From Gammaproteobacteria bacterium (GTDB lineage: Bacteria; Pseudomonadota; Gammaproteobacteria; Chromatiales; Chromatiaceae): 64,000 nucleotides of DNA. Below, one piece after another: positions 1 through 64,000 of this stretch (position 1 is the stretch's first letter; every line of letters begins with the position of its first letter). The translations under genes were made by a program, and so were the position numbers. The stretch is taken from positions 30,117 to 94,116 of the forward strand of contig RZZN01000006.1 in the NCBI GenBank assembly GCA_009929855.1, written 5' to 3'. Below the pieces are notes generated by a model. The model was not told where the DNA came from and ran no database searches. It saw only the letters and a program-made list of their open reading frames with translations.

Positions 1-970
1 TGTCACGACCATCGATACGTGGGTTGCCGGCGAGGATGGAGCCACGCACGGTCGCCTTCTCCAGCGACTCGATTGCACCCAGGACCTGCTCCTGGGTCCA
101 GTGGGCATCCGCCGCGTCGCACAGCTCGGCGATGACCTGAGCGCGCAGGGCATCGAGTGCCGCGTAACGCTCCTGCTTCTCCTTGATGCGATAGGCCTGG
201 CCAACAGGCTCAGCACAGAGACGTGCGACCGCCTCTCCCAATTGGGTGTCGACTGCCGGGGACGTCCAGGCAAGCGGCGGCTTTCCCGCCTCGGCGGCCA
301 GCTCGCGAATCGCCTGGATCGCCACTTGCATCTGCTCGTGACCGAAGAGGACGGCGCCGAGCATGATCTCCTCGGTGAGCCCACGCGCCTCCGACTCGAC
401 CATCAAGACCGCCTTCTCGGTCCCAGCGACGATCAGATCCAGGTCGGAGTCTGGGCCCAGACCGACGACCGCCGGATTGAGGATGTAGTCGCCATTCTTG
501 TACCCGACCCGTGCCGCACCGACCGGGCCATTGAACGGAGCCCCCGAGATCGCCAAAGCCGCGGAGGCACCCAGCATCGCCGGAACCTCGGGATTGACCG
601 CCGGGTTCAGTGACTTCACGGTTGCGATGATCTGGACTTCCTGAGTGAAGCCATCAGCGAACAGTGGACGCACTGGCCGATCGATCAGACGCGCAGTCAG
701 GATCTCGGACTCACTCGGACGCCCCTCGCGACGGAAGAAGCCGCCCGGAATCCGACCAGCCGCGTAGGTCTTCTCCTGATAATCCACGGTCAGCGGGAGA
801 AAGTCGCGCGCGGCGCCCGGGCGCTTGTCGACCACCACGGTCACCAGCACGACCGTGTCGTCAATGTTCACGAGGACCGCGCCATCGGCCTGACGGGCGA
901 TCTCCCCGGTTTCCAGGGTGACGGTCTGGTCACCAAATTTGAATTGCTTGACGATGGGTTTCGGAATCAC
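1..970 (-). CDS. pnp: Polyribonucleotide nucleotidyltransferase (PNPase), partial, runs off window start
   Basis: Reverse-strand translation from a GTG at 970 ([46 protein letters not shown]...) with an upstream GAGGAG; absent from the ORF track because of the GTG start and window edge. Position next to rpsO fits. Confidence 0.96.
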
Positions 971-1096
971 ATGTCACTCCTCGAGGGAAGGGATCGGTCG
1001 CCGTGCGGTCCATGGACCCACGCAGCCACCAAACGTCGCGCCAACGGTCGCTCCGACATGGTGGCGCTTGCTCGTGCACGCAAGCGGGATAAAGCC

Positions 1097-1121
1097 AGCG
1101 GGGGCGTCTCAGGCCCCCGCT
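1097..1121 (-). terminator. Strong hairpin in the rpsO-pnp intergenic region (attenuator/terminator or RNA-processing site)
   Basis: AGCGGGGGC-gtctcag-GCCCCCGCT: perfect 9-bp stem with 7-nt loop; only a weak U-tract follows. Confidence 0.55.
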
Positions 1122-1142
1122 CGATGTCTCCAGCGGCGCGCG

Positions 1143-1412
1143 TCAGCGACGCAGACCCAAGCGCGCGATCAGCTCGCGATACCGGTCGATATCCTTGCGC
1201 TTGAGATAATCGAGGAGCTTGCGACGGGAGTTGACCATCCGCACCAGACCGCGGCGCGAATGATGGTCGTGTTTGTGCTCCTTGAAATGTTCGGTCAACT
1301 GCAAGATACGTGCAGTCAAGAGCGCGACTTGCACCTCGGGCGAGCCGGTATCGGCCTCCCCACGACGGTACTCATCGACGATCTTTTTCTTCTCTGCGGC
1401 GGTCATTGTCAT
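1143..1412 (-). CDS. rpsO: 30S ribosomal protein S15
   Basis: 89-aa S15 sequence ([14 protein letters not shown]...[11 protein letters not shown]...RRKLLDYLK). Confidence 0.98.
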
Positions 1413-1515
1413 GCCTTGTCTCCTGGGTTCAGTGTTGGAGAGAACTCTGGTCTTGCCACGGCAGGGCCGCGTCGATCACCCCGACAATGACCTCAGGGGA
1501 TCGGACCATCGTGAA

Positions 1516-2433
1516 TCATATCAATCGTTTCGGCTGCACCCGACCGTCGTCTCTGATGCTGCCGACCCCGATGAAGTGACTGGACGGGTCATAGAGTCGC
1601 ACCAGACCATCGGTCGGGGCCTGCGGCACCAGCACGGCCTGGCCCTGGCTCAGATAGAAGGCCGCATCGGCCGAGAGACGCACCATCGGCCAATGGCCCA
1701 GCGCGCTGTCGAGCGGCAACAACAAGGCATCGAGCGCCGCCTGATCGCCCTGCTCGGCCAGCGCCTCGACCTGCTCGAGTGACACGAAGCCTCCCTCGGA
1801 TTCGAGATAGGGTCCGACCGCGGTGCGCCGCAGCCCGCTGACATGGGCGCCACAGCCGAGTGCGCGACCGATATCCTCGGCCAAGGTCCGCACATAAGTC
1901 CCCTTGGAGCAGTGCACGTCGAGCAGGATCTCGGGCGAGTCGATCGCCACGATCTCCAAGGCGAAGATGTACACCTGACGCGGCTCGCGCTCGACCTCCA
2001 GACCTTGGCGCGCCAGCTTGTACAGACGCTGACCCTGGTGCTTGACGGCCGAGTGCATGGGAGGCAGTTGCTCGATCGGACCGGTGAACGCGGGGAGCAC
2101 CTCGCGGACACGTTGCTCGTCGACCCCCTCGACCGGTGCGGTCGCGATCACCTCGCCCTCGGCATCGGCGGTGCTCGTGGTGATGCCGAGACGCACACGC
2201 ACCCGGTAGCGCTTGTCCGCGTCCAGGAGATAGGCCGAGAACTTGGTGGCATCTCCCAGACAGCAGGGCAGCAGACCGGTGGCCAATGGATCGAGGCTAC
2301 CGGTATGTCCGGCCTTCGCGGCGCGATAGGCGCGCTTCACGCGCTGGAGCGCGTCGTTCGAGCTCAAGCTCAGCGGCTTGTCCAACAATAGGATGCCGGT
2401 GACATCCCGACCAACTTGACGGCGACGTGCCAT
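1516..2433 (-). CDS. truB: tRNA pseudouridine(55) synthase TruB
   Basis: GILLLDKPLSLSSNDALQRVKR, GHTGSLDPLATGLLP, KGTYVRTLAEDIG motifs; operon context. Confidence 0.97.
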   Translation of the reverse strand: MARRRQVGRDVTGILLLDKPLSLSSNDALQRVKRAYRAAKAGHTGSLDPLATGLLPCCLGDATKFSAYLLDADKRYRVRVRLGITTSTADAEGEVIATAPVEGVDEQRVREVLPAFTGPIEQLPPMHSAVKHQGQRLYKLARQGLEVEREPRQVYIFALEIVAIDSPEILLDVHCSKGTYVRTLAEDIGRALGCGAHVSGLRRTAVGPYLESEGGFVSLEQVEALAEQGDQAALDALLLPLDSALGHWPMVRLSADAAFYLSQGQAVLVPQAPTDGLVRLYDPSSHFIGVGSIRDDGRVQPKRLI

Positions 2434-2438
2434 GACTT

Positions 2439-2834
2439 CTAGCGCTCCTCGTCGGGATCCAGTGGCCGGGCGGACTCGGCCGATCCGACCGCCCGGGTGA
2501 TCAGGGCCGCGAGACGCTCGCCATGGCCGATCGATTCATCGAATACGAAATGTAGCTGCGGGACGGTGCGCAGACTCACGCGTTGCGCCAAGGCATGGCG
2601 GAGAAATCCAGCCAACCGGCCATTGAGCAGGCGCGCCTGCTCCGTGGCCGACTCGTCCGACGGAAAACAGGTGAAGAAGACCTTGGCATGTGCCAGATCA
2701 CGTGTGACCCTCACCTCGTGGATCGTGATGTCTCCGAGCCGTGGATCCTTGACCTCGTCGCGCACCAGTACCGCAAGCTCGCGCTTGAGCTCGGCGCCGA
2801 TGCGCTCTGTGCGAGCGAATTCCTTCATGTGCAA
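2439..2834 (-). CDS. rbfA: 30S ribosome-binding factor A
   Basis: FARTERIGAELKRELAVLVRDEVKDPRLGDITIHEVRVTRDLAHAKVFF; between truB and infB. Confidence 0.96.
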   Translation of the reverse strand: MHMKEFARTERIGAELKRELAVLVRDEVKDPRLGDITIHEVRVTRDLAHAKVFFTCFPSDESATEQARLLNGRLAGFLRHALAQRVSLRTVPQLHFVFDESIGHGERLAALITRAVGSAESARPLDPDEER

Positions 2835-2849
2835 CCCACCGCGACAGGA

Positions 2850-5624
2850 TCAGACCTCACGCGCGCGCTCGGTCCGCTCGAACACCTCGATCTGGTCACC
2901 GGGACGCACGTCATTGTAGTTCTTGACGCCAATGCCGCACTCGATGCCCGCCTTGACCTCGCTCACGTCTTCCTTGAAGCGGCGCAGCGACTCGAGCGCA
3001 CCCTCGTAGATGACGACATTGTTGCGCAGCACCCGGATGGGGTTGTTGCGCTTGATCGTGCCCTCGGTGACCAGACAGCCGGCGATCGCGCCGAACTTCG
3101 ACGAGCGGAAGACGTCGCGCACCTGCGCCAGCCCGATGATCTCCTCGGTCACGATCGGACTGAGCAGACCAGCGATGGCCTTCTTCACATCATCGATCAG
3201 CTCGTAGATGACACTGTAGTAGCGCAGGTCGAGCCCCTTCTCCTCGATCACCCGGCGCGCCGCGCCGTCGGCGCGCACATTGAAGCCGAGCAGGATCGCG
3301 TTGGAGGTCACCGCCAGGTTGGCATCGGACTCGGTGATCCCGCCAACCCCGGCGGCCACCAGCACGACCTTGACCTCATCGTTGGTCAGCTTGACCAGAC
3401 TCTCCTTCAATGCCTCCAGGCTGCCCTGCACGTCGGCCTTGACAATGAGGTTGACGCTCTTCTGCTCACCATCCTTGAGCTGGGAGAAGAGCTGATCGAG
3501 ACTGACCCCGCGCTGCTCGTCGATGCGGCTCTGCCGCGACCGCGCCGAGCGCAGATCGGCGACCTCGCGCGCGCGCCGCTCGTCGGCCACCGCCATCACA
3601 TCATCGCCGGCATTGGGGGTGCCCGAGAGCCCCAGGACCTGGACCGGGATCGAGGGTCCAGCCGCCTCGACCGAGGCCCCCGACTCATCGAACATCGCCC
3701 GCACGCGCCCATACTCACCGCCACTGACGATGATGTCGCCGCGGCGCAGGGTGCCGGATTGCACCAGCAAGGTCGCGACCGGGCCGCGTCCCTTGTCGAG
3801 GCTGGATTCGACGATGGTGCCGCGCGCGGGACCATCGATCGGGGCTCTCAGCTCGAGAACCTCGGATTGCAGCAGGATGGCGTCGAGCAGATCGTCGATC
3901 CCGGTCCCGGCCTTCGCCGACACCTTGACCATCATGGTCTCACCGCCCCATTCCTCGGCGACGATCTCATGCTGGGTCAGCTCTTGCATGACCTTGTCGG
4001 CATTGGCATCGGGCTTGTCCATCTTGTTGATGGCGACGATCACGGGAACACCCGAGGCACGCGCGTGCTGGATGGCCTCGACCGTCTGGGGCATGACACC
4101 ATCGTCGGCGGCCACCACCAGGATCACGATATCCGTGACCTTGGCGCCACGCGCGCGCATCGCCGAGAAGGCGGCGTGACCCGGCGTATCCAGGAAGGAC
4201 ACCGTCCCCTTCGGTGTCTTGACATGATAGGCACCGATGTGTTGTGTGATCCCGCCGGCCTCGCCGGAGGCGACGCGCGTGCGACGGATATAGTCCAGCA
4301 GCGAGGTCTTGCCATGATCGACATGGCCCATGATGGTCACGACCGGCGGACGTGGCTGGAGCTCCGCCTGATCGACCTGCTCCTGCACCTCCTCGAGCAG
4401 CATGCCCTCGGCATCGCGCTCATCGGCGACGATCGCCGTGTGCCCAAGCTCCTCGACCACGATGGTCGCCGTGTCACGATCGAGCAGTTGATTGATGGTG
4501 ACCATCATGCCCTGCTTGAACAGCTCACGGATCACCTCGGAGGCCTTGACCGACATCCGCCCGGCCAAATCGCCGACCGAGATCGCTTCGGGGATCTCCA
4601 CCTCGCGAACGATCGGAGCGGTCGGCCGCTGGAAGACGTGCTTATCCTGAAGCTGTGGCTTGGTCGTCTTACGCTTGCGGCGCAGTCCCCGCCCGGTAAC
4701 CCCGCCTCCATCGATCTCCTCGTACTCGGCCCGAGGCGAAAGATCGGCATCGCGACCACGCAAGCCATCCTTGCGCACGGCCTTCTTGGCTGGACGATCC
4801 TTCTCGACGACCTCGGGCGGCTTCTTGACCGGCTTCTTGGGCTTCGCCGGCTCGGCGCGCGGCACGCCCCCGGCAATCGGCGGCGCCTCGGCCGTGCGCT
4901 CCTCACCCTCCAAGCCAGTCTCGGCTGGGGCAATCTCCTCGCGGCTACGCGTCAACTCGGCCTCGGCGGCCAAGCGGGCAGACTCCTGCTCGGCACGCTC
5001 GGCCTCGGCGCGTCGCCGCGCCTGCTCCTCGAGTCGGCGCGCTTCCTCCTGCTCACGCAGACGCCGCGCCTGCACCTCCTGCTCCTCCTGCTCGGCGAGC
5101 CGGCGGGCCTCTTGCTCGGCGCGCATGGACTCGAGCTCGGCACGGCGGCGCGCGCCGTCTTGCAGACGCGCGCTACTGGCCTGGCTCAGTCGCTCGCGCA
5201 CTGGTCGCGGGCGCTCGGCCGGGGGACGCTGAGGGGGGGCGCCAGCTGCCGCGGTGGTGTTCGCGGGCTCATCCGCACGCTTGACATAGGTTCGTTTGCG
5301 GCGCACCTCGACACTCACCGTTTTTCCTCGAGTCGCGGGGGTGGGCCGCGCCACGCCACTCCCGCGCGCAGGCGTGGCGGCGGGCTGACGCAGCTCACTG
5401 ACCGATTTGCGCTTGAGCGTGACCTGTCCAGGACCCGTGGCCACGTCGCCATCGGCCTTTCCGTGACTGCGTCGCAGATAACCGAGCAGTTGAAGTTTCT
5501 CCTGCTCGGTCAGCGTGGCGTCGGCGCTATCGGCGCTGATGCCGGCCTCACTCAATTGACTGAGCAGACGCTCGACCGGAATACCGACCGTAGAGGCGAG
5601 TTGTTTGACCGTGACTTCGCTCAT
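2850..5624 (-). CDS. infB: Translation initiation factor IF-2
   Basis: [38 protein letters not shown] motifs plus a long charged N-terminal linker. Confidence 0.98.
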
Positions 5625-5642
5625 AGGCTGACCTTCTCTCCT

Positions 5643-7145
<1,503 letters not shown>

Positions 7146-7238
7146 TCCACCTTAATCCGACTCACAAGGACCCAGCGCGCATCCCGCCGCGGATCCGGGA
7201 AGGCATTCACCGACGGCACGGCACACCGTCAGGCCTCT

Positions 7239-7712
7239 TCACCAGACCGGGACCAGGCGCGCAATCTCGATCCGCTCCAGCGGGATCGACCAACATCGCC
7301 CATCCGCCTCGAGCTCGACGACCTCATTCACGCATCCCCTGAGCTCACCCTCGATGTTGCGGCGACCGTCGATCTTCTCGATCAGCCTGACCCGCACGCG
7401 TGACCCGACGAAGCGCTCGAAATGGCGTGCAAAGACCAGCGGCCGATCCAAGCCTGGCGACGAGACCTCCAGGTCATAGCGACCGGGTAGTGGATCCTCG
7501 ACGTCGAGCACAGCGCTCAATTGCTCGCTGACATCGGCGCAATCATCGAGACCGACCCCGCCCTCTCGGTCGATGTAGACTCGCAGGGTCGCACCACTCG
7601 CCCCGCGCTGAAAATACTCCACACCCACGAGGTCATAGCCCATCGGCTCGACGACACGACTCACCAAGGTGCTGAGCCGACTGCGTGCAGGCTCCATACT
7701 CTCGGCCCTCAT
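7239..7712 (-). CDS. rimP: Ribosome maturation factor RimP
   Basis: VEPMGYDLVGVEYFQRGASGATLRVYIDREGGVGLDDCADVSEQLSAVLDVEDPLPGRYDLEVSSPGLDRPL; start set inside the longer ORF (MRAESMEP). Confidence 0.95.
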   Translation of the reverse strand: MRAESMEPARSRLSTLVSRVVEPMGYDLVGVEYFQRGASGATLRVYIDREGGVGLDDCADVSEQLSAVLDVEDPLPGRYDLEVSSPGLDRPLVFARHFERFVGSRVRVRLIEKIDGRRNIEGELRGCVNEVVELEADGRCWSIPLERIEIARLVPVW

Positions 7713-7812
7713 AAATGAAAATTGGGCCAGCGGCCCAACGATCGTCATCCTCGTCCCGAGGCAACCCAGGAGCATGCGCCAGTCAGGCAGCCGTGATCCG
7801 AGACGCCCAAAG

Positions 7813-7835
7813 AAAAAAACCCCATCGAAGGGGTT
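7813..7835 (-). terminator. Rho-independent terminator (minus strand)
   Basis: On minus strand: AACCCC-TTCGAT-GGGGTT followed by TTTTTCTTT; upstream of rimP. Confidence 0.75.
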
Positions 7836-7977
7836 CTATGGAAGGCTGGCCTTCAAGGATCCCATGGACCGCTCACATCAAAGCCACTGAAGTGTATCCG
7901 CTCCAGTCGCCATCCGCAATAGCGCGATCCCCGCTGAGCCTTTGCATTCGCCCCACCGCGCGGCTTCGGCAAGGATC

Positions 7978-8026
7978 GGCCAGCAGTCCAGGCTGCATGC
8001 CTGTGCCCCAGCCGGGACTGCTGGCC
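7978..8026. repeat. Long-stem inverted repeat in intergenic region
   Basis: GGCCAGCAGTCC (7978-7989) and GGACTGCTGGCC (8015-8026), perfect 12-bp arms, 25-nt loop. Confidence 0.7.
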
Positions 8027-8186
8027 GAATGCTTGTGCCACGAAGCGCGCCCCATCGTCTCGAGCGCGCCCGAGCCGACACGAGCGCGGTGAGATTCGCT
8101 TGGCTCAACCCCGTCGCGGACGGGCGACAGGGTCGAGGCGTCACGCCGACAGGCGCGTGACCGACAATGGGCTCAGCGTCTGCGGA

Positions 8187-9176
8187 TCATCGCATTGGCG
8201 GATAGGGATAGGCGCCTTGCCCATAGCCGGGGGCATAACCCGGAGCCGGGGCATAACCCGGGGTTGGGGCGTAGGCCGGCCCGCCATAGCCTGGCACATA
8301 GCCAGGATAGACACCGCCCCGCGGGGGCAGCTGGGCCGGCTGCTGTTGCCAATACTCGCGCGCACGCTGCTCGGCGGCGCGCTGCATGGCCTCGTGGTCG
8401 GCCTGCATCTGGGCACGCTGTTGCGCATAGGGACCCTGCGTCGGATAGAGAGGCGCCGCTGGCGGCAGTGCCGGAGGCGCGGCAGGCATTGCGAGATCCA
8501 CTGGCGGAGCAGCTTCAGTCGCGACGGGCGCCGCGCCACCCACGACGGATCCAGCCGGGGCGACACCCTGCTCCTGGCGCATGAGCGTCTCGGCGAAGAC
8601 GGTCGCCTCAGCCTCGGTCACTGGGATCGGCGCGGGGGTCTTGGGCGCCGAGCTCACCTCGGGCGCGACACCGCTTGGTTGCGCGGTGCCATGAGCCATC
8701 GGCAGTGGCGCATAATGACGCTCGAAGCCCGGCGTCTGTGGTGCCGCAGCAGGTGGAGCGGCGACCGCGGCCTCGGCCGATGCGGCGACCGCGGGCTCGC
8801 TCGGCACCGCCAGCGCGGGCTCGACCGCCGGCGGCGCATCGGCGGCGGGCGCCGACCCCGTCCATTCCTGAACCTTGCTCACGACGAAATCGACACCCGC
8901 CGAGCCGGCCGAGATCGCCTCGCCGATGAAGACCTCGGCCGAATCAGCGAATTCGCCGACTTGCTCGAGCACTCGATCCAGGCCGCTCGACTCCTCGGCA
9001 GGCGCGGCAAGCGTGGCGGCGCCCGCATCAGTGCTCGATGACGACGCGACAGTCGTGACTTCTCGGTCCAGAGAGCTGAGATAGAGATAACCGAAGGCGA
9101 TCACCACCGCCCACAAGGTGAGCTTGGTGACCCAGCCCAGGCCCGTTTGTTTCGATACGTTTTCCGCGGTCGCCAT
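8187..9176 (-). CDS. Hypothetical protein: N-terminal TM segment, Ala/Pro-rich middle, Gly/Tyr/Pro-rich C-terminal repeats
   Basis: Uninterrupted ORF; LTLWAVVIAFGYLYLSSL near N-terminus; C-term VPGYGGPAYAPTPGYAPAPGYAPGYGQGAYPYPP. Confidence 0.75.
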   Translation of the reverse strand: MATAENVSKQTGLGWVTKLTLWAVVIAFGYLYLSSLDREVTTVASSSSTDAGAATLAAPAEESSGLDRVLEQVGEFADSAEVFIGEAISAGSAGVDFVVSKVQEWTGSAPAADAPPAVEPALAVPSEPAVAASAEAAVAAPPAAAPQTPGFERHYAPLPMAHGTAQPSGVAPEVSSAPKTPAPIPVTEAEATVFAETLMRQEQGVAPAGSVVGGAAPVATEAAPPVDLAMPAAPPALPPAAPLYPTQGPYAQQRAQMQADHEAMQRAAEQRAREYWQQQPAQLPPRGGVYPGYVPGYGGPAYAPTPGYAPAPGYAPGYGQGAYPYPPMR

Positions 9177-9237
9177 TGAAAAGCTCCTGGAGAGACAGAG
9201 GGCAGATCGATGATGATATCAGAATGTCATGATGTAC

Positions 9238-10005
9238 TTACAAGGACCTCAGGCGCAAGTCTCGATCAAGCATGCCCGCCAGCGCCCGAAGCGTCGACTC
9301 GACCCGTCCAGCGCAGGCCGACAGATTCGCCTCGATCTCTTCAATGCGGATCTGATCGGCTCCCTTGCCGGCGGCCCAATTGACGACGAAGGCAAGACTG
9401 GCGTAGCAAAGCCCGAGCTCACGCGCGATGGCGGCCTCCGGCATCCCAGTCATGCCCACGAGGTCACAGCCATCTCGTTCGAGCCGGGCGATCTCGGCGC
9501 TCGTCTCGAGCCGCGGTCCTTGGGTCGCCCCATAGACCCCGCGGTCAACGGCGGGCTGACCAGTCTGGGCACAGGCACGCAGCAAGACTTCACGCAGATC
9601 ATCACAGTAGGGTGTGGTCATATCATGATGCTCGAGCCCCTCGGCATCGCTGTCGTAGATGGTATGGGCGCGACCATGGGTGTAATCGATGATGTCGTGC
9701 GGCACGACCAGGGTCAGTGGACCGTAACGCTCGCCGATCCCGCCGACCGCGGCGAGTCCGATCACTCGGGTTGCGCCCGCGGCACGCAATGCCCAGAGGT
9801 TGGCGCGGTAATTCACACGATGTGGCGCCAGTCGATGGCCGACTCCATGGCGGGGCAGGAAGAGAATCTCGGCACCGTCCAGTCCGCCTCGCAGAATCGG
9901 CGCCGAGGTCTCGCCATATGGCGTGTCCATGGCATGCGACTCGATCGGCTCGAGACTGGCGAAGCTCGAAAACCCGGATCCCCCAACGATTGCCAAGAGT
10001 GTCAT
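9238..10005 (-). CDS. S-methyl-5'-thioinosine/thioadenosine phosphorylase family (MtnP/MTIP-like)
   Basis: LAIVGGSGF, RHGVGHRLAPHRVNYRANLWAL, YGATQGPRLETSAEI, VGMTGMPEAAIARELGLCYA. Confidence 0.9.
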   Translation of the reverse strand: MTLLAIVGGSGFSSFASLEPIESHAMDTPYGETSAPILRGGLDGAEILFLPRHGVGHRLAPHRVNYRANLWALRAAGATRVIGLAAVGGIGERYGPLTLVVPHDIIDYTHGRAHTIYDSDAEGLEHHDMTTPYCDDLREVLLRACAQTGQPAVDRGVYGATQGPRLETSAEIARLERDGCDLVGMTGMPEAAIARELGLCYASLAFVVNWAAGKGADQIRIEEIEANLSACAGRVESTLRALAGMLDRDLRLRSL

Positions 10006-10031
10006 GCTGATACCGCGGTCCTGATCGATTC

Positions 10032-10054
10032 AAAAAAAGGCGCCTTGCGGCGCC
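10032..10054 (-). terminator. Rho-independent terminator after the hemerythrin-like gene
   Basis: On minus strand GGCGCC-GCAA-GGCGCC followed by TTTTTTT. Confidence 0.85.
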
Positions 10055-10081
10055 CTGCTTGCCGTGCGCTGAAACGCCAGG

Positions 10082-10558
10082 CTAAACCTGTGGCGAGTGC
10101 CTAGCACCGCTCCGCCGAATGTCCGAGAAGAGACCGATCTCGACCAATTTCGGCAATAACACCTGCTCCTCACGCTCGACACGCTTTTCAACCATTTCGA
10201 ACATTTCGTGTGTTTCACGGAGAAACTCTTCCGTGAAATTGAAATCGCAATTCTTGAGCCAGCGCCTGTGATAATCGTCGAAGGCCTTGCGCAATGGCTT
10301 CTCTCCACTGATGAAGCCCCAGGCAATCGACTTCACCCGGGCATCCTCGTGGATCAAGAGACTCGGATAGAGCGCTCGATCCTCCTCGGCCAGGTGGCGA
10401 CGGACACGCGTGCCCAGGTCGCAGAGCAGCTCATAGGCGGTCCTGGCGTTCGGGCGGATACGCAGCTGCTCGGGCGTGAGCAGCGACCTGAGGTCTTCGA
10501 TCATCTGGCGCAGCTCGTGATGCGTGTGACGATAACTTTCCAAGCTCTGCGTGTGCAT
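10082..10558 (-). CDS. Hemerythrin (HHE cation-binding) domain protein
   Basis: Spaced H/E residues: HTHHELRQMIEDL...RRHLAEEDRALYPSLL...FLRETHEMFEMVEKRVEREEQVLLPKL. Confidence 0.85.
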   Translation of the reverse strand: MHTQSLESYRHTHHELRQMIEDLRSLLTPEQLRIRPNARTAYELLCDLGTRVRRHLAEEDRALYPSLLIHEDARVKSIAWGFISGEKPLRKAFDDYHRRWLKNCDFNFTEEFLRETHEMFEMVEKRVEREEQVLLPKLVEIGLFSDIRRSGARHSPQV

Positions 10559-10726
10559 CGATCATCCTCCAATTCGTTATTCATCCAGTCAGCGACAGCA
10601 CGCCACGGCATCGAGTTGCCGGGCGTCGACGCTCGGGTCATGGTTGCGGGTCAGCAGGACATCGGCCCCAGTCGGGCGCGCCTCTCGGATGTATAACAAA
10701 ACCACTCTGGAGTCAAAATGCATATG

Positions 10727-10755
10727 ATTATATGTCTTTTTTAACAGATACTTAA
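10727..10755 (-). promoter_or_regulatory. Candidate sigma70-type promoter reading toward the hemerythrin-like gene
   Basis: Minus strand TTAAGT-17 nt-TATAAT in an AT-rich stretch. Confidence 0.4.
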
Positions 10756-10769
10756 TTGCCAGACTGGTT

Positions 10770-11321
10770 TCAGATATCAGCCTCCGCCACGGCATAGATC
10801 CCGGGCGCATTGCGGAAATAATTCCGATAATCGAGGCCATATCCATAGAGATACCGGTCCGGCACCTCGACCCCGACGATATCGGCCTCGCACTCGTGCG
10901 CGCGATCCTTGGCGACGAGCACCGCGCTATGCACGCTCAAGGCCCCATCGGCATGACAGGCATCGATGACATGGCGGAGGGTCGTCCCCTCGTCCAAGAC
11001 ATCGTCGAGCACCAGGATGTGCTCACCGCGGATGGCCGCGGATGGCCGATAGAGCCAATGCAGCTCGCCGCCGCGGGTGTCGCCTCGATATCGGCTGGCG
11101 TGGATGTAGTCGACACGCAGCTGAAAGCTCAGGCGCGGCAGCAGCAGGCCGGACACGAAAACAGCGCCCGTCATGACACAGAGCACGAGCGGATCCTTGC
11201 CGGCCAGACGCTCGGTGACCGCCTGCGCCATGCGCTCGAGCGCCGCATCGATGCCATCGGCGGTCACCAGACATTCCGACCGCGCGGCAACCGCGTCATA
11301 GTGGTGAGGATCAAGCTTCAT
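10770..11321 (-). CDS. hpt: Hypoxanthine(-guanine) phosphoribosyltransferase
   Basis: PRTase motif HILVLDDVLDEGTTLRHVID; VPDRYLYGYGLDYRNYFRNAPGIYAV; start (MKLDPHHYD) overlaps the nagZ 3' end. Confidence 0.92.
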   Translation of the reverse strand: MKLDPHHYDAVAARSECLVTADGIDAALERMAQAVTERLAGKDPLVLCVMTGAVFVSGLLLPRLSFQLRVDYIHASRYRGDTRGGELHWLYRPSAAIRGEHILVLDDVLDEGTTLRHVIDACHADGALSVHSAVLVAKDRAHECEADIVGVEVPDRYLYGYGLDYRNYFRNAPGIYAVAEADI

Positions 11322-12396
11322 GCGGTTTCTCCGGATCGGTGGGATCGACGAGCCCCAACGCGAGTGTTTCGAGACCCTCCAGCAGGGCCACCTGCTGGAT
11401 GCCCCGCTGCCATTGCGCCCGCTCGGGCAGACGCGCGCGGTCATAGCGTCCACGCCCATGCATGCGCAGTAGACGCAGCTCCGCGGCCGGATCGAGCGCA
11501 TCGGCGAAGGCCTCCAAGACCGCGATCGCCGCCGGCCGATCATTGCAGACCAAGAGCATGTCACATCCGGCAGTGGCCGCCGCGCGCGCGCGCTCGACAG
11601 AGCCACCGCCAGCCGCGGCCGCGCCCATGCTCAGATCGTCACTGAAGATCACCCCCTGGAAACCGAGACGGTCTCGCAGGATCTCGCGCAGCCAGACACT
11701 GGAGAAGCCAGCGGCCCGGGCATCGACACGCGGGTAGCTCACGTGGGCCGGCATGATCGCCTCCAACGCATGCTCGATCAAGCGCGCGAACGGCACCAGA
11801 TCCTCCATCTCCAGCTCGGCGTAGCCGCGCGGATCGACTGGCAAGGCCAGGTGCGAATCCACGGCGACACCGCCATGACCAGGAAAGTGCTTGCCCACCG
11901 CCGGCATCCCGGCGCCGCGCACCCCAGCGAGCCATGCCAAACCAAGATCACCAACCTCGCGCGCACTGGCCCCGAACGCACGATCACCCACCACCGCGCT
12001 CAAGCCACGATCCAAGTCGAGCACGGGGGCGAAGCTGAAATCGATCCCCACCGAGCGCAGCTCCGCCGCCATGAGCCAGGCGACCGCCTCGCAGGCCGCG
12101 CGCCCCCGCGCGGGATCACGCCGATACAGCCCGGCAAAGTGCCCGGCCGGTGGCAGTCTAGTGAAACCCTCGCGAAACCGCTGGACCCTGCCACCCTCCT
12201 GGTCGACCCCGATCAAGAGCGCGGGCTCGCGCAACGCATGAATGGAGGCGGTCAGCTCGATCATCTGCGCGGGCGAGTGATAGTTGCGGGCAAACAGGAT
12301 GACCCCACCCACGGCCGGGTGACACAGCACCTCACGGTCCTCTGCATCGAGCGACGTTCCACCGATGTCCAGCATCACAGGCCCCAGCCCCACCAT
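11311..12396 (-). CDS. nagZ: Beta-N-acetylhexosaminidase NagZ
   Basis: GGVILFARNYHSPAQM, VDQEGGRVQRFREGFTRLPPA, KHFPGHGGVAVDSHLALP, FSDDLSMGAA. Confidence 0.97.
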   Translation of the reverse strand: MVGLGPVMLDIGGTSLDAEDREVLCHPAVGGVILFARNYHSPAQMIELTASIHALREPALLIGVDQEGGRVQRFREGFTRLPPAGHFAGLYRRDPARGRAACEAVAWLMAAELRSVGIDFSFAPVLDLDRGLSAVVGDRAFGASAREVGDLGLAWLAGVRGAGMPAVGKHFPGHGGVAVDSHLALPVDPRGYAELEMEDLVPFARLIEHALEAIMPAHVSYPRVDARAAGFSSVWLREILRDRLGFQGVIFSDDLSMGAAAAGGGSVERARAAATAGCDMLLVCNDRPAAIAVLEAFADALDPAAELRLLRMHGRGRYDRARLPERAQWQRGIQQVALLEGLETLALGLVDPTDPEKPHEA

Positions 12397-12471
12397 CTCA
12401 CCTCCGCGACAACACCGCCTTGACCATCAGGGTACGGGAGAGTCGGGGATAAAAAAAGCCAAAAACCCCGC

Positions 12472-13266
12472 TCAGCGCAGGCGCACATCGAGTCGATCAC
12501 GCAGCTCGTCACCGAGTCGATTGACCGCGAGTACCACGAGCAGTATCGCGATCCCAGGGGCCAGCACCAGATGTGGGGCCACCAGCATGAAGGAGACGCC
12601 GTCGCGCAGCATGTTGCCCCAGGAGGCGTCGGGGGGTTGCACGCCCAGTCCGAGAAACGAGAGACCGGCCTCGGCGATCACCGCGGCGGCCAGTCCGAAG
12701 GTCGCCTCGACGATCAGCGGCGCCCACGCCAGCGGGACGATGTGCCGCCGCAGGATCCACCAGGATCCGCACCCGAGGGCACGCGCGGCCTCGACATGAT
12801 CGAGACGCGCCAACGACAAGGCGCGCGCACGGGCCAGCCGGGCATAGCCGACCCAGCCGACCGCGACGAGCGCGATGATGAGATTGTCCAATCCGGGTCC
12901 CAGGATCCCCGCCAAGGCGATCGCCAAGAGCATTCCGGGAAAGGCCAGGACGAGGTCGATCAGGCGCACCACCAGCAGATCCAGCCAACCACCGACGAAA
13001 CCGGCCAGCACCCCGATGGAGATGCCGATCGCGGCGCTGAACGACACCACGCCGAACGCGACGAGGAGCGACACCCGCGCGCCCACCAGCAGACGATCCA
13101 AGACCGGCCGACCGAGATCGTCGCTGCCGAGCACGGCGCCGGCCCGCGGCGGCGCCAGGATGCGCTCCAGCTCGACCTGATTCGGGCGCAGACCGGCGAG
13201 CGGCGCGAGCATGGCCGCCAGGATCCAGCCGATCAGGACCAATGTCGCAACACGCATGCGTCTCAC
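12472..13266 (-). CDS. ABC transporter permease, DppC/OppC/NikC family
   Basis: Polytopic; LGSDDLGRPVLDRLLVGARVSL; EAARALGCGSWWILRRHIVPLAWAPL EAA loop; SFLGLGVQPPDASWGNMLRDG. Confidence 0.9.
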   Translation of the reverse strand: MRRMRVATLVLIGWILAAMLAPLAGLRPNQVELERILAPPRAGAVLGSDDLGRPVLDRLLVGARVSLLVAFGVVSFSAAIGISIGVLAGFVGGWLDLLVVRLIDLVLAFPGMLLAIALAGILGPGLDNLIIALVAVGWVGYARLARARALSLARLDHVEAARALGCGSWWILRRHIVPLAWAPLIVEATFGLAAAVIAEAGLSFLGLGVQPPDASWGNMLRDGVSFMLVAPHLVLAPGIAILLVVLAVNRLGDELRDRLDVRLR

Positions 13267-13478
13267 CCCTCAGGATGCGCCGATGGCGCGAGCCGCCTCG
13301 ACCGCCGCGCACGCTTCGACAGAGGAATCGCCGCGGCCAGTGAAAAACTGATAAGCTCAGGTTCAGCGAGCATACATTGGATTTAGCGTCACTGCCCCGA
13401 CTTCAGCTCACAAGTCGGCGCTGTGGTGTCACTCGATCCCCCAGCATCGCCGGATGACCGAACGAGGGCTGTCTCTGC

Positions 13479-15407
13479 ATGAACACGAAGAATCTCAACC
13501 TGCTGCTCTGGGTCATCGCCACCATCTGGTTGGTGATGATGTTCAATAGCATGATCGGGTCCGACCAGGTCGAGTCGCGCTCGCTCAGCTACAGCCAATT
13601 TCTCCAAGAGCTGTCCGATGGATCGATCCGCGAGGTCACGATCCAGGATCAGCAGATCAAGGGGGCGCGAACCGACGGCTCACGCTTCGAGACCTTCGAC
13701 CCGGGCGATCCCGGGCTGGTCGGCGACCTGCTCGACAATGGCGTGTCGATTCGCGCTCAGCCACCCGAGCGACCGAGTGTCCTCGCGCAAATCCTAGCCG
13801 CTTGGCTGCCCTTCATCCTGCTGATCGGCATCTGGTTCTGGTTCATGCGTCGCAACATGGGCGGGTCCGGTGGTGGTGGCATCTTCAACTTCGGCAAGAG
13901 TCGGGCACGCCAACATGCCGAGGGCGAGGTCAAGGTCACACTGCGCGATGTCGCCGGGGTCGAGGAGGCGAAGGAAGAGGTCGGCGAGCTGGTCGATTTT
14001 CTGCGCAACCCGCACAAGTTCTCCAACCTCGGTGGACGTATCCCGCGCGGCGTCCTGATGGTCGGCCCCCCCGGCACCGGCAAGACATTGCTGGCGCGTG
14101 CCATCGCGGGCGAGGCCAAGGTGCCCTTCTACAGCATCTCGGGCTCGGATTTCGTGGAGATGTTCGTCGGTGTCGGCGCATCGCGTGTCCGCGATCTCTT
14201 CGAGCAGGCCAAGAAGTCGGCACCCTGCATCATCTTCATCGATGAGATCGACGCGGTTGGACGCAAACGTGGCGCCGGGCTCGGCGGTGGGCACGATGAG
14301 CGCGAGCAGACCCTGAATCAGCTCCTGGTGGAGATGGACGGATTTGCCGGCAACGAGGGCATCATCGTGATCGCCGCCACCAACCGTGCCGATGTCCTGG
14401 ATCCGGCGCTGTTGCGCCCGGGCCGCTTCGACCGACAGGTCGTAGTGGGCTTGCCCGACCTTGCCGGCCGCGCGGCGATCCTCGAGGTCCACATGCGCAA
14501 GGTGCCGATCGCCGACGATGTCGACGCTCGCACCATCGCGCGCGGCACGCCCGGATTCTCCGGCGCCGACCTTGCCAACCTGGTCAACGAGGCAGCGCTC
14601 TTTGCCGCGCGCGCTGGCCACACCGAGGTGGCGATGGAGATGTTCGAGCGCGCGAAGGACAAGATCATGATGGGCGCGGAGCGGCGCAGCATCGTGATGT
14701 CCGAGTCGGAGCGACGCCTGACCGCCTACCACGAGGCCGGGCACGCGATCGTCGGGCGGCTCGTCCCGGAGCATGATCCGGTGCACAAGGTCAGCATCAT
14801 CCCGCGTGGACGCGCGCTCGGGGTCACGCTCTTCCTGCCCGAGCGCGATCGCTACAGCATGAGCAAGCGCCAGCTGGAGAGCCAGCTCTCGACCCTGTTT
14901 GGCGGGCGCATCGCCGAGGAGATGATCTTCGGCCCGGAACGGGTCACCACCGGGGCCTCGAACGACATCGAGCGGGCCACCGAGATCGCCCGCAACATGG
15001 TCACCCGCTTCGGTCTGTCGGATAGCCTTGGCCCACTCGCCTATGCCGAGGACGAGGGCGAGGTCTTCCTGGGACGCTCGGTGACGCAGCAGCGACAGGT
15101 CTCGCCGGAAACGGCGCACGCGATCGACGCGGAGGTGCGCAAGATCATCGACCGCAACTATCAGCGCGCCAAGCAGATCCTGGATGAGCACCTCGAGAAA
15201 CTGCACACCATGGCCGACGCCTTGCTGCGACTGGAAACCATCGGCAAGGAACAGATCGATGACATCATGGCCGGTGTCCCCATGCGCGAGCCCGAGCTCG
15301 GGATGAGCGATTCGCGCCCGCATGACGGGACCGGTGGCGGCACGCCGCAAGGCAAGGCACCGCGCGGTGAGCCGCCGATCGTGGGCGGCGCGGTTGGCGG
15401 CGCCTGA
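13479..15407 (+). CDS. ftsH: ATP-dependent zinc metalloprotease FtsH
   Basis: [38 protein letters not shown] zinc site, two N-terminal TM segments. Confidence 0.98.
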
Positions 15408-15419
15408 TCGATCTGCGTC

Positions 15420-16019
15420 ATGCCAGCGCGATCCTCGCACACACTGGTCCTGGCCTCGACCTCACCCTACCGGCGCGCGCTGCTGGAGCGACTCGGCCTG
15501 ACGTTCCAGACCGCCGCGCCCGCAATCGACGAGCGTCCAGGACCCGGCGAGGATCCGCACGATCTGGTGCGGCGTCTCGCCGAGGCCAAGGCGCGCGCGG
15601 TTGCACCAGCGCATCCGCACGCCTGGATCATCGGCTCCGATCAGGTCGCCTGTCATGATGGCGCGATCCTTGGCAAGCCGGGTGAGCGCGCACGTGCCAT
15701 CGCCCAACTCGAGCAGGTCTCGGGTCAGTCGGTTCTATTCCTCACCGGACTCTGTCTACTGCACGCGGCCAGCGGCCAGGCCGAGACCCTGGTCGAACCC
15801 TTCCGTGTCCATTTCAAGACACTCACGCGCGCGCAGATCGAGGCCTACATCGACCGCGAGCAGCCACTCGACTGCGCTGGTAGCTTCAAGTCAGAGGGGC
15901 TTGGCATCGCACTCTTCAGACGACTCGAAGGAGATGACCCGAGCGCGTTGATTGGCTTGCCCCTGATTCGCCTGATCGATCTGCTCGACGCGCGCGGCAT
16001 CGGCCCGCTGGATCACTGA
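15420..16019 (+). CDS. Maf-family nucleoside triphosphate pyrophosphatase (YceF-like)
   Basis: LVLASTSPYRRALLERLGL, AWIIGSDQVACHDG, DCAGSFKSEGLGIALF. Confidence 0.93.
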   Translation: MPARSSHTLVLASTSPYRRALLERLGLTFQTAAPAIDERPGPGEDPHDLVRRLAEAKARAVAPAHPHAWIIGSDQVACHDGAILGKPGERARAIAQLEQVSGQSVLFLTGLCLLHAASGQAETLVEPFRVHFKTLTRAQIEAYIDREQPLDCAGSFKSEGLGIALFRRLEGDDPSALIGLPLIRLIDLLDARGIGPLDH

Positions 16020-16477
16020 GCCAGAAATCATCGCGCGTGACCGCCACCGCCAGTCGTGGTTGGGCTCGACTCCGAGAATCATCCTGGATACACAGAGATG
16101 CACGCAGAGGGCGATGCATGGTTTTGATTGCAAACATAACGAATTGATTCATATCCATCCGCATGCCTCTATTAACCCAAATCGTCTACAGCTTGAAACT
16201 GCACTGACCGGGGCGAAGATCCAGCACAGCCCCACCTCAAACCTCGAAATCACTCGAATAAAGGGTGATTACGCATTGCAAAAGGCAACTTGCTGAGCGA
16301 GGATTGATCCGCGTTGTCGGTCAGCCCGTTGGTTGTGCCGGGCGGCCCGCGGTGACTTGCGAGGCAGATTTCCCCGCATTGGCGTGCACGCCGGCGATGT
16401 CCTGCTATGCTGAAACGAGGGCCTGGCGTCGGGCCTGACTCATGCCGACCACGCTCATCCCCTTGAGGCCGAGGACC

Positions 16478-18070
16478 ATGCTGAATCAATTCCCGGATGG
16501 CTCATCCCGATCGACACGACAGGTTTTACTGCTCACGCTCTTGGTGCTCGCACTCGCCGGGTGTAGTAGCACCGGAGAGCACATGGACGCCCTCGGCTCG
16601 GGCGGTCCAGGCGATGTGACGACCGGCTCCGAAACCTTCCCCGTCCCCGCGGCGATCCAGCCCAACGTCGATTTCTGGCGCCATGTCTACGGGATCTGGG
16701 GACGCGGCAAGGTCGCGATTCACGACAATCGCCACCTGGGCGTCGTCTACGAGGTCATCGCGCTGCCTGGGCCCATCCAGGAAGGCTATACCGAATCCCA
16801 ACGCGAGCTGATCAAGAGCCACTCCAGCGCCTATGCCGAGCGCCTGCGCCAACTGGAAGAGCGCGTGCGGCTCGGCGCCTCGCTCAACAGCACCGAGAAG
16901 GCACTCCTGGCCAAGTTCGACAAAGGCCCAGGACGCGAGGCGCTCTATGGCGCTGCCGAGCGGGTCCGCACCCAGCGCGGATTGCGCGAGCGCTTCCGGC
17001 GTGGCATCGAGATCAGTGGCCGCTATGACGAGATCTTCCGCGACATCATGCGCAGCCATGGTGTACCGGAGGATCTGGCCTATCTACCTCATGTCGAATC
17101 CTCGTTTCAGACCAACGCGCGATCGAGCGTCGGAGCCGCGGGGGTCTGGCAGTTCATGCCCGGCACGGGTCGGATGTTCATGACAGTGAACGATTCGATC
17201 GATGACCGGCTCGATCCGATCATTGCCGCCGAGGGCGCGGCTCGCTATCTCTCGCAAGCGCACTCGCGCCTGGGCAGCTGGCCATTGGCCATCACCTCAT
17301 ACAACCATGGTCAGGGCGGCATGGCCAACGCGAGGGCACAGTTCGGTGATGACATCGGACGGATCGTCAAGGACTACCAAGGACCCTATTTCGGCTTCGC
17401 ATCGCGCAACTTCTATGCGGAATTCATCGCCGCGCGCGAGGTCACCCGCAACGCCGAGCGTTACTTTCCGGAAGGCGTGCAACGCGAAGACCCCTGGCCA
17501 CACGACCGTCTGGTCCTGCTCCACAGCATGCCTGTCGATCATCTCGCGAATCACTTCGAGCTCACGCCCTATCGCCTTGCCGACCTGAATCGACACTGGC
17601 GCGACCCCGCACGCGATGGCCGGACTCATCTCCCGGCTGGCAGCACCGTTTGGCTCCCGGCTGGGTCCAAGCAGCGCGTGGCCAGTCACCCGCCCCCATT
17701 CAAGACAGCGACCATGGTGGCCCGCGCCGAGCCGACATCACCGCCATCCGTACGTCAAGCACGCGCCAAGAGCAGCGCCCCGGCGGTCGCAACGCGCACC
17801 GCCGCGACCAGTCGTTCGGCGAGCTCAGCCAAGCCGACCACCGCCAAGGTGACTCCACCACCAACCGGCAAGCAGACACAGGCCAAGGCGTCCTCGCCCA
17901 AGACGAGCACAAAGGCCCGTTACCACACCGTCAAACCGCAGGAGACACTCTATCGAGTCGCCGTGCAGAACGGGATCACCGTCTCGGAGCTGCGCCGTCT
18001 CAACAAGATGAAACCCAACCAGGATCATATCCAGCCGGGTCAGCGCCTGAAGGTCGGAAGCGGAAGCTGA
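16478..18070 (+). CDS. mltD: Membrane-bound lytic murein transglycosylase D-like lipoprotein with LysM
   Basis: Lipobox LALAGC; VPEDLAYLPHVESSFQTNARSSVGAAGVWQFMPGTGR; C-terminal LysM YHTVKPQETLYRVAVQNGITVSELRRLN. Confidence 0.93.
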   Translation: MLNQFPDGSSRSTRQVLLLTLLVLALAGCSSTGEHMDALGSGGPGDVTTGSETFPVPAAIQPNVDFWRHVYGIWGRGKVAIHDNRHLGVVYEVIALPGPIQEGYTESQRELIKSHSSAYAERLRQLEERVRLGASLNSTEKALLAKFDKGPGREALYGAAERVRTQRGLRERFRRGIEISGRYDEIFRDIMRSHGVPEDLAYLPHVESSFQTNARSSVGAAGVWQFMPGTGRMFMTVNDSIDDRLDPIIAAEGAARYLSQAHSRLGSWPLAITSYNHGQGGMANARAQFGDDIGRIVKDYQGPYFGFASRNFYAEFIAAREVTRNAERYFPEGVQREDPWPHDRLVLLHSMPVDHLANHFELTPYRLADLNRHWRDPARDGRTHLPAGSTVWLPAGSKQRVASHPPPFKTATMVARAEPTSPPSVRQARAKSSAPAVATRTAATSRSASSAKPTTAKVTPPPTGKQTQAKASSPKTSTKARYHTVKPQETLYRVAVQNGITVSELRRLNKMKPNQDHIQPGQRLKVGSGS

Positions 18071-18078
18071 GCCTCGTC

Positions 18079-18108
18079 TCATGATCGTTCCACGCGGGAC
18101 GATCATGA
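18079..18108. repeat. Near-perfect hairpin between convergent mltD and pat-like genes
   Basis: TCATGATCGTTCC-acgc-GGGACGATCATGA (12/13 paired), no U-tract. Confidence 0.65.
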
Positions 18109-18160
18109 GCATGAGCAAGATCACCCATTCGCGCGCGCATCACAGATCAGGGCGCGGTCC

Positions 18161-20839
18161 TTACAACACCTTCATGACCAGCTTCAACGAGGGGTCGTGT
18201 GGGTCGTTCTCGATGCGGAATCCCAGCGATCTGACCAGGGCCAGCATGCGCGTGTTGGCGCTCAAGACCTCGCCATCCATGACCCGGAAGCCGCGTGAGC
18301 GCGCATTCTCCATCAATGAATGCATGAGCCGCGCGCCGATCCCCAGATCCCGCCAGGTATCCGAGACCACGATCGCAAACTCGCAGGCCTCCCCACCCGG
18401 TCGCCCCATGTAGCGAGCCACACCGACCTCCACCTCGCGCCCGCCGCGCTCGATGACGCCCACGAGCGCCATCTCGCGATCGTAGTCGATCTGGGTGAAG
18501 CGAACCAACATCTCGGGCGTCAATTCCTTGATCGCCTGCATGAAACGGAAATACTTGGTCTGCTCGGACAAGCCCCGCACGAACTCTTGCTCCATCTCGG
18601 CGTCCTCGGGGCGAATCGGGCGAATCACCAGGTCCGTGCCATCGGGCAGCTGCACCCGCTCGATCAAATGAGTCGGATAGGGATAGATCGCCATGTGACC
18701 ATAGGTCGTCTGCTGCGGCGGTCGATACTCGACCTTGATGCGCGCGTCGACGGCGATGACCTCCTTGTCGGTGCCGATGAGCGGGTTGATATCCAACTGG
18801 ATGATCTCCGGCAGCTCGCAGACCATCTCGGAGACGCGCTGAAGGATCCGCGCCAGGGCCTCCCGGTTCATCGGTGGCATGTGCTGGAAGGCGCCCATCA
18901 GACGGGCGATGCGCGTATGGTCGATCATCGTCTCGATGATGAAGGTATTGAGCGGCGGCAGACCCAGTGCGCGATCCTCGAGAAACTCGACCTTGGTGCC
19001 ACCGGCGCCGAAACTGATGACCGGCCCGAAGATACGATCACGCATGACCCCGATCATCAGTTCGCGCGCGACCCGACTCGGCGCCATCCGCTCGACCGTG
19101 ATCCCCTCGAGCCGTGCCTCGGGACGCATCCGCTTGGCCCGCTCCATGATCTCGGTGAAGGTCCGGCGGACCGATTGTGGATCATCGATGTTGAGCCGCA
19201 CCCCGTCGACATCCGATTTGTGCTCAAGATCGGGCGAGTTGATCTTCATGACGACCGGGAAACCGAGCATCTCAGCGGCCATCAGCGCCTCGTTGGGGGT
19301 GCGCGTGATCACCGCCTGCATGGTCGGAATCCGGAAGGCCGCGAGGATCGCCTTGGCCTCGACCGTGCCAAGCACCTTGCGCCCCTCGGCCATGACACCC
19401 TCGATGATGAGCCGCGCCCCATCCACGTCGGGCGTGTCCTCGTGCGAGAGTGGCCCCGGCGACTGCATCAGCAGCTTTTGGTTGCGGTGATAGTTGGCAA
19501 GATAGGACAGTGCCTCGACCGCGACAGTGGGGCTATCGAAATGTGGAATACCATTCTCGGCGAGCAGCATCTGCGCCTCGGCGACCTGCTTGCCGCCCAT
19601 CCAACAGGCCAGCACGGGTTTGCGACTCCCCTTGGCCCCGGCGATGACCTGCTCGGCGACCGCCACTGGGTCGCCGCAGAGCAAGGGCGCCAAGATGCAG
19701 AGGACACCATCGACCTCGGGATCGACCAGGCAGGCATCCAGAACGTTGCGGTAGCGATCGGGTGGTGCGTCACCGATGATGTCGATGGGGTTGTCGTGTG
19801 ACCAATGAGGCGGCAACGAGGCCTCGAGTGCCTGGCGCGTGGTGTCCCCAAGCTGCGCCAGTGACAAGCCAAGATCGACGGCGCGATCCGCCGCCAACAC
19901 GCCCGGACCACCGCCATTGGTGATGATGGCGATACGGTCCCCGGCCAGACGCCGCCGCGTCCCGAAGACCTGGGCCGCCGCGAAGAGTTGATCGATGCTC
20001 GCGACCTGGACCACCCCGGCGCGCTCGGTCACCGCGCGAAAGACATCCGCGGACCCGACGAACGCCCCGGTATGCGACATGATGGCGCGCGTGCCCGCCG
20101 GATGCTGCCCGGCCTTGACCACGATCACCGGTTTCAGGCGAGCGGCGGCGCGCAGACCGCTCATGAAGCGGCGCGCATTGCGGACCCCCTCGACATAGAG
20201 CAGGATGCACTGGGTCTCGGGATCGAGCGCCAGATAATCGAGCACATCACCAAAATCGACATCCGCGGCCGCCCCGAGCGAGACCACCGCCGAAAACCCG
20301 ACGCGGCGCGGCTCGGACCAATCGATGATTGCCGTGCAGATCGCCCCGGACTGCGACACCAAGGCGACATTGCCACGGCGGGGTAGCTCTCGGCCCACGC
20401 TCGCATTGAGCCGATGTTGAGGGCGCATCACCCCGATGCAGTTGGGGCCGAGGACACGAATCCGGTTGGCGCGAGCCGCCTCGACCATCTTCTCCTGCAA
20501 CACCCCGCCACGCTCACCATGCTCGCCGAACCCGGCCGAATGCACCACCGCGACCTTGACGCCATAGGCCCCACACTGACGCAGGATCGCCGGAACCCGC
20601 TCGGCCGGCGCGGCGATCAGGGCCAGGTCGATATGCTTGTCGAGATGGCTGAGATCACGATAGCAGGGTTGTCCGGCGACCTGCTCGTACTTGGGATTGA
20701 TCGCGTAGGCACTCCCCTTGAAACCGCCCTCGATCAGGTTGCGAAACAGGATCCCGCCGATCGATCCCGCGCTGTCGCTGGCCCCGAAGACCGCGACCGC
20801 ACTCGGCGTGAACAGCTGCTCGATATCGGATACGCGCAT
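18161..20839 (-). CDS. Pat/YfiQ-like protein: NDP-forming acyl-CoA synthetase-like domains fused to C-terminal GNAT acetyltransferase
   Basis: LFTPSAVAVFGASDSAGSIGGILFRNLIEGGFKG (CoA-binding), ATP-grasp-like FPVVMKINSPDLEHKSDVDGVRLN, C-term GNAT WRDLGIGARLMHSLMENARSRGF. Confidence 0.92.
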   Translation of the reverse strand: MRVSDIEQLFTPSAVAVFGASDSAGSIGGILFRNLIEGGFKGSAYAINPKYEQVAGQPCYRDLSHLDKHIDLALIAAPAERVPAILRQCGAYGVKVAVVHSAGFGEHGERGGVLQEKMVEAARANRIRVLGPNCIGVMRPQHRLNASVGRELPRRGNVALVSQSGAICTAIIDWSEPRRVGFSAVVSLGAAADVDFGDVLDYLALDPETQCILLYVEGVRNARRFMSGLRAAARLKPVIVVKAGQHPAGTRAIMSHTGAFVGSADVFRAVTERAGVVQVASIDQLFAAAQVFGTRRRLAGDRIAIITNGGGPGVLAADRAVDLGLSLAQLGDTTRQALEASLPPHWSHDNPIDIIGDAPPDRYRNVLDACLVDPEVDGVLCILAPLLCGDPVAVAEQVIAGAKGSRKPVLACWMGGKQVAEAQMLLAENGIPHFDSPTVAVEALSYLANYHRNQKLLMQSPGPLSHEDTPDVDGARLIIEGVMAEGRKVLGTVEAKAILAAFRIPTMQAVITRTPNEALMAAEMLGFPVVMKINSPDLEHKSDVDGVRLNIDDPQSVRRTFTEIMERAKRMRPEARLEGITVERMAPSRVARELMIGVMRDRIFGPVISFGAGGTKVEFLEDRALGLPPLNTFIIETMIDHTRIARLMGAFQHMPPMNREALARILQRVSEMVCELPEIIQLDINPLIGTDKEVIAVDARIKVEYRPPQQTTYGHMAIYPYPTHLIERVQLPDGTDLVIRPIRPEDAEMEQEFVRGLSEQTKYFRFMQAIKELTPEMLVRFTQIDYDREMALVGVIERGGREVEVGVARYMGRPGGEACEFAIVVSDTWRDLGIGARLMHSLMENARSRGFRVMDGEVLSANTRMLALVRSLGFRIENDPHDPSLKLVMKVL

Positions 20840-21045
20840 GACATCCCCTCCCGGGCGAAAAACGGTATAAGCTAGTCGCCACAAGCGCGCGCGCCCCCAT
20901 CGGGAGAGCCGCGCTAGGACGGATATGAAACGATCAACACTGGTCCCGCGACCTGGGCCGCGCTGGCGCAGCACACTCAGTGACGACCACGAGACTCGCC
21001 GGGGCATGGTCAAATCGCGCACCACGAAGATTTGGGGACTGCGTC

Positions 21046-21978
21046 ATGAACCTCGCCTTCATCTCCCATCCCGCTTGTCATGATCACAAGATGGGGAATC
21101 ATCATCCCGAATGCCCGGAGCGCCTCAATGCGATCCAGGATCGCCTGATCGCCTCCGGCATGGAGATGCTGGTGACCCATTACGACGCCCCCGAGGCGAC
21201 GCTGGAACAATTGACACGCGTTCACGATGAGCAGTACGTGCAAGAGATCTTCGCCGCGGCACCGACCACCGACGACACACTCGCCTGGGTCGACGGCGAC
21301 ACCGCCATGAACCGCCACACCCTGCCCGCCGCACTGCGCGCGGCCGGGGGGGCAATCCTGGGTGTCGAGCTGGTGATGAGCGAGAAACATCATGCCGCCT
21401 TCTGCTGTGTCAGGCCGCCAGGACACCATGCGGGACGACGGACCCCCGGAGGCTTCTGCTTCTTCAACAATGTCGCCGTCGGCGCCGCCCACGCCATGGC
21501 ACACCATGGAATCGAGCGGGTCGCCATCATCGATTTCGACGTCCACCATGGCAACGGCACCGAGGAGATCTTCATCGGCGATGAGCGCGTGCTCTTCTGC
21601 TCCAGTTTCCAACATCCCTACTATCCCGGCAGTGGCGCCAGCACCGACGCACCCAACATCCTCAACCTGCCCTTGCCGCGACTGACCGACGGCGCCAGCT
21701 TCAAGGCCGCGGTGGAGGCCCATTGGCTGCCGCGCATCGATGCCTTCGCACCCCAGCTCATCATGATCTCGGCCGGCTTCGACGGTCACATAGAGGATGA
21801 CATGGCACACTTCAATCTACGCGAGTCAGACTATGGCTGGATCACTCGCGAGCTTCACGCGCTCGCTCGTCGCCATGCCAGCGAGCGGATCGTCTCATGC
21901 CTCGAGGGCGGTTATAGCCTGTCGGCCTTGGGACGTTGCGTCAGCACCCATGTCGACGAGCTGATCGGACATGCCTGA
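21046..21978 (+). CDS. Histone deacetylase/acetylpolyamine amidohydrolase family protein
   Basis: CVRPPGHHAGRRTPGGFCFFNNVAVGAAHA, IIDFDVHHGNGTEEIF, ISAGFDGHIEDDMA. Confidence 0.95.
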   Translation: MNLAFISHPACHDHKMGNHHPECPERLNAIQDRLIASGMEMLVTHYDAPEATLEQLTRVHDEQYVQEIFAAAPTTDDTLAWVDGDTAMNRHTLPAALRAAGGAILGVELVMSEKHHAAFCCVRPPGHHAGRRTPGGFCFFNNVAVGAAHAMAHHGIERVAIIDFDVHHGNGTEEIFIGDERVLFCSSFQHPYYPGSGASTDAPNILNLPLPRLTDGASFKAAVEAHWLPRIDAFAPQLIMISAGFDGHIEDDMAHFNLRESDYGWITRELHALARRHASERIVSCLEGGYSLSALGRCVSTHVDELIGHA

Positions 21979-22114
21979 GACGTGCCGAAGATCGCTTGTT
22001 GCATTGCAGCATAAGGGTAAAGGATAGACGGGTCGCGTCCGTCCTGCAATGCCCGCCGCTGCTTGCGCGAGAGGATTACCGCAGCACTGACGAGCCTGGA
22101 CTCTTCGCACGCGT

Positions 22115-22144
22115 CCGAGCGAGCCGATCGATCGGCTCGCTCGG
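22115..22144. repeat. 30-bp perfect palindrome upstream of glgP
   Basis: CCGAGCGAGCCGATCGATCGGCTCGCTCGG equals its own reverse complement. Confidence 0.85.
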
Positions 22145-22203
22145 GCCCTCACCGGCTCGTTCGCCGACAAGCCACCACCGCGATCATCGAGATCTCGTGC
22201 CGC

Positions 22204-24744
22204 ATGAGTAGCACACCGCCATCCACCAGCGCCCCAGCAGACCCCACCAGCCCGCGCGCAACGCCACAGGAGCACACCCGCACAGGGATGTCGAAGGCCG
22301 CGCTCAAGCAGGCGTGCATCGACAATCTCATCTATGTCCAGGGCCGTTTTCGCGAGGCCGCCTCGTCGCACGACCTCTACATGGCGGTCGCCTATACCAT
22401 CCGCGATCGCATGCTGGCACGCTGGATCGAGTCGGCCCAGATCTATAAAAGCACCCATGCTCGCACGCTCTGCTATCTCTCGGCCGAATACCTGCCCGGG
22501 CCGCACCTGGTCAACAATCTACTCAGCCTCGGCATCGTCGAGGTCGCGCGCGAGGCGGCCGAGGAGCTCGAGCTCGACTTCATGCGCCTGATCGAGGAGG
22601 AGGAGGAGCCCGGACTCGGTAACGGCGGACTGGGCCGGCTCGCGGCCTGTTACATGGAATCGTTGGCGACGGTCCAGATCCCGGCGATCGGCTACGGGAT
22701 CCGTTACGAGTTCGGCATCTTCGACCAGGTCATCGAGGATGGTTGGCAGGTCGAGCGCAGCGACAACTGGCTGCGCAACGGCAACCCCTGGGAGATCCCA
22801 CGGCCGGGCATCAGCTTCTCGGTCATGTATGGCGGTCACACCGACCACTACCGCGACCATGACGGACGGGCGCGCGTGCGCTGGATACCGGACGCGGTGG
22901 TCAAGGGCATGGCCTATGACACCCCGATCCTGGGTTACGGGGTGGTCAACGCCAACCTCCTGCGACTCTGGAAGGCGGAGGCGACCGAATCACTCGATCT
23001 GCAATCCTTCAATGTCGGCGACTACTATGGTGCCGTGCACGCCAAGATCGAGGCCGAAACCATCTCCAAGGTGCTCTATCCGAACGACGAGCCGGAGGTC
23101 GGCAAGGCACTGCGACTCAAGCAGCAGTATTTCTTCGTCTCCTGCTCGATGCAGGACATGATCCGTCTCCACCTCAACACCGTCGGACCGCTCGTCAGCT
23201 TCCATGAAAAATTCGTCGTGCAGCTCAACGACACCCATCCAGCGCTGGCCGTGGTCGAGCTGATGCGTCTGCTGCTGGATGAGCACGAGATGACCTGGGA
23301 GAGCGCCTGGACGATCACCCGCGAGACCTTTTGCTACACCAACCACACGCTCCTGCCCGAGGCCTTGGAGACTTGGCCCATCGCCTTGTTCGAGCGCCTG
23401 TTGCCGCGTCATCTCGAGATCGTCTATGCGATCAATCAAACCTTTCTCGACGAGGTTCGGATGCACTATCTGGGCGACGAGGCGCGGGTCGCCCGGCTCT
23501 CGCTGATCGAAGAGGGCAATGGGCGGCGCGTGCGCATGGCCCATCTGGCCGTGGTGGGCAGTCGCATGGTCAACGGCGTCGCCACGTTGCACTCCGAGCT
23601 GCTCAAGACGCGGCTGTTCAAGGACTTTTACGATCTCGCGCCGGAACGGTTCCACGGCGTCACCAACGGCGTCACCCCACGCCGCTTCATCGTGGTCAGC
23701 AACCCCCGGCTCGCCCGGCTGATCACCGAGACTTGCGGGCACGATCACTGGATCCGCGACCTGGAGCGACTCCGCGATCTCGAGCCGCATGCCGATGACC
23801 CAGGACTCCTGGAGCGCTGGCGCGCGGTGAAGACCGCCGCCAAGCAAGACCTGGCGGACTGGTTGCAGCAAACCTGCGGGGTGGTCTTGAACCCAGAGGT
23901 CATGTTCGACGTCCAGGCCAAACGGCTGCACGAGTACAAGCGCCAGCACCTGAATGTGCTCCACATCATCCGGCTCTATCAGCGCATCAAGCACAACCCG
24001 AATCTCGGCATGGTCCCGCGCGCCTTCATCTTCGGTGGCAAGGCCGCACCGGGCTATGCCATGGCCAAGCTGATGATCAAGCTGATTCACTCGGTCGCCG
24101 CGATCGTCAACGCCGACCCCCAGGTCAATGGGTTCATCCGCGTTGCCTACATGCCCGATTTCAATGTCAAGAATGGACAGCGACTCTATCCAGCGGCCGA
24201 TCTCTCGGAGCAGATCTCGCTCGCCGGCAAGGAGGCGTCTGGCACCGGCAACATGAAGTTCGCGATGAACGGCGCGCTCACCATCGGGACGCTCGACGGG
24301 GCCAACATCGAGATCCGCGAGGCGGTTGGCGCGGAGAGCTTCTTCCTGTTCGGATTGACCGCCGATGAGGTGGCCGAGCGGCAACGCGATGGCTATCGAC
24401 CAGGCGATCTGTATCAGGCCGATCCCGAGCTGAAGGCCGACCTCGATCTGATCAACTCCGGACTCTTTTCACATGGCGACACCAGTCTGTTTCGGCCGCT
24501 GACCGACCATCTGCTCAACCAGGATCCATTCATGGTCCTCGCTGACTACCGGTCCTACATCGACTGCCAGGACCGTATCAGCGAGGTCTTCTCACGGCCC
24601 GCGCACTGGGACCGCTTATCAGTCCTGAACGTCGCGCGCATGGGATACTTCTCATCCGATCGCGCGGTGCGCGAGTATGCCGACCGGATCTGGAAGATCA
24701 GGCCGACACCCGTCAGCGCCCCAATCGACGTGTCACCCGCTTAA
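22204..24744 (+). CDS. glgP: Glycogen/starch/alpha-glucan phosphorylase
   Basis: EEEEPGLGNGGLGRLAACYMESLATV, NDTHPALAVVELMRLLLDE, PLP-region motif GKEASGTGNMKFAMNGALTIGTLDGANIEI. Confidence 0.97.
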   Translation: MSSTPPSTSAPADPTSPRATPQEHTRTGMSKAALKQACIDNLIYVQGRFREAASSHDLYMAVAYTIRDRMLARWIESAQIYKSTHARTLCYLSAEYLPGPHLVNNLLSLGIVEVAREAAEELELDFMRLIEEEEEPGLGNGGLGRLAACYMESLATVQIPAIGYGIRYEFGIFDQVIEDGWQVERSDNWLRNGNPWEIPRPGISFSVMYGGHTDHYRDHDGRARVRWIPDAVVKGMAYDTPILGYGVVNANLLRLWKAEATESLDLQSFNVGDYYGAVHAKIEAETISKVLYPNDEPEVGKALRLKQQYFFVSCSMQDMIRLHLNTVGPLVSFHEKFVVQLNDTHPALAVVELMRLLLDEHEMTWESAWTITRETFCYTNHTLLPEALETWPIALFERLLPRHLEIVYAINQTFLDEVRMHYLGDEARVARLSLIEEGNGRRVRMAHLAVVGSRMVNGVATLHSELLKTRLFKDFYDLAPERFHGVTNGVTPRRFIVVSNPRLARLITETCGHDHWIRDLERLRDLEPHADDPGLLERWRAVKTAAKQDLADWLQQTCGVVLNPEVMFDVQAKRLHEYKRQHLNVLHIIRLYQRIKHNPNLGMVPRAFIFGGKAAPGYAMAKLMIKLIHSVAAIVNADPQVNGFIRVAYMPDFNVKNGQRLYPAADLSEQISLAGKEASGTGNMKFAMNGALTIGTLDGANIEIREAVGAESFFLFGLTADEVAERQRDGYRPGDLYQADPELKADLDLINSGLFSHGDTSLFRPLTDHLLNQDPFMVLADYRSYIDCQDRISEVFSRPAHWDRLSVLNVARMGYFSSDRAVREYADRIWKIRPTPVSAPIDVSPA

Positions 24745-25029
24745 CGTGACCCAAGAAAACCGAAGAATCTTCTGATTTTTCGCCTTGCGCTCAAGACGCA
24801 TCACGTGCATGCTGCGAGTCGACTTGGGCATTCGCGATGACGCACTGACGCGCATCAGGACTCGAGTCGGCTGACCGCTGGACAACCGAAGGATTCGGCC
24901 AACGGAAGGCCCTTGACACCGCCGCCCTCACGCACATCGGCACATCACCTGAAGTGTCCGCGGCTGAGACGGCTGGATGGCATCGGGTCGATCGCGACCC
25001 GCAAACACTCTGGAACAATGGAACCAAGG

Positions 25030-25467
25030 ATGAAGACGATGACAACAAGCCCCCGTGCACTCTTCGATATCACCGTCCTGATGGATGCGCTCGTCCAGGA
25101 ACAGGATCCAGGTCACCCCTCTGCCACCCTGCTCACGCTCGCCACCACCGGTCAGGTGCAAGGTTTCATCTGTGCCGCGGCCATCGAGCCGATCCACAAC
25201 GAGCTCGCACGCAGTCTCGGCACGAGCGGCGCGCGCGCTGCGATGCAGCGCATCCGCTCCGCGCTGGCGGTCGCCCCGGTCGACTCCAACGTCATCGACG
25301 CGGCCTTGGCGCTGGGCTGGACAGCGCTCGATGACGCCATCACGGTCGCCAGCACGCACGGCCTCGGGATCGACCGACTCGTCACGCTCAACGGCGGCGA
25401 TTTCTCCACGACCACGCTGAGTATCGAGGCGCCCGAGCAGTTCCTGAGCAGCATGCGGACTGGCTGA
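25030..25467 (+). CDS. PIN-domain-like protein
   Basis: RALFDITVLMDALVQ ... WTALDDAITVASTHGLGIDRLVTLNGGDF pattern. Confidence 0.7.
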   Translation: MKTMTTSPRALFDITVLMDALVQEQDPGHPSATLLTLATTGQVQGFICAAAIEPIHNELARSLGTSGARAAMQRIRSALAVAPVDSNVIDAALALGWTALDDAITVASTHGLGIDRLVTLNGGDFSTTTLSIEAPEQFLSSMRTG

Positions 25468-25808
25468 GCGAGCCCATCGCGCCGATCCCGGCAAGATGCC
25501 GGGGCCGGCCACGATCTGAAGCATGCCCCCATCCACGCGAGCCGACGATCGATCGGCGGCGCGCGCCGCACCCGGTGCCACCCCCGTTGCTTGAACGACG
25601 TCTTTGGGCGAGACTGATCCGAATGGCGCACCGGATCGCGCGATTCATCCACGCGATCGCGAACGAGCGGTCGCTGCAATGACTCGCGCCGACCCGGGAT
25701 CTCGCCGGTCGATGGCATGCGCGGCGCGAGTCCGACCGCTGACCGACGAGCGATGCACGACACGAGACCAGCGTCCTGGACCAGACCCAGCTTACGGCAA
25801 GGCTGTCG

Positions 25809-26018
25809 GTGATCACCATGGCACATGCGCGACTCCTTCGACAACGACTGCTCCTGCTCTTTCTGCTCGGGCTCTTGCTGCTGTTCTCCCCGCTGGTGCT
25901 CCAGGTCGAGCATCTCGCACCCTGGCAGGCCATCCCGGCACTCTATCTGTATCTTTTTCTCGTTTGGGCGGGCCTGATCAGCGTGGCGGCCTGGATCGTC
26001 GCGCGGGCGCGCACCTGA
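25809..26018 (+). CDS. Small two-TM membrane protein preceding the sensor kinase
   Basis: 69-aa ORF MITMAHARLLRQRLLLLFLLGLLLLFSP...YLYLFLVWAGLISVAAWIVARART; same strand, just upstream. Confidence 0.65.
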   Translation: MITMAHARLLRQRLLLLFLLGLLLLFSPLVLQVEHLAPWQAIPALYLYLFLVWAGLISVAAWIVARART

Positions 26019-26064
26019 TGCTGGCACGCCAGACCCTGCCCTGCCTGACGGCCATCCATACGCA

Positions 26065-28824
26065 ATGACCCTGCTGATGATCAACGGGCCACTCATCATC
26101 GGCATCTCATTCGCCTACCTGGGGCTGCTCTTCGCGGTCGCCTATTGGGCCGACCGACGCGCCGAACAGGGCCGCTCGGTGATCGCGCATCCATCGGTCT
26201 ACGCGCTCTCACTCGCCGTCTACTGCACCGCCTGGACCTTCTACGGGAGCGTCGGACGCGCCGCTGAGAGCACGGTGGGCTTTCTCCCCATCTATCTGGG
26301 TCCCACCCTGATGGCCCTGCTCTGGGGCGCCTTCTTGGTCAAGCTGGTGCGGGTCTGCAAGACCGAGCGCATCACCTCGATCGCCGACTTCATCGCCTCG
26401 CGCTATGGCAAGAGTCAGCTCCTGGGCGGTCTGGTCACGATCATCGCGGTGGTCGGCGTGGTGCCCTATATCGCCCTGCAGCTCAAGGCGATCGCCTGGA
26501 GCTTCAACATCCTGCTGCACTACCCAGAGGTGCGCATGCCGGTGCCTGGTGATCTGCCACTCTGGGCCGACACTGCCTTCATCATCGCCCTGTTGCTGGC
26601 GGCCTTCACCATCCTATTCGGCACCCGCCATCTGGACGCGAGCGAGCGTCATGAAGGTCTGGTGGCGGCGGTCGCCTTCGAATCGATCGTCAAGCTGGTG
26701 GCCTTCCTGGCGATCGGTCTGTTCATCACGCTGGGTCTATTGGGCTGGGGTGGACCAACCCTGCCACCGCTCACCGACAGCCCGCGGGTCCAGGCGCTAT
26801 TGGAGCCCAGTGTCGAGCCATTCGCCGACTGGTTCGCGATCTCGCTGCTCGCCGCCCTGGCGATCATTCTCCTGCCGCGCCAGTTTCAGGTGACCGTCGT
26901 GGAGAACAGCGACGAGCGTCATTTGCTCCGCGCGCTCTGGCTGTTCCCGCTCTATCTGCTGCTGATGAATCTGTTCGTGGTGCCGATCGCGATCGCTGGG
27001 CTCCTCGCCTTTCCGGACGGCACCGTCAACGCCGATACCTTCATCCTGACCCTTCCGATCCTGTTCGAGCACCCATGGCTGGCCCTGCTGGTCTACATCG
27101 GCGGGCTCTCGGCGGCCACCGGCATGGTCATCGTCGAGACCATCGCCCTCTCGACCATGGTCAGCAACGATCTGGTGCTGCCGCTCTTGCTCAAACGCTG
27201 GCAACGCCGCCAGCACGCCCTGGACCCGGGTCGACTGCTGCTGATGATCCGGCGTGGCGCGATCCTGGGGATCCTGATCCTCGGCTATCTCTACTACCGA
27301 TTCGCCGGCGAGGCCTACGCGCTGGTCAGCATCGGGCTCATCAGCTTCGTGGCCGTCGCCCAGTTCGCGCCGGCGGTCATCGGCGGACTCTATTGGCGGG
27401 GCGGCACCCGCGAGGGCGCGCTCGCCGGATTGATCGTCGGCTTCATGATGTGGGTCTATACACTCCTGCTCCCCTCCTTCGCCAAGTCAGGCTGGCTGCC
27501 TAGCGTCTTCATCGACTCGGGCATCGCTGGACTGGACATCTTGGCGCCGACGGCATTGTTCGGGATCAGCGGCATGAGCGAGATCACCCATGGTTTGTTC
27601 TGGAGTCTGACCGCCAACATCTTGTTCTTCTTGCTCGTGTCCTCATTGCGCGAGCCCAATGTGGCCGAGATCTCGCAGGCCGGCATCTTCGTCGACGAAT
27701 CGCGCCGCATCGCCATCGGCAGCGCGCCCCTGTGGCGCGGCAGCGCCGAGATCGCCGAGCTGATGCGTCTGGCCGAGCGGTTCCTCGGCGCCACCCGCAC
27801 CCGCAATGCCTTCACCGATCTGGCGCGCTCGCGTGGACTTGACTCGCCCGAGCAGCTCCCGGCCGATGGCGCCACCGTCTATTTCGCCGAGACACTCCTC
27901 TCGGGGGCGATCGGTGGCGCCTCGGCACGCGTCATGGTCGCGTCGGTCACGCAAGAGGAGACGCTCGGGATCGAGGAGGTCCTCGACATCCTCGACGAGG
28001 CCTCCCAGATCCGCGCCTACAGCCATCAGCTGGAGCAGAAATCGCGCGATCTGGAGGCGGCGACCGCCGAGCTGCGCGCCGCCAATCTGCGTCTGCAAGA
28101 GCTTGATCGACTGAAGGACGACTTCATGTCATCAGTCACCCATGAGCTGCGCACCCCACTGGCCTCCATCCGTGCCTTCTCCGAGATCCTTCACGACGAC
28201 CCCGAGATCGATCTCGAGCAACGACGGCGCTTTCTCGGGATCCTGGTCAGCGAGACCGAGCGACTCTCGCGTCTGGTCAATCAGGTGCTCGATCTGGCCA
28301 AGATCGAATCCGGTCATGCCCACTGGCGCACCGAGGTGGTGGAGCTCCAGGCACTCATCGAGCAGGCGGTGCAGGCCACCGAGCAGTACGTGCATGAGCG
28401 CGGCGGCCGGGTCACCTTGGAGCTGCACCCGACGACCGCGCGGGTCTGGGGCGACCGCGACCGCATCATCCAGGTCCTGGTCAATCTGATCGCCAACGCG
28501 GCCAAGTTCGCCCCGCAAGGCGCCGCCGAGCTGCGCATCAGGCTGACGGACGTCGCCGACCAGTGGCGGGTCTGTGTCACCGACAATGGACCCGGGATCC
28601 CGCAGCAGGAGCTGGAGCGGATCTTCGAGAAGTTCCACCAGACCGCCACCGGCGGCGCCAAGCCTGGCGGAACCGGGCTGGGTTTGCCGATCAGCCGTCA
28701 AATCATCGACAATCTGGGCGGACGCATTTGGGCCGAAAGCCCACCGGGCAAAGGTGCTACCCTCTGTTTCGAGCTTCCAGCCCACGCCGCCAACCCATCG
28801 GATCCAAGGCCTGAACATGACTAA
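26065..28824 (+). CDS. Hybrid SLC5 (sodium/solute symporter-like) sensor histidine kinase, CrbS/CbrA-like
   Basis: SSS-type N-terminus (VYCTAWTFYGSVGRAAE, SIADFIASRYGKSQ), then HELRTPLASIRAFSEIL, NLIANAAKFAP, GTGLGLPISRQI. Confidence 0.92.
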   Translation: MTLLMINGPLIIGISFAYLGLLFAVAYWADRRAEQGRSVIAHPSVYALSLAVYCTAWTFYGSVGRAAESTVGFLPIYLGPTLMALLWGAFLVKLVRVCKTERITSIADFIASRYGKSQLLGGLVTIIAVVGVVPYIALQLKAIAWSFNILLHYPEVRMPVPGDLPLWADTAFIIALLLAAFTILFGTRHLDASERHEGLVAAVAFESIVKLVAFLAIGLFITLGLLGWGGPTLPPLTDSPRVQALLEPSVEPFADWFAISLLAALAIILLPRQFQVTVVENSDERHLLRALWLFPLYLLLMNLFVVPIAIAGLLAFPDGTVNADTFILTLPILFEHPWLALLVYIGGLSAATGMVIVETIALSTMVSNDLVLPLLLKRWQRRQHALDPGRLLLMIRRGAILGILILGYLYYRFAGEAYALVSIGLISFVAVAQFAPAVIGGLYWRGGTREGALAGLIVGFMMWVYTLLLPSFAKSGWLPSVFIDSGIAGLDILAPTALFGISGMSEITHGLFWSLTANILFFLLVSSLREPNVAEISQAGIFVDESRRIAIGSAPLWRGSAEIAELMRLAERFLGATRTRNAFTDLARSRGLDSPEQLPADGATVYFAETLLSGAIGGASARVMVASVTQEETLGIEEVLDILDEASQIRAYSHQLEQKSRDLEAATAELRAANLRLQELDRLKDDFMSSVTHELRTPLASIRAFSEILHDDPEIDLEQRRRFLGILVSETERLSRLVNQVLDLAKIESGHAHWRTEVVELQALIEQAVQATEQYVHERGGRVTLELHPTTARVWGDRDRIIQVLVNLIANAAKFAPQGAAELRIRLTDVADQWRVCVTDNGPGIPQQELERIFEKFHQTATGGAKPGGTGLGLPISRQIIDNLGGRIWAESPPGKGATLCFELPAHAANPSDPRPEHD

Positions 28825-29197
28825 GCGCATCCTCATCATCGACGACGAGCCCAACATCGTCATCTCACTGGAATTCCTGATGATGCGCGAGGGCCATGAG
28901 GTCCATGTGGCGCGCGATGGCGAGGCCGGCCTGGTCGCCGTGCGCGCCCATCGGCCAGACCTGGTGGTGTTGGATGTCATGATGCCGAAGCTCGACGGCT
29001 TCGGCGTGTTGGAAGCCATCCGCGCCGACCCTCAGGTCGCCGCCACCCGCATCCTCATGCTGACCGCCAAGGGGCGCGAGGCAGAGTTCAAGAAAGGGCT
29101 CGCGCTCGGCGCCGATGCCTATATGTCCAAGCCCTTCTCGACCCGCGAGCTGGTCGACAAGGTCAAGGAGCTCCTCGACAGCCAGCGAGAATCCTAG
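28817..29197 (+). CDS. Stand-alone receiver-domain response regulator
   Basis: RILIIDDEPNIVISLEFLM...DLVVLDVMMPKLDGFG...LMLTAKGRE...KPFSTRELV; overlaps the 3' end of the kinase gene. Confidence 0.92.
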   Translation: MTKRILIIDDEPNIVISLEFLMMREGHEVHVARDGEAGLVAVRAHRPDLVVLDVMMPKLDGFGVLEAIRADPQVAATRILMLTAKGREAEFKKGLALGADAYMSKPFSTRELVDKVKELLDSQRES

Positions 29198-29201
29198 CGC
29201 C

Positions 29202-30674
29202 ATGCACGAGACCGCGTCGCCGATCCAGGACAACCCCAGTCTCTTCGCCGCTGGCGGTACCGACCAGGCCATCCTGCGCGGCCTTGCCCGCCGCGAGCCG
29301 CTGGTCGTGGCACCGGCCAGCAGTCTGCGTGAGACGCTCTATCAGCTCAGCCAACGCAATCTGGATGCAGCGATCGTCTGCGACTCGGCCAGCGGATTAC
29401 CGCTCGGTCTGATTCGTCTGCGCGACATGCTGCACGTGATCAGCTTCGAGGGCGGCGGTCTCGACGACCCGGTCGCGATCCACATGGTCGGCGCCCCCTT
29501 GACACTGAGCGCGGATGCGTCAGTGCACCGCGCGCGAGTCATGATGGCCCGTCGTGGGGCCGAGCACCTGGTCCTGACCGAGCCGGATGGACGACTCCAT
29601 GGTCTGGTCGCTCAGGCCGATCTCCTTGGACTGCGCGCCGGCGGCACCGAGGAATTGATCGCGACCATCAAGTCCGCGCGCGATGTCGCGGCCATGGCCC
29701 TGGCCACTGATCGGGTGCGCCGCCGGGGCGCCGAGCTGTTTCGCGCCGGCATGGGCGTGGCGGCGATCTGCGAATGGATGTCTGGTCTCAATGACCTCAT
29801 CACCATGCGCATCATCGAGCTGATCGAGGATGAGCACGATCTGCCCGCGGTCCCCTGGTGCTGGCTCGCCTTCGGCTCCGAGGGTCGACTGGAGCAGACC
29901 TTCGCCACCGACCAGGACAATGGCCTGCTGTTCGTCCCGCCCGACGCGGCGATGACCGAGGCGGTGCGCGCGGCCTTCCTCCCCTTTGCCGAGGCGGTCA
30001 ATCGGGCGCTGCACCACTGCGGCTTCGAGCGCTGTCGCGGCAACATCATGGCGGGCAATCCAGACTGTTGCCTGAGCGCTGACGAATGGCAACGGGCCTT
30101 CACCAACTGGATGTACGAGGCGGATCCCGAGGCCGTGCTCAAGTCCACCATCTTCTTCGACTTTCGCCCGCTCTATGGCAGCGACGAGCCAGTGGATCGC
30201 TTGCGCGATTGGTTGAGCCACGCCGCCCCCGAGCAGACCCGCTTCCTCCATTGTCTGGCCGCGCAGGCGCTCGAAGTCAGCCCGCCGCTGGGCTGGGCCG
30301 GCCAGTTCACCTTCGATCGCAACCGTGACTTTCCACACACCATCGACCTCAAGCTCCAGGGCGCGCGCTTCTTCATGGACGCTGGACGACTCTGGTCGCT
30401 CAAGCACGGCATCAGCGCCACCGCAACCGCCGAGCGGCTGCGCCTCGCCGGTGCCGCGCAACGACGCGACCCGGCCGATGTCGCCGCCGAGATCGAGGGC
30501 TTCGAACTGATCCAGCGCTTCCGCATCCATCAGCAGATCCAGACCAAGGATCAGGACGCCATCAACCGTGTCGATCCCGACGACCTCAACGAGTTGCACC
30601 GGCTGATGCTCAAGGAATCATTCAGACAGGCGAAAAGGCTTCAGAGCCGGCTACGCCAGGAATTCGGGCTCTGA
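29202..30674 (+). CDS. CBS-domain protein with DUF294-type nucleotidyltransferase and substrate-binding domain
   Basis: Two CBS-like repeats; WLAFGSEGRLEQTFATDQDNGLLF nucleotidyltransferase motif; CRGNIMAGNPDCCLS. Confidence 0.85.
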   Translation: MHETASPIQDNPSLFAAGGTDQAILRGLARREPLVVAPASSLRETLYQLSQRNLDAAIVCDSASGLPLGLIRLRDMLHVISFEGGGLDDPVAIHMVGAPLTLSADASVHRARVMMARRGAEHLVLTEPDGRLHGLVAQADLLGLRAGGTEELIATIKSARDVAAMALATDRVRRRGAELFRAGMGVAAICEWMSGLNDLITMRIIELIEDEHDLPAVPWCWLAFGSEGRLEQTFATDQDNGLLFVPPDAAMTEAVRAAFLPFAEAVNRALHHCGFERCRGNIMAGNPDCCLSADEWQRAFTNWMYEADPEAVLKSTIFFDFRPLYGSDEPVDRLRDWLSHAAPEQTRFLHCLAAQALEVSPPLGWAGQFTFDRNRDFPHTIDLKLQGARFFMDAGRLWSLKHGISATATAERLRLAGAAQRRDPADVAAEIEGFELIQRFRIHQQIQTKDQDAINRVDPDDLNELHRLMLKESFRQAKRLQSRLRQEFGL

Positions 30675-30804
30675 ACGATGGCGCCGCGGCCGACAGGCAA
30701 CCCGCACCGAGCCGCCGCCAGATCACCCTAGTCGCGCCCCCCAGCCCGAGGATGGCGCGGTGCCCGCTCCAGCGCACCAGCCCCATTGATAGGATCGATT
30801 CGCA

Positions 30805-31848
30805 TTGACCACCACCGCCACGGCCACACCAGAGACTACCGCGACGCCAATACCGAGCGTGGGCACGCCGCTCGATCGTCGGCTCTGCGTTGCCCCGATG
30901 TTGGACTGGACCGATCGTCACTGTCGCTATTTTCTGCGCCTGATCAGCCGCCACACGCTGCTCTACACCGAGATGGTGACCACTGGCGCGCTCCTGCATG
31001 GCGAGACCGAGCGCTTTCTGCGCTTCGACCCCTTCGAGCATCCGCTCGCGCTCCAGCTCGGCGGCTCGCACCCACTGGAGCTCGCGACCTGTGCCCGGCT
31101 GGGCGCGCGGCGTGGCTACGACGAGATCAACATGAACGTCGGTTGTCCATCCGATCGGGTCCAAACCGGCCGCTTCGGTGCCTGTCTCATGGCCGAGCCA
31201 GGACTCGTCGCGAGCTGCGTCGCCGCGATGAAGGACGCCGTGAGCGTGCCGGTGACGGTCAAGACCCGCATTGGCATCGACGAGCGCGACAGCTATGCGG
31301 AGCTGTTGGACTTCGCCGGACAGGTCACCGAGGCCGGTTGTGACGCACTCATCATCCATGCCCGCAAGGCGTGGCTGAAGGGGCTGAGCCCCAAGGAGAA
31401 TCGCGATGTGCCACCGCTGCGCTACGATCTCGTCGAGCGTCTCAAGCAGGATCTGCCAGGGCAGCGGATCCTGATCAACGGCGGCATCAAGAGTATCGCG
31501 CACGCCGCGAGCTTCTTGACCCGCCTCGACGGGGTGATGATCGGCCGCGAGGCCTATCACAACCCCTGGATCCTGGCCACCGCCGACCAGGTGATCTTCG
31601 GCGATCCGCGACCGATACCCAGCCGTCACCAGGTCCTCGCGGCCTTCCTGCCCCATGTCGAGCGCGAGCTGGCCGCGGGGCTCCAACTGACCGCGCTGAG
31701 CCGACACCTGCTGGGTCTGTTCCATGGTCAGCCGGGCGCGCGCCGCTGGCGTCGCCACCTGAGCGAGCACGCCCACCGCGCGGGTGCAGCGGCGACGGTC
31801 CTGACCGCGGCCTTGCCGGTCGCCCGCGACCACGCGGCGAGCGCCTGA
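30805..31848 (+). CDS. dusA: tRNA-dihydrouridine(20/20a) synthase DusA
   Basis: VAPMLDWTDRHCRYFLRL, NMNVGCPSDRVQTGRFGACLM, IHARKAWLKGLSPKENRDVPPL. Confidence 0.96.
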   Translation: MTTTATATPETTATPIPSVGTPLDRRLCVAPMLDWTDRHCRYFLRLISRHTLLYTEMVTTGALLHGETERFLRFDPFEHPLALQLGGSHPLELATCARLGARRGYDEINMNVGCPSDRVQTGRFGACLMAEPGLVASCVAAMKDAVSVPVTVKTRIGIDERDSYAELLDFAGQVTEAGCDALIIHARKAWLKGLSPKENRDVPPLRYDLVERLKQDLPGQRILINGGIKSIAHAASFLTRLDGVMIGREAYHNPWILATADQVIFGDPRPIPSRHQVLAAFLPHVERELAAGLQLTALSRHLLGLFHGQPGARRWRRHLSEHAHRAGAAATVLTAALPVARDHAASA

Positions 31849-31970
31849 GCCGATGAGCAGGCCGACGCGGTGATGGCCAACCCGCGCGTGGCGAGACGGC
31901 GGCACGCGCGCGAGGCATCGACGGCTCGGCGCCATCGACCGGATCGACCCCTGCACTGCCGAGCGGCGGC

Positions 31971-32846
31971 GTGGACTGGATCAGCCTCTCATTGATCTGC
32001 GCCTTCAGCCTGGCCAGCGCCGACGCCGCGACCAAGGCATGGCTGCAAGGCTTCTCGGCGCGCGAGCTGGTGGTGGTCCGATTCGGCATCGTCGGTCTCT
32101 TGATGGCCCCGTTGCTGGTCGGGATGGGGCCGCTCACATCCATCGAGCCGGTCTTCTGGCTCTGGATCGCCGCACTGATTCCGTTGGAGCTGGTCGCGAT
32201 GCTGCTCTACATGATCGCGATCCGTGATCATCCACTCTCGCTCACACTCCCCTATCTGGCCTTCACACCGGTCTTCGTCATCGCTGTCGCCTGGATCGTC
32301 CTCGGCGAGGCGGTCAGCCTCCAGGGTGCGGGCGGGGTGCTGCTGGTCGTCGCCGGGGCCTGGCTGCTCAATCGACGGCATGCCCGCATGGCCGATTGGC
32401 GCAGCTGGACACGGCCCTTCAGCAGTATCCTGCGCGAGCGCGGATCCCGGATCATGCTCGGGGTCGCGGCCATCTACGCGGTGACCGCCACGCTCGGCAA
32501 GGGCGCGATGGGCTACCTTGCCGCGGAGGACTTCGGCGCCTTCTATTTCGCCCTGCTCGGCGCGGCCGTGTTGATCCTCTTCGTGCTACCCCAGCCCGGC
32601 ATCTTGGCGCGATTGGCCAAGCGGCCACTCCCAGTGCTGGTGGTCGGACTCCTGATGGCCCTGATGGTCTACACCCATTTCCTCGCGCTCCAGCAGGTCG
32701 AGGTCGCGTACATGATCGCCGTGAAGCGCACCAGCCTGCTCTTCGGCATCCTCTATGGCGCGCTCATCTTCCGCGAGCCTGGCTTGAGGGCCAGTCTGCC
32801 GGCAGGCTCACTGATGCTCGCCGGGGTCGTCTTGATCCTGGTGTGA
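31971..32846 (+). CDS. EamA/DMT-family transporter
   Basis: Polytopic 10-TM-type protein with two internal EamA-like halves. Confidence 0.85.
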   Translation: MDWISLSLICAFSLASADAATKAWLQGFSARELVVVRFGIVGLLMAPLLVGMGPLTSIEPVFWLWIAALIPLELVAMLLYMIAIRDHPLSLTLPYLAFTPVFVIAVAWIVLGEAVSLQGAGGVLLVVAGAWLLNRRHARMADWRSWTRPFSSILRERGSRIMLGVAAIYAVTATLGKGAMGYLAAEDFGAFYFALLGAAVLILFVLPQPGILARLAKRPLPVLVVGLLMALMVYTHFLALQQVEVAYMIAVKRTSLLFGILYGALIFREPGLRASLPAGSLMLAGVVLILV

Positions 32847-32873
32847 CTGCGATCCCGCGGTGGGCTGCACGAG

Positions 32874-34487
32874 TCAGCGCGCACCAGCCTCGCGCGGGCC
32901 GGCCGCCGCGGCCTGGACGCACTGGGGCGCCAGCAGCGTCTCGACGCGCCGCAGCAGCTCCGCGATGACGATCGGCTGGCTGGTGTCGATGTGCACGACA
33001 TACTCGAGCTCATCATCGCCCAAGGCCTCGCGTGCCGCGCATTGCGATTCCATGACCTGCACATTGGCCTCGGAGGCATCGGAGTCGCATGCCAGACGTT
33101 GACGGATGCGCTCGCGCAGCAACTCGGGTGGGGCCTCCAGGCTGAGCAGCGCGACCGGGATCAGACGCCGCCGCGCCAGCTCCCGGAAGAGATCGCGCTG
33201 AGACCGATCGATGAAGGTCGCATCCACCAAGACGTCATAACCGTACCCGAGGATGCGCTCGGCCAGATGCAGCAGCCGATCATAGGTCCATTGGGTCGCG
33301 GTCGGCAGATAGAGCCCGAGGGTGGCCGACGAGCGCGCGGGCGTGCTCTCGGCGACCCCGAACAGTCGCTTGCGCTCGACGTCGGAGCGCAGATGGATGA
33401 GCGGCAGCTGCTCGCTCAGCTGCCGTGACAGATGGCTCTTGCCCGAACCCGAGAGACCAGAGGCAAGATAGAGCCGCGGCGCGCGCGGGTGTGTGTAGGA
33501 CTCGGCCAGATCCAGATAGCGACGGCACAGCGCCAGATCACGCGCCGCCTCCTCTGGATCCGGGAGCTGTTGGCCGAGACGGATCGACATGACCTTCGCG
33601 CGTACCAGCGCGCGATAGGCCTTGTAGAGATCCAGCACCTGCAAGGCCCCATAGTCGCCGCAACGTTCCAGATAGCGATTGAGCAAGCGACGCGCCATCT
33701 GGGGTGTTCCAGACTCCTCCAGGTCCATGATGAGGAAGGCGATCTCGCTGGCGGTATCGATCCAGCGCAGGGCCGGGTTGAACTCGATCGCGTCGAAGAT
33801 GCGGATCTCGCCCGCGACCAGTGCGATGTTGCCGCGATGCATGTCGCCATGACACTCGCGCACATGACCCTCGCGCCGGCGTCGCTCGATCGCCGGGGTC
33901 AGTGCCTGCCAACGCCCACGGGTCCAACGCTCCAGCCGAGCGAGCTGCTCGAGCAGATCGGGTTGCGTCATGCGCGCGCCAATCTGCGCGAGATTGTCGA
34001 GCATCGGGCCGAGCACCGCGCGCGGGGTGCCGTATGGGCTGTCCGGATCCACCAGGGGGATGCGGGCATGAAAATCGGCGACCATCGCGGCCAGACGATC
34101 GATCAGCTCACCCGTGATCTCCTGGCGGTCGAGCAGCCCCTCCTGCGCGAAGCGGCGCATCCGCACGCCATACTCGAGCACCGGACCCGTGCCGCCGATC
34201 CGCGGCTCATCCGGGGTGCCGGTGATGGCGACCACATCGAGATAGAGGTCATCGGCCAGCCGGCGGTTGAGCCGCAGCTCCTCGTCGCAGAAGTGGTGGC
34301 GCCGCTGCAGGGTGGAAAAGTCGAGGAAGCCCAGCGCGATGGGCTTCTTGAGCTTGTAGGCGAAGTCACCCGCCAAGAACACATAGGAGATGTGCGTCTC
34401 GATGCGTTGCACCCGAGTGACGGGGTGCGGATAGGCCGCGGGCCGCATCAACGACTCGCTCAGACAGGGAAAATCATCCGGGTCCAC
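32874..34487 (-). CDS. Bifunctional aminoglycoside phosphotransferase-like/P-loop kinase protein
   Basis: HVRECHGDMHRGNIALVAGEIRIFDAIEFNP (APH-like) plus C-terminal LYLASGLSGSGKSHLSRQL (Walker A). Confidence 0.88.
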   Translation of the reverse strand: MDPDDFPCLSESLMRPAAYPHPVTRVQRIETHISYVFLAGDFAYKLKKPIALGFLDFSTLQRRHHFCDEELRLNRRLADDLYLDVVAITGTPDEPRIGGTGPVLEYGVRMRRFAQEGLLDRQEITGELIDRLAAMVADFHARIPLVDPDSPYGTPRAVLGPMLDNLAQIGARMTQPDLLEQLARLERWTRGRWQALTPAIERRRREGHVRECHGDMHRGNIALVAGEIRIFDAIEFNPALRWIDTASEIAFLIMDLEESGTPQMARRLLNRYLERCGDYGALQVLDLYKAYRALVRAKVMSIRLGQQLPDPEEAARDLALCRRYLDLAESYTHPRAPRLYLASGLSGSGKSHLSRQLSEQLPLIHLRSDVERKRLFGVAESTPARSSATLGLYLPTATQWTYDRLLHLAERILGYGYDVLVDATFIDRSQRDLFRELARRRLIPVALLSLEAPPELLRERIRQRLACDSDASEANVQVMESQCAAREALGDDELEYVVHIDTSQPIVIAELLRRVETLLAPQCVQAAAAGPREAGAR

Positions 34488-34604
34488 TGGCGGTCACCCC
34501 CAAGTCTCCGACCCTGCGCCAGGAGGGTCGGCCTTGAGATCAGTATAGGTGGTCACTAATATTCTTGCTTGAAACCATTCAACCTCGAAGATTTGGAGAT
34601 CGAC

Positions 34605-34805
34605 ATGTCCATCGAACGCATCGTCCTGGCCGTCGCCGGGACCTTCATCATCCTCTCGGCACTGCTCGCTGCCTTCCATAGCCTCTACTGGCTGTGGTTC
34701 ACCGGCTTCGTTGGTCTCAACCTCCTACAATCGGCCTTCACCGGCTTTTGCCCGCTCGCCCTCATCCTGAAGAAGATGGGCAAGCAGCCAGGACCCGCCT
34801 TCTAA
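34605..34805 (+). CDS. DUF2892-like small inner-membrane protein
   Basis: [59 protein letters not shown]. Confidence 0.85.
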
Positions 34806-34924
34806 GCTCGCCGCGGGCGCTCACCCGCTCCAGGGCCGCGGCTCAGGGACGAGCCGACTGACCCACGCACTCGCGGCGATGCCAATCACCGTGTGAGCTC
34901 GCATTCAATGACCGCCACGCGCCG

Positions 34925-36241
34925 CTACTCGATCGGCCGCGCCCACAGATCATGGTCGCCCGAGTCGGTCACTTCCACCTCGATGAAATCACCTGGATCC
35001 AGCTCCCAGGCCCCAGCGATGATCACCTCGCCGTCGATCTGCGGGGCATCCGCGTAGCTGCGCGCGATGACTTCATCCTCGCCCACCTCGTCGACCAACA
35101 CGGTCAAACGCTGTCCGATGCGCTCGGCCAGCTTCTCTCGGCTGATCTCGGCCTGCACCGCCATGAAGCGCTCGAGCCGCTCCTGCTTGAGCGCCTCGGG
35201 GACCGGATCCGGCAAGTCATTGGCGCTCGCGCCCGCGACCGCCGAGTAGGGAAAGCAGCCGACGCGATCGAGCCGAGCGGCGCGCAGAAACTCCAGGAGG
35301 GTCTCGAAATCGGCCTCGGTCTCTCCCGGAAAGCCCACGATGAAGGTGCTGCGCATGACCAGCTCGGGACACTGCGCGCGCCACCGGGCGAGTCGCTCGA
35401 GGACCTTCTCGGTCGCGGCCGGGCGCCGCATCGCCCGGAGGATCGATTCGCTGCCATGCTGCAGCGGCATGTCCAGATAGGGCAGGATCAGTCCCTCGGC
35501 CATCAGCGGGATCAGCGCGTCGACCTGTGGGTAGGGATAGACATAGTGCAGCCTGACCCAAGCCGGCAGCGCGCCGAGCATGCGGGCCAGCGTGGTGATC
35601 TCGGTCGAGAGCGGACGGCCCTTCCAGAAATCGGGGCGATAACGCAGATCCAAGCCATAGGCGCTGGTATCCTGCGCGATGATCAACAGCTCACGCACGC
35701 CCGACTCGACCAGACGCTCGGCCTCGGTGAGCACATCCCCGATCGGACGACTGCGCAGATCGCCCCGCATGCTCGGGATGATGCAGAAACTGCAGCGATG
35801 GTTGCAGCCCTCGGAGATCTTCAGATAGGCGTAATGACGCGGGGTGAGCTTCACACCCTGCGGTGGCACGAGACTCTGGAAGGGATCATGTGGCGCGGGC
35901 AGCTCGGCATGCACCGCGGCCATCACCGCATCGAGCGCATGCGGGCCGGTCACCGCCAGAACCTCGGGATGGGCCTGACGAACCTGTTCGGCACGTGCCC
36001 CCAGGCATCCGGTCACGATCACCCGGCCATGCTCGCTCAAGGCCTCGCCGATCGCCTCGAGCGATTCCTCCACCGCCGCGTCGATGAAGCCACAGGTGTT
36101 GACGATCACCAGGTCGGCATCCGCATAGCTCGAACGGATTCCATAGCCCTCGGCACGCAAGCGGGTGAGGATTTGCTCCGAATCCACGGTCGCCTTGGGG
36201 CAACCCAGACTGATGAAACCGATCTTGGGGGCATGGGTCAT
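34925..36241 (-). CDS. rimO: Ribosomal protein S12 methylthiotransferase RimO
   Basis: [44 protein letters not shown] radical-SAM CxxxCxx[18 protein letters not shown]. Confidence 0.97.
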
Positions 36242-36325
36242 GGCAACGCGCTCGGATGTGCAGTGATAGACTGGGCCATTGTGACGAGATTCGCGATCCC
36301 CGGCCAGCGCCTCGCGCGCCCGCCT

Positions 36326-36356
36326 TGCCAACCTTGGCGGGGCGCCAAGGTTGGCA
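36326..36356. repeat. 14-bp perfect inverted repeat in the rimO/dapC divergent intergenic region
   Basis: TGCCAACCTTGGCG-ggg-CGCCAAGGTTGGCA. Confidence 0.85.
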
Positions 36357-36427
36357 TCCGCGGATGGATTCAGCATACTGATCGGCCATCATCCGACTCA
36401 CCGACCCCGACACCCACGAGATCCACG

Positions 36428-37633
36428 ATGAACCCCGATCTCGGGCGCTTGCTGCCCTACCCCTTCGAGAGACTCAACGCGCTCAAGCAGGGCTTGACCC
36501 CGCCGGCTGACCGCGACCACATCGCGCTCTCGATCGGCGAGCCCAAGCACCCGACGCCCAGTCTGATCACCGAGACCCTGATCGCGCATCTGCATCAACT
36601 GGCGGTCTATCCGAGCACGCGTGGCGTGCCAGCGCTGCGCGAGCGCATCGCCGACTGGATCAGCGCACGCTTCGGCGGCGCCCATCCCGCGGCCTTCCGG
36701 ATCGACCCCGAGACCCAGATCCTGCCGGTCAATGGGACCCGCGAGGCACTCTTCGCCTTCGCCCAAGCCGCGATCGACCGCACGCGTCCTGCCCTGGTGC
36801 TGATGCCCAACCCCTTCTACCAGATCTACGAGGGCGCGGCGCTGCTGGCCGGCGCACAGCCGCATTATCTGGACTGCGCGGCCGCCAACGGCTGCATCCC
36901 GGATTTCGCGCAGGTCGAAGAGCGGGTGTGGCGCGACTGTCAGGTGCTCTATGTCTGCTCGCCGGGCAACCCCACCGGGGCCCTGATCGATCAGGCCACC
37001 TACGCGCGGCTCATCGAGCTGGCCCACCGGCACGATTTCATCATCGCCGCCGATGAGTGCTACAGCGAGCTCTATCTCGACGAGGCCGCGCCACCGCCGG
37101 GTCTGCTCCAGGTCGCGGCCGCCATCGGCAACCACGAATTCAAGCGCTGCGTCGTCTTCCACAGCCTATCGAAACGCTCCAACGCACCGGGCTTGCGCTC
37201 CGGTTTCGTCGCCGGGGACGCCGCGATCATCGACCGCTTCTTCGCCTATCGCACCTATCACGGCTGCGCCATGTCGCTGCCCAATCAGCACGCCAGCCGC
37301 GCGGCTTGGAGCGACGAGACCCATGTCCGGGAGAATCGCCAGCGCTATCGCGAGAAGTTCAGTGCCGTCCTCGAGATCCTCGGGGACAGCTTGACGATAC
37401 CGACCCCGCGGGCGAGCTTCTATCTCTGGCCCGAGACACCCATCCCGGACACCGAATTCGCGGCCCGACTCTATGCCGCCGAGCATGTCACCGTGCTCCC
37501 CGGGCGCTTTCTCTCGCGCGCGGTCGCGGGCCGGGATCCAGGGGCGAATCGCATCCGCATCGCCTTGGTCGCGCCGCTCGATGAATGCATCGATGCCGCG
37601 CACCGGATCCGGCGCTTCGTCGCGAGCCTGTGA
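36428..37633 (+). CDS. dapC: Succinyldiaminopimelate transaminase
   Basis: Class I/II aminotransferase ([30 protein letters not shown]) directly upstream of dapD. Confidence 0.93.
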
Positions 37634-37692
37634 GAGTCGACGATCCCGCACTTCGCACATCCACCCTCCATATGATCGATAGAGAGCAATTC

Positions 37693-38514
<822 letters not shown>

Positions 38515-38652
38515 GACGAGGGCGCGCGCGGCGGGTCCGGGACGGGGTCGTGGCGCTGGGCCCCGGCGACCCGATTCGCGCGCCCCGACCCACCGCGCTC
38601 CTGCATCGTACCCACTGGGCTCGCGCATCTTGAATCAGGACCTCAATCCGCC

Positions 38653-38997
38653 ATGATCGAGCTTTACGGCATCCGCGGCTGCGACACCATGAAGAAGGCC
38701 CTCGCCTGGCTCGACGAGCACGGCATCGCCTATCGCTTCCACGACTACCGGCGTGACGGCCTCGACGCGGACCGTCTGCGTGCCTGGGTCGCAGAGCTGG
38801 GTTGGGAGGCCATGATCAACCGTCGCGGCACGACCTGGCGCAACCTGCCCGCGGCCGTGCGCGAGCAACTGGACACCGAGCAGGCGATCGCGCTCATGCT
38901 GGAGCAGCCCGCGCTCATCCGCCGCCCGCTCCTCGACACCGGCACGCTGCGCCATCTCGGCTTTTCCGCAACCGATTACCAGAGGCTACTGGACTGA
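38653..38997 (+). CDS. ArsC/Spx-like thioredoxin-fold protein (YffB-like)
   Basis: [37 protein letters not shown]; position immediately before dapE. Confidence 0.9.
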
Positions 38998-40160
38998 TGT
39001 CGCCCTCTCCCACCCTCGCGCTGGCCTGCGATCTGGTCAGCCGCCCCTCGATCACCCCTGACGACGCGGGCTGTCAAGACCTCATGGCGGCGCGTCTCGC
39101 GGCCACCGGATTCCGCATCGAGCCCATGCCCTTCGGCGTCGTGACCAATCTCTGGGCGCGGCGCGGCGAGACCCGCCCCTGTGTCTGCTTTGCCGGCCAT
39201 ACCGACGTGGTGCCGACCGGTCCGCTCGATCAATGGGACTCCCCACCCTTCACCCCGAGCATCCGCGACGGACGTCTCTATGGACGCGGCGCCTGCGACA
39301 TGAAGGGCTCCTTGGCGGCCATGATCACCGCGATCGAGGCCTTCGTCGCCGCGCACCCTGATCATCCAGGCTCCATCGCCTTGCTGATCACCAGTGACGA
39401 GGAAGGCCCCTCGATCGACGGCACCCGGCCGGTCATCGAGCGTCTGGAGCAACGCGGCGAGAAGATCGACTATGCGCTGGTCGGCGAGCCCTCATGCCGA
39501 GAACGACTCGGCGACACCATCAAGAACGGTCGGCGCGGCAGCCTCAATGGCGATCTGCGCATCCACGGCAAGCAGGGGCATGTCGCCTACCCGCATCTGG
39601 CCAAGAACCCCTTTCATGCCAGCGTCGACGCACTCGCCGCGCTCTGCGCCGAGGAGTGGGACAAGGGTAACGCGCACTTCCCGCCGACCAGCTTCCAGAT
39701 CGCCAATCTCAGCATGGGGACCGGCGCCGACAACGTCATTCCCAGCCGGCTCGACGCCCAGTTCAATCTACGCTTCTCCACCGAGCTGGATCCGGCGATC
39801 ATCCAGACCCGCGTGCGCCAGATCCTCGACGCCAGTGGTCTGGACTATGAGCTGACCTGGCGGCTCTCCGGCCACCCCTTCCTGACCCCAGCCGGCGCGC
39901 TGGTCGAGGCCACACGCGCGGCGATCGCCGACGTGACCGGCGTGCAGACCCTGCTCTCGACCAGTGGCGGAACCTCCGACGGACGCTTCATCGCGCCCAC
40001 CGGCGCTCAGGTCGTCGAGCTGGGCCCGGTGAACGCGACCATCCACCAGATCAACGAATCGGTTGGTGTCGACGAGCTCGATGCACTCTCACTCATCTAT
40101 CGAGGCATCCTGGAGCGCCTGCTGCTGACCCGCGAGCAACCCGGGGGCGACGACACCTGA
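38997..40160 (+). CDS. dapE: Succinyl-diaminopimelate desuccinylase
   Basis: [51 protein letters not shown] overlap with upstream gene. Confidence 0.97.
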
Positions 40161-40209
40161 ACGCACTCATGGTGGGTCGGGCACACCGAAAAGAGTCACA
40201 CAACAGCGG

Positions 40210-40983
40210 TTGGAGCGAGGCCTGATGGATGAGACCCGACTGATGTACTGGCTGATCAAGCTGCACGAGGGACTCGCTCGTCTCGGGCCCGGTCACGCCG
40301 AGGCCACCGGCCGGGCCTTTGCCAGCTGCACCGCACTGCCCGCTCAACCCGGGATCCTGGACATCGGCTGCGGCGCCGGCGCCCAGACACTCGACCTCGC
40401 GCGCTTGACCAGCGGAGCGCTCACCGCGGTCGATCGCGTGCACGGCTTCCTACTGGATCTGCGCGAGCGCGCGCACGCTCGCGGTCTGAGCGCGCGGATC
40501 CACCCAGTGGTGGCCGACATGCGCCAACTGCCCTTCCCCGCCGCCGCCTTCGACCTGATCTGGAGCGAGGGAGCCATCTACATCATGGGCTTCGACGCAG
40601 GTCTGGCGAGTTGGCGTGCGCTGCTGCGCGCGCGCGGCTATCTGGTCGTCTCCGAGCTGTCCTGGCTCACCGACCATCCCCCACCCGATCTAGCCGACTT
40701 TTGGCGCGAACACTATCCCGCGATGCGCCAGGTCGCGGACAATCTGGCAAGCGCCCGCGCCCTCGGCTGGGAACCCATCGACCACTTCAGCCTGCCGCAC
40801 GCCCACTGGATGCTCGACTACCTGGGGCCGCTCCAATCACGTCTTGCGACCTTCCGTGCCACCCATGCCAACGACCCGGAGGCACAGGCCGTCGCCGACC
40901 TCACCGAGCAAGAGATCGCGATCATGGCCAACGCGGCGGGCATCTGTGGATATGTCTTCTATGTCTTGAGACGCGCTGACTGA
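40210..40983 (+). CDS. Class I SAM-dependent methyltransferase
   Basis: PGILDIGCGAGAQTLDLARLTSGALTAVD, FDLIWSEGAIYIMGF. Confidence 0.88.
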   Translation: MERGLMDETRLMYWLIKLHEGLARLGPGHAEATGRAFASCTALPAQPGILDIGCGAGAQTLDLARLTSGALTAVDRVHGFLLDLRERAHARGLSARIHPVVADMRQLPFPAAAFDLIWSEGAIYIMGFDAGLASWRALLRARGYLVVSELSWLTDHPPPDLADFWREHYPAMRQVADNLASARALGWEPIDHFSLPHAHWMLDYLGPLQSRLATFRATHANDPEAQAVADLTEQEIAIMANAAGICGYVFYVLRRAD

Positions 40984-41091
40984 CCGCTGCTCTGGCCCGC
41001 GGCCGTCGCGGTGTTCGTGTCTCGCACTCGACGATCGCGCCAGTCGGTCAATCAAGACGCGCCATGATCCTGACTTTTGGAACAGCATCAG

Positions 41092-41802
41092 ATGCGAATC
41101 AACGACCCAAACGCCTACCGCCGCTGCGAGGAGATCGATCTCATGGCGGAGCTGATCGATCTGCGTGGCCGCCGAGTCCTCGAGCTCGGCTGCGGCGCGG
41201 CCGTCATGACCCGTGCCATGGCCACCCGCCTGGGCGCGGCGCACATCACCGCGACCGAGGTCGATCGGCGTCAGCATGAGCGCAACCTCGCCATCACCGA
41301 CCTGCCACAGGTCAGCTTCCGCGATGACGGGGCCGAGTCGATCGCGGATCCAGCGGCCAGCTATGACCTGGTGGTCATGCTCAAGTCGCTGCACCATGTC
41401 CCAGTCGAACGCATGGACCAGGCCCTGTCCGAGATCCATCGCGTACTGGTCCCAGGCGGCCTACTCTATGTCACCGAGCCGGTCTACTGGGGCGACTTCA
41501 ACGCCATCCTGCGTCTGATCGAGGATGAGGAAAAGGTGCGCGCCGCCGCCTTCGCGGCACTGTGCCGGGCTGTCGAGAGCGGCCGATTCGCGCTGGTGCA
41601 CGAGGTCTTCTTCGAGTCCGCTGGGGTCTATCCAGACTGGGAGAGCTTCGCGGCCCGTTTCATCGAGGTCAGCTTCACCGAGCGCCAACTCGACGAAGCG
41701 CGGGTCGCGGCGATCCGCGCGGCCTTCGAGCGTCATCTCACGCCCACGGGCGTCCATCTTTGGAAGCCGCATCGGATCGATCTGCTGCAACGTCTTGGCT
41801 GA
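41092..41802 (+). CDS. Class I SAM-dependent methyltransferase
   Basis: GRRVLELGCGAAVMTRAMATRLGAAHITATEVD, MLKSLHHVPVERMDQALSEIHRVLVPGGLLYVTEP. Confidence 0.88.
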   Translation: MRINDPNAYRRCEEIDLMAELIDLRGRRVLELGCGAAVMTRAMATRLGAAHITATEVDRRQHERNLAITDLPQVSFRDDGAESIADPAASYDLVVMLKSLHHVPVERMDQALSEIHRVLVPGGLLYVTEPVYWGDFNAILRLIEDEEKVRAAAFAALCRAVESGRFALVHEVFFESAGVYPDWESFAARFIEVSFTERQLDEARVAAIRAAFERHLTPTGVHLWKPHRIDLLQRLG

Positions 41803-41825
41803 GCCGCGCCCGATTGGCTGAGTCT

Positions 41826-43028
41826 GTGGATGCCGCGCTGACAAGGTCGTCCTTTCCCAGCCCGCTCTGGCTCATCGCCCTGCTCATCAGCGGGATCTTC
41901 GTGGGACTGCACACCTGGACCCAACTGGCGATGTCCCTGGCACTTCCAGGGTCGGCGCTGCCTGCGGTCCTGGCACTGATCCAGATGCTGATCGGCATCC
42001 AGGTGGCATCGGTGGTGAGCCAGGGCAGCCGCGCCAGCGGCTTGATCCTGGGTCTTGCCACGCTCATCCTCATCCTTGGTCTGTTCCTCCTGATCTTTCC
42101 ACCCTTGAACCAAGGGGATCTCTTCTCGGGCGGCAGCGATCGCGACGAGGCGCTCAACGTGGCGACCGCGGCCCTGCTGGCTGGTCAGTATCCATATACC
42201 GCCAGCGGAATCGTCATGGCCACTGGCGCGCTCGTGGGGGTGGGGGGCAACCCCATCAGCCCGCTCCCAGGGGAGCTGATCCTGGCGAGCCCATTCTTGG
42301 TGCTGACGGGCGAGGCGGCCTGGCAGACCTTCTTCTGGCTTCCGATCCTTTGGCTCACGCTGGCCGGAACAGGACGGCATCCATTCACGCCAGACGCCGC
42401 CCCGGCGACCGGGGCCGTCGTGCTGATCCTGTCCAACCCGACCATCACGGTCGGTGAGATCCTCACGGGCGCGGATCTATTGGCGATCAGTGTGGCCCTG
42501 GTCGTCTCCAGCCATTGGGTGTTGACGGCAAGAGGACGTCTCACGGTCATCGCCGCGACGCTTCTCTGTGGCCTTGCGATCGCCACGCGGCCCCATTTTT
42601 TCATGCTCATCCCGCTGTTGCTCATCGCCTTGACGCGACAGGATGGCATGAGCGGGGTCAAGCGCGGCGTCGCGGTCGCGCTGGTCTCGGTCGGCATCAG
42701 CACGCTCGTCTGGGCGTGGAACCCGAGCGCATTCTCGCCATTGCACGCGGGGGGCTGGGCCGCCGGGTTCGCTGAGACACTCCCCCATGCCGCACTCTGG
42801 TTCTATGGCACACTCTTGATCGCACTGACGCTCACCAGCGCCGCGATCGCCCTCGAGTGGATGCGATTCGCGACCGCGGCCGGGGTCCTGCTGATCCTGC
42901 CCGCGCTCCTCTTGACCCTCTTCGCGAGTCTGGAGGCAGGCGCCCCGATCTGGCGTTATGCCTTCTATGCGCTGACCGGATGGATCTTTCTGATCTTCGC
43001 GGCCTGGACGACGGGGCGTCATGGGTAG
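41826..43028 (+). CDS. Polytopic membrane protein (possible GT-C-like glycosyltransferase fold), GTG start
   Basis: ORF with about 10 hydrophobic segments; start inferred at GTG 41826 inside the longer ORF. Confidence 0.6.
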   Translation: MDAALTRSSFPSPLWLIALLISGIFVGLHTWTQLAMSLALPGSALPAVLALIQMLIGIQVASVVSQGSRASGLILGLATLILILGLFLLIFPPLNQGDLFSGGSDRDEALNVATAALLAGQYPYTASGIVMATGALVGVGGNPISPLPGELILASPFLVLTGEAAWQTFFWLPILWLTLAGTGRHPFTPDAAPATGAVVLILSNPTITVGEILTGADLLAISVALVVSSHWVLTARGRLTVIAATLLCGLAIATRPHFFMLIPLLLIALTRQDGMSGVKRGVAVALVSVGISTLVWAWNPSAFSPLHAGGWAAGFAETLPHAALWFYGTLLIALTLTSAAIALEWMRFATAAGVLLILPALLLTLFASLEAGAPIWRYAFYALTGWIFLIFAAWTTGRHG

Positions 43029-43061
43029 GGGAAGGTGAAGGGTTAAAGGTCAAAGGGTCAA

Positions 43062-43084
43062 GGGGGATGGGGATGGGGATGGGG
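43062..43084 (+). repeat. (GGGGAT)n microsatellite / canonical G-quadruplex motif
   Basis: GGGGG-AT-GGGG-AT-GGGG-AT-GGGG, four G-runs with 2-nt loops. Confidence 0.9.
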
Positions 43085-43147
43085 AGATCATGCCGTTGAC
43101 CGCTGGTCTTCTCCACATGGCTCACGTAGACGAGTCGATGATGGGGG

Positions 43148-43522
43148 ATGCGTATGTTGGAGGGTAAGGCACTGACCCAAGAGATCGGACGTCGGCTGCG
43201 CGCCGAGCGTCAGCGACAGCAACTCAGCTTGAGCGAGCTTGCGGCGCGCACCGCGGGCAAGCTGTCCAAGCCGCGTATCAGCAGCTACGAGCAGGGCCGG
43301 CGCCGCATGGGACTGGAGCAGGCGGTGACACTCGCCGAGGCGCTCGGCACGGTCACGCCCGGCGATCTACTCTGTCTGGACGGGCGCGCATCCTACTCGG
43401 GGGATGAGCGCACGCTGGTGATGAACTACCGACTGGCCAGCGCCCACGGCCAGGCGGCCTTGATGGCCTTTTCTCAGGCGCAGGTCGATGCCTCGCACCA
43501 GCCCGAGCAGCAGCGGGTCTGA
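43148..43522 (+). CDS. XRE-family helix-turn-helix transcriptional regulator
   Basis: LRAERQRQQLSLSELAARTAGKLSKPRISSYEQGRRRMGLEQAVTLAEALG. Confidence 0.88.
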   Translation: MRMLEGKALTQEIGRRLRAERQRQQLSLSELAARTAGKLSKPRISSYEQGRRRMGLEQAVTLAEALGTVTPGDLLCLDGRASYSGDERTLVMNYRLASAHGQAALMAFSQAQVDASHQPEQQRV

Positions 43523-43649
43523 TGGCGGATGCAGGGAGTCCGGGGATGCGCGGCGAACGCGTCCACCGATGCGGCATGCGCGGCCACTTGGAGGTCAGGC
43601 GCGCGCGAGGATGCTGGGCCCCGGTCCAGAAGTGGCCGACACGCCCAGA

Positions 43650-44288
43650 TCAGGCCCGCGGCTCGGCTCTGATCGCATGCCAGGCCGGATGCGAGTCGAT
43701 CAGGCCGAGTGCCCGCTCCAGAAGCTGCCTGCCCGGCTCCATCTTGAACCAGGTCGAAGCACCCGATGGATGGGGCAGCGGGATGAGATCCGCCTCCAGC
43801 CCCTGCGCCACGCGAAAGCGCCATTGCTCACCCACCACCTCGTCGAGTCGCCGCGAGGGCATGAACTGGGCGATCGCCAGTTTGCCGACCGGGATGATCA
43901 GGCAGGGACGGCTGAGCTCCAGCTCGCCGCGCCACCAGACCTCGCAGCGCTCGACCTCGCCGCGATCGGGCACGCGATCGCCACCCTTGGGATTCTTGCC
44001 CGGAAAGCAGCGGCAGACCGCGCTCATCAAGACCCGGCGACGAAAGGTCGACTCATCGACACCGATGGATTCGAACCAACGAAAGAGTGTCTTGCCGGCC
44101 GTCCAACAGAAGGGCCGGCCCTGTTGGATCTCGCGCGTACCAGGGGCCTGACCCACCATCATGACCGGCGAGATCACCACCTCGCCATGCACCGGTGGCC
44201 CCTGCATGGCTGGACAGCTGCGGCAGGCGATCAGCTGCCGATAATGGTGCGTCAGCGCCTCGGCGCGCCCGGCGTGATCGGCCGTCAT
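43650..44288 (-). CDS. Uracil-DNA glycosylase superfamily protein
   Basis: CRSCPAMQGPPVHGE...VMMVGQAPGTREIQQGRPFCWTAGKTLFRWFESIG; PLPHPSGASTW. Confidence 0.9.
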   Translation of the reverse strand: MTADHAGRAEALTHHYRQLIACRSCPAMQGPPVHGEVVISPVMMVGQAPGTREIQQGRPFCWTAGKTLFRWFESIGVDESTFRRRVLMSAVCRCFPGKNPKGGDRVPDRGEVERCEVWWRGELELSRPCLIIPVGKLAIAQFMPSRRLDEVVGEQWRFRVAQGLEADLIPLPHPSGASTWFKMEPGRQLLERALGLIDSHPAWHAIRAEPRA

Positions 44289-44872
44289 GATGATTGGAGT
44301 CGGCGCAGGATCCGCTCGATCTGGATCCGATGGGTGCGATTGTGGATCGCCGCGACGGCGTGCCATTGACGGGCGCTCAGCTGGCCGAACCAGGGGTGCG
44401 GATGACGCTCGCGCGAGCGCAGCGGACCGAGCCGCTCGACCAGGTCCGAGTATCGCTCCACTGCGGCCTCGAGTGCCGGGATCCGATCCGGCCCGGCGTC
44501 GCGGTGCGGCTCGACATCCTCGAGGCCGATCTCGGCGCCATGATTGTGATCCGAGCAGATGGCATGGAGCAGGACCATGATCGCGGTGTTGACCATCACC
44601 AGATGGTCGAGCGTCATGTAAACAGACCAGTTGCGACTGCTCGACTCGATCCCAGGGAAACGGGCGATGCGCACCGGCGTGCGCCCCTGCGTCTCCGAGA
44701 GGCCACGCGCCAGCATCCCGGCGCGCAAAGCATCATGCCGAAAGGACTCCAGGATGGCCGCCGGCGAGTGCAGCGACGCATAGAGCCGCAGCGCCACGTC
44801 GGCGATCCGCCGCTCATGCCAAGGGATCCCTGGGCGTGCCGGGTCACGCTGGGGTCGCTGGGGATCGCTCAT
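44285..44872 (-). CDS. DinB-like (damage-inducible fold) domain protein
   Basis: Four-helix pattern with conserved His: [15 protein letters not shown]...[30 protein letters not shown]; overlaps the UDG-family gene start. Confidence 0.7.
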
Positions 44873-46542
44873 CCTTGACCCTTGCCCCAAGTGTCGCGCA
44901 AGCCGACGGTCAGGTTGAAGACTGGATGCCCTGGGGTGGCGTCGGGATCGACGACGAAATAGCCCTCGCGCTCGAATTGGAAACGCTCGCCCGGGGCGGC
45001 ATCGCCGAGTGCGGGCTCCACGAGCGCGTCGTCGAGGATGCGCAACGAGTCGGGATTGATGTCATCCCGATAGCCCCGTCCATCCGCGCCAGGCAGCGGC
45101 ACCCGGAACAGTCGATCATAGAGTCTGACCTCGGCGCGCACGGCATGCGCCGCACCGACCCAGTGGATGACGCCCTTGACCTTGCGCCCGACCGGCTCCC
45201 GGCCCAGGGTCTCGAGATCGGCATGGACCCGCAGCTCGATGATCGTCCCCGCGGCATCCTTGACGACCTCCTCGCAGCGGATCACATAGGCGTTGCGCAG
45301 ACGCACCTCGCCCCCCGCGGTCAGACGCTTGTAGCCTTTCGGCGGAATCTCGGCGAAATCGCCGCGATCGATATAGAGCTCGCGGCCGAATGGGATGGCG
45401 CGCACCCCGAATGACGCCGCCTTGGGATGATTGGGCGACTCGATCGACGCCTGGCCATCCTCGGGATAGTTGAGGATCACCACCTTCAAGGGACGCAGCA
45501 CGGCCATGCGACGCGGCGCCACGGCATCCAGGTCGTTGCGCACGGCGCTCTCGAGCATCGCCATCTCGACCAGGTTGTCCGACTTGGTGATCCCCACCCG
45601 CTCGCAGAAGTCGCGGATCGCCGCCGCCGTGTAGCCGCGCCGGCGCATCCCCGCGATGGTCGGCATCCGCGGATCGTCCCAGCCGGTGACATGACCCTCG
45701 GTCACCAGCTCGGTGAGCCGGCGCTTGCTCATCACCGTATATTCGAGATTGAGCCGGCTGAACTCGATCTGACGTGGCCGGTAGGGCACCGAGACATGCT
45801 CGACACACCAATCATAGAGTGGACGATGATCCTCGAACTCGAGCGTGCAGAGCGAGTGTGTGATCCCCTCGAGCGCGTCGGAGAGTGGATGGGTGAAGTC
45901 ATAGGTGGGGTACAGACACCAGGCTGTCCCGGTCTGGTGATGGACGACACCATGCTTGATGCGATAGAGCACCGGATCGCGCAGATTGATGTTCGGCGAG
46001 GCCATGTCGATGCGTGCGCGCAGGGTGCGCGCGCCATCCGGAAAGGCCCCGGCGCGCATCTGCTTGAACAGATCCAGATTCTCGGCGACCGAGCGGTCAC
46101 GATAGGGGCTGTCCCGACCGGGCTCGGTGAGTGTCCCGCGATAGAGCCGCGTCTCCTCGGCGGTCAGATCGCAGACATAGGCCCGCCCCTGCTCGATCAG
46201 CTCGATCGCAAAGCCGTAGAGCTGCTCGAAATAATCCGACGCGAAATAGAGCCGCTCACCCCAGTCGAAGCCGAGCCAACGCACATCGGCCATGATCGAT
46301 TCGACGAACTCGACATTCTCCTTGTGCGGATTGGTATCGTCGAAGCGCAGGTTGCAGATCCCGCCGAAATCACGCGCGAGGCCGAAGTTGAGCACGATCG
46401 ATTTGGCGTGACCGATGTGCAGATAGCCATTGGGCTCAGGCGGAAAGCGAGTCATGATCCGGTCATGCTTGCCCGACGCCAGATCGGCCTCGATGATCTG
46501 ACGGATGAAGTTGGTGCGTGGCGTCTCGAGGGTATCGCTCAT
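44869..46542 (-). CDS. glnS: Glutaminyl-tRNA synthetase
   Basis: [52 protein letters not shown] (KMSKS-type). Confidence 0.98.
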
Positions 46543-46739
46543 GGTGCTCCGCGAAGCGTTTGGAAGGGTCGGCTGGAACCGGCGAGCGCCGATTCGGAGC
46601 GATCTAAACCGCCATTCTATCGCTTGCCACGCCGATTGAAAGGCCCGGCGACTGGCCATCGACCAGTGACCGCGGACTTGACCGCGCCCTGGTCTGCCCC
46701 GGATCATCGAGGCGCCACGGCACCCAATGGAGGATTCCC

Positions 46740-47741
46740 ATGAGCATCGGCCAGCACACTCTCGATTGGCTGCGCACCGAGCTGCTCCAAGTCGACGCGG
46801 CCTGGTTGGAGCACACCTCGCGCGGCTTTCGCTGGTGGCCCCACCGTCAGGCGCAGACACTGGAGGTCATCGGCCAGGAGGTGACTCCGGACGGCGTCCT
46901 GACCGACCTGGTGCAGGTGCGCACCGAGCTGCTGAGCGACTTCAACCCGACCGACGAGACCCTGGAGGTGCTCCAAGCAGTCGTGCTGCGCACCGCCGGG
47001 ATGGCCGGAGCGGTCCATGATCCGGTGCGGCACACCCTCGACCTGAGCACCCTGGTCCGGGTCTCGCCCGGCAGCGAGGACTGGCTGCAGCGGTTGCTCG
47101 GACTCGCGGCCGTACTCCAGATCCGGGATGCCGAGCGGGGCGCCACGGCGATCGCCGAGGTGCTCGGCGCGCGCCCGGCCGACAGCGCCCATCCCACCCG
47201 GGGCCAGCGCGAGACGCCCGACGCGCGGATCGCCGAGGCGATCCTCTTGATCGATCAAGCCGGCCGCACGCCCTCGCGCTGGCCCGGCGCCGAGCTCGAG
47301 CGTCTGGCCGAGACCGAGCTCAAGCGCTCACCCGCACTCCAGGGCACGGGTGACGCACAGGGCTTCAGGGTGACCTTTCCCTATGGCGCTGGCATGTCAT
47401 CGAGCTGCGAGGCCACCACCGATCAGACTCATCCTTGGTATGGGCATGGTCTGGCCATGCGCCAAGTCTTCCCGGTCAGCTTCGCGACGGATGCCGCGGG
47501 CCGCCGGCTCGCCCTCGAGCTCAATGCGCGGACCCTGTGCGAGACACCGATGGGCTATGGCTTCGGCAGCTTCGGCTACGCGCGGGGCGCACTGCTGTTC
47601 CATGCCTTCTTCCCGAGCCCGGCACAGCGCCCAGGCCTGGTGACCAACCTCTATCTGTCCTGCGCCGAGCGCGCGCGCCTGCTCTCGGTGCTCTTGACCG
47701 GCGTCGACTGGAGCGAGGCGTCGTTCGCCGCGCGGCCCTGA
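46740..47741 (+). CDS. Hypothetical protein
   Basis: Clean 333-aa ORF with likely start at 46740 (RBS-like TGGAGGA upstream); no family recognised. Confidence 0.7.
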
Positions 47742-48064
47742 CTCACTGAGTCAATCTCGGGACCGGCGCGGCAGCGACTCCGGGCAGACCGCGGGCCTGT
47801 CGACAGGCCAAAGATCGGACGGTCCCTGATAGAGGGTGACCCGAGACCACCAGTTCCGGCTCAGACGCCGCTGATTCTGGGTCAACCAGAACCCCCAACA
47901 ATTGGTCGTGCGCATCAGTATGGCACCTTCGAGCGCGTGCTCCGGCGCTCGCGGACACCCCACCCGATCCCAGTCGCCCCGTCCCACCGCCATCGCCATC
48001 GCCAGTTGCGCTATCCTGCCCCAGAGGCACATCGTCAATCCACGCCAACTCAGTCGAGGTCGAG

Positions 48065-48385
48065 ATGCTGGTGACATTCAAAACCAAGGCCCATGCGAGC
48101 ATCACCATGTTCGGCGACGTGGCCAAGACACTGATCAAGTTGATGGGGCACAGCGGCGCCATACCAGGGGCCTTGATGGCGGAGGACATCCCAGCGGCCT
48201 TGGAACGGCTCCAGGCCGCGGTCGCCGAGCAGCCCGATGCACCTCTGGAGCCCGCCACGGGTCGGACCCAGACGCGCGCCGCGGGCGAGGAGCGGGCGGT
48301 CAGCCTGGCCCATCGAGCGCGACCGCTGATCGAGCTGCTCAGCGCCGCCGCGGCCGATGGCGAGTATGTGATGTGGGACCAGTGA
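48065..48385 (+). CDS. DUF1840-like protein
   Basis: MLVTFKTKAHASITMFGDVAKTLIKLMGHSGAIPGALMAEDIPAALERLQAAV. Confidence 0.85.
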   Translation: MLVTFKTKAHASITMFGDVAKTLIKLMGHSGAIPGALMAEDIPAALERLQAAVAEQPDAPLEPATGRTQTRAAGEERAVSLAHRARPLIELLSAAAADGEYVMWDQ

Positions 48386-48421
48386 GCGGGTCGCGGCTCA
48401 TCCGGCTGACCCGCGGCCCTC

Positions 48422-48892
48422 TCAGGCCGGGATCAGGAAGGGGCCGCCCGCGGCGATCAGCACGGTGACCAGGCCGAGCGTCAGATTGATCAGCATCAGG
48501 CCCCGGATCCAGCGAAAGGCGGCAGCGGCGCGCAACCATTCTCCGGCTGCCACGGCGCTGCGCATCCGTCGAAACGGCAGTGCATAGAGACCCACGAAGA
48601 TCAGGCTCATCACCAGCGCAAGACCCATCATGGCGTGAACGTAGAGCGCCGCCTTGCCCCCCAGGATCGCCAGGAAGATCCAGAGTCCGCTCAGCCACAA
48701 CAGGACGATCGCGGCCCAGACCCAGGGAAAGAAGCGTTGAAAGACGCCGAGCGCCACCCGCAGGCGCGGCTCCGGATCGAGCGTGCCCGCCAGGGTCGGT
48801 CGCACGGCGAAATGGGCAAAGAACATGCCCCCGATCCAGATCAGGCTTGCCAGCTGATGCAGTGCGCTTGGGATGGCCATTTGAAGATTCAT
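48422..48892 (-). CDS. CopD-like integral membrane protein
   Basis: ALHQLASLIWIGGMFFAHFAVRPTL; four TM segments. Confidence 0.75.
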   Translation of the reverse strand: MNLQMAIPSALHQLASLIWIGGMFFAHFAVRPTLAGTLDPEPRLRVALGVFQRFFPWVWAAIVLLWLSGLWIFLAILGGKAALYVHAMMGLALVMSLIFVGLYALPFRRMRSAVAAGEWLRAAAAFRWIRGLMLINLTLGLVTVLIAAGGPFLIPA

Positions 48893-48931
48893 GCGTCGGC
48901 TCCTCTCGGCGTTGCGACTCTCAGTCGTTGT

Positions 48932-49624
48932 CTAGGGTGAGGGATCTGTGGCGTCGTGATCGGACAGGACCAGGGTCGGACCCAGCGCGGCGACACGCGC
49001 CACCGGAAGATCGGCCCCGCCGCGCCAAGCGGTGAATGCCGCGCGCTTGTCCGCGCCGGTGATCAGGATCAGCCGCAAGGGCGCCGCGGCCAGCGCGGCG
49101 TGCGTCAGCGTGACCCGCTCGGGCGGCGGCTTCGGGGCCTGCCAGACCGGCGCCACCAGCACGTCGGCGGGAACCTCCAGGCCGGGAAAGAGGCTCGCGG
49201 TATGACCATCCTCGCCCATCCCGAGCAGGATCAGGTCGAATGGCAGCGCGGACTCGATCAGCCCGGCATAGTCCGCCGCCGCGATCGCTGGACCTCGCTC
49301 GGCCGGGATCCAGTGGATCCGCCGTGGATCGATCGGCACGCGCTCGGTCAGCACCTGGGCGATCGCATGACTGTTGCGCTGCGCATCGGTGGCTGGTAGA
49401 CAACGCTCGTCGCCGAGATAGAGCGACCAGCGCGCCCAGTCCTCGGACGACTCGGCCAAGCGCCGATAGGCCGCCAGAGGCGTGCGCCCCCCCGCTAGGA
49501 CACAGCGGAAGCGCCCACGCCGGGCGATCGCCAGACCTGCCGCCGCGCTGATTCGGCACGCCGCCTCCGCGGCGACCGCCGCGGCCGATTCCAGACGGAT
49601 GAGCTCGATCGGCTGCTCAAGCAT
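48932..49624 (-). CDS. pgl: 6-phosphogluconolactonase
   Basis: FRCVLAGGRTPLAAYRRLAE, WSLYLGDERCLPATDAQRN, LILLGMGEDGHTASLFPG. Confidence 0.95.
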   Translation of the reverse strand: MLEQPIELIRLESAAAVAAEAACRISAAAGLAIARRGRFRCVLAGGRTPLAAYRRLAESSEDWARWSLYLGDERCLPATDAQRNSHAIAQVLTERVPIDPRRIHWIPAERGPAIAAADYAGLIESALPFDLILLGMGEDGHTASLFPGLEVPADVLVAPVWQAPKPPPERVTLTHAALAAAPLRLILITGADKRAAFTAWRGGADLPVARVAALGPTLVLSDHDATDPSP

Positions 49625-49699
49625 GGCACTCGGCCCCCCTCGACCGCTACACTGCGCGGCACGACGCCATCCATCGAGACACGACCGAGCCACGCTATC

Positions 49700-50659
49700 A
49701 TGAAGATCCTGTTGGTGGACGACTCCCGGGATACCCGCTACCGGCTGCGCATCGAGCTGAAAAACCTGGGGATCGAGGTCAAAACCGCGGACTCCGCGGA
49801 GACCGCCGTGGAATCACTCAAGTCCGAGATCCCGGATGCCATCCTCATGGATCATATCATGCCCGGTCTGAATGGCTCCGAGGCCTTGGAGATCATCCAC
49901 GCCGATCCGCGCACCGCCCACATTCCAATCGTGCTCTGCACGACCCGTGAGGATGAGGCATTCACCGCGACGGCGCTGCAGAAGGGCGTCCTCGAGGTTC
50001 TCCCCAAACCAGTGGCGATCGAGCGTCTCCCTGGACTCATCGAGCGCATCAGCGCGGCGATCGCCGGTCAGGTGACGCGCGCCGCGCCGCCCCCGCCGAC
50101 GCGCGAACCCGCGTCACCCCTCGTCGCCACCCTCGACGACCCAGCACTGCTGGAGCAGATCGAGACCCGCGTGCAGACCGCGCTCGATCGACGCTTGACC
50201 GCCACCATCGAACATCTGCGACATGACCTCACCGAGCTGCTCAGCGCCGAGACCCAGCATCTGGTGGAGGCACAGGTCGCCGAGTTGCGCGCCACGCAGT
50301 CAGCGCTCCCGCCGCCGGCCACGCAATCCGAGCTGCAAGCGCTCGAGCGCCGCCTGATCGATGAGCAGCTCCCACAGCTGATCGCCGCGCAGATCGCCAC
50401 GGTTTGGCCCACCTTGAAATCGGAGATCCTCGCCGAGTTGGCCAGGCAGCATCCACCGGCCCCCGCCGGGATGGGGGTCGCGCCGCCACGCCCACCCACC
50501 GCCCAGCGGCTCTGGCAGCAGGCGCAAGACCGCAATCAACTGTGGATGGGCATGCCACTCCTGCGCGAGACCCGCGCGCGAGTGCGCGGCTGGCTGGATC
50601 GGGGCGCCGCCACCGCCCGCGCGACCTGGCATGCATTGCGCCAGCGCTGGGGGCAATGA
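49700..50659 (+). CDS. Response regulator receiver with long C-terminal helical extension
   Basis: ILLVDDSRDTRYRLR...DAILMDHIMPGLNG...LCTTREDE...PKPVAIERL; Pro-rich linker and helical region follow. Confidence 0.88.
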   Translation: MKILLVDDSRDTRYRLRIELKNLGIEVKTADSAETAVESLKSEIPDAILMDHIMPGLNGSEALEIIHADPRTAHIPIVLCTTREDEAFTATALQKGVLEVLPKPVAIERLPGLIERISAAIAGQVTRAAPPPPTREPASPLVATLDDPALLEQIETRVQTALDRRLTATIEHLRHDLTELLSAETQHLVEAQVAELRATQSALPPPATQSELQALERRLIDEQLPQLIAAQIATVWPTLKSEILAELARQHPPAPAGMGVAPPRPPTAQRLWQQAQDRNQLWMGMPLLRETRARVRGWLDRGAATARATWHALRQRWGQ

Positions 50660-52116
50660 TGTCGGCACCCCGGCCCAAGACCATCATCCTCTGGCTGCGC
50701 CGCGATCTGCGTCTGGCCGACAATCCGGCCTTGCAGGCGGCCGTGGCCGAGGCCGAGCGGCTCGTCCCGCTCTACATTCACGCACCCGCGGAGGAGTCTC
50801 CCTGGACACCGGGCGCGGCCAGTCACTGGTGGCTGCATTGGAGTCTCACCGCGCTGGAGCAGCGGCTGCGCGAGCTTGGCAGCCGGCTCTGGATCGGCCA
50901 GGGCGAGAGCCTCGCGGTATTGCGCCAGGTCATCGCCGCCACCGGAGCGCAAGGGCTCCATTGGAACCGGCTCTACGACCCGACCACGCGCGCGCGTGAC
51001 GCCCAGATCAAGCAAGCCCTGCGCGCCGATGGCCTGACGGTGACGAGCCACCCCGGGACACTGCTGTTCGAGCCCTGGGAGATCGCGACCGGCAGCGGCG
51101 AGCCCTACCGGGTCTTCACCCCCTTCTGGCGTCGCGCCACCACCCGGCTCGCGACGCTCAACGCCCTGCCAACCCCCACCGCGCTGCCGCCCGCGCCCAC
51201 GCCACTGGACCCGATCGGTATCGCCGACCTCGGCCTACTCCCGCGCATCCCTTGGGATGGGAGTCTGCGCGCGACCTGGACGCCGGGCGAGGATGCCGCC
51301 AACGCGCGCACCGCGCACTTCCTGTCCGAGTCACTGCACCGCTATGGGCACGACCGCGACCGGCCGGATCACGACGGCACATCACGGCTCTCGGCGCATC
51401 TGCATTTCGGCGAGATCAGCCCGCGACGTCTCCTCTCGATGGTCCGCGACACGCTCGGCGATCCCTGCGCCGAGCCAGCCGAGCCCTTCATGCGCGAGCT
51501 CGGCTGGCGCGAATTTGCCCATCACCTGATCTATCACTTCGGCCACACCACGGATGCGCCACTGGATCCACGCTTCGCCGCCCTGCCCTGGCGCGAGCAG
51601 AATGCCGAGGCGCTGCTCGCGGCCTGGCAGCGCGGCGCCACCGGCATCCCACTGGTGGATGCCGGCATGCGCCAACTGTGGCACACCGGCTGGATGCACA
51701 ACCGGGTGCGCATGGTCGTCGCCTCCTTCCTCACCAAGAACCTGCGTCTACCCTGGCAGGCCGGCACACGCTGGTTTTGGGACACACTCGTCGACGCCGA
51801 CTTGGCCAGCAACACCCTCGGTTGGCAGTGGAGCGCTGGCTGCGGGGCCGATGCGGCACCCTATTTCCGGATCTTCAACCCGGTGCTGCAAGGCGAGCGC
51901 TTCGACCCACGGGGTGTCTATGTCAGACACTGGTGTCCCGAACTGGCGCGGCTGCCCGATCGCTTCATCCACCAACCCTGGGCCGCGCCCGCCGCCGTGC
52001 TTCGCGCGGCAGACGTCCAGCTCGGGATCGACTACCCCGCCCCAGTGGTCGATCTGAAGGAATCCCGCGCGGCCGCGCTCGCCGCCTACGAGGTGATCAA
52101 GACCCAGCGGGTCTGA
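50659..52116 (+). CDS. phr: Deoxyribodipyrimidine photo-lyase/cryptochrome family
   Basis: LWLRRDLRLADNPAL, HLHFGEISPRRLL, TGIPLVDAGMRQLWHTGWMHNRVRMVVASFLTKNL. Confidence 0.96.
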   Translation: MSAPRPKTIILWLRRDLRLADNPALQAAVAEAERLVPLYIHAPAEESPWTPGAASHWWLHWSLTALEQRLRELGSRLWIGQGESLAVLRQVIAATGAQGLHWNRLYDPTTRARDAQIKQALRADGLTVTSHPGTLLFEPWEIATGSGEPYRVFTPFWRRATTRLATLNALPTPTALPPAPTPLDPIGIADLGLLPRIPWDGSLRATWTPGEDAANARTAHFLSESLHRYGHDRDRPDHDGTSRLSAHLHFGEISPRRLLSMVRDTLGDPCAEPAEPFMRELGWREFAHHLIYHFGHTTDAPLDPRFAALPWREQNAEALLAAWQRGATGIPLVDAGMRQLWHTGWMHNRVRMVVASFLTKNLRLPWQAGTRWFWDTLVDADLASNTLGWQWSAGCGADAAPYFRIFNPVLQGERFDPRGVYVRHWCPELARLPDRFIHQPWAAPAAVLRAADVQLGIDYPAPVVDLKESRAAALAAYEVIKTQRV

Positions 52117-52224
52117 CGTTCACTCGGAGCCTGAAGGCCCCAATCGCGCTCGCCAAGGATGCGCGAGCACGCCTGCACGCCGACTGCGCGGCCTCACGGC
52201 AGCGCCGATGACACAACGACATCC

Positions 52225-52238
52225 GTCAATGAATAGAC
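52225..52238. promoter_or_regulatory. Candidate operator dyad upstream of the 52.4-57.5 kb operon, next to a TAATAT -10-like box at 52253-52258
   Basis: GTCAAT-GA-ATAGAC near-palindrome (one mismatch between half-sites). Confidence 0.3.
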
Positions 52239-52438
52239 ATTTTAGTCGGAGCTAATATGCACTCCGGCAATCCAGCCAGTCGGGTCTTGGCCAGATCATC
52301 AGGGAGCAGGTGTCGCAACGGTCGGCAGGTCACGAGGACAACACAGGCACAGACCTGATCGAGAGCGCGCATCGGTTGCGATGCGTCTGGTTGACCAAGC
52401 ACTCACCGAACAATCCTCGCGGTCCGCAGGTCACGACA

Positions 52439-53851
52439 ATGGAGCTCATCGGTCTCTATCCCACCTGGTTCGAGCCTATGGTGGGCAGCGGTTGGATCGT
52501 TGGCATCATCGCCACCATCCATGTGCTCGCCTCACATACCTCGGTCGGGGCGGCGATCTTCTTCGCCGCGCTCGCCACCATCGCCTATCGTCGCAATCAG
52601 CCCGAGCTGCTCGACTTCATCAAGCGCTATGGTCTGTTTCTACTCATCTTCTCCTACGTCATCGGCTCCATCACCGGACCTGGAATCTGGTTCTCGACCA
52701 CGGTGGCCAGTCCACGTGGAATCTCGGCGCTCATCCACAGTTTCGTATGGAAGTGGGCCGCCGAGTGGGTTTTCTTCGTCATCGAGGTGGTCGGTGTCTA
52801 TCTGATCGTCTATCTGGTCGGCCGGGTCGACCAGCGCACCCATCTGCGCATCACCATCATCTTCGGGCTCGCCGCCTATGCCACCATGCTGGTCATCATC
52901 GGGATCCTGTCGTTCATGATGTGGCCCGGCAAGGAGGCATGGTTCGAGCAAGGCGGCTATCTCTACGGCTTCTACGGCGCCAACACCTTCGCGCAGCTGG
53001 CTATGCGCACCGCCTTCATGTTCACCATGACCGCGGTGGTCGGCGGGATCGTCGCCGGCTCGATCCAGGATCCGGCCTTCAAGCGCGACATGGTGCGCCG
53101 TCTCGCCTGGCTCGGCATCGTCTCGAGCATCGCCGGGGCGGCCATCCTCTTCTGGTATGTCAATACCCTGCCCGAATATGCCCACCTGGTGATGGAGAAT
53201 CGTCTGCCCGAATATTTCCTGCCAGCCATGCTCGGCGTGCTCGGCGGCATCCTGGTCTATTTTCTCTTCACCCTGGCCATGCCACGTCGACTCGTCCCGG
53301 CACTCGCCGGTGTGATGGCGCTCGCCATCCTGGTGTTCGGGCTATGGCCCGGCGAGGTCGCGCGCGAATCCATCCGCAAGCCCTATGTCGCCGGACAGTA
53401 CGTCTATTCCAATCAGGTGATCGCGCGCGATGTGCCCGGCATGGGCATCTCCTCCGAGATCCCGCTCCTGGAGGAGCAGGGTTTTCTCAAGACCCATGTC
53501 TTCATCCCGGATGAGCTGCGCGAGGTGACGCCCGCGAATGCCGAGCGCGTCGGCCATGCATTGGCGCTGGTGGCCTGCTCCAATTGTCACTCACTGACCC
53601 ACACCGGCATGCGGCCATTGGCCCATTATTTCGGCGGCAACACCGACATCGACGACATCAAGGTCTATCTGCAGGGCGCACTGGCGACCGGCAATACGCT
53701 CTACATGCCCAAGATCCCCTTGACCGACGCAGAGGCCGAGGCACTGGCGGTCTATCTGGCCAACCTGGCCGACCCCAGAGTCGCCGAGCGCTATGCCGCG
53801 CGCCATCAGGGACTCGCCGCGGCCGACGCGCCGCACAGCCACCTGGAGTGA
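52439..53851 (+). CDS. CydA-superfamily-like polytopic membrane protein fused to C-terminal monoheme cytochrome c domain
   Basis: IATIHVLASHTSVGAAIFFAALATIAYRR, FSYVIGSITGPGIWFSTTVASPRG, WKWAAEWVFFVIEVVGVYLI; C-terminal CSNCH heme c motif with downstream MPKIPLTDAEAEALAVYLANL. Confidence 0.8.
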   Translation: MELIGLYPTWFEPMVGSGWIVGIIATIHVLASHTSVGAAIFFAALATIAYRRNQPELLDFIKRYGLFLLIFSYVIGSITGPGIWFSTTVASPRGISALIHSFVWKWAAEWVFFVIEVVGVYLIVYLVGRVDQRTHLRITIIFGLAAYATMLVIIGILSFMMWPGKEAWFEQGGYLYGFYGANTFAQLAMRTAFMFTMTAVVGGIVAGSIQDPAFKRDMVRRLAWLGIVSSIAGAAILFWYVNTLPEYAHLVMENRLPEYFLPAMLGVLGGILVYFLFTLAMPRRLVPALAGVMALAILVFGLWPGEVARESIRKPYVAGQYVYSNQVIARDVPGMGISSEIPLLEEQGFLKTHVFIPDELREVTPANAERVGHALALVACSNCHSLTHTGMRPLAHYFGGNTDIDDIKVYLQGALATGNTLYMPKIPLTDAEAEALAVYLANLADPRVAERYAARHQGLAAADAPHSHLE

Positions 53852-55086
53852 TGACCGTGGATGCACTCACACTCAATGCACTCAAAGACGTCGCCGGCGT
53901 GCCCTCGCACCCGCTGATCTTCCTGATCCTCGGCGTCGTCACCTTCACCCTGCACATGGTCTCGGTCCAGGTCATGCTGGGGGCGGCGGGGCTGACCATC
54001 TGGGGCGCCTTCAGCCGAGATCGGCACTGGCGTCGACTCGCCCAGTCCATGCTCTTGACCGCCAAGATCGCGGTCTCGATCGCGATCGTGCTCGGGGTCG
54101 CGCCACTGCTGTTCGTACAGGTCATCTACGACCCCTTCTGGTATGTCTCTAACGTCCTCTCGGCCTGGTGGGTGATCGGTTTCATCGTCATCCTGATCTT
54201 CGGCTATCTCCTGATCTACGTCTTCTACGGCCTCAACCATCATCTGGCGACCGAGAAGACCCGCTGCCCCGGCTCGATGATCCTGTCACTACTCCTGCTG
54301 CTGGTGGTCGGATTCATCATGCACGTGCTGGTGCAGCAGATGCTCTCGCCCGATCTCTGGATGAGCTGGTACGCGCCCGCAGGGGCGATCGACGCCTCCG
54401 GCACCGGTCTGCACGACTATGACCTCTTTCGCTTCGCCTTTTTCGTGAGTCTCTCGACCCTGGTGATCGGGGCCTGGCTGATCGCCTACCGACGCTATGT
54501 CGGGCAGCGCGCGGATGCCCGCGAGCTCGCCGGCTATCTCGACTGGGTGCGAACACTGGCGGTGCGCCTGAGTCTCATCGGTGGTCTGGTCTCGCTTCTG
54601 CTCGGCCTGGCCTGGCTGATGACCCTGCCCGAGCGCCATGCCGCGGCCATCCCGGTGGTGCTCTCGCTGATCGCCATGACGGCGATCCTGATCATGGCCA
54701 TCGCCCCCTCGCTGCTCGGCAAGCGGCTCGAGAGCGCGGCACTCGGCTATGGCGTGATGGGTCTGACGACCTTGGCGATCCTCCTGACCGCGGTGGCGCG
54801 CGAGGCACTGCGCTGGAACATCCTTCAGGGGATCTTCGGCTACGCCCCGCTCGACTATCGGATCAACATGGACTGGTACAGTACCGGGCTCTTTTTCGCG
54901 ACCTTCCTGATCGTTGGTGGACTCACCCTAGGCTATTACCTCGGGGTCGCCTGGAAGTCAGGTCAGAGCGCCGGCGTCTATACCCCGTCACCGGCCCTCG
55001 ACCGTCTGGGCACGCTCTCGATCAGCGTGCTGGTGCTGTGGATCATCCACTTCTTCGCCGTGGGCTTCTGGATCTGGATGCAATAG
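53851..55086 (+). CDS. Polytopic membrane protein, partner subunit of the upstream gene
   Basis: ATGA overlap with upstream gene; multiple TM segments with conserved-looking His (FTLHMVSVQVML, GLNHHLATEK, FIMHVLVQQM). Confidence 0.8.
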   Translation: MTVDALTLNALKDVAGVPSHPLIFLILGVVTFTLHMVSVQVMLGAAGLTIWGAFSRDRHWRRLAQSMLLTAKIAVSIAIVLGVAPLLFVQVIYDPFWYVSNVLSAWWVIGFIVILIFGYLLIYVFYGLNHHLATEKTRCPGSMILSLLLLLVVGFIMHVLVQQMLSPDLWMSWYAPAGAIDASGTGLHDYDLFRFAFFVSLSTLVIGAWLIAYRRYVGQRADARELAGYLDWVRTLAVRLSLIGGLVSLLLGLAWLMTLPERHAAAIPVVLSLIAMTAILIMAIAPSLLGKRLESAALGYGVMGLTTLAILLTAVAREALRWNILQGIFGYAPLDYRINMDWYSTGLFFATFLIVGGLTLGYYLGVAWKSGQSAGVYTPSPALDRLGTLSISVLVLWIIHFFAVGFWIWMQ

Positions 55087-55096
55087 GAGCAAGGTC

Positions 55097-55462
55097 ATGT
55101 CGATCAACCATCTGCTGCCCAACAGACACTGGCTCATGCTCCTGGCCCTGACCTCGACCCTGGTCTCCAGCGGGCTCCAGGCCGAGACACCGATTGGAGC
55201 GGACGCGGCGATCGCCGCGCCGGAGACGCTCGCCCATCCCTGCGCCGGCTGTCACGGCACCAACGGCTGGATCGACGACTCGGCCTTCATGCCGCTGGCC
55301 GGGATGCCAGAGTCGATCTTCATCGAGACCATGCTCGATTTTCGCGAGGAGCGACGCGCCTCGACCCTGATGGGGATGGTGGCCCAGGGCTACTCGGACG
55401 CGGAGATCCAGGCCATGGCCAGATTCTTTGTCAACCAACCGAGTGAGGGGACATCACGATGA
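55097..55462 (+). CDS. Exported monoheme cytochrome c (FCSD cytochrome subunit/SoxE-like position)
   Basis: Signal peptide; CAGCH; AFMPLAGMPESIFIETMLDFREERRASTLMGMVAQGYSDAEIQAMARFF. Confidence 0.85.
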   Translation: MSINHLLPNRHWLMLLALTSTLVSSGLQAETPIGADAAIAAPETLAHPCAGCHGTNGWIDDSAFMPLAGMPESIFIETMLDFREERRASTLMGMVAQGYSDAEIQAMARFFVNQPSEGTSR

Positions 55463-56790
55463 AACGGCGTGAATTTCTGTCACTCGCCGGGGCGCTGGCG
55501 GCGGGGACCATGCTGCCGCTCGGCGGCGCGCGCGGCGCCACTGGCGCGCACGTGGTCATCCTCGGTGGTGGCGTGGGCGGAGCCACCGCGGCCAAGTATC
55601 TGCGTCTCATGGACCCTGCCATTCGGGTCACGATCGTGGAGAAGGAGCGCCGCTATCTGCGCCCCTATGGCTCATCCGAGGTCATCACCGGCCATGTCGG
55701 CTTGAGCGACCTGGAGATCGACTACACGCCACTGCAATCCAAGTATGGTGTCACCTTCGTCTTCGACGAGGCGGTGGGTTTCGATCCAATCGCCCAGCGG
55801 CTCGCACTCAAGGGCGGCGAGTCTCTGAGCTACGACCGCCTGATCGTCTCACCCGGGATCCAACTGCTCTACGACCAGATCGAGGGCCATTCGGAGGCGC
55901 TGGCGAAGGCACGCTTCCCCGCGGCCTGGATCCCCGGATCCCAGACCCAGCTGCTGCGCAATCAGCTCGAGTCGATGCCGCAGGGTGGCACCTTCGCGAT
56001 CGTCGCACCGCCGAATCCATTCCGCTGCCCGCCCGGACCCTATGAGCGCGGCGCGCTGGTGGCCGAATGGTGTCAACGGCACAACCCGCGCGCGAAGATC
56101 CTGATCCTGGATCCACGCAACAGCTTTGTCACCGATCAGAGCATGATGCTCGGCTGGAATCGGCTCTATGGCTTCAACATCCCGCTGGAGTTCATGGCCG
56201 ACATGCCCGATGACGTGCAGACCCACGCCAATCCGGGCCTGATCGAATGGATCCGCCAGCAGGACGGCGGCACCCTGATCAGTCTGGACGCCGGGTCCAA
56301 GGCGCTCGAGACCGAGGGTGGACGGGTCAGCGCCGATGTCATCAACATCATCCCGCCGATGCGTGCCGGGGCGATCGCCGAGGCCATGGGGCTCACCGAT
56401 GCGAGCGGCTTCTGCCCGATCGATCCCATGACCTTCGAGTCACGTCTGCAACCCAAGGTGCATGTCATCGGGGACGCCTGCATCGCCGACCAGATGCCGA
56501 AATCCGGTTACGCGGCGAACAATCAGGCCAAGGTGACCGCGCGCGCGCTGGTGGATCTGTTCGCCGGTCGCGAGCCCGGCCCGCCCTCCTGGCAGAACAC
56601 CTGCTATGCCCTGGCCGGCTCGGAGTATGGGCTCTTCGTGGCCGCCGTCTATCGACTCCAGGACGGGCGCATCACCGCCCATCCAGGCGTGCGCTTTCAG
56701 TCACTCGACGCCACGCCGGCACAGATCAGACTGGGGGCCGTGTATCAGCAAAACTGGCTGGCCTCATTCACCGAGGATTGTTTCGCATGA
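55459..56790 (+). CDS. fccB: FCSD/SoxF-like flavoprotein subunit (sulfide dehydrogenase family)
   Basis: Tat-like signal KRREFLSLAGALAAG; Rossmann HVVILGGGVGGATAAKYLRLMDP; CPPGPYERG; AGREPGPPSWQNTCYAL; ATGA overlap with upstream cytochrome. Confidence 0.92.
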   Translation: MKRREFLSLAGALAAGTMLPLGGARGATGAHVVILGGGVGGATAAKYLRLMDPAIRVTIVEKERRYLRPYGSSEVITGHVGLSDLEIDYTPLQSKYGVTFVFDEAVGFDPIAQRLALKGGESLSYDRLIVSPGIQLLYDQIEGHSEALAKARFPAAWIPGSQTQLLRNQLESMPQGGTFAIVAPPNPFRCPPGPYERGALVAEWCQRHNPRAKILILDPRNSFVTDQSMMLGWNRLYGFNIPLEFMADMPDDVQTHANPGLIEWIRQQDGGTLISLDAGSKALETEGGRVSADVINIIPPMRAGAIAEAMGLTDASGFCPIDPMTFESRLQPKVHVIGDACIADQMPKSGYAANNQAKVTARALVDLFAGREPGPPSWQNTCYALAGSEYGLFVAAVYRLQDGRITAHPGVRFQSLDATPAQIRLGAVYQQNWLASFTEDCFA

Positions 56791-57497
56791 AGACCATTGC
56801 GACCACGCTGATACTCTTGATGGGCGGAGCGCTCGCGAGCTGGTCACCGCAAGCCGCCGAGACCCGTGCGCCCGCCGCCGATTGGACCCCCGCGGCCCTG
56901 TCGGCGACACTCGCGGCCATGCCCGAGGGTGACGCGGCTCGCGGCCAGCTGCTGCATCGGGAGTGGATGTGCGACTCCTGCCATGGCGCGGCGGGTATCG
57001 CCCCCACGGCCAACTGGCCGAGCCTGGCCGGCCAGAAGGCCGATTACACCTACAAGATCCTGCTCGACTATCTCGCCGAGCGCCGCAACGAGGATCGGCG
57101 CAGCGAGTTGATGATCGCGCTGATGCCCATGCTCTCCGATCAGGACATGGCCGATCTCGCGGTCTTCTACGAGGGCTTGACCCCATCCGCGGTCGACCCG
57201 ATCCTGCGTGCCGACGACACGGCCGACCTCGCGCACGCCGCCGCGCTGGCGCGCAAGGGCGATCGCTCCCGTCTGATCACGCCCTGTGCCTCCTGTCATG
57301 GTCGTCATGGTCAAGGCGGCATCCATGCCGCCCCGGCCTTGGCCGGTCAGATGCCGATCGCCTTCACGCGCACCATGAATGCGTACAAATCGGGGCTGCG
57401 TGACAACGATGTGAAGGCATCCATGTCGCAGTTCGCGCGCAAGCTCACGGATGAGGAGATCCATGATCTGGCGACCTATTACGCCAGGATGGATTGA
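56787..57497 (+). CDS. Exported diheme cytochrome c (c4-like)
   Basis: Signal peptide; two CXXCH motifs (CDSCH, CASCH); start overlaps fccB stop. Confidence 0.9.
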   Translation: MKTIATTLILLMGGALASWSPQAAETRAPAADWTPAALSATLAAMPEGDAARGQLLHREWMCDSCHGAAGIAPTANWPSLAGQKADYTYKILLDYLAERRNEDRRSELMIALMPMLSDQDMADLAVFYEGLTPSAVDPILRADDTADLAHAAALARKGDRSRLITPCASCHGRHGQGGIHAAPALAGQMPIAFTRTMNAYKSGLRDNDVKASMSQFARKLTDEEIHDLATYYARMD

Positions 57498-57594
57498 CCT
57501 CCCAGCACCGGATCGGCCAGCCCGCAGGCGACAGGCATCGCGACGGGTTGGCCGCTGCGACCCAAAGGCGGCATGTCGACTCGATGCGTGACTT

Positions 57595-58302
57595 ATGATC
57601 TCGGACCCTCGACTGTGCCAGCAGATCCTCGACACCTGTCCCTTCCTCGCGGCAGCACCGCCTGACTTTCACAGCACATTCTTTGCGAGCACCCGGCTGA
57701 TCGCACTGCCCGCCGCACAGCGCATCTGTCGAGACGGCGCGCATTGCGAGATCCTGCCCCTGATCCTGAGCGGCGTTGGACGGGTCTACAAACTGGGTGA
57801 AAACGGCCGAGAGATCACGCTCTATCGCCTGAGCCCGGGCGAGAGCTGTGTCATCACCGCCTCCTGCATCCTCAGCGATCGGGCATTTCCAGCCGATGCC
57901 GTCACCGAGACACCCGTCCGGGCAGTGGCGGTGAGTCCAGCGACGATGCGGGACTGGATGGCCAGGGTCGAGCCGTGGCGACGCTATATCTTCGGCCTGC
58001 TGGCCGAGCGCTTGCATGATGTGTTTGGCGTACTCGACGCCGTGCTCTTCCAACGTATCGACCAACGGCTCATCGCGCTGCTGTTGGAGAGGCACCAGAG
58101 CGCACCGGATCGCATCATCCACACGACCCACCAGTCGCTCGCGGCCGATCTAGGCTCGGCGCGCGAGGTGGTCAGCCGCGTGCTCAAAGGATTGGAGGGA
58201 CTCGGCCTGCTGCGGCTCGGTCGCGGACAGATCCTGCTGCTGGATCGAGCAGGTTTGGAGCGTCATGCACACGAGCGCAGTGCACACCCGCACGATGAGT
58301 GA
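57595..58302 (+). CDS. Crp/Fnr-family transcriptional regulator
   Basis: cNMP-binding-like N-terminus with Cys-containing segments (CQQILDTC, CRDGAHC, GESCVITASCIL); HTH SLAADLGSAREVVSRVLKGLEGLGLLRLGRGQILLLD. Confidence 0.92.
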   Translation: MISDPRLCQQILDTCPFLAAAPPDFHSTFFASTRLIALPAAQRICRDGAHCEILPLILSGVGRVYKLGENGREITLYRLSPGESCVITASCILSDRAFPADAVTETPVRAVAVSPATMRDWMARVEPWRRYIFGLLAERLHDVFGVLDAVLFQRIDQRLIALLLERHQSAPDRIIHTTHQSLAADLGSAREVVSRVLKGLEGLGLLRLGRGQILLLDRAGLERHAHERSAHPHDE

Positions 58303-58374
58303 TCCGCCCGTCGAGGACGGCGAGCGCATCTTCGAAGCCCAGGACGAGCGTGACAGGGTGCCCATAAGCATCTG

Positions 58375-60243
58375 TCAATAAAAGGGAAATAGCCAGGGCA
58401 CCAACACCAAAGAGACGCTCATCACGATCAGGACGAACGGCAGCCCAATGCGCAGGTAGTCTGCAAAGCGGTAGTTTCCCGCAGTCGCGACCATGGCGTT
58501 CGGCGGCGCGATGGGTGTCATGAAGGCCGAAGACGCCGCCAGCGCGACCATGATCGCAAAGGGATAAGGCGAGGCGCCAAGCTCCGCGGCCAGGGCCAAG
58601 GCCACCGGGATCACGAGGACCGCGTTGGCGGCAGCGACCACGAACAGACCGATCAAGACCGTGACCAGATAGAGCGTGGCCAGGATGACGTAGGGCCCCG
58701 CCTCGCCGAGCAACGCGATGAGCGAGGTCGCGGCAAGGTCGATCCCGCCCGTGCGCTCGAGCGCGATGCCGAAGGGCAGCATGCCCGCGATGAGCACCAG
58801 GGTGCGCAGGCTGATGGCGCGATAGGCGCTGTCGAGATCGATGACGCGAAACAGGCCCATGAGCAGGCAGCCGATGAGCGCGGCCTGCACGGCCGGCATC
58901 AGATCGAGCACCATGAGGCCCACGGTGACGGTCAGTGCCAACAGGGCATAGGGGGCCTGTTTGGCCGCCGGCAGCACCTCGTCGAATTCCTTCGGCAGGT
59001 TGAGGGCGATCAGGTCGCGCCGGTCGCCGCGCAGCTGGCTGATCGCCTTCCAGGGACCGACCAGCAGCAGCGTATCGCCCGGCCGCAGGCGGTCTTCGCG
59101 CAGTTGCTCGGGGGTATGGGCAGTCTGGCCCCGACGCAGCCCAATGACGCTGAGATCGAGCGCACTGAGCCGGCGCAGCTCAGCGAGCGTCTTGCCCAGC
59201 AGGCGCGACTCGGCGGGTACCATCACCTCGGCCATACCGACCTCCTGGGCCCGATCGGTGAAGTAGGCGCCCGAGAGCGGCAGGGGCTCGAGTCCCAGCG
59301 CCTGACACTGGGCAGTGGGCTCGGCGATCCGGGTCGGGCTGTCGATGAGCAGGATGTCGCCGGCGGCGATCTCGATCGCGGGATCGGGGCCGATCACAGC
59401 AGCGCGCAAGGACCGCTGGCGCTCGATGGCCAGCACGACGGGCTGAGGAGCCGGTTCCAGCCCGACGTCCAGCCCGAGCCGGCACTGGAGCTGGCTCAGG
59501 GGCTGACCCGTGAGCGGTGAACCCGGGCGCACGCGCACCCGCAGCTCTCGATCCGCAAGCCCATAGGCATCGACCCAATCCCTGAGACTGGCCTGCTTGT
59601 CCGAGGCTTGACCGCTCGCACCGCCAGCCGCGCGGTCATCCTGCAGCCAGCGGCGCGCGAACATCATGTAGGCGACGCCGAGCAGCAGGATGGGCAGGCC
59701 GATGGGCGTAAGGGTGAAGAAGTGCATGCCCTCGGTGCCGGTGCGCACAAGCTCGTAGTTCACGATCAGATTCGGCGCCGCCGCGACCAAGCTCAGCATA
59801 CCGCTGATCAGGGCGGCAAAGGACAGCGGCATCAGGACCTGCGACGGTGCCAGACCGGTGCTCTGAGCAATCCGCAGCGCCACCGGAATGAAGATGGCGA
59901 CGACGCCCGTGGAGTACATGACCGAGCCCAGCGCGCCCACCATGAGCATGAGCATGGCCAACAGCCGCGTCTCGCTCTTGCCGCCGCGCGTCACCAGCCA
60001 GTCGCCGAGCCCCTTGGCGATACCGGTGCGCGCGAGTCCCTCGCCGATCACGAACATGGCCGCGATCAGGACGATGTTCGGGTTGCTGAGGCCGGCAAGG
60101 GCCTCGCGCATCTCGATGACGCCGGTCAAGGGAAGCGCGACCATCATCAGGAGCCCGACGACGTCGGCACGGGGCCGCCCGAGACTGAACATGACGACGG
60201 CGCCGAGGAGCAGCCCGAGCACCAGGATGAGATCAAGGCTCAT
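58375..60243 (-). CDS. SLC13/DASS-family permease with central TrkA-C (RCK_C) domains
   Basis: Two polytopic halves flanking soluble RCK_C-like repeats (DRELRVRVRPGSPLTGQPLSQLQ; VMVPAESRLLGKTLAELRRL). Confidence 0.9.
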   Translation of the reverse strand: MSLDLILVLGLLLGAVVMFSLGRPRADVVGLLMMVALPLTGVIEMREALAGLSNPNIVLIAAMFVIGEGLARTGIAKGLGDWLVTRGGKSETRLLAMLMLMVGALGSVMYSTGVVAIFIPVALRIAQSTGLAPSQVLMPLSFAALISGMLSLVAAAPNLIVNYELVRTGTEGMHFFTLTPIGLPILLLGVAYMMFARRWLQDDRAAGGASGQASDKQASLRDWVDAYGLADRELRVRVRPGSPLTGQPLSQLQCRLGLDVGLEPAPQPVVLAIERQRSLRAAVIGPDPAIEIAAGDILLIDSPTRIAEPTAQCQALGLEPLPLSGAYFTDRAQEVGMAEVMVPAESRLLGKTLAELRRLSALDLSVIGLRRGQTAHTPEQLREDRLRPGDTLLLVGPWKAISQLRGDRRDLIALNLPKEFDEVLPAAKQAPYALLALTVTVGLMVLDLMPAVQAALIGCLLMGLFRVIDLDSAYRAISLRTLVLIAGMLPFGIALERTGGIDLAATSLIALLGEAGPYVILATLYLVTVLIGLFVVAAANAVLVIPVALALAAELGASPYPFAIMVALAASSAFMTPIAPPNAMVATAGNYRFADYLRIGLPFVLIVMSVSLVLVPWLFPFY

Positions 60244-60311
60244 CTGACCTTCCCCGAGCACTGCGGCAACGCAGATGCAGGCGCACAGCAGGAGGCGTCC
60301 ATACGCCTCAT

Positions 60312-60962
60312 CTAGACCGGCATGCTGGGCACATGTTCTGGCACCTCGAGCGCCGCCTCAGTCGCGGCCAGCACCGCATCGACACTCACGCCGGGCGCGA
60401 CCTCTTGCAGACGCAGACGGCCCGCGACGACAGCGATGACGGCCATCTCGGTGACGATGAGATCGACCGGCCTCAACGAGGTCAAGGGCAGGCTGCACTT
60501 GGACACGATCTTGGGCTTGCCCTTGGCCGTGTGCTGCATGGCAACCACCACCTGCTTGGCACCCGTGACCAGGTCCATGGCCCCACCCATGCCCGGCACC
60601 AGCTTGCCCGGAATCATCCAGTTGGACAGATGCCCGCCGCCGTCGACCTGCAGGCCACCCAGGACGGTCATGTCGACATGACCGCCCCGCATCAGACCAA
60701 AGGAGAAGGCGCTATCGAAGGTGCAGGCCCCGGGCAGCGCTGACACCGCCTGCCCGCCGGCATCGGTGAGTTTCGGATGCGCAAAGCCCGGCTCGGGGAC
60801 GGGGCCCGTGCCGATCAGCCCGTTCTCGGATTGAAAGAAGACGTCGATCCCCGCAGGCACATGATTGGCGACCAGGGTCGGGATACCGATGCCCAAATTC
60901 ACGAGCATGCCAGGTTGCAGCTCGAGGGCAACGCGCTTGGCGATGAGGGTTTGTGGATTCAT
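60312..60962 (-). CDS. 3-oxoacid/acyl-CoA transferase subunit B
   Basis: RVALELQPGMLVNLGIGIPTLVANHVP, FQSENGLIGTGPVPEPG, GGHVDMTVLGGLQVD. Confidence 0.94.
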   Translation of the reverse strand: MNPQTLIAKRVALELQPGMLVNLGIGIPTLVANHVPAGIDVFFQSENGLIGTGPVPEPGFAHPKLTDAGGQAVSALPGACTFDSAFSFGLMRGGHVDMTVLGGLQVDGGGHLSNWMIPGKLVPGMGGAMDLVTGAKQVVVAMQHTAKGKPKIVSKCSLPLTSLRPVDLIVTEMAVIAVVAGRLRLQEVAPGVSVDAVLAATEAALEVPEHVPSMPV

Positions 60963-60995
60963 TGGTACACGTGGAATTCGGGGATGCAGGCCGCT

Positions 60996-61643
60996 TCAAT
61001 GATTCGCGACGATGTGGTCGACCACCGCGGCGGGCGTCATGACATCGTCGGGCGAGATCACGCCCACCGGGACGATGTGATCGGCCGTGGCCATGACCCT
61101 GCTGCCGGCCATGGCGACGATGGGATTGAAATTGCGCGCCGTCAGCAGGTAGCGCAGGTTGCCGCTGTAGTCGGCGAACATGGCGTGCACCAGGGCAAAG
61201 TCGGCTGTCAGTGCCGTCTCCAACAGATAGTCCTTGCCATCGACCTCGATCCGACGCTTGCCCTCCTCGGCCAGGGTGCCGAGGCCAGTTGGCGTCAGCA
61301 CGCCGCCAAGCCCGAAGCCACCGCAGCGGATACGCTCCACCAGGCTGCCTTGAGGCACCAGCTCCACCTCCAGCGAGCCCGCATGCATCTGCTGCTGCGT
61401 CTCCGGGTTCAAGCCGATGTGACTCGTGATGACCTTGCGCACGCATCGGGCAGAGATGAGCTTGCCGACGCCCATACCAGGCCGGGCCGTGTCGTTCGTG
61501 ATGAGGGTCAGATCGCGTCTGCCCTGACGCACGAGCTCGTCGCAAAGGCGCTCCGGGGTGCCAACGCCGACGAAGCCACCGACGACGAGGCTCGCCCCGT
61601 CCGGGATGGCGGCGACCGCGTCTTCTAGCGATATGCGTTTCAT
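60996..61643 (-). CDS. 3-oxoacid/acyl-CoA transferase subunit A
   Basis: IPDGASLVVGGFVGVGTPERLCDELVRQG; VELVPQGSLVERIRCGGFGLGGVLTPTGLGT. Confidence 0.94.
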   Translation of the reverse strand: MKRISLEDAVAAIPDGASLVVGGFVGVGTPERLCDELVRQGRRDLTLITNDTARPGMGVGKLISARCVRKVITSHIGLNPETQQQMHAGSLEVELVPQGSLVERIRCGGFGLGGVLTPTGLGTLAEEGKRRIEVDGKDYLLETALTADFALVHAMFADYSGNLRYLLTARNFNPIVAMAGSRVMATADHIVPVGVISPDDVMTPAAVVDHIVANH

Positions 61644-61663
61644 GCTGGAGACCTCCGCGAAGC

Positions 61664-62617
61664 TCAACCGCCCAATGCCGCACCCAGCGCCGCGGACGCC
61701 TTGCGCCGGTGCGCCACCAAGGCGGCGACGGCACAGGAGGCAAGCCGGCTCTGCACCGTATCGGCGCGGCTGGTGAGCACGATGGGGACCCTGGCGCCGA
61801 GGACGATGCCCGCTGAGTCCGCGCTCATGAGGAAGGCCAAGCTCTTCGCGAGCAGGTTGCCGGCCTCCAGGTCGGGGGTCACCAGGATGTCGGCCTCACC
61901 GGCGACGGGTCCGGCGATGCCCTTGATGCGCGCGGCCTCTGGGTCGATGGCGTTGTCGAGCGCGAGGGGGCCGTCGAGCAGTGCGCCGGTGATCTGGCCG
62001 CGATCGGCCATCTTGCAGAGGGCGGCGGCCTCGATGGTCGACTGCAGCTTGGGATTGACCTTCTCCATCGCCGAGAGGACGGCGACCTTGGGCGTCTGGA
62101 TCCCGAGGCAGCGGGCGAGGTCGATGGCGTTCTGCACGATATCGACCTTCTCCTCCAGGGTCGGGAAGATGTTGATGGCCGCATCCGTGATGATCAGTGG
62201 CTTGGCGTGCCCGGGCACGTCCATGACGAAGCAATGGCTCAGGCGCCGGCCCGTGCGCAGACCGGTGTCGCGCCGGACCACGGCCGCGAGCAGCTCATCG
62301 GTGCTGAGCGAGCCCTTCATGAGTGCCTCGGCGCGGCCTGCGCGCACCAGGGCCACCGCCGTCTCGGCCGAGGCCTGGCTATGCTCGGTGTCCGCGATCT
62401 CGTAGACCGAGAGGTCGAGGCCGGCCGACTCCGCTGCGGCGTGGATCTTCTCGCGCGGTCCGACCAGCAGCGGTGTCATGATGCCTGCCCGCGCGGCATC
62501 GACAGCCCCGACCAGCGCGGCGCTATTGCAGGGATGGGCCACAGCGGTGACCACCGGCGGGATGGCCGTGACGGCCGCGACCAAGCGCTCGAAATGGCTG
62601 CACTGTGCTGCGCTCAT
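61664..62617 (-). CDS. Phosphate acetyl/butyryltransferase family protein
   Basis: ALMKGSLSTDELLAAVVRRDTGLRTGRRLSHCFVMDVP; ITDAAINIFPTLEEKVDIVQNAIDLA; TPDLEAGNLLAKSLAFLMSADSAGIVLGARVPIVLTSRAD. Confidence 0.93.
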   Translation of the reverse strand: MSAAQCSHFERLVAAVTAIPPVVTAVAHPCNSAALVGAVDAARAGIMTPLLVGPREKIHAAAESAGLDLSVYEIADTEHSQASAETAVALVRAGRAEALMKGSLSTDELLAAVVRRDTGLRTGRRLSHCFVMDVPGHAKPLIITDAAINIFPTLEEKVDIVQNAIDLARCLGIQTPKVAVLSAMEKVNPKLQSTIEAAALCKMADRGQITGALLDGPLALDNAIDPEAARIKGIAGPVAGEADILVTPDLEAGNLLAKSLAFLMSADSAGIVLGARVPIVLTSRADTVQSRLASCAVAALVAHRRKASAALGAALGG

Positions 62618-62868
62618 CCCAGTGCCTTGCTCAAGCCGATGCGCGTGACCTCATGCCCCAGGCGCAGGTCGAGGTTGCGCTCGGCCGACATGACCTGGAG
62701 GTCTTCCATGCGCTCGTCCAGCGGCAATGTGTCAGGCAGCCCGCAGGCACCATTCGAGACGTCCTGGGTCTTCTCCAGGACGATGATCTCGCTGTCGGGG
62801 TTTCTGCGTCGCACCTGACTTGCCGCGCTCATGCCGACGGCAACGGCACCGGTGATGATCAGTCTCAT
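62614..62868 (-). pseudogene. Truncated pyridine nucleotide-disulfide oxidoreductase (CoA-disulfide-reductase-like) N-terminal remnant
   Basis: 84 aa only: MRLIITGAVAVGMSAASQVRRRNPDSEIIVLEKTQDVSNGACGLPDTLPLDERMEDLQVMSAERNLDLRLGHEVTRI, then runs into the Ptb-like start. Confidence 0.75.
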
Positions 62869-63149
62869 AAGCTCGCTCGACTCCGCCCGTCTGGAACTTG
62901 CTCCGGTTGGTGGACCTGGGCGTCTGCCCGGGTTGTTGCTCTGGCCATCCACCCCAGGGTCTCATTGCTGGCAGCTGCATGCGCTTGCCAGCTCCTTTCC
63001 GCTTCACGCCTAGCCGCCCTGTTGCGAATCCGTCAGGGCGATCTTTTGCCCGGTCATTGGGACGGCAGCCATTGTGCCCGCTTTTCTGAGTGCCGTGAGC
63101 CTGCGACCGCCTCATTTTGGCTGAAGGCTGACTTTCTTGGTCGCAATGC

Positions 63150-63385
63150 TCAGTCGCCGCCAAAGGACTGACGCTGGGCCGCTGAGAATTGCGCCTTGAG
63201 CCACCGACAGAGGCTGAGGCCGTCGATGGACGGCATCTGCACGTCCAGCAGGATCAGATCGGGCCTCCCTTCGCGAGCGATCCGCAGACCATCCTCGCCG
63301 TTGAGTGCCACCAGAAGATCGAGGCCGCCATCGGCGAGGTCGGCTGCTCGTCGATGATCAAGAGTCGCGTGGGCGTTTCTGTCAT
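63150..63385 (-). pseudogene. Degenerate response-regulator receiver domain (frame-shifted/deleted)
   Basis: Frame 1 MTETPTRLLIIDEQPTSPMAA; another frame ADLADGGLDLLVALNGEDGLRIAREGRPDLILLDVQMPSIDGLSLCRWLKAQ. Confidence 0.7.
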
Positions 63386-63790
63386 GGATGCGCAGGCTCC
63401 GATGGTCTTCACTGCCCGCATGTTGCGCGCCGGGCACGGGGCTTGGGGTCCAGATCGATCCGACGCTGGTCGGGTGGCAACAGGACCGAGGTCACGTGGA
63501 TCGTGCCCCCTGAGCGCGGCGGATGCAGAGCCTTGATTCGCGATTGTTGCTGGCGGCCCAGTATTTTTTTCTCCCTGCTCACTTCGCGATGAGCGGGGAA
63601 CCGATCATGAAGGTCGTTCAAGTACAGAGCGCAGTGCGACATGCTGCCCACGACACCCTGCGGGCCAAACAACCCGAAGACTCGCCCAACAGGCTTGCCT
63701 CACGCGCAAGGGCACAAGGGCCCGAGACCAAGACCGGTGCAGCGCCACTGGCACTGAACCGCCCCTCTTCCAGACACAACAGGAACCTCG

Positions 63791-64000
63791 ATGCTCTACC
63801 TGGACCTTCCGACCCCTGACGAGCTCCACGCGCTGGCCAACTATCGCAACGACCTCGTCGTCTCCATCGCGCTGCCCACCACTCCGGTGAGCCCGGAGAC
63901 CGATGCGGACCGCATCCAATTGAAGAATCTCGCCAAGGAGGCGCTCGATCAGATGGAGGCCGCCGACGCCGACAAGCGCCGCATCTGGCCCCTGATCGAA
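63791..64000 (+). CDS. Partial CDS, possibly baeRF-type (eRF1-like) or other conserved hypothetical protein; runs off window end
   Basis: MLYLDLPTPDELHALANYRNDLVVSIALPTTPVSPETDADRIQLKNLAKEALDQMEAADADKRRIWPLIE, open to the window edge. Confidence 0.6.
   Translation, partial: MLYLDLPTPDELHALANYRNDLVVSIALPTTPVSPETDADRIQLKNLAKEALDQMEAADADKRRIWPLIE

Follow-up and report, generated by a model that had tools for sequence, protein, structure and literature searches.

A conserved five-gene cassette that probably links flavocytochrome c sulfide dehydrogenase to a cytochrome c-fed relative of bd oxidase

The window analyzed here, a DNA stretch of 64,000 nucleotides, contains a cassette of five genes on the + strand (52439–57497) that probably carries sulfide electrons via small cytochromes to a cytochrome c-fed relative of bd oxidase. 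With a probability of roughly 0.6, the cassette constitutes a dedicated branch for sulfide from the periplasm to oxygen, in which flavocytochrome c sulfide dehydrogenase (FCSD) is wired to a cytochrome c-fed oxidase of the OR-C type. The parts fall into known families, and the linked set of five genes appears to be undescribed.

All five open reading frames, the stop/start overlaps between them at 53851, 55459, and 56787, the heme-c motifs, and the FCSD flavoprotein were found in the sequence, as the original prediction had claimed. CXXCH motifs occur once in gene 1 (C380–H384), once in gene 3, twice in gene 5, and not at all in gene 2, a count that, with the single FAD, supports the predicted cofactors, among them four c-type hemes. 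The features are as follows.

52439–53851, + strand: gene 1, CydA-like membrane subunit with a C-terminal heme-c domain, putative OR-C-type catalytic subunit (470 aa; sub-cut-off Pfam match, AlphaFold, Foldseek, VIA, conservation)
53576–53590, + strand: CSNCH heme-c attachment site of gene 1, C380–H384 (sequence; conserved in 38/38 homologs)
53851–55086, + strand: gene 2, predicted second membrane subunit of the bd superfamily (411 aa; AlphaFold, VIA, hhalign)
55097–55462, + strand: gene 3, exported monoheme cytochrome c, predicted FccA-type FCSD subunit (121 aa; 1fcd_C match)
55459–56790, + strand: gene 4, FccB, predicted Tat-exported FAD subunit of FCSD (443 aa; Pfam and PDB matches)
56787–57497, + strand: gene 5, exported diheme cytochrome c, cytochrome c4-like (236 aa; 6q2u_A match)
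57595–58302: Crp/Fnr regulator gene, outside the conserved unit

Gene 1 starts at the ATG at 52439, the residue at which its homologs also begin; the start of a longer reading frame, from the GTG at 52310, lacks such homolog support. The Crp/Fnr gene lies next to the set, as had been noted, and was not retained as part of the unit because only one other locus (L027, 39%) has a homolog.

The sulfide dehydrogenase and the small cytochromes

The gene 4 product begins with a Tat-like signal (MKRREF), contains the Pfam domains FCSD_central (E = 1e-37) and FCSD-flav_bind (E = 1e-17), and matches the solved structures 5n1t_A (E = 3e-108), 3vrd_B (5e-106), and 1fcd_A (7e-104). Both FCSD cysteines are retained, namely, Cys190 (PFRCPPGPYE) and Cys341 (GDACIADQMPKS). 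Judged from these features, gene 4 is a genuine FAD subunit of FCSD, which bears out the earlier identification, and oxidation of sulfide is predicted for it. The best solved match of gene 3 is the FCSD cytochrome subunit 1fcd_C (E = 7.9e-17), followed by 5n1t_B (E = 8.5e-10), a short cytochrome whose structure entry also contains an FCSD flavin chain, and a gene 3 homolog lies directly upstream of fccB at nearly all stand-alone fccB loci. By its sequence, then, the monoheme cytochrome is FccA, the cognate partner encoded alongside FccB.

Gene 5 encodes a diheme protein of two cytochrome c domains that matches the cytochromes c4 6q2u_A (E = 6e-21) and 8uf3_A (E = 2e-16) and the FCSD cytochrome 1fcd_C (E = 1.4e-9). 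It is predicted from its best matches to be closest to cytochrome c4 and was rejected as a candidate FccA because the c4 match is far stronger. Like the cytochromes c4 (6q2u, 8uf3, 1etp), chains of which are present in bc1-cbb3 supercomplex entries (8smr, 8snh), it is an exported protein with two hemes and two domains; it differs in its length of ~236 aa and its location within an FCSD/OR-C operon.

The cassette thus shares with the known FccAB enzymes (1fcd, 3vrd, 5n1t) the FAD subunit with its monoheme partner, both cysteines, and the Tat-like signal, whereas its FCSD is encoded together with an oxidase-like membrane pair and a c4-like cytochrome. The host has two further FCSDs. In the FccB tree, in which two spurious out-of-frame rows on a long branch (L019_cas2 and L021_cas1) were disregarded, the cassette FccBs separate from the stand-alone FccBs, including the other two of the host, at an SH-aLRT of only 77, and the cassette FccB is thus placed in a lineage distinct from those two.

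A membrane pair related to cytochrome bd

Genes 1 and 2 are, according to their predicted structures and profile comparisons, paralogs with the fold of the cytochrome bd superfamily, as had been proposed for the membrane subunits; the search for CydA-superfamily matches, whose absence had been named in advance as a ground for refutation, returned CydA for both (Z 23.6 and 25.1). The membrane part of gene 1 is predicted to form eight transmembrane (TM) helices, and its match to Pfam Cyt_bd_oxida_I (E = 0.0015) is under the cut-off. Its AlphaFold model (pLDDT 80; <60 around residues 90–110 and 310–330) nevertheless shows the CydA fold, matching 9r2g_A by Foldseek (E = 3e-5) and the CydA-type chain 7ose_A by VIA (Z 23.6, 3.7 Å, 307 residues). 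The gene 2 model (pLDDT 92.7, 10 TM helices) aligns with 7ose_A at Z 25.1 (339 residues, 4.0 Å) and with CydB 6rko_B at Z 22.0, and gene 2 aligns with gene 1 by hhalign (probability 93%, E = 2.9e-7). Because the gene 2 sequence has no match in Pfam, NCBIfam, PHROG, or PDB sequences, nor in a profile comparison with canonical CydA, its placement derives from structure and paralogy, sequence alone being insufficient. H35 of gene 2 is invariant, H158 and H188 are nearly so, and the Glu99/Glu107 pair is lacking. Remaining fold-library matches, at Z <8, are helical-bundle noise.

Among 38 homologs of gene 1, H28, E109, E306, R309, C380, C383, H384, and M423 are invariant, and E116 is kept in 37, with D in one. 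H28, E109, and E116 correspond by motif, in an approximate alignment, to CydA His19, Glu99, and Glu107, and the spacing of seven between E109 and E116 is that of Glu101 and Glu108 in Geobacillus. In the E. coli-type enzyme, His19 and Glu99 form the heme d site, and Glu445 is the b595 ligand (PMC8585947, PMC6853902). The invariant E306 and R309, with E310, lie near the expected position of Glu445, a rough placement taken only from where the structural alignment ends. The quinol side is different: the Q-loop between TM6 and TM7 is absent, ~20 residues (241–261) occupying that position; the column aligned with the b558 ligand His186 holds Gln in 31/38 homologs; and the homolog alignment has no conserved counterpart of the GRQPW-Met region (Met393 side). 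The fused heme-c domain is predicted from positive-inside charges to be periplasmic, with M423 as an invariant candidate axial Met. Gene 1 therefore departs from the canonical CydAB qOR, which it resembles in fold (Z 21–25 to CydA) and in the His19/Glu99/Glu107 equivalents, by lacking the Q-loop, a conserved His186, and a conserved Met393 region and by its extra heme c; furthermore, its partner is its own paralog, and similarity stays below the Pfam cut-off.

A C-terminal heme c on a CydA-like subunit without a quinol site is a hallmark of the OR-C family. The combination of kept ligands, lost Q-loop, unconserved His186, and predicted periplasmic heme c in gene 1 points to this family, whose members are putative O2 reductases fed by cytochrome c, and the membrane pair fits the branch by these features. 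We know of no OR-C enzyme that has been purified or proven to reduce O2. OR-C is named as a branch of the bd superfamily in PMC13189123 and in PMC10839748, each with reference to Murali et al. (2021), and the OR-N relatives are likewise described as untested for activity (PMC10839748). The cassette shares with OR-N and OR-C the bd fold, CydA-like active-site ligands, loss of the quinol site, and a likely cytochrome c donor, and its two paralogous CydA-like subunits recall the CydAA′ arrangement proposed for OR-N. The bd-like genes of Nitrospina and Nitrospira (PMC3578206) also place a relative without a quinol site beside a periplasmic dehydrogenase and small cytochromes c, although the donor enzyme there is NXR and the protein is of the OR-N type with 14 TM helices. 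The family itself is therefore not a new kind, and the earlier description of the complex as undescribed holds only for the FCSD- and c4-linked set: a fixed link of this sort is not described for OR-C or OR-N in the literature searched, in which we found no account of bd-like paired genes accompanying FCSD, a mention in Murali et al. (2021) being possible.

Conservation of the cassette

The five genes occur in the same order and on the same strand in 59–60 of 79 homologous loci (in one of these, L061, the contig ends within fccB), mostly in beta- and gammaproteobacterial sulfur oxidizers; nine of the others are cut by a contig end, one is rearranged, and nine lack FCSD. The arrangement is far beyond chance, and adjacency to FCSD, the lack of which would have counted against the original prediction, is conserved. 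Of 10 genomes with gene 1, nine have FCSD, compared with 133/369 in the class (p = 6e-4, one-sided Fisher test). Campylobacterota, some Thiobacillaceae and Gallionellaceae, and plasmids carry the membrane pair without FCSD, and the pair is therefore an autonomous module that FCSD joins; FCSD-free pairs often adjoin other cytochromes c (L081, L083), which agrees with an enzyme fed by cytochrome c. No other recurrent neighbor, of which a PAS/sigma-54 activator is the commonest, is common to more than 14 loci, and none was accepted as an extra subunit.

In the usual picture, FCSD electrons enter an undefined cytochrome c pool; the ~60 sequenced loci tie FCSD genetically to one specific oxidase-like partner. 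No member of the OR-C branch has, to our knowledge, been characterized, and the source of its electrons is a matter of guesswork. The cassette offers it a physiological donor (FCSD/FccA and c4) and a substrate (sulfide), and because carriers include the cultivable Thiothrix, Thiomonas, Thiomicrorhabdus, Hydrogenovibrio, and Tepidimonas, the donor question is directly testable.

Proposed electron route and alternatives

Electrons would run from sulfide through FAD, FccA, c4, and heme c to O2. FCSD, with the FAD of FccB and the heme c of FccA, would oxidize sulfide in the periplasm and pass electrons to the diheme c4-like protein, which would contact and reduce the heme-c domain fused to gene 1. 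From there, electrons may reach presumed b-type hemes in gene 1, with gene 2 as a CydA′- or CydB-like partner, where O2 would be reduced to water; proton uptake from the cytoplasm, without pumping, would contribute to the proton gradient. Because this route uses no quinol, the enzyme is labeled as an OR-C-type, cytochrome c-fed member of the bd family. The proposed branch is favored by an FCSD with both cysteines, the identification of FccA and c4, the bd fold, the ligand pattern and lost Q-loop of gene 1, its predicted periplasmic heme-c domain, the five-gene order, the enrichment of FCSD in gene 1 genomes, the distinct FccB lineage, and the other cytochromes c beside FCSD-free pairs. Against it count the approximate alignment and moderate-confidence gene 1 model on which the residue mapping depends, the low support of the FccB grouping, and a cbb3 oxidase in the host genome, which gives FCSD electrons another outlet. 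More tentatively, all five products might assemble stably in the membrane as a single sulfide:O2 oxidoreductase supercomplex, an all-b/c-heme enzyme of the bd family without heme d that is fed from FCSD via c4 and the fused heme c and bypasses the quinone pool.

It is rather unlikely that FCSD and the OR-C oxidase are merely co-expressed under microoxic, sulfidic conditions and share a general periplasmic cytochrome c pool, with neither dedicated wiring nor a complex. FCSD is classically soluble and reduces soluble cytochromes c, the host has cbb3, and each module is found without the other (FCSD being common without the pair, in 133/369 genomes); however, the strict order and tight packing in many genera, the kept c4-like protein, and the distinct FccB lineage argue for a link closer than shared regulation.

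The original prediction left open whether sulfide electrons passing through a membrane b-heme module would reach quinone or O2. Loss of the Q-loop makes O2 the likelier partner, and it is improbable that the pair is a cytochrome c:quinone module delivering FCSD electrons to the quinone pool or to reverse electron flow, a role once proposed in similar form for bd-like proteins of nitrite oxidizers (PMC3578206). Locus matching identifies the host as a Thiocapsa-like phototroph, in need of reducing power, and the pair distantly resembles the membrane subunits that link alternative complex III and polysulfide reductase to quinone (Z 13–17), but Z to CydA is well above this, no known quinol-site motif is left, the retained ligands are those of the O2-side active site, and the carriers are mostly aerobic or microaerobic chemolithotrophs.

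Compared with the sulfide-to-O2 branch, a detoxifying terminal reductase that scavenges O2 under sulfide or reduces NO without conserving energy is very improbable, for although a passage of PMC10839748 cites such O2 and NO roles for canonical bd enzymes, and seven related loci have canonical CydA/CioA genes within the same ~19 kb, no feature of the cassette points to NO, and its wide occurrence among obligate chemolithoautotrophs that live on sulfur, Thiomicrospira and Thiomicrorhabdus for example, better fits energy metabolism.

Cassette layout and conservation

The genes at 52439–57497 form a tightly packed five-gene set on the forward strand with three overlapping junctions, as the original prediction, largely right in its parts, had described:

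52439–53851, +, gene 1, CydA-like membrane protein, 470 aa, single CXXCH close to the C-terminus
53851–55086, +, gene 2, second membrane protein, 411 aa
55097–55462, +, gene 3, exported monohaem cytochrome c
55459–56790, +, gene 4, Tat-type FAD protein (FccB)
56787–57497, +, gene 5, exported dihaem cytochrome c

The adjacency of the membrane genes to those of flavocytochrome c sulfide dehydrogenase (FCSD) is conserved: all five genes occur in the same order and on the same strand at 59–60 of the 79 loci found with gene 1. A contig end cuts nine loci, the FCSD genes lie upstream instead in one (L045), and nine lack FCSD though at least 5 kb follows. Among the carriers are Thiothrix, Thiomonas, Thiobacillus, Thiomicrorhabdus, Hydrogenovibrio, Sulfurivirga, Tepidimonas, Hydrogenophaga and Chromatiaceae. 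When 369 genomes spread across the window's class were sampled, gene 1 was present in 10, nine of which carry FCSD too (133/369 overall; Fisher p=6e-4, which is indicative only, as related genomes are not independent). In the FccB tree, cassette proteins stand apart from stand-alone FccBs, with only 77% support for the whole split, and the window's copy falls inside a set of 38–39 cassette rows.

The predicted Crp/Fnr regulator gene does follow the cassette, at 57595, but was rejected as a member because only one other locus has a counterpart. A PAS/sigma-54 activator gene recurrently adjoins the cassette at 14 loci (L040:15253-16590 and 13 others); in these hosts it may regulate the cassette. 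Neither the upstream photolyase gene nor the convergent downstream CitMHS-type transporter gene accompanies the cassette elsewhere. A separate small cluster at 60312–62617 (−), with a CoA-transferase gene pair and a phosphate acetyl/butyryl transferase gene, is unrelated.

Gene 1 is carried by only 2 of 55 relatives, and other Chromatiaceae copies (L028, L025, L026) belong to a different cassette lineage, which suggests repeated horizontal transfer. Because the window's gene 1 is nearest to that of Thiothrix (79%) rather than to these copies, the family appears to have acquired the cassette on more than one occasion. The window's genome has one cbb3 oxidase, three FCSDs and no canonical CydA. 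Its two further FCSD flavoprotein genes (contigs C409 and C30; L087 and L088) are divergent, at 46% and 40% identity to the cassette copy.

Kinship of the membrane pair

Against Pfam, gene 1 gave a sub-threshold match to Cyt_bd_oxida_I (E=0.0015) and gene 2 none. AlphaFold models built from 35-row alignments (pLDDT 80 for gene 1, 92.7 for gene 2) settle the predicted placing in the bd superfamily, since CydA chains are the top solved structures for each protein (gene 1, Z 23.6 over 307 residues; gene 2, Z 25.1 over 339), followed by alternative complex III membrane subunits (Z 15–17). Profile comparison shows genes 1 and 2 to be paralogues (probability 93%, E=2.9e-7), and gene 1 to be a relative of canonical CydA (E=9e-5, probability 59%).

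In the E. coli enzymes, haem d is bound by His19, with Glu99 beside it, haem b595 by Glu445, and the quinol-side haem b558 by His186 and Met393 (PMC8585947, PMC6853902). Matched by motif, His28, Glu109 and Glu116 of gene 1 correspond to CydA His19, Glu99 and Glu107; among 38 homologues the first two are invariant, while the third is conserved in 37 and replaced by Asp in the remaining one. An invariant E306-x-x-R309-E310 lies near the expected Glu445 position, this placing being approximate. Most rows carry Gln in the column aligned with His186, and just ~20 residues lie at the Q-loop position. Together with the haem-c domain, which loop charges place outside under the positive-inside rule, these features indicate that the O2-side ligands were kept, the quinol side lost and a haem c added. 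In gene 2 one TM1 histidine is invariant and two further histidines are nearly so; it has no Glu99/Glu107 pair.

The superfamily has been divided into qOR, OR-C and OR-N, with a quinol site in qOR only (PMC13189123); for OR-N, a CydAA′ pair fed by cytochrome c has been proposed (PMC10839748). By its features the membrane pair fits OR-C, so the original suggestion of an undescribed complex does not hold for this module; what appears to be new is its stable pairing with FCSD and cytochrome c4.

At residue 186 of gene 1 (window 52994–52996), in the column that corresponds to CydA His186, nearly every FCSD-linked protein carries Gln, but FCSD-less proteins of Campylobacterota, Achromatium and Methylosinus, and one FCSD-linked row (L017), carry His; this swap is perhaps an exchanged haem ligand.

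Proposed electron path and FCSD-less pairs

Gene 4 matches solved FCSD flavoproteins (E 1e-104 to 1e-108) and retains Cys190 and Cys341 in conserved FCSD motifs, in agreement with its predicted identity; genes 3 and 5 likewise encode the expected cytochromes. Gene 3 is, judged by sequence, FccA, because it matches 1fcd_C, the cytochrome subunit of FCSD (E=8e-17), and nearly all ordinary FCSD loci have a homologue directly upstream of fccB. Gene 5 resembles cytochrome c4 (E=6e-21), chains of which occur in bc1-cbb3 supercomplex structures, so that a carrier toward an oxidase would be the natural reading of its product.

The cassette most likely functions in sulfide oxidation, with electrons passed through cytochromes to O2. 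Electrons from sulfide would enter the FccB FAD, pass to the FccA haem c, then to c4 and the gene 1 haem c, and finally reach O2 through the b haems.

The gene 1 tree has one main FCSD-linked group. FCSD-less forms of Campylobacterota, Achromatium, Thermus, Methylosinus and Agrobacterium fall outside this group, and an FCSD-less set from Thiobacillaceae/Gallionellaceae branches near its base. In Sulfurimonas, Arcobacter and a Thermus plasmid the FCSD-less pair stands on its own; elsewhere it adjoins another cytochrome c gene, often with a two-component system (L081, L083, L085). Interchangeable periplasmic cytochrome partners of this kind are to be expected of a cytochrome c-fed enzyme.

On a methanotroph plasmid (Methylosinus, NZ_AP022335.1; L083:8001-12943), the pair occurs with a monohaem cytochrome gene and a two-component system but no FCSD, flanked by feoB-type iron genes on one side and methanobactin genes on the other. 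In a different phylum, the pair on a Thermus thermophilus plasmid (NZ_AP025605.1; L084:6235-8801) adjoins genes for a DsrE-family protein and molybdopterin genes.

Follow-up and report, generated by a model that had tools for sequence, protein, structure and literature searches.

A cytochrome bd-like oxidase pair with a haem c domain is encoded with FCSD genes in a putative quinone-independent sulfide oxidation operon

In the window, a stretch of 64,000 nucleotides from a gammaproteobacterium of the Chromatiaceae, five genes that overlap or are separated by short gaps encode a CydA-like protein with a cytochrome c domain (subunit A), a second protein of related fold (subunit B), the two proteins FccA and FccB of a flavocytochrome c sulfide dehydrogenase (FCSD), and a cytochrome c4-like carrier (Table 1). 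We propose that this operon encodes a quinone-independent chain from sulfide to O2 that ends in a bd-like oxidase oxidising cytochrome c, an interpretation that we consider probable.

Table 1. Features of the five-gene operon and of subunit A, with positions in the window
Feature	Position	Strand	Basis
Subunit A, CydA fold with C-terminal periplasmic monohaem cytochrome c domain	52439..53851	+	8 predicted TM helices
H28, equivalent to E. coli CydA H19 (active-site haem ligand)	52520..52522	+	hhalign; 89/89 homologues
E109 and E116 on TM3	52763..52786	+	hhalign; homologue conservation
E306-V-A-R309-E310-S-I-R313-K-P-Y316, degenerate form of W441-x-x-x-E445-x-G-R-Q-P-W451	53354..53386	+	profile alignment
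CSNCH haem c attachment site, C380-x-x-C383-H384	53576..53590	+	invariant in homologues; Met ligand M423
Subunit B, 411 aa, bd-oxidase-subunit fold, paralogue of A	53851..55086	+	AlphaFold2/Foldseek; similarity to A
Monohaem FccA	55097..55462	+	1fcd_C E=7.9e-17; also 3vrd_A, 5n1t_B
FccB flavoprotein of FCSD	55459..56790	+	PF21706 1e-37; 5n1t_A 3e-108, 3vrd_B 5e-106, 1fcd_A 7e-104
Dihaem cytochrome c4-like electron carrier	56787..57497	+	6q2u_A (cytochrome c4) 6e-21; PF00034 2e-17

Results

Subunit A comprises 470 residues and its ATG start agrees with residue 1 of its homologues. A sequence-only reading of this DNA had described it as a CydA-like protein with a C-terminal c-type domain. This description is confirmed: all stretches quoted for it (IHVLASHTSVGAAIFFAALA, WAAEWVFFVIEVVGVYLI, CSNCH and YMPKIP) are present in the open reading frame, and the key residues are invariant in about 90 homologues. 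The Pfam model PF01654 (Cyt_bd_oxida_I) scores 17.6 bits on subunit A and is thus sub-threshold (cut-off 26.2), as is the match to the CBB3 cytochrome c model (E=0.003). Membership in the cytochrome bd superfamily does not depend on passing the PF01654 cut-off; the model suits quinol-type CydA best. Across the whole 4.8 Mb assembly, the only PF01654 match is this sub-threshold one at the subunit A locus, so that the genome of the window has no recognisable canonical CydA. As a direct sequence search against solved structures returned cytochrome c domains only, a structure search was needed. With the AlphaFold2 model of subunit A (pLDDT 82, 53 relatives in the alignment), all nine Foldseek matches in the PDB with E<=0.001 were CydA chains (9r2g, 8b4o, 5doq, 7d5i, 9fka, 6rko, 7nkz, 7ose and 7oy2; probability 1.00, TMq 0.43-0.53). 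The CydA fold of the bd superfamily, with its two four-helix bundles, is supported by Foldseek and also by hhalign, the latter aligning subunit A with a profile of 28 canonical CydAs over helices 1-6 (P=1.2e-6). Membership in an unrelated membrane family, which had been named earlier as one of two outcomes that would speak against a CydA-like protein, is contradicted by this fold. By its predicted structure, subunit A is a member of the cytochrome bd superfamily with sub-threshold sequence similarity. We also considered subunit A as an alternative complex III membrane subunit and rejected this assignment: the ActC/ActF folds rank 18 and lower in the Foldseek list, behind the bd chains. The eight helices together with short arginine-bearing cytoplasmic loops (residues 52-54, 126-131, 207-211 and 281-286) place the C-terminus of subunit A in the periplasm, the side on which haem c attachment takes place.

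In E. coli CydA, H19 and E445 are ligands of the active-site haems, E107 belongs to the proton path, and H186 and M393 bind haem b558. We checked the conservation of their counterparts in about 90 homologues of subunit A (89-91 sequences, down to about 26% identity) and found H28, E109, E310, C380, C383, H384 and M423 to be invariant. This bears out the monohaem site and the methionine ligand within YMPKIP that had been read from the sequence. E116 aligns with E. coli E107 and is conserved with one exception, an aspartate, while E109 lies one residue away from the position of E. coli E99. E306, R309, E310, R313, K314 and P315 are kept in 91 of 91 sequences, and A-R-E310-S-I-R313-K-P-Y aligns ungapped to E. 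coli V-A-E445-Y-G-R-Q-P-W, an alignment with weak statistics when taken alone (P=0.0055). Judged from this correspondence, E310 is the counterpart of E445 and hence the predicted b595 ligand. The counterpart of GRQPW in this family is ES(x)RKP[WY] (consensus ARES.RKPW); the earlier statement that GRQPW is lacking therefore holds for the strict motif only, since a degenerate form of it is present. GRQPW had also been taken as the motif of the Q-loop, which it is not; the Q-loop of cytochrome bd sits between helices 6 and 7 (PMC8951039). At this position subunit A has a connection of 16 residues (244-259) compared with roughly 140 residues canonically, and the Q-loop itself is indeed absent. An alignment with canonical CydA had been proposed earlier as a check, and a lack of conserved haem b ligands named as the other outcome against the CydA-like reading. 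The reading withstood this check: the active-site ligands H28 and E310 are conserved. The b558 ligands have no counterpart. In the hhalign comparison H186 lies opposite a gap beside the invariant R190 of subunit A, and the family consensus contains no conserved methionine or histidine in helix 7 that could correspond to M393. Subunit A is, as far as its ligands predict, a bd-type protein that has retained the haems of the O2 site, lost the haem of the quinol side and gained a haem c.

This combination bears on a reading in which A and B are not an oxidase at all but form a bd-derived membrane conduit between periplasmic cytochromes and quinones for reverse electron transport. Such a role could accommodate the sub-threshold sequence similarity and the lower-ranking Foldseek matches to membrane subunits of alternative complex III. 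Yet both active-site haem ligands are invariant in a protein that lacks the Q-loop and the b558 ligands, and bd oxidase chains clearly outrank the complex III subunits in the structural comparison. We regard a conduit as extremely unlikely and return to the oxidase reading. The earlier suggestion that a cytochrome c or flavocytochrome would serve as electron donor instead of quinol gains support from the absence of the quinol site together with the presence of haem c, FccA-FccB and a c4-like carrier in the operon.

Subunit B and the operon around it had been overlooked in the sequence-only reading. The start of its gene falls within the stop codon of subunit A. Searches of subunit B against Pfam and NCBIfam matched no family and a direct sequence search against solved structures returned nothing. 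Its AlphaFold2 model (pLDDT 92.5) has bd oxidase subunits I and II as its eleven best Foldseek matches. Profile comparison relates subunit B to subunit A (P=8.8e-7); no significant relation to CydA emerged (P=0.016), so that its kinship rests on the fold and on the similarity to A. H35 and R321 of subunit B are invariant, four of the most distant members have histidine instead of E318, and the glutamate pair of TM3 is absent. Genes for A and B are adjacent in essentially every relative with enough DNA, including those of Thermus, Methylosinus and Agrobacterium plasmids. Subunit B may act as a paralogous partner of bd fold, as CydA' or CydB do in other systems.

The downstream genes encode an FCSD module (PF09242 1e-17, PF21706 1e-37). 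FccB has the central and flavin-binding domains of FCSD with the pair of redox cysteines (C190 and C382, invariant in the 60-61 readable FccBs of the operon), and the gene adjoining it encodes the cytochrome c subunit. The cysteine that anchors FAD covalently in 1fcd is replaced by Pro69. Among 61 operon FccBs this position is occupied by proline or glycine in 38 and by cysteine in 23, which suggests that FAD is bound non-covalently in the main FccB lineage of the operon. A promoter scan found nothing. Just 3' of the operon, on the same strand, lies a gene for a Crp/Fnr-type regulator (57595-58302), a 40% identical relative of which follows the operon at locus L033. We did not retain this regulator as a conserved neighbour, as L033 was the only locus with a Crp match nearby.

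We counted linkage in 64 related loci whose sequence extends 4.2 kb or more downstream, and required that B, FccB and the c4-like gene all lie within 4.6 kb. All five genes occur in the order A-B-FccA-FccB-c4 in 56 of these loci from many families (55 found by script and one, L026, by inspection, as the script missed it solely owing to a long merged frame). The remaining eight loci show the greatest divergence (46-59% identity) and carry A-B without FccB. On the tree of subunit A, computed with a quick method, the FCSD-linked members form one clade (SH-aLRT 89), and in their pairwise identities A and FccB vary together (r=0.71; 0 of 999 permutations). The A-B pair occurs without FCSD in Thermus, Methylosinus, Agrobacterium plasmids and Sulfurimonas, and FCSD is therefore not the sole donor for this family. 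On the plasmids subunit A is annotated as 'cytochrome c' and subunit B as 'hypothetical protein'.

Several loci differ in their surroundings. At one (L133 114-4357) the gene order differs, with FccB upstream of A and B and a weak c4-like match downstream. On a plasmid of Methylosinus sp. C49 (L152 8001-12943), A-B, a c-type cytochrome and a two-component pair adjoin methanobactin genes, a setting that hints at the use of a copper-free oxidase when copper is scarce. On two plasmids of Thermus thermophilus (L153 6235-8801 and L155 6001-8567), the surroundings of A-B include a SaoD/DsrE gene and genes for metal ABC transporters.

According to the FccB tree, the slot behind A-B has been filled by more than one lineage of FccB. 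Between Thiomicrorhabdus strains, A is 89-91% and B 85-87% identical, but all three FCSD genes are only 44-53% identical. In Thiomicrorhabdus heinhorstiae (L051 3954-13273) two operons lie in tandem with identical A and B and different FCSD modules (44% identity for the monohaem cytochrome c, 57% for the partial FccB). Gene conversion, a recent duplication or an assembly artefact could each account for this arrangement. Such exchange of modules supports functional coupling over shared ancestry alone. These data also bear on the possibility that a cytochrome c-oxidising bd-like oxidase AB takes its electrons from the general pool of periplasmic cytochrome c (bc1, Sox), with FCSD merely co-regulated. 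The distant members with A-B in the absence of FCSD would fit this, a c4-like carrier could accept electrons from many sources, and c4 belongs to bc1-cbb3 assemblies (8smr and 8snh, with a sequence identical to 6q2u). A general pool would, however, leave unexplained why linkage and gene order persist across so many families, why the same AB pair precedes each of two FCSD modules in T. heinhorstiae, and why A and FccB vary together. We consider it rather unlikely and favour FCSD as the probable source of electrons for the operon-encoded oxidase.

The hosts of the five-gene loci are nearly all sulfur oxidisers, and many are sulfur lithotrophs by name. Host loci were found in Thiothrix, Thiomonas, Thiobacillus, Thiomicrorhabdus, Hydrogenovibrio, Halothiobacillus, Thiocapsa, Thiohalocapsa, Sulfurivirga, Tepidimonas and Hydrogenophaga, among others. 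Subunit A is present in one of ten genomes of the same genus, and this copy (G007) is identical to that of Thiocapsa sp. UBA6158, which makes a member of the Chromatiaceae near Thiocapsa the probable host; the subunit A of the window is nearest to Thiothrix (78% identity) compared with 67% to the Thiocapsa copy. As judged from these sequence relationships, horizontal spread of the operon is likely. The genome of the window also contains photosynthetic reaction-centre genes, a cbb3 oxidase and two other FCSD loci, and consequently offers other outlets for FCSD electrons. In genome G445 (locus L112), several stop codons within a single stretch interrupt the CydA matches, which probably represent a cydA gene in decay.

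Discussion

Each component of the proposed chain has support from its sequence. FccB would act in the periplasm, using its flavin and redox disulfide to oxidise sulfide. Electrons would pass from FccB to the monohaem FccA, the dihaem c4-like carrier or both, then to the haem c of subunit A, and from there directly to the bd-like two-haem site of the same subunit, where O2 could be reduced to water. The conserved TM3 glutamates of A may lead protons in from the cytoplasm, in which case turnover would be electrogenic. This point matters for a further alternative, namely that AB is a sink that detoxifies O2 or peroxide and protects the sulfide-oxidising or photosynthetic machinery with no conservation of energy. 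Protective roles have been described for canonical bd oxidases (PMC10839748), and the host has a cbb3 oxidase and phototrophy genes besides. On the other hand, the TM3 glutamates and E310 fit a proton-coupled reduction of O2 and many hosts bear the names of sulfur lithotrophs, so that we judge a purely protective function to be very unlikely compared with respiration by the AB oxidase.

Sulfide poisons haem-copper cytochrome c oxidases, and FCSD-type enzymes deliver their electrons at the level of cytochrome c. If our interpretation is true, a bd-like oxidase fed by cytochrome c would resolve this conflict and might account for the respiration of many sulfur oxidisers at high sulfide and low O2. 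As bd active sites tolerate sulfide, such an oxidase would allow respiration where sulfide poisons haem-copper oxidases. Sulfide at up to 58 uM does not affect the bd enzymes of E. coli, whereas bo3 has an IC50 of 1.1 uM (PMC4815019). Extrapolating from these quinol-type enzymes, the AB oxidase is probably sulfide-tolerant. In its widest form, our hypothesis would be that the five proteins make up a single membrane-anchored respirasome, free of quinone and copper, in which sulfide oxidation is coupled directly to electrogenic O2 reduction by a sulfide-tolerant oxidase; its operon would be passed on by horizontal transfer between sulfur oxidisers, and its oxidase half would accept different flavocytochrome modules. 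We put this forward tentatively, as a possibility that is more doubtful than the chain itself. The operon is invisible to automatic annotation and surveys of terminal oxidases probably miss it; it also offers partner proteins with which the c-type branch of this superfamily, otherwise uncharacterised, can be put to the test.

Murali, Gennis and Hemp are said to have described the OR-C and OR-N families of the cytochrome bd superfamily in 2021. OR-C presumably carries a C-terminal cytochrome c, a feature that subunit A, being CydA-like and devoid of a quinol site, would share. Compared by this description only, the AB enzyme resembles the OR-C family in kind. Two publications present OR-C and OR-N as bd-superfamily proteins thought to use cytochrome c and not quinol and, like AB, often as pairs of paralogous subunits (CydAA') (PMC10839748, PMC12342949). 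A gammaproteobacterial CydA relative of 638 residues (L113) that is OR-N-like in appearance adjoins a gene for a multi-CxxCH cytochrome. We retained no placement of A near OR-N, as this protein resembles canonical CydA (P=1.7e-11) more than it does A (P=0.024). The CydA homologue of cable bacteria, 'CydAh', also has a periplasmic cytochrome c domain; the excerpt of that report mentions no linked FCSD or second bd-like subunit, and the likeness to A is one of description only (PMC13047784). The literature searched, which did not cover Murali et al. 2021, gave no description of a bd-like/FCSD operon. The c-type branch of the bd superfamily is already known, and the FCSD-linked operon appears to be a new variant.

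With canonical CydAB, subunit A shares the fold and the counterparts of H19, E107, E445 and RQPW; it differs in lacking the Q-loop, H186/M393 with haem b558, and TM9 and in having an added haem c domain, while subunit B can be aligned in sequence to A and not detectably to CydA. With FCSD of known structure (1fcd, 3vrd, 5n1t) the operon has in common FccA and an FccB with both redox cysteines, but its module is encoded together with an oxidase and a c4-like carrier. A parallel for a dihaem c4-like carrier that feeds a terminal oxidase is the pairing of cytochrome c4 and cbb3 oxidase (6q2u, 8smr), whereas the c4-like gene of the operon adjoins a bd-like oxidase that is presumably copper-free.
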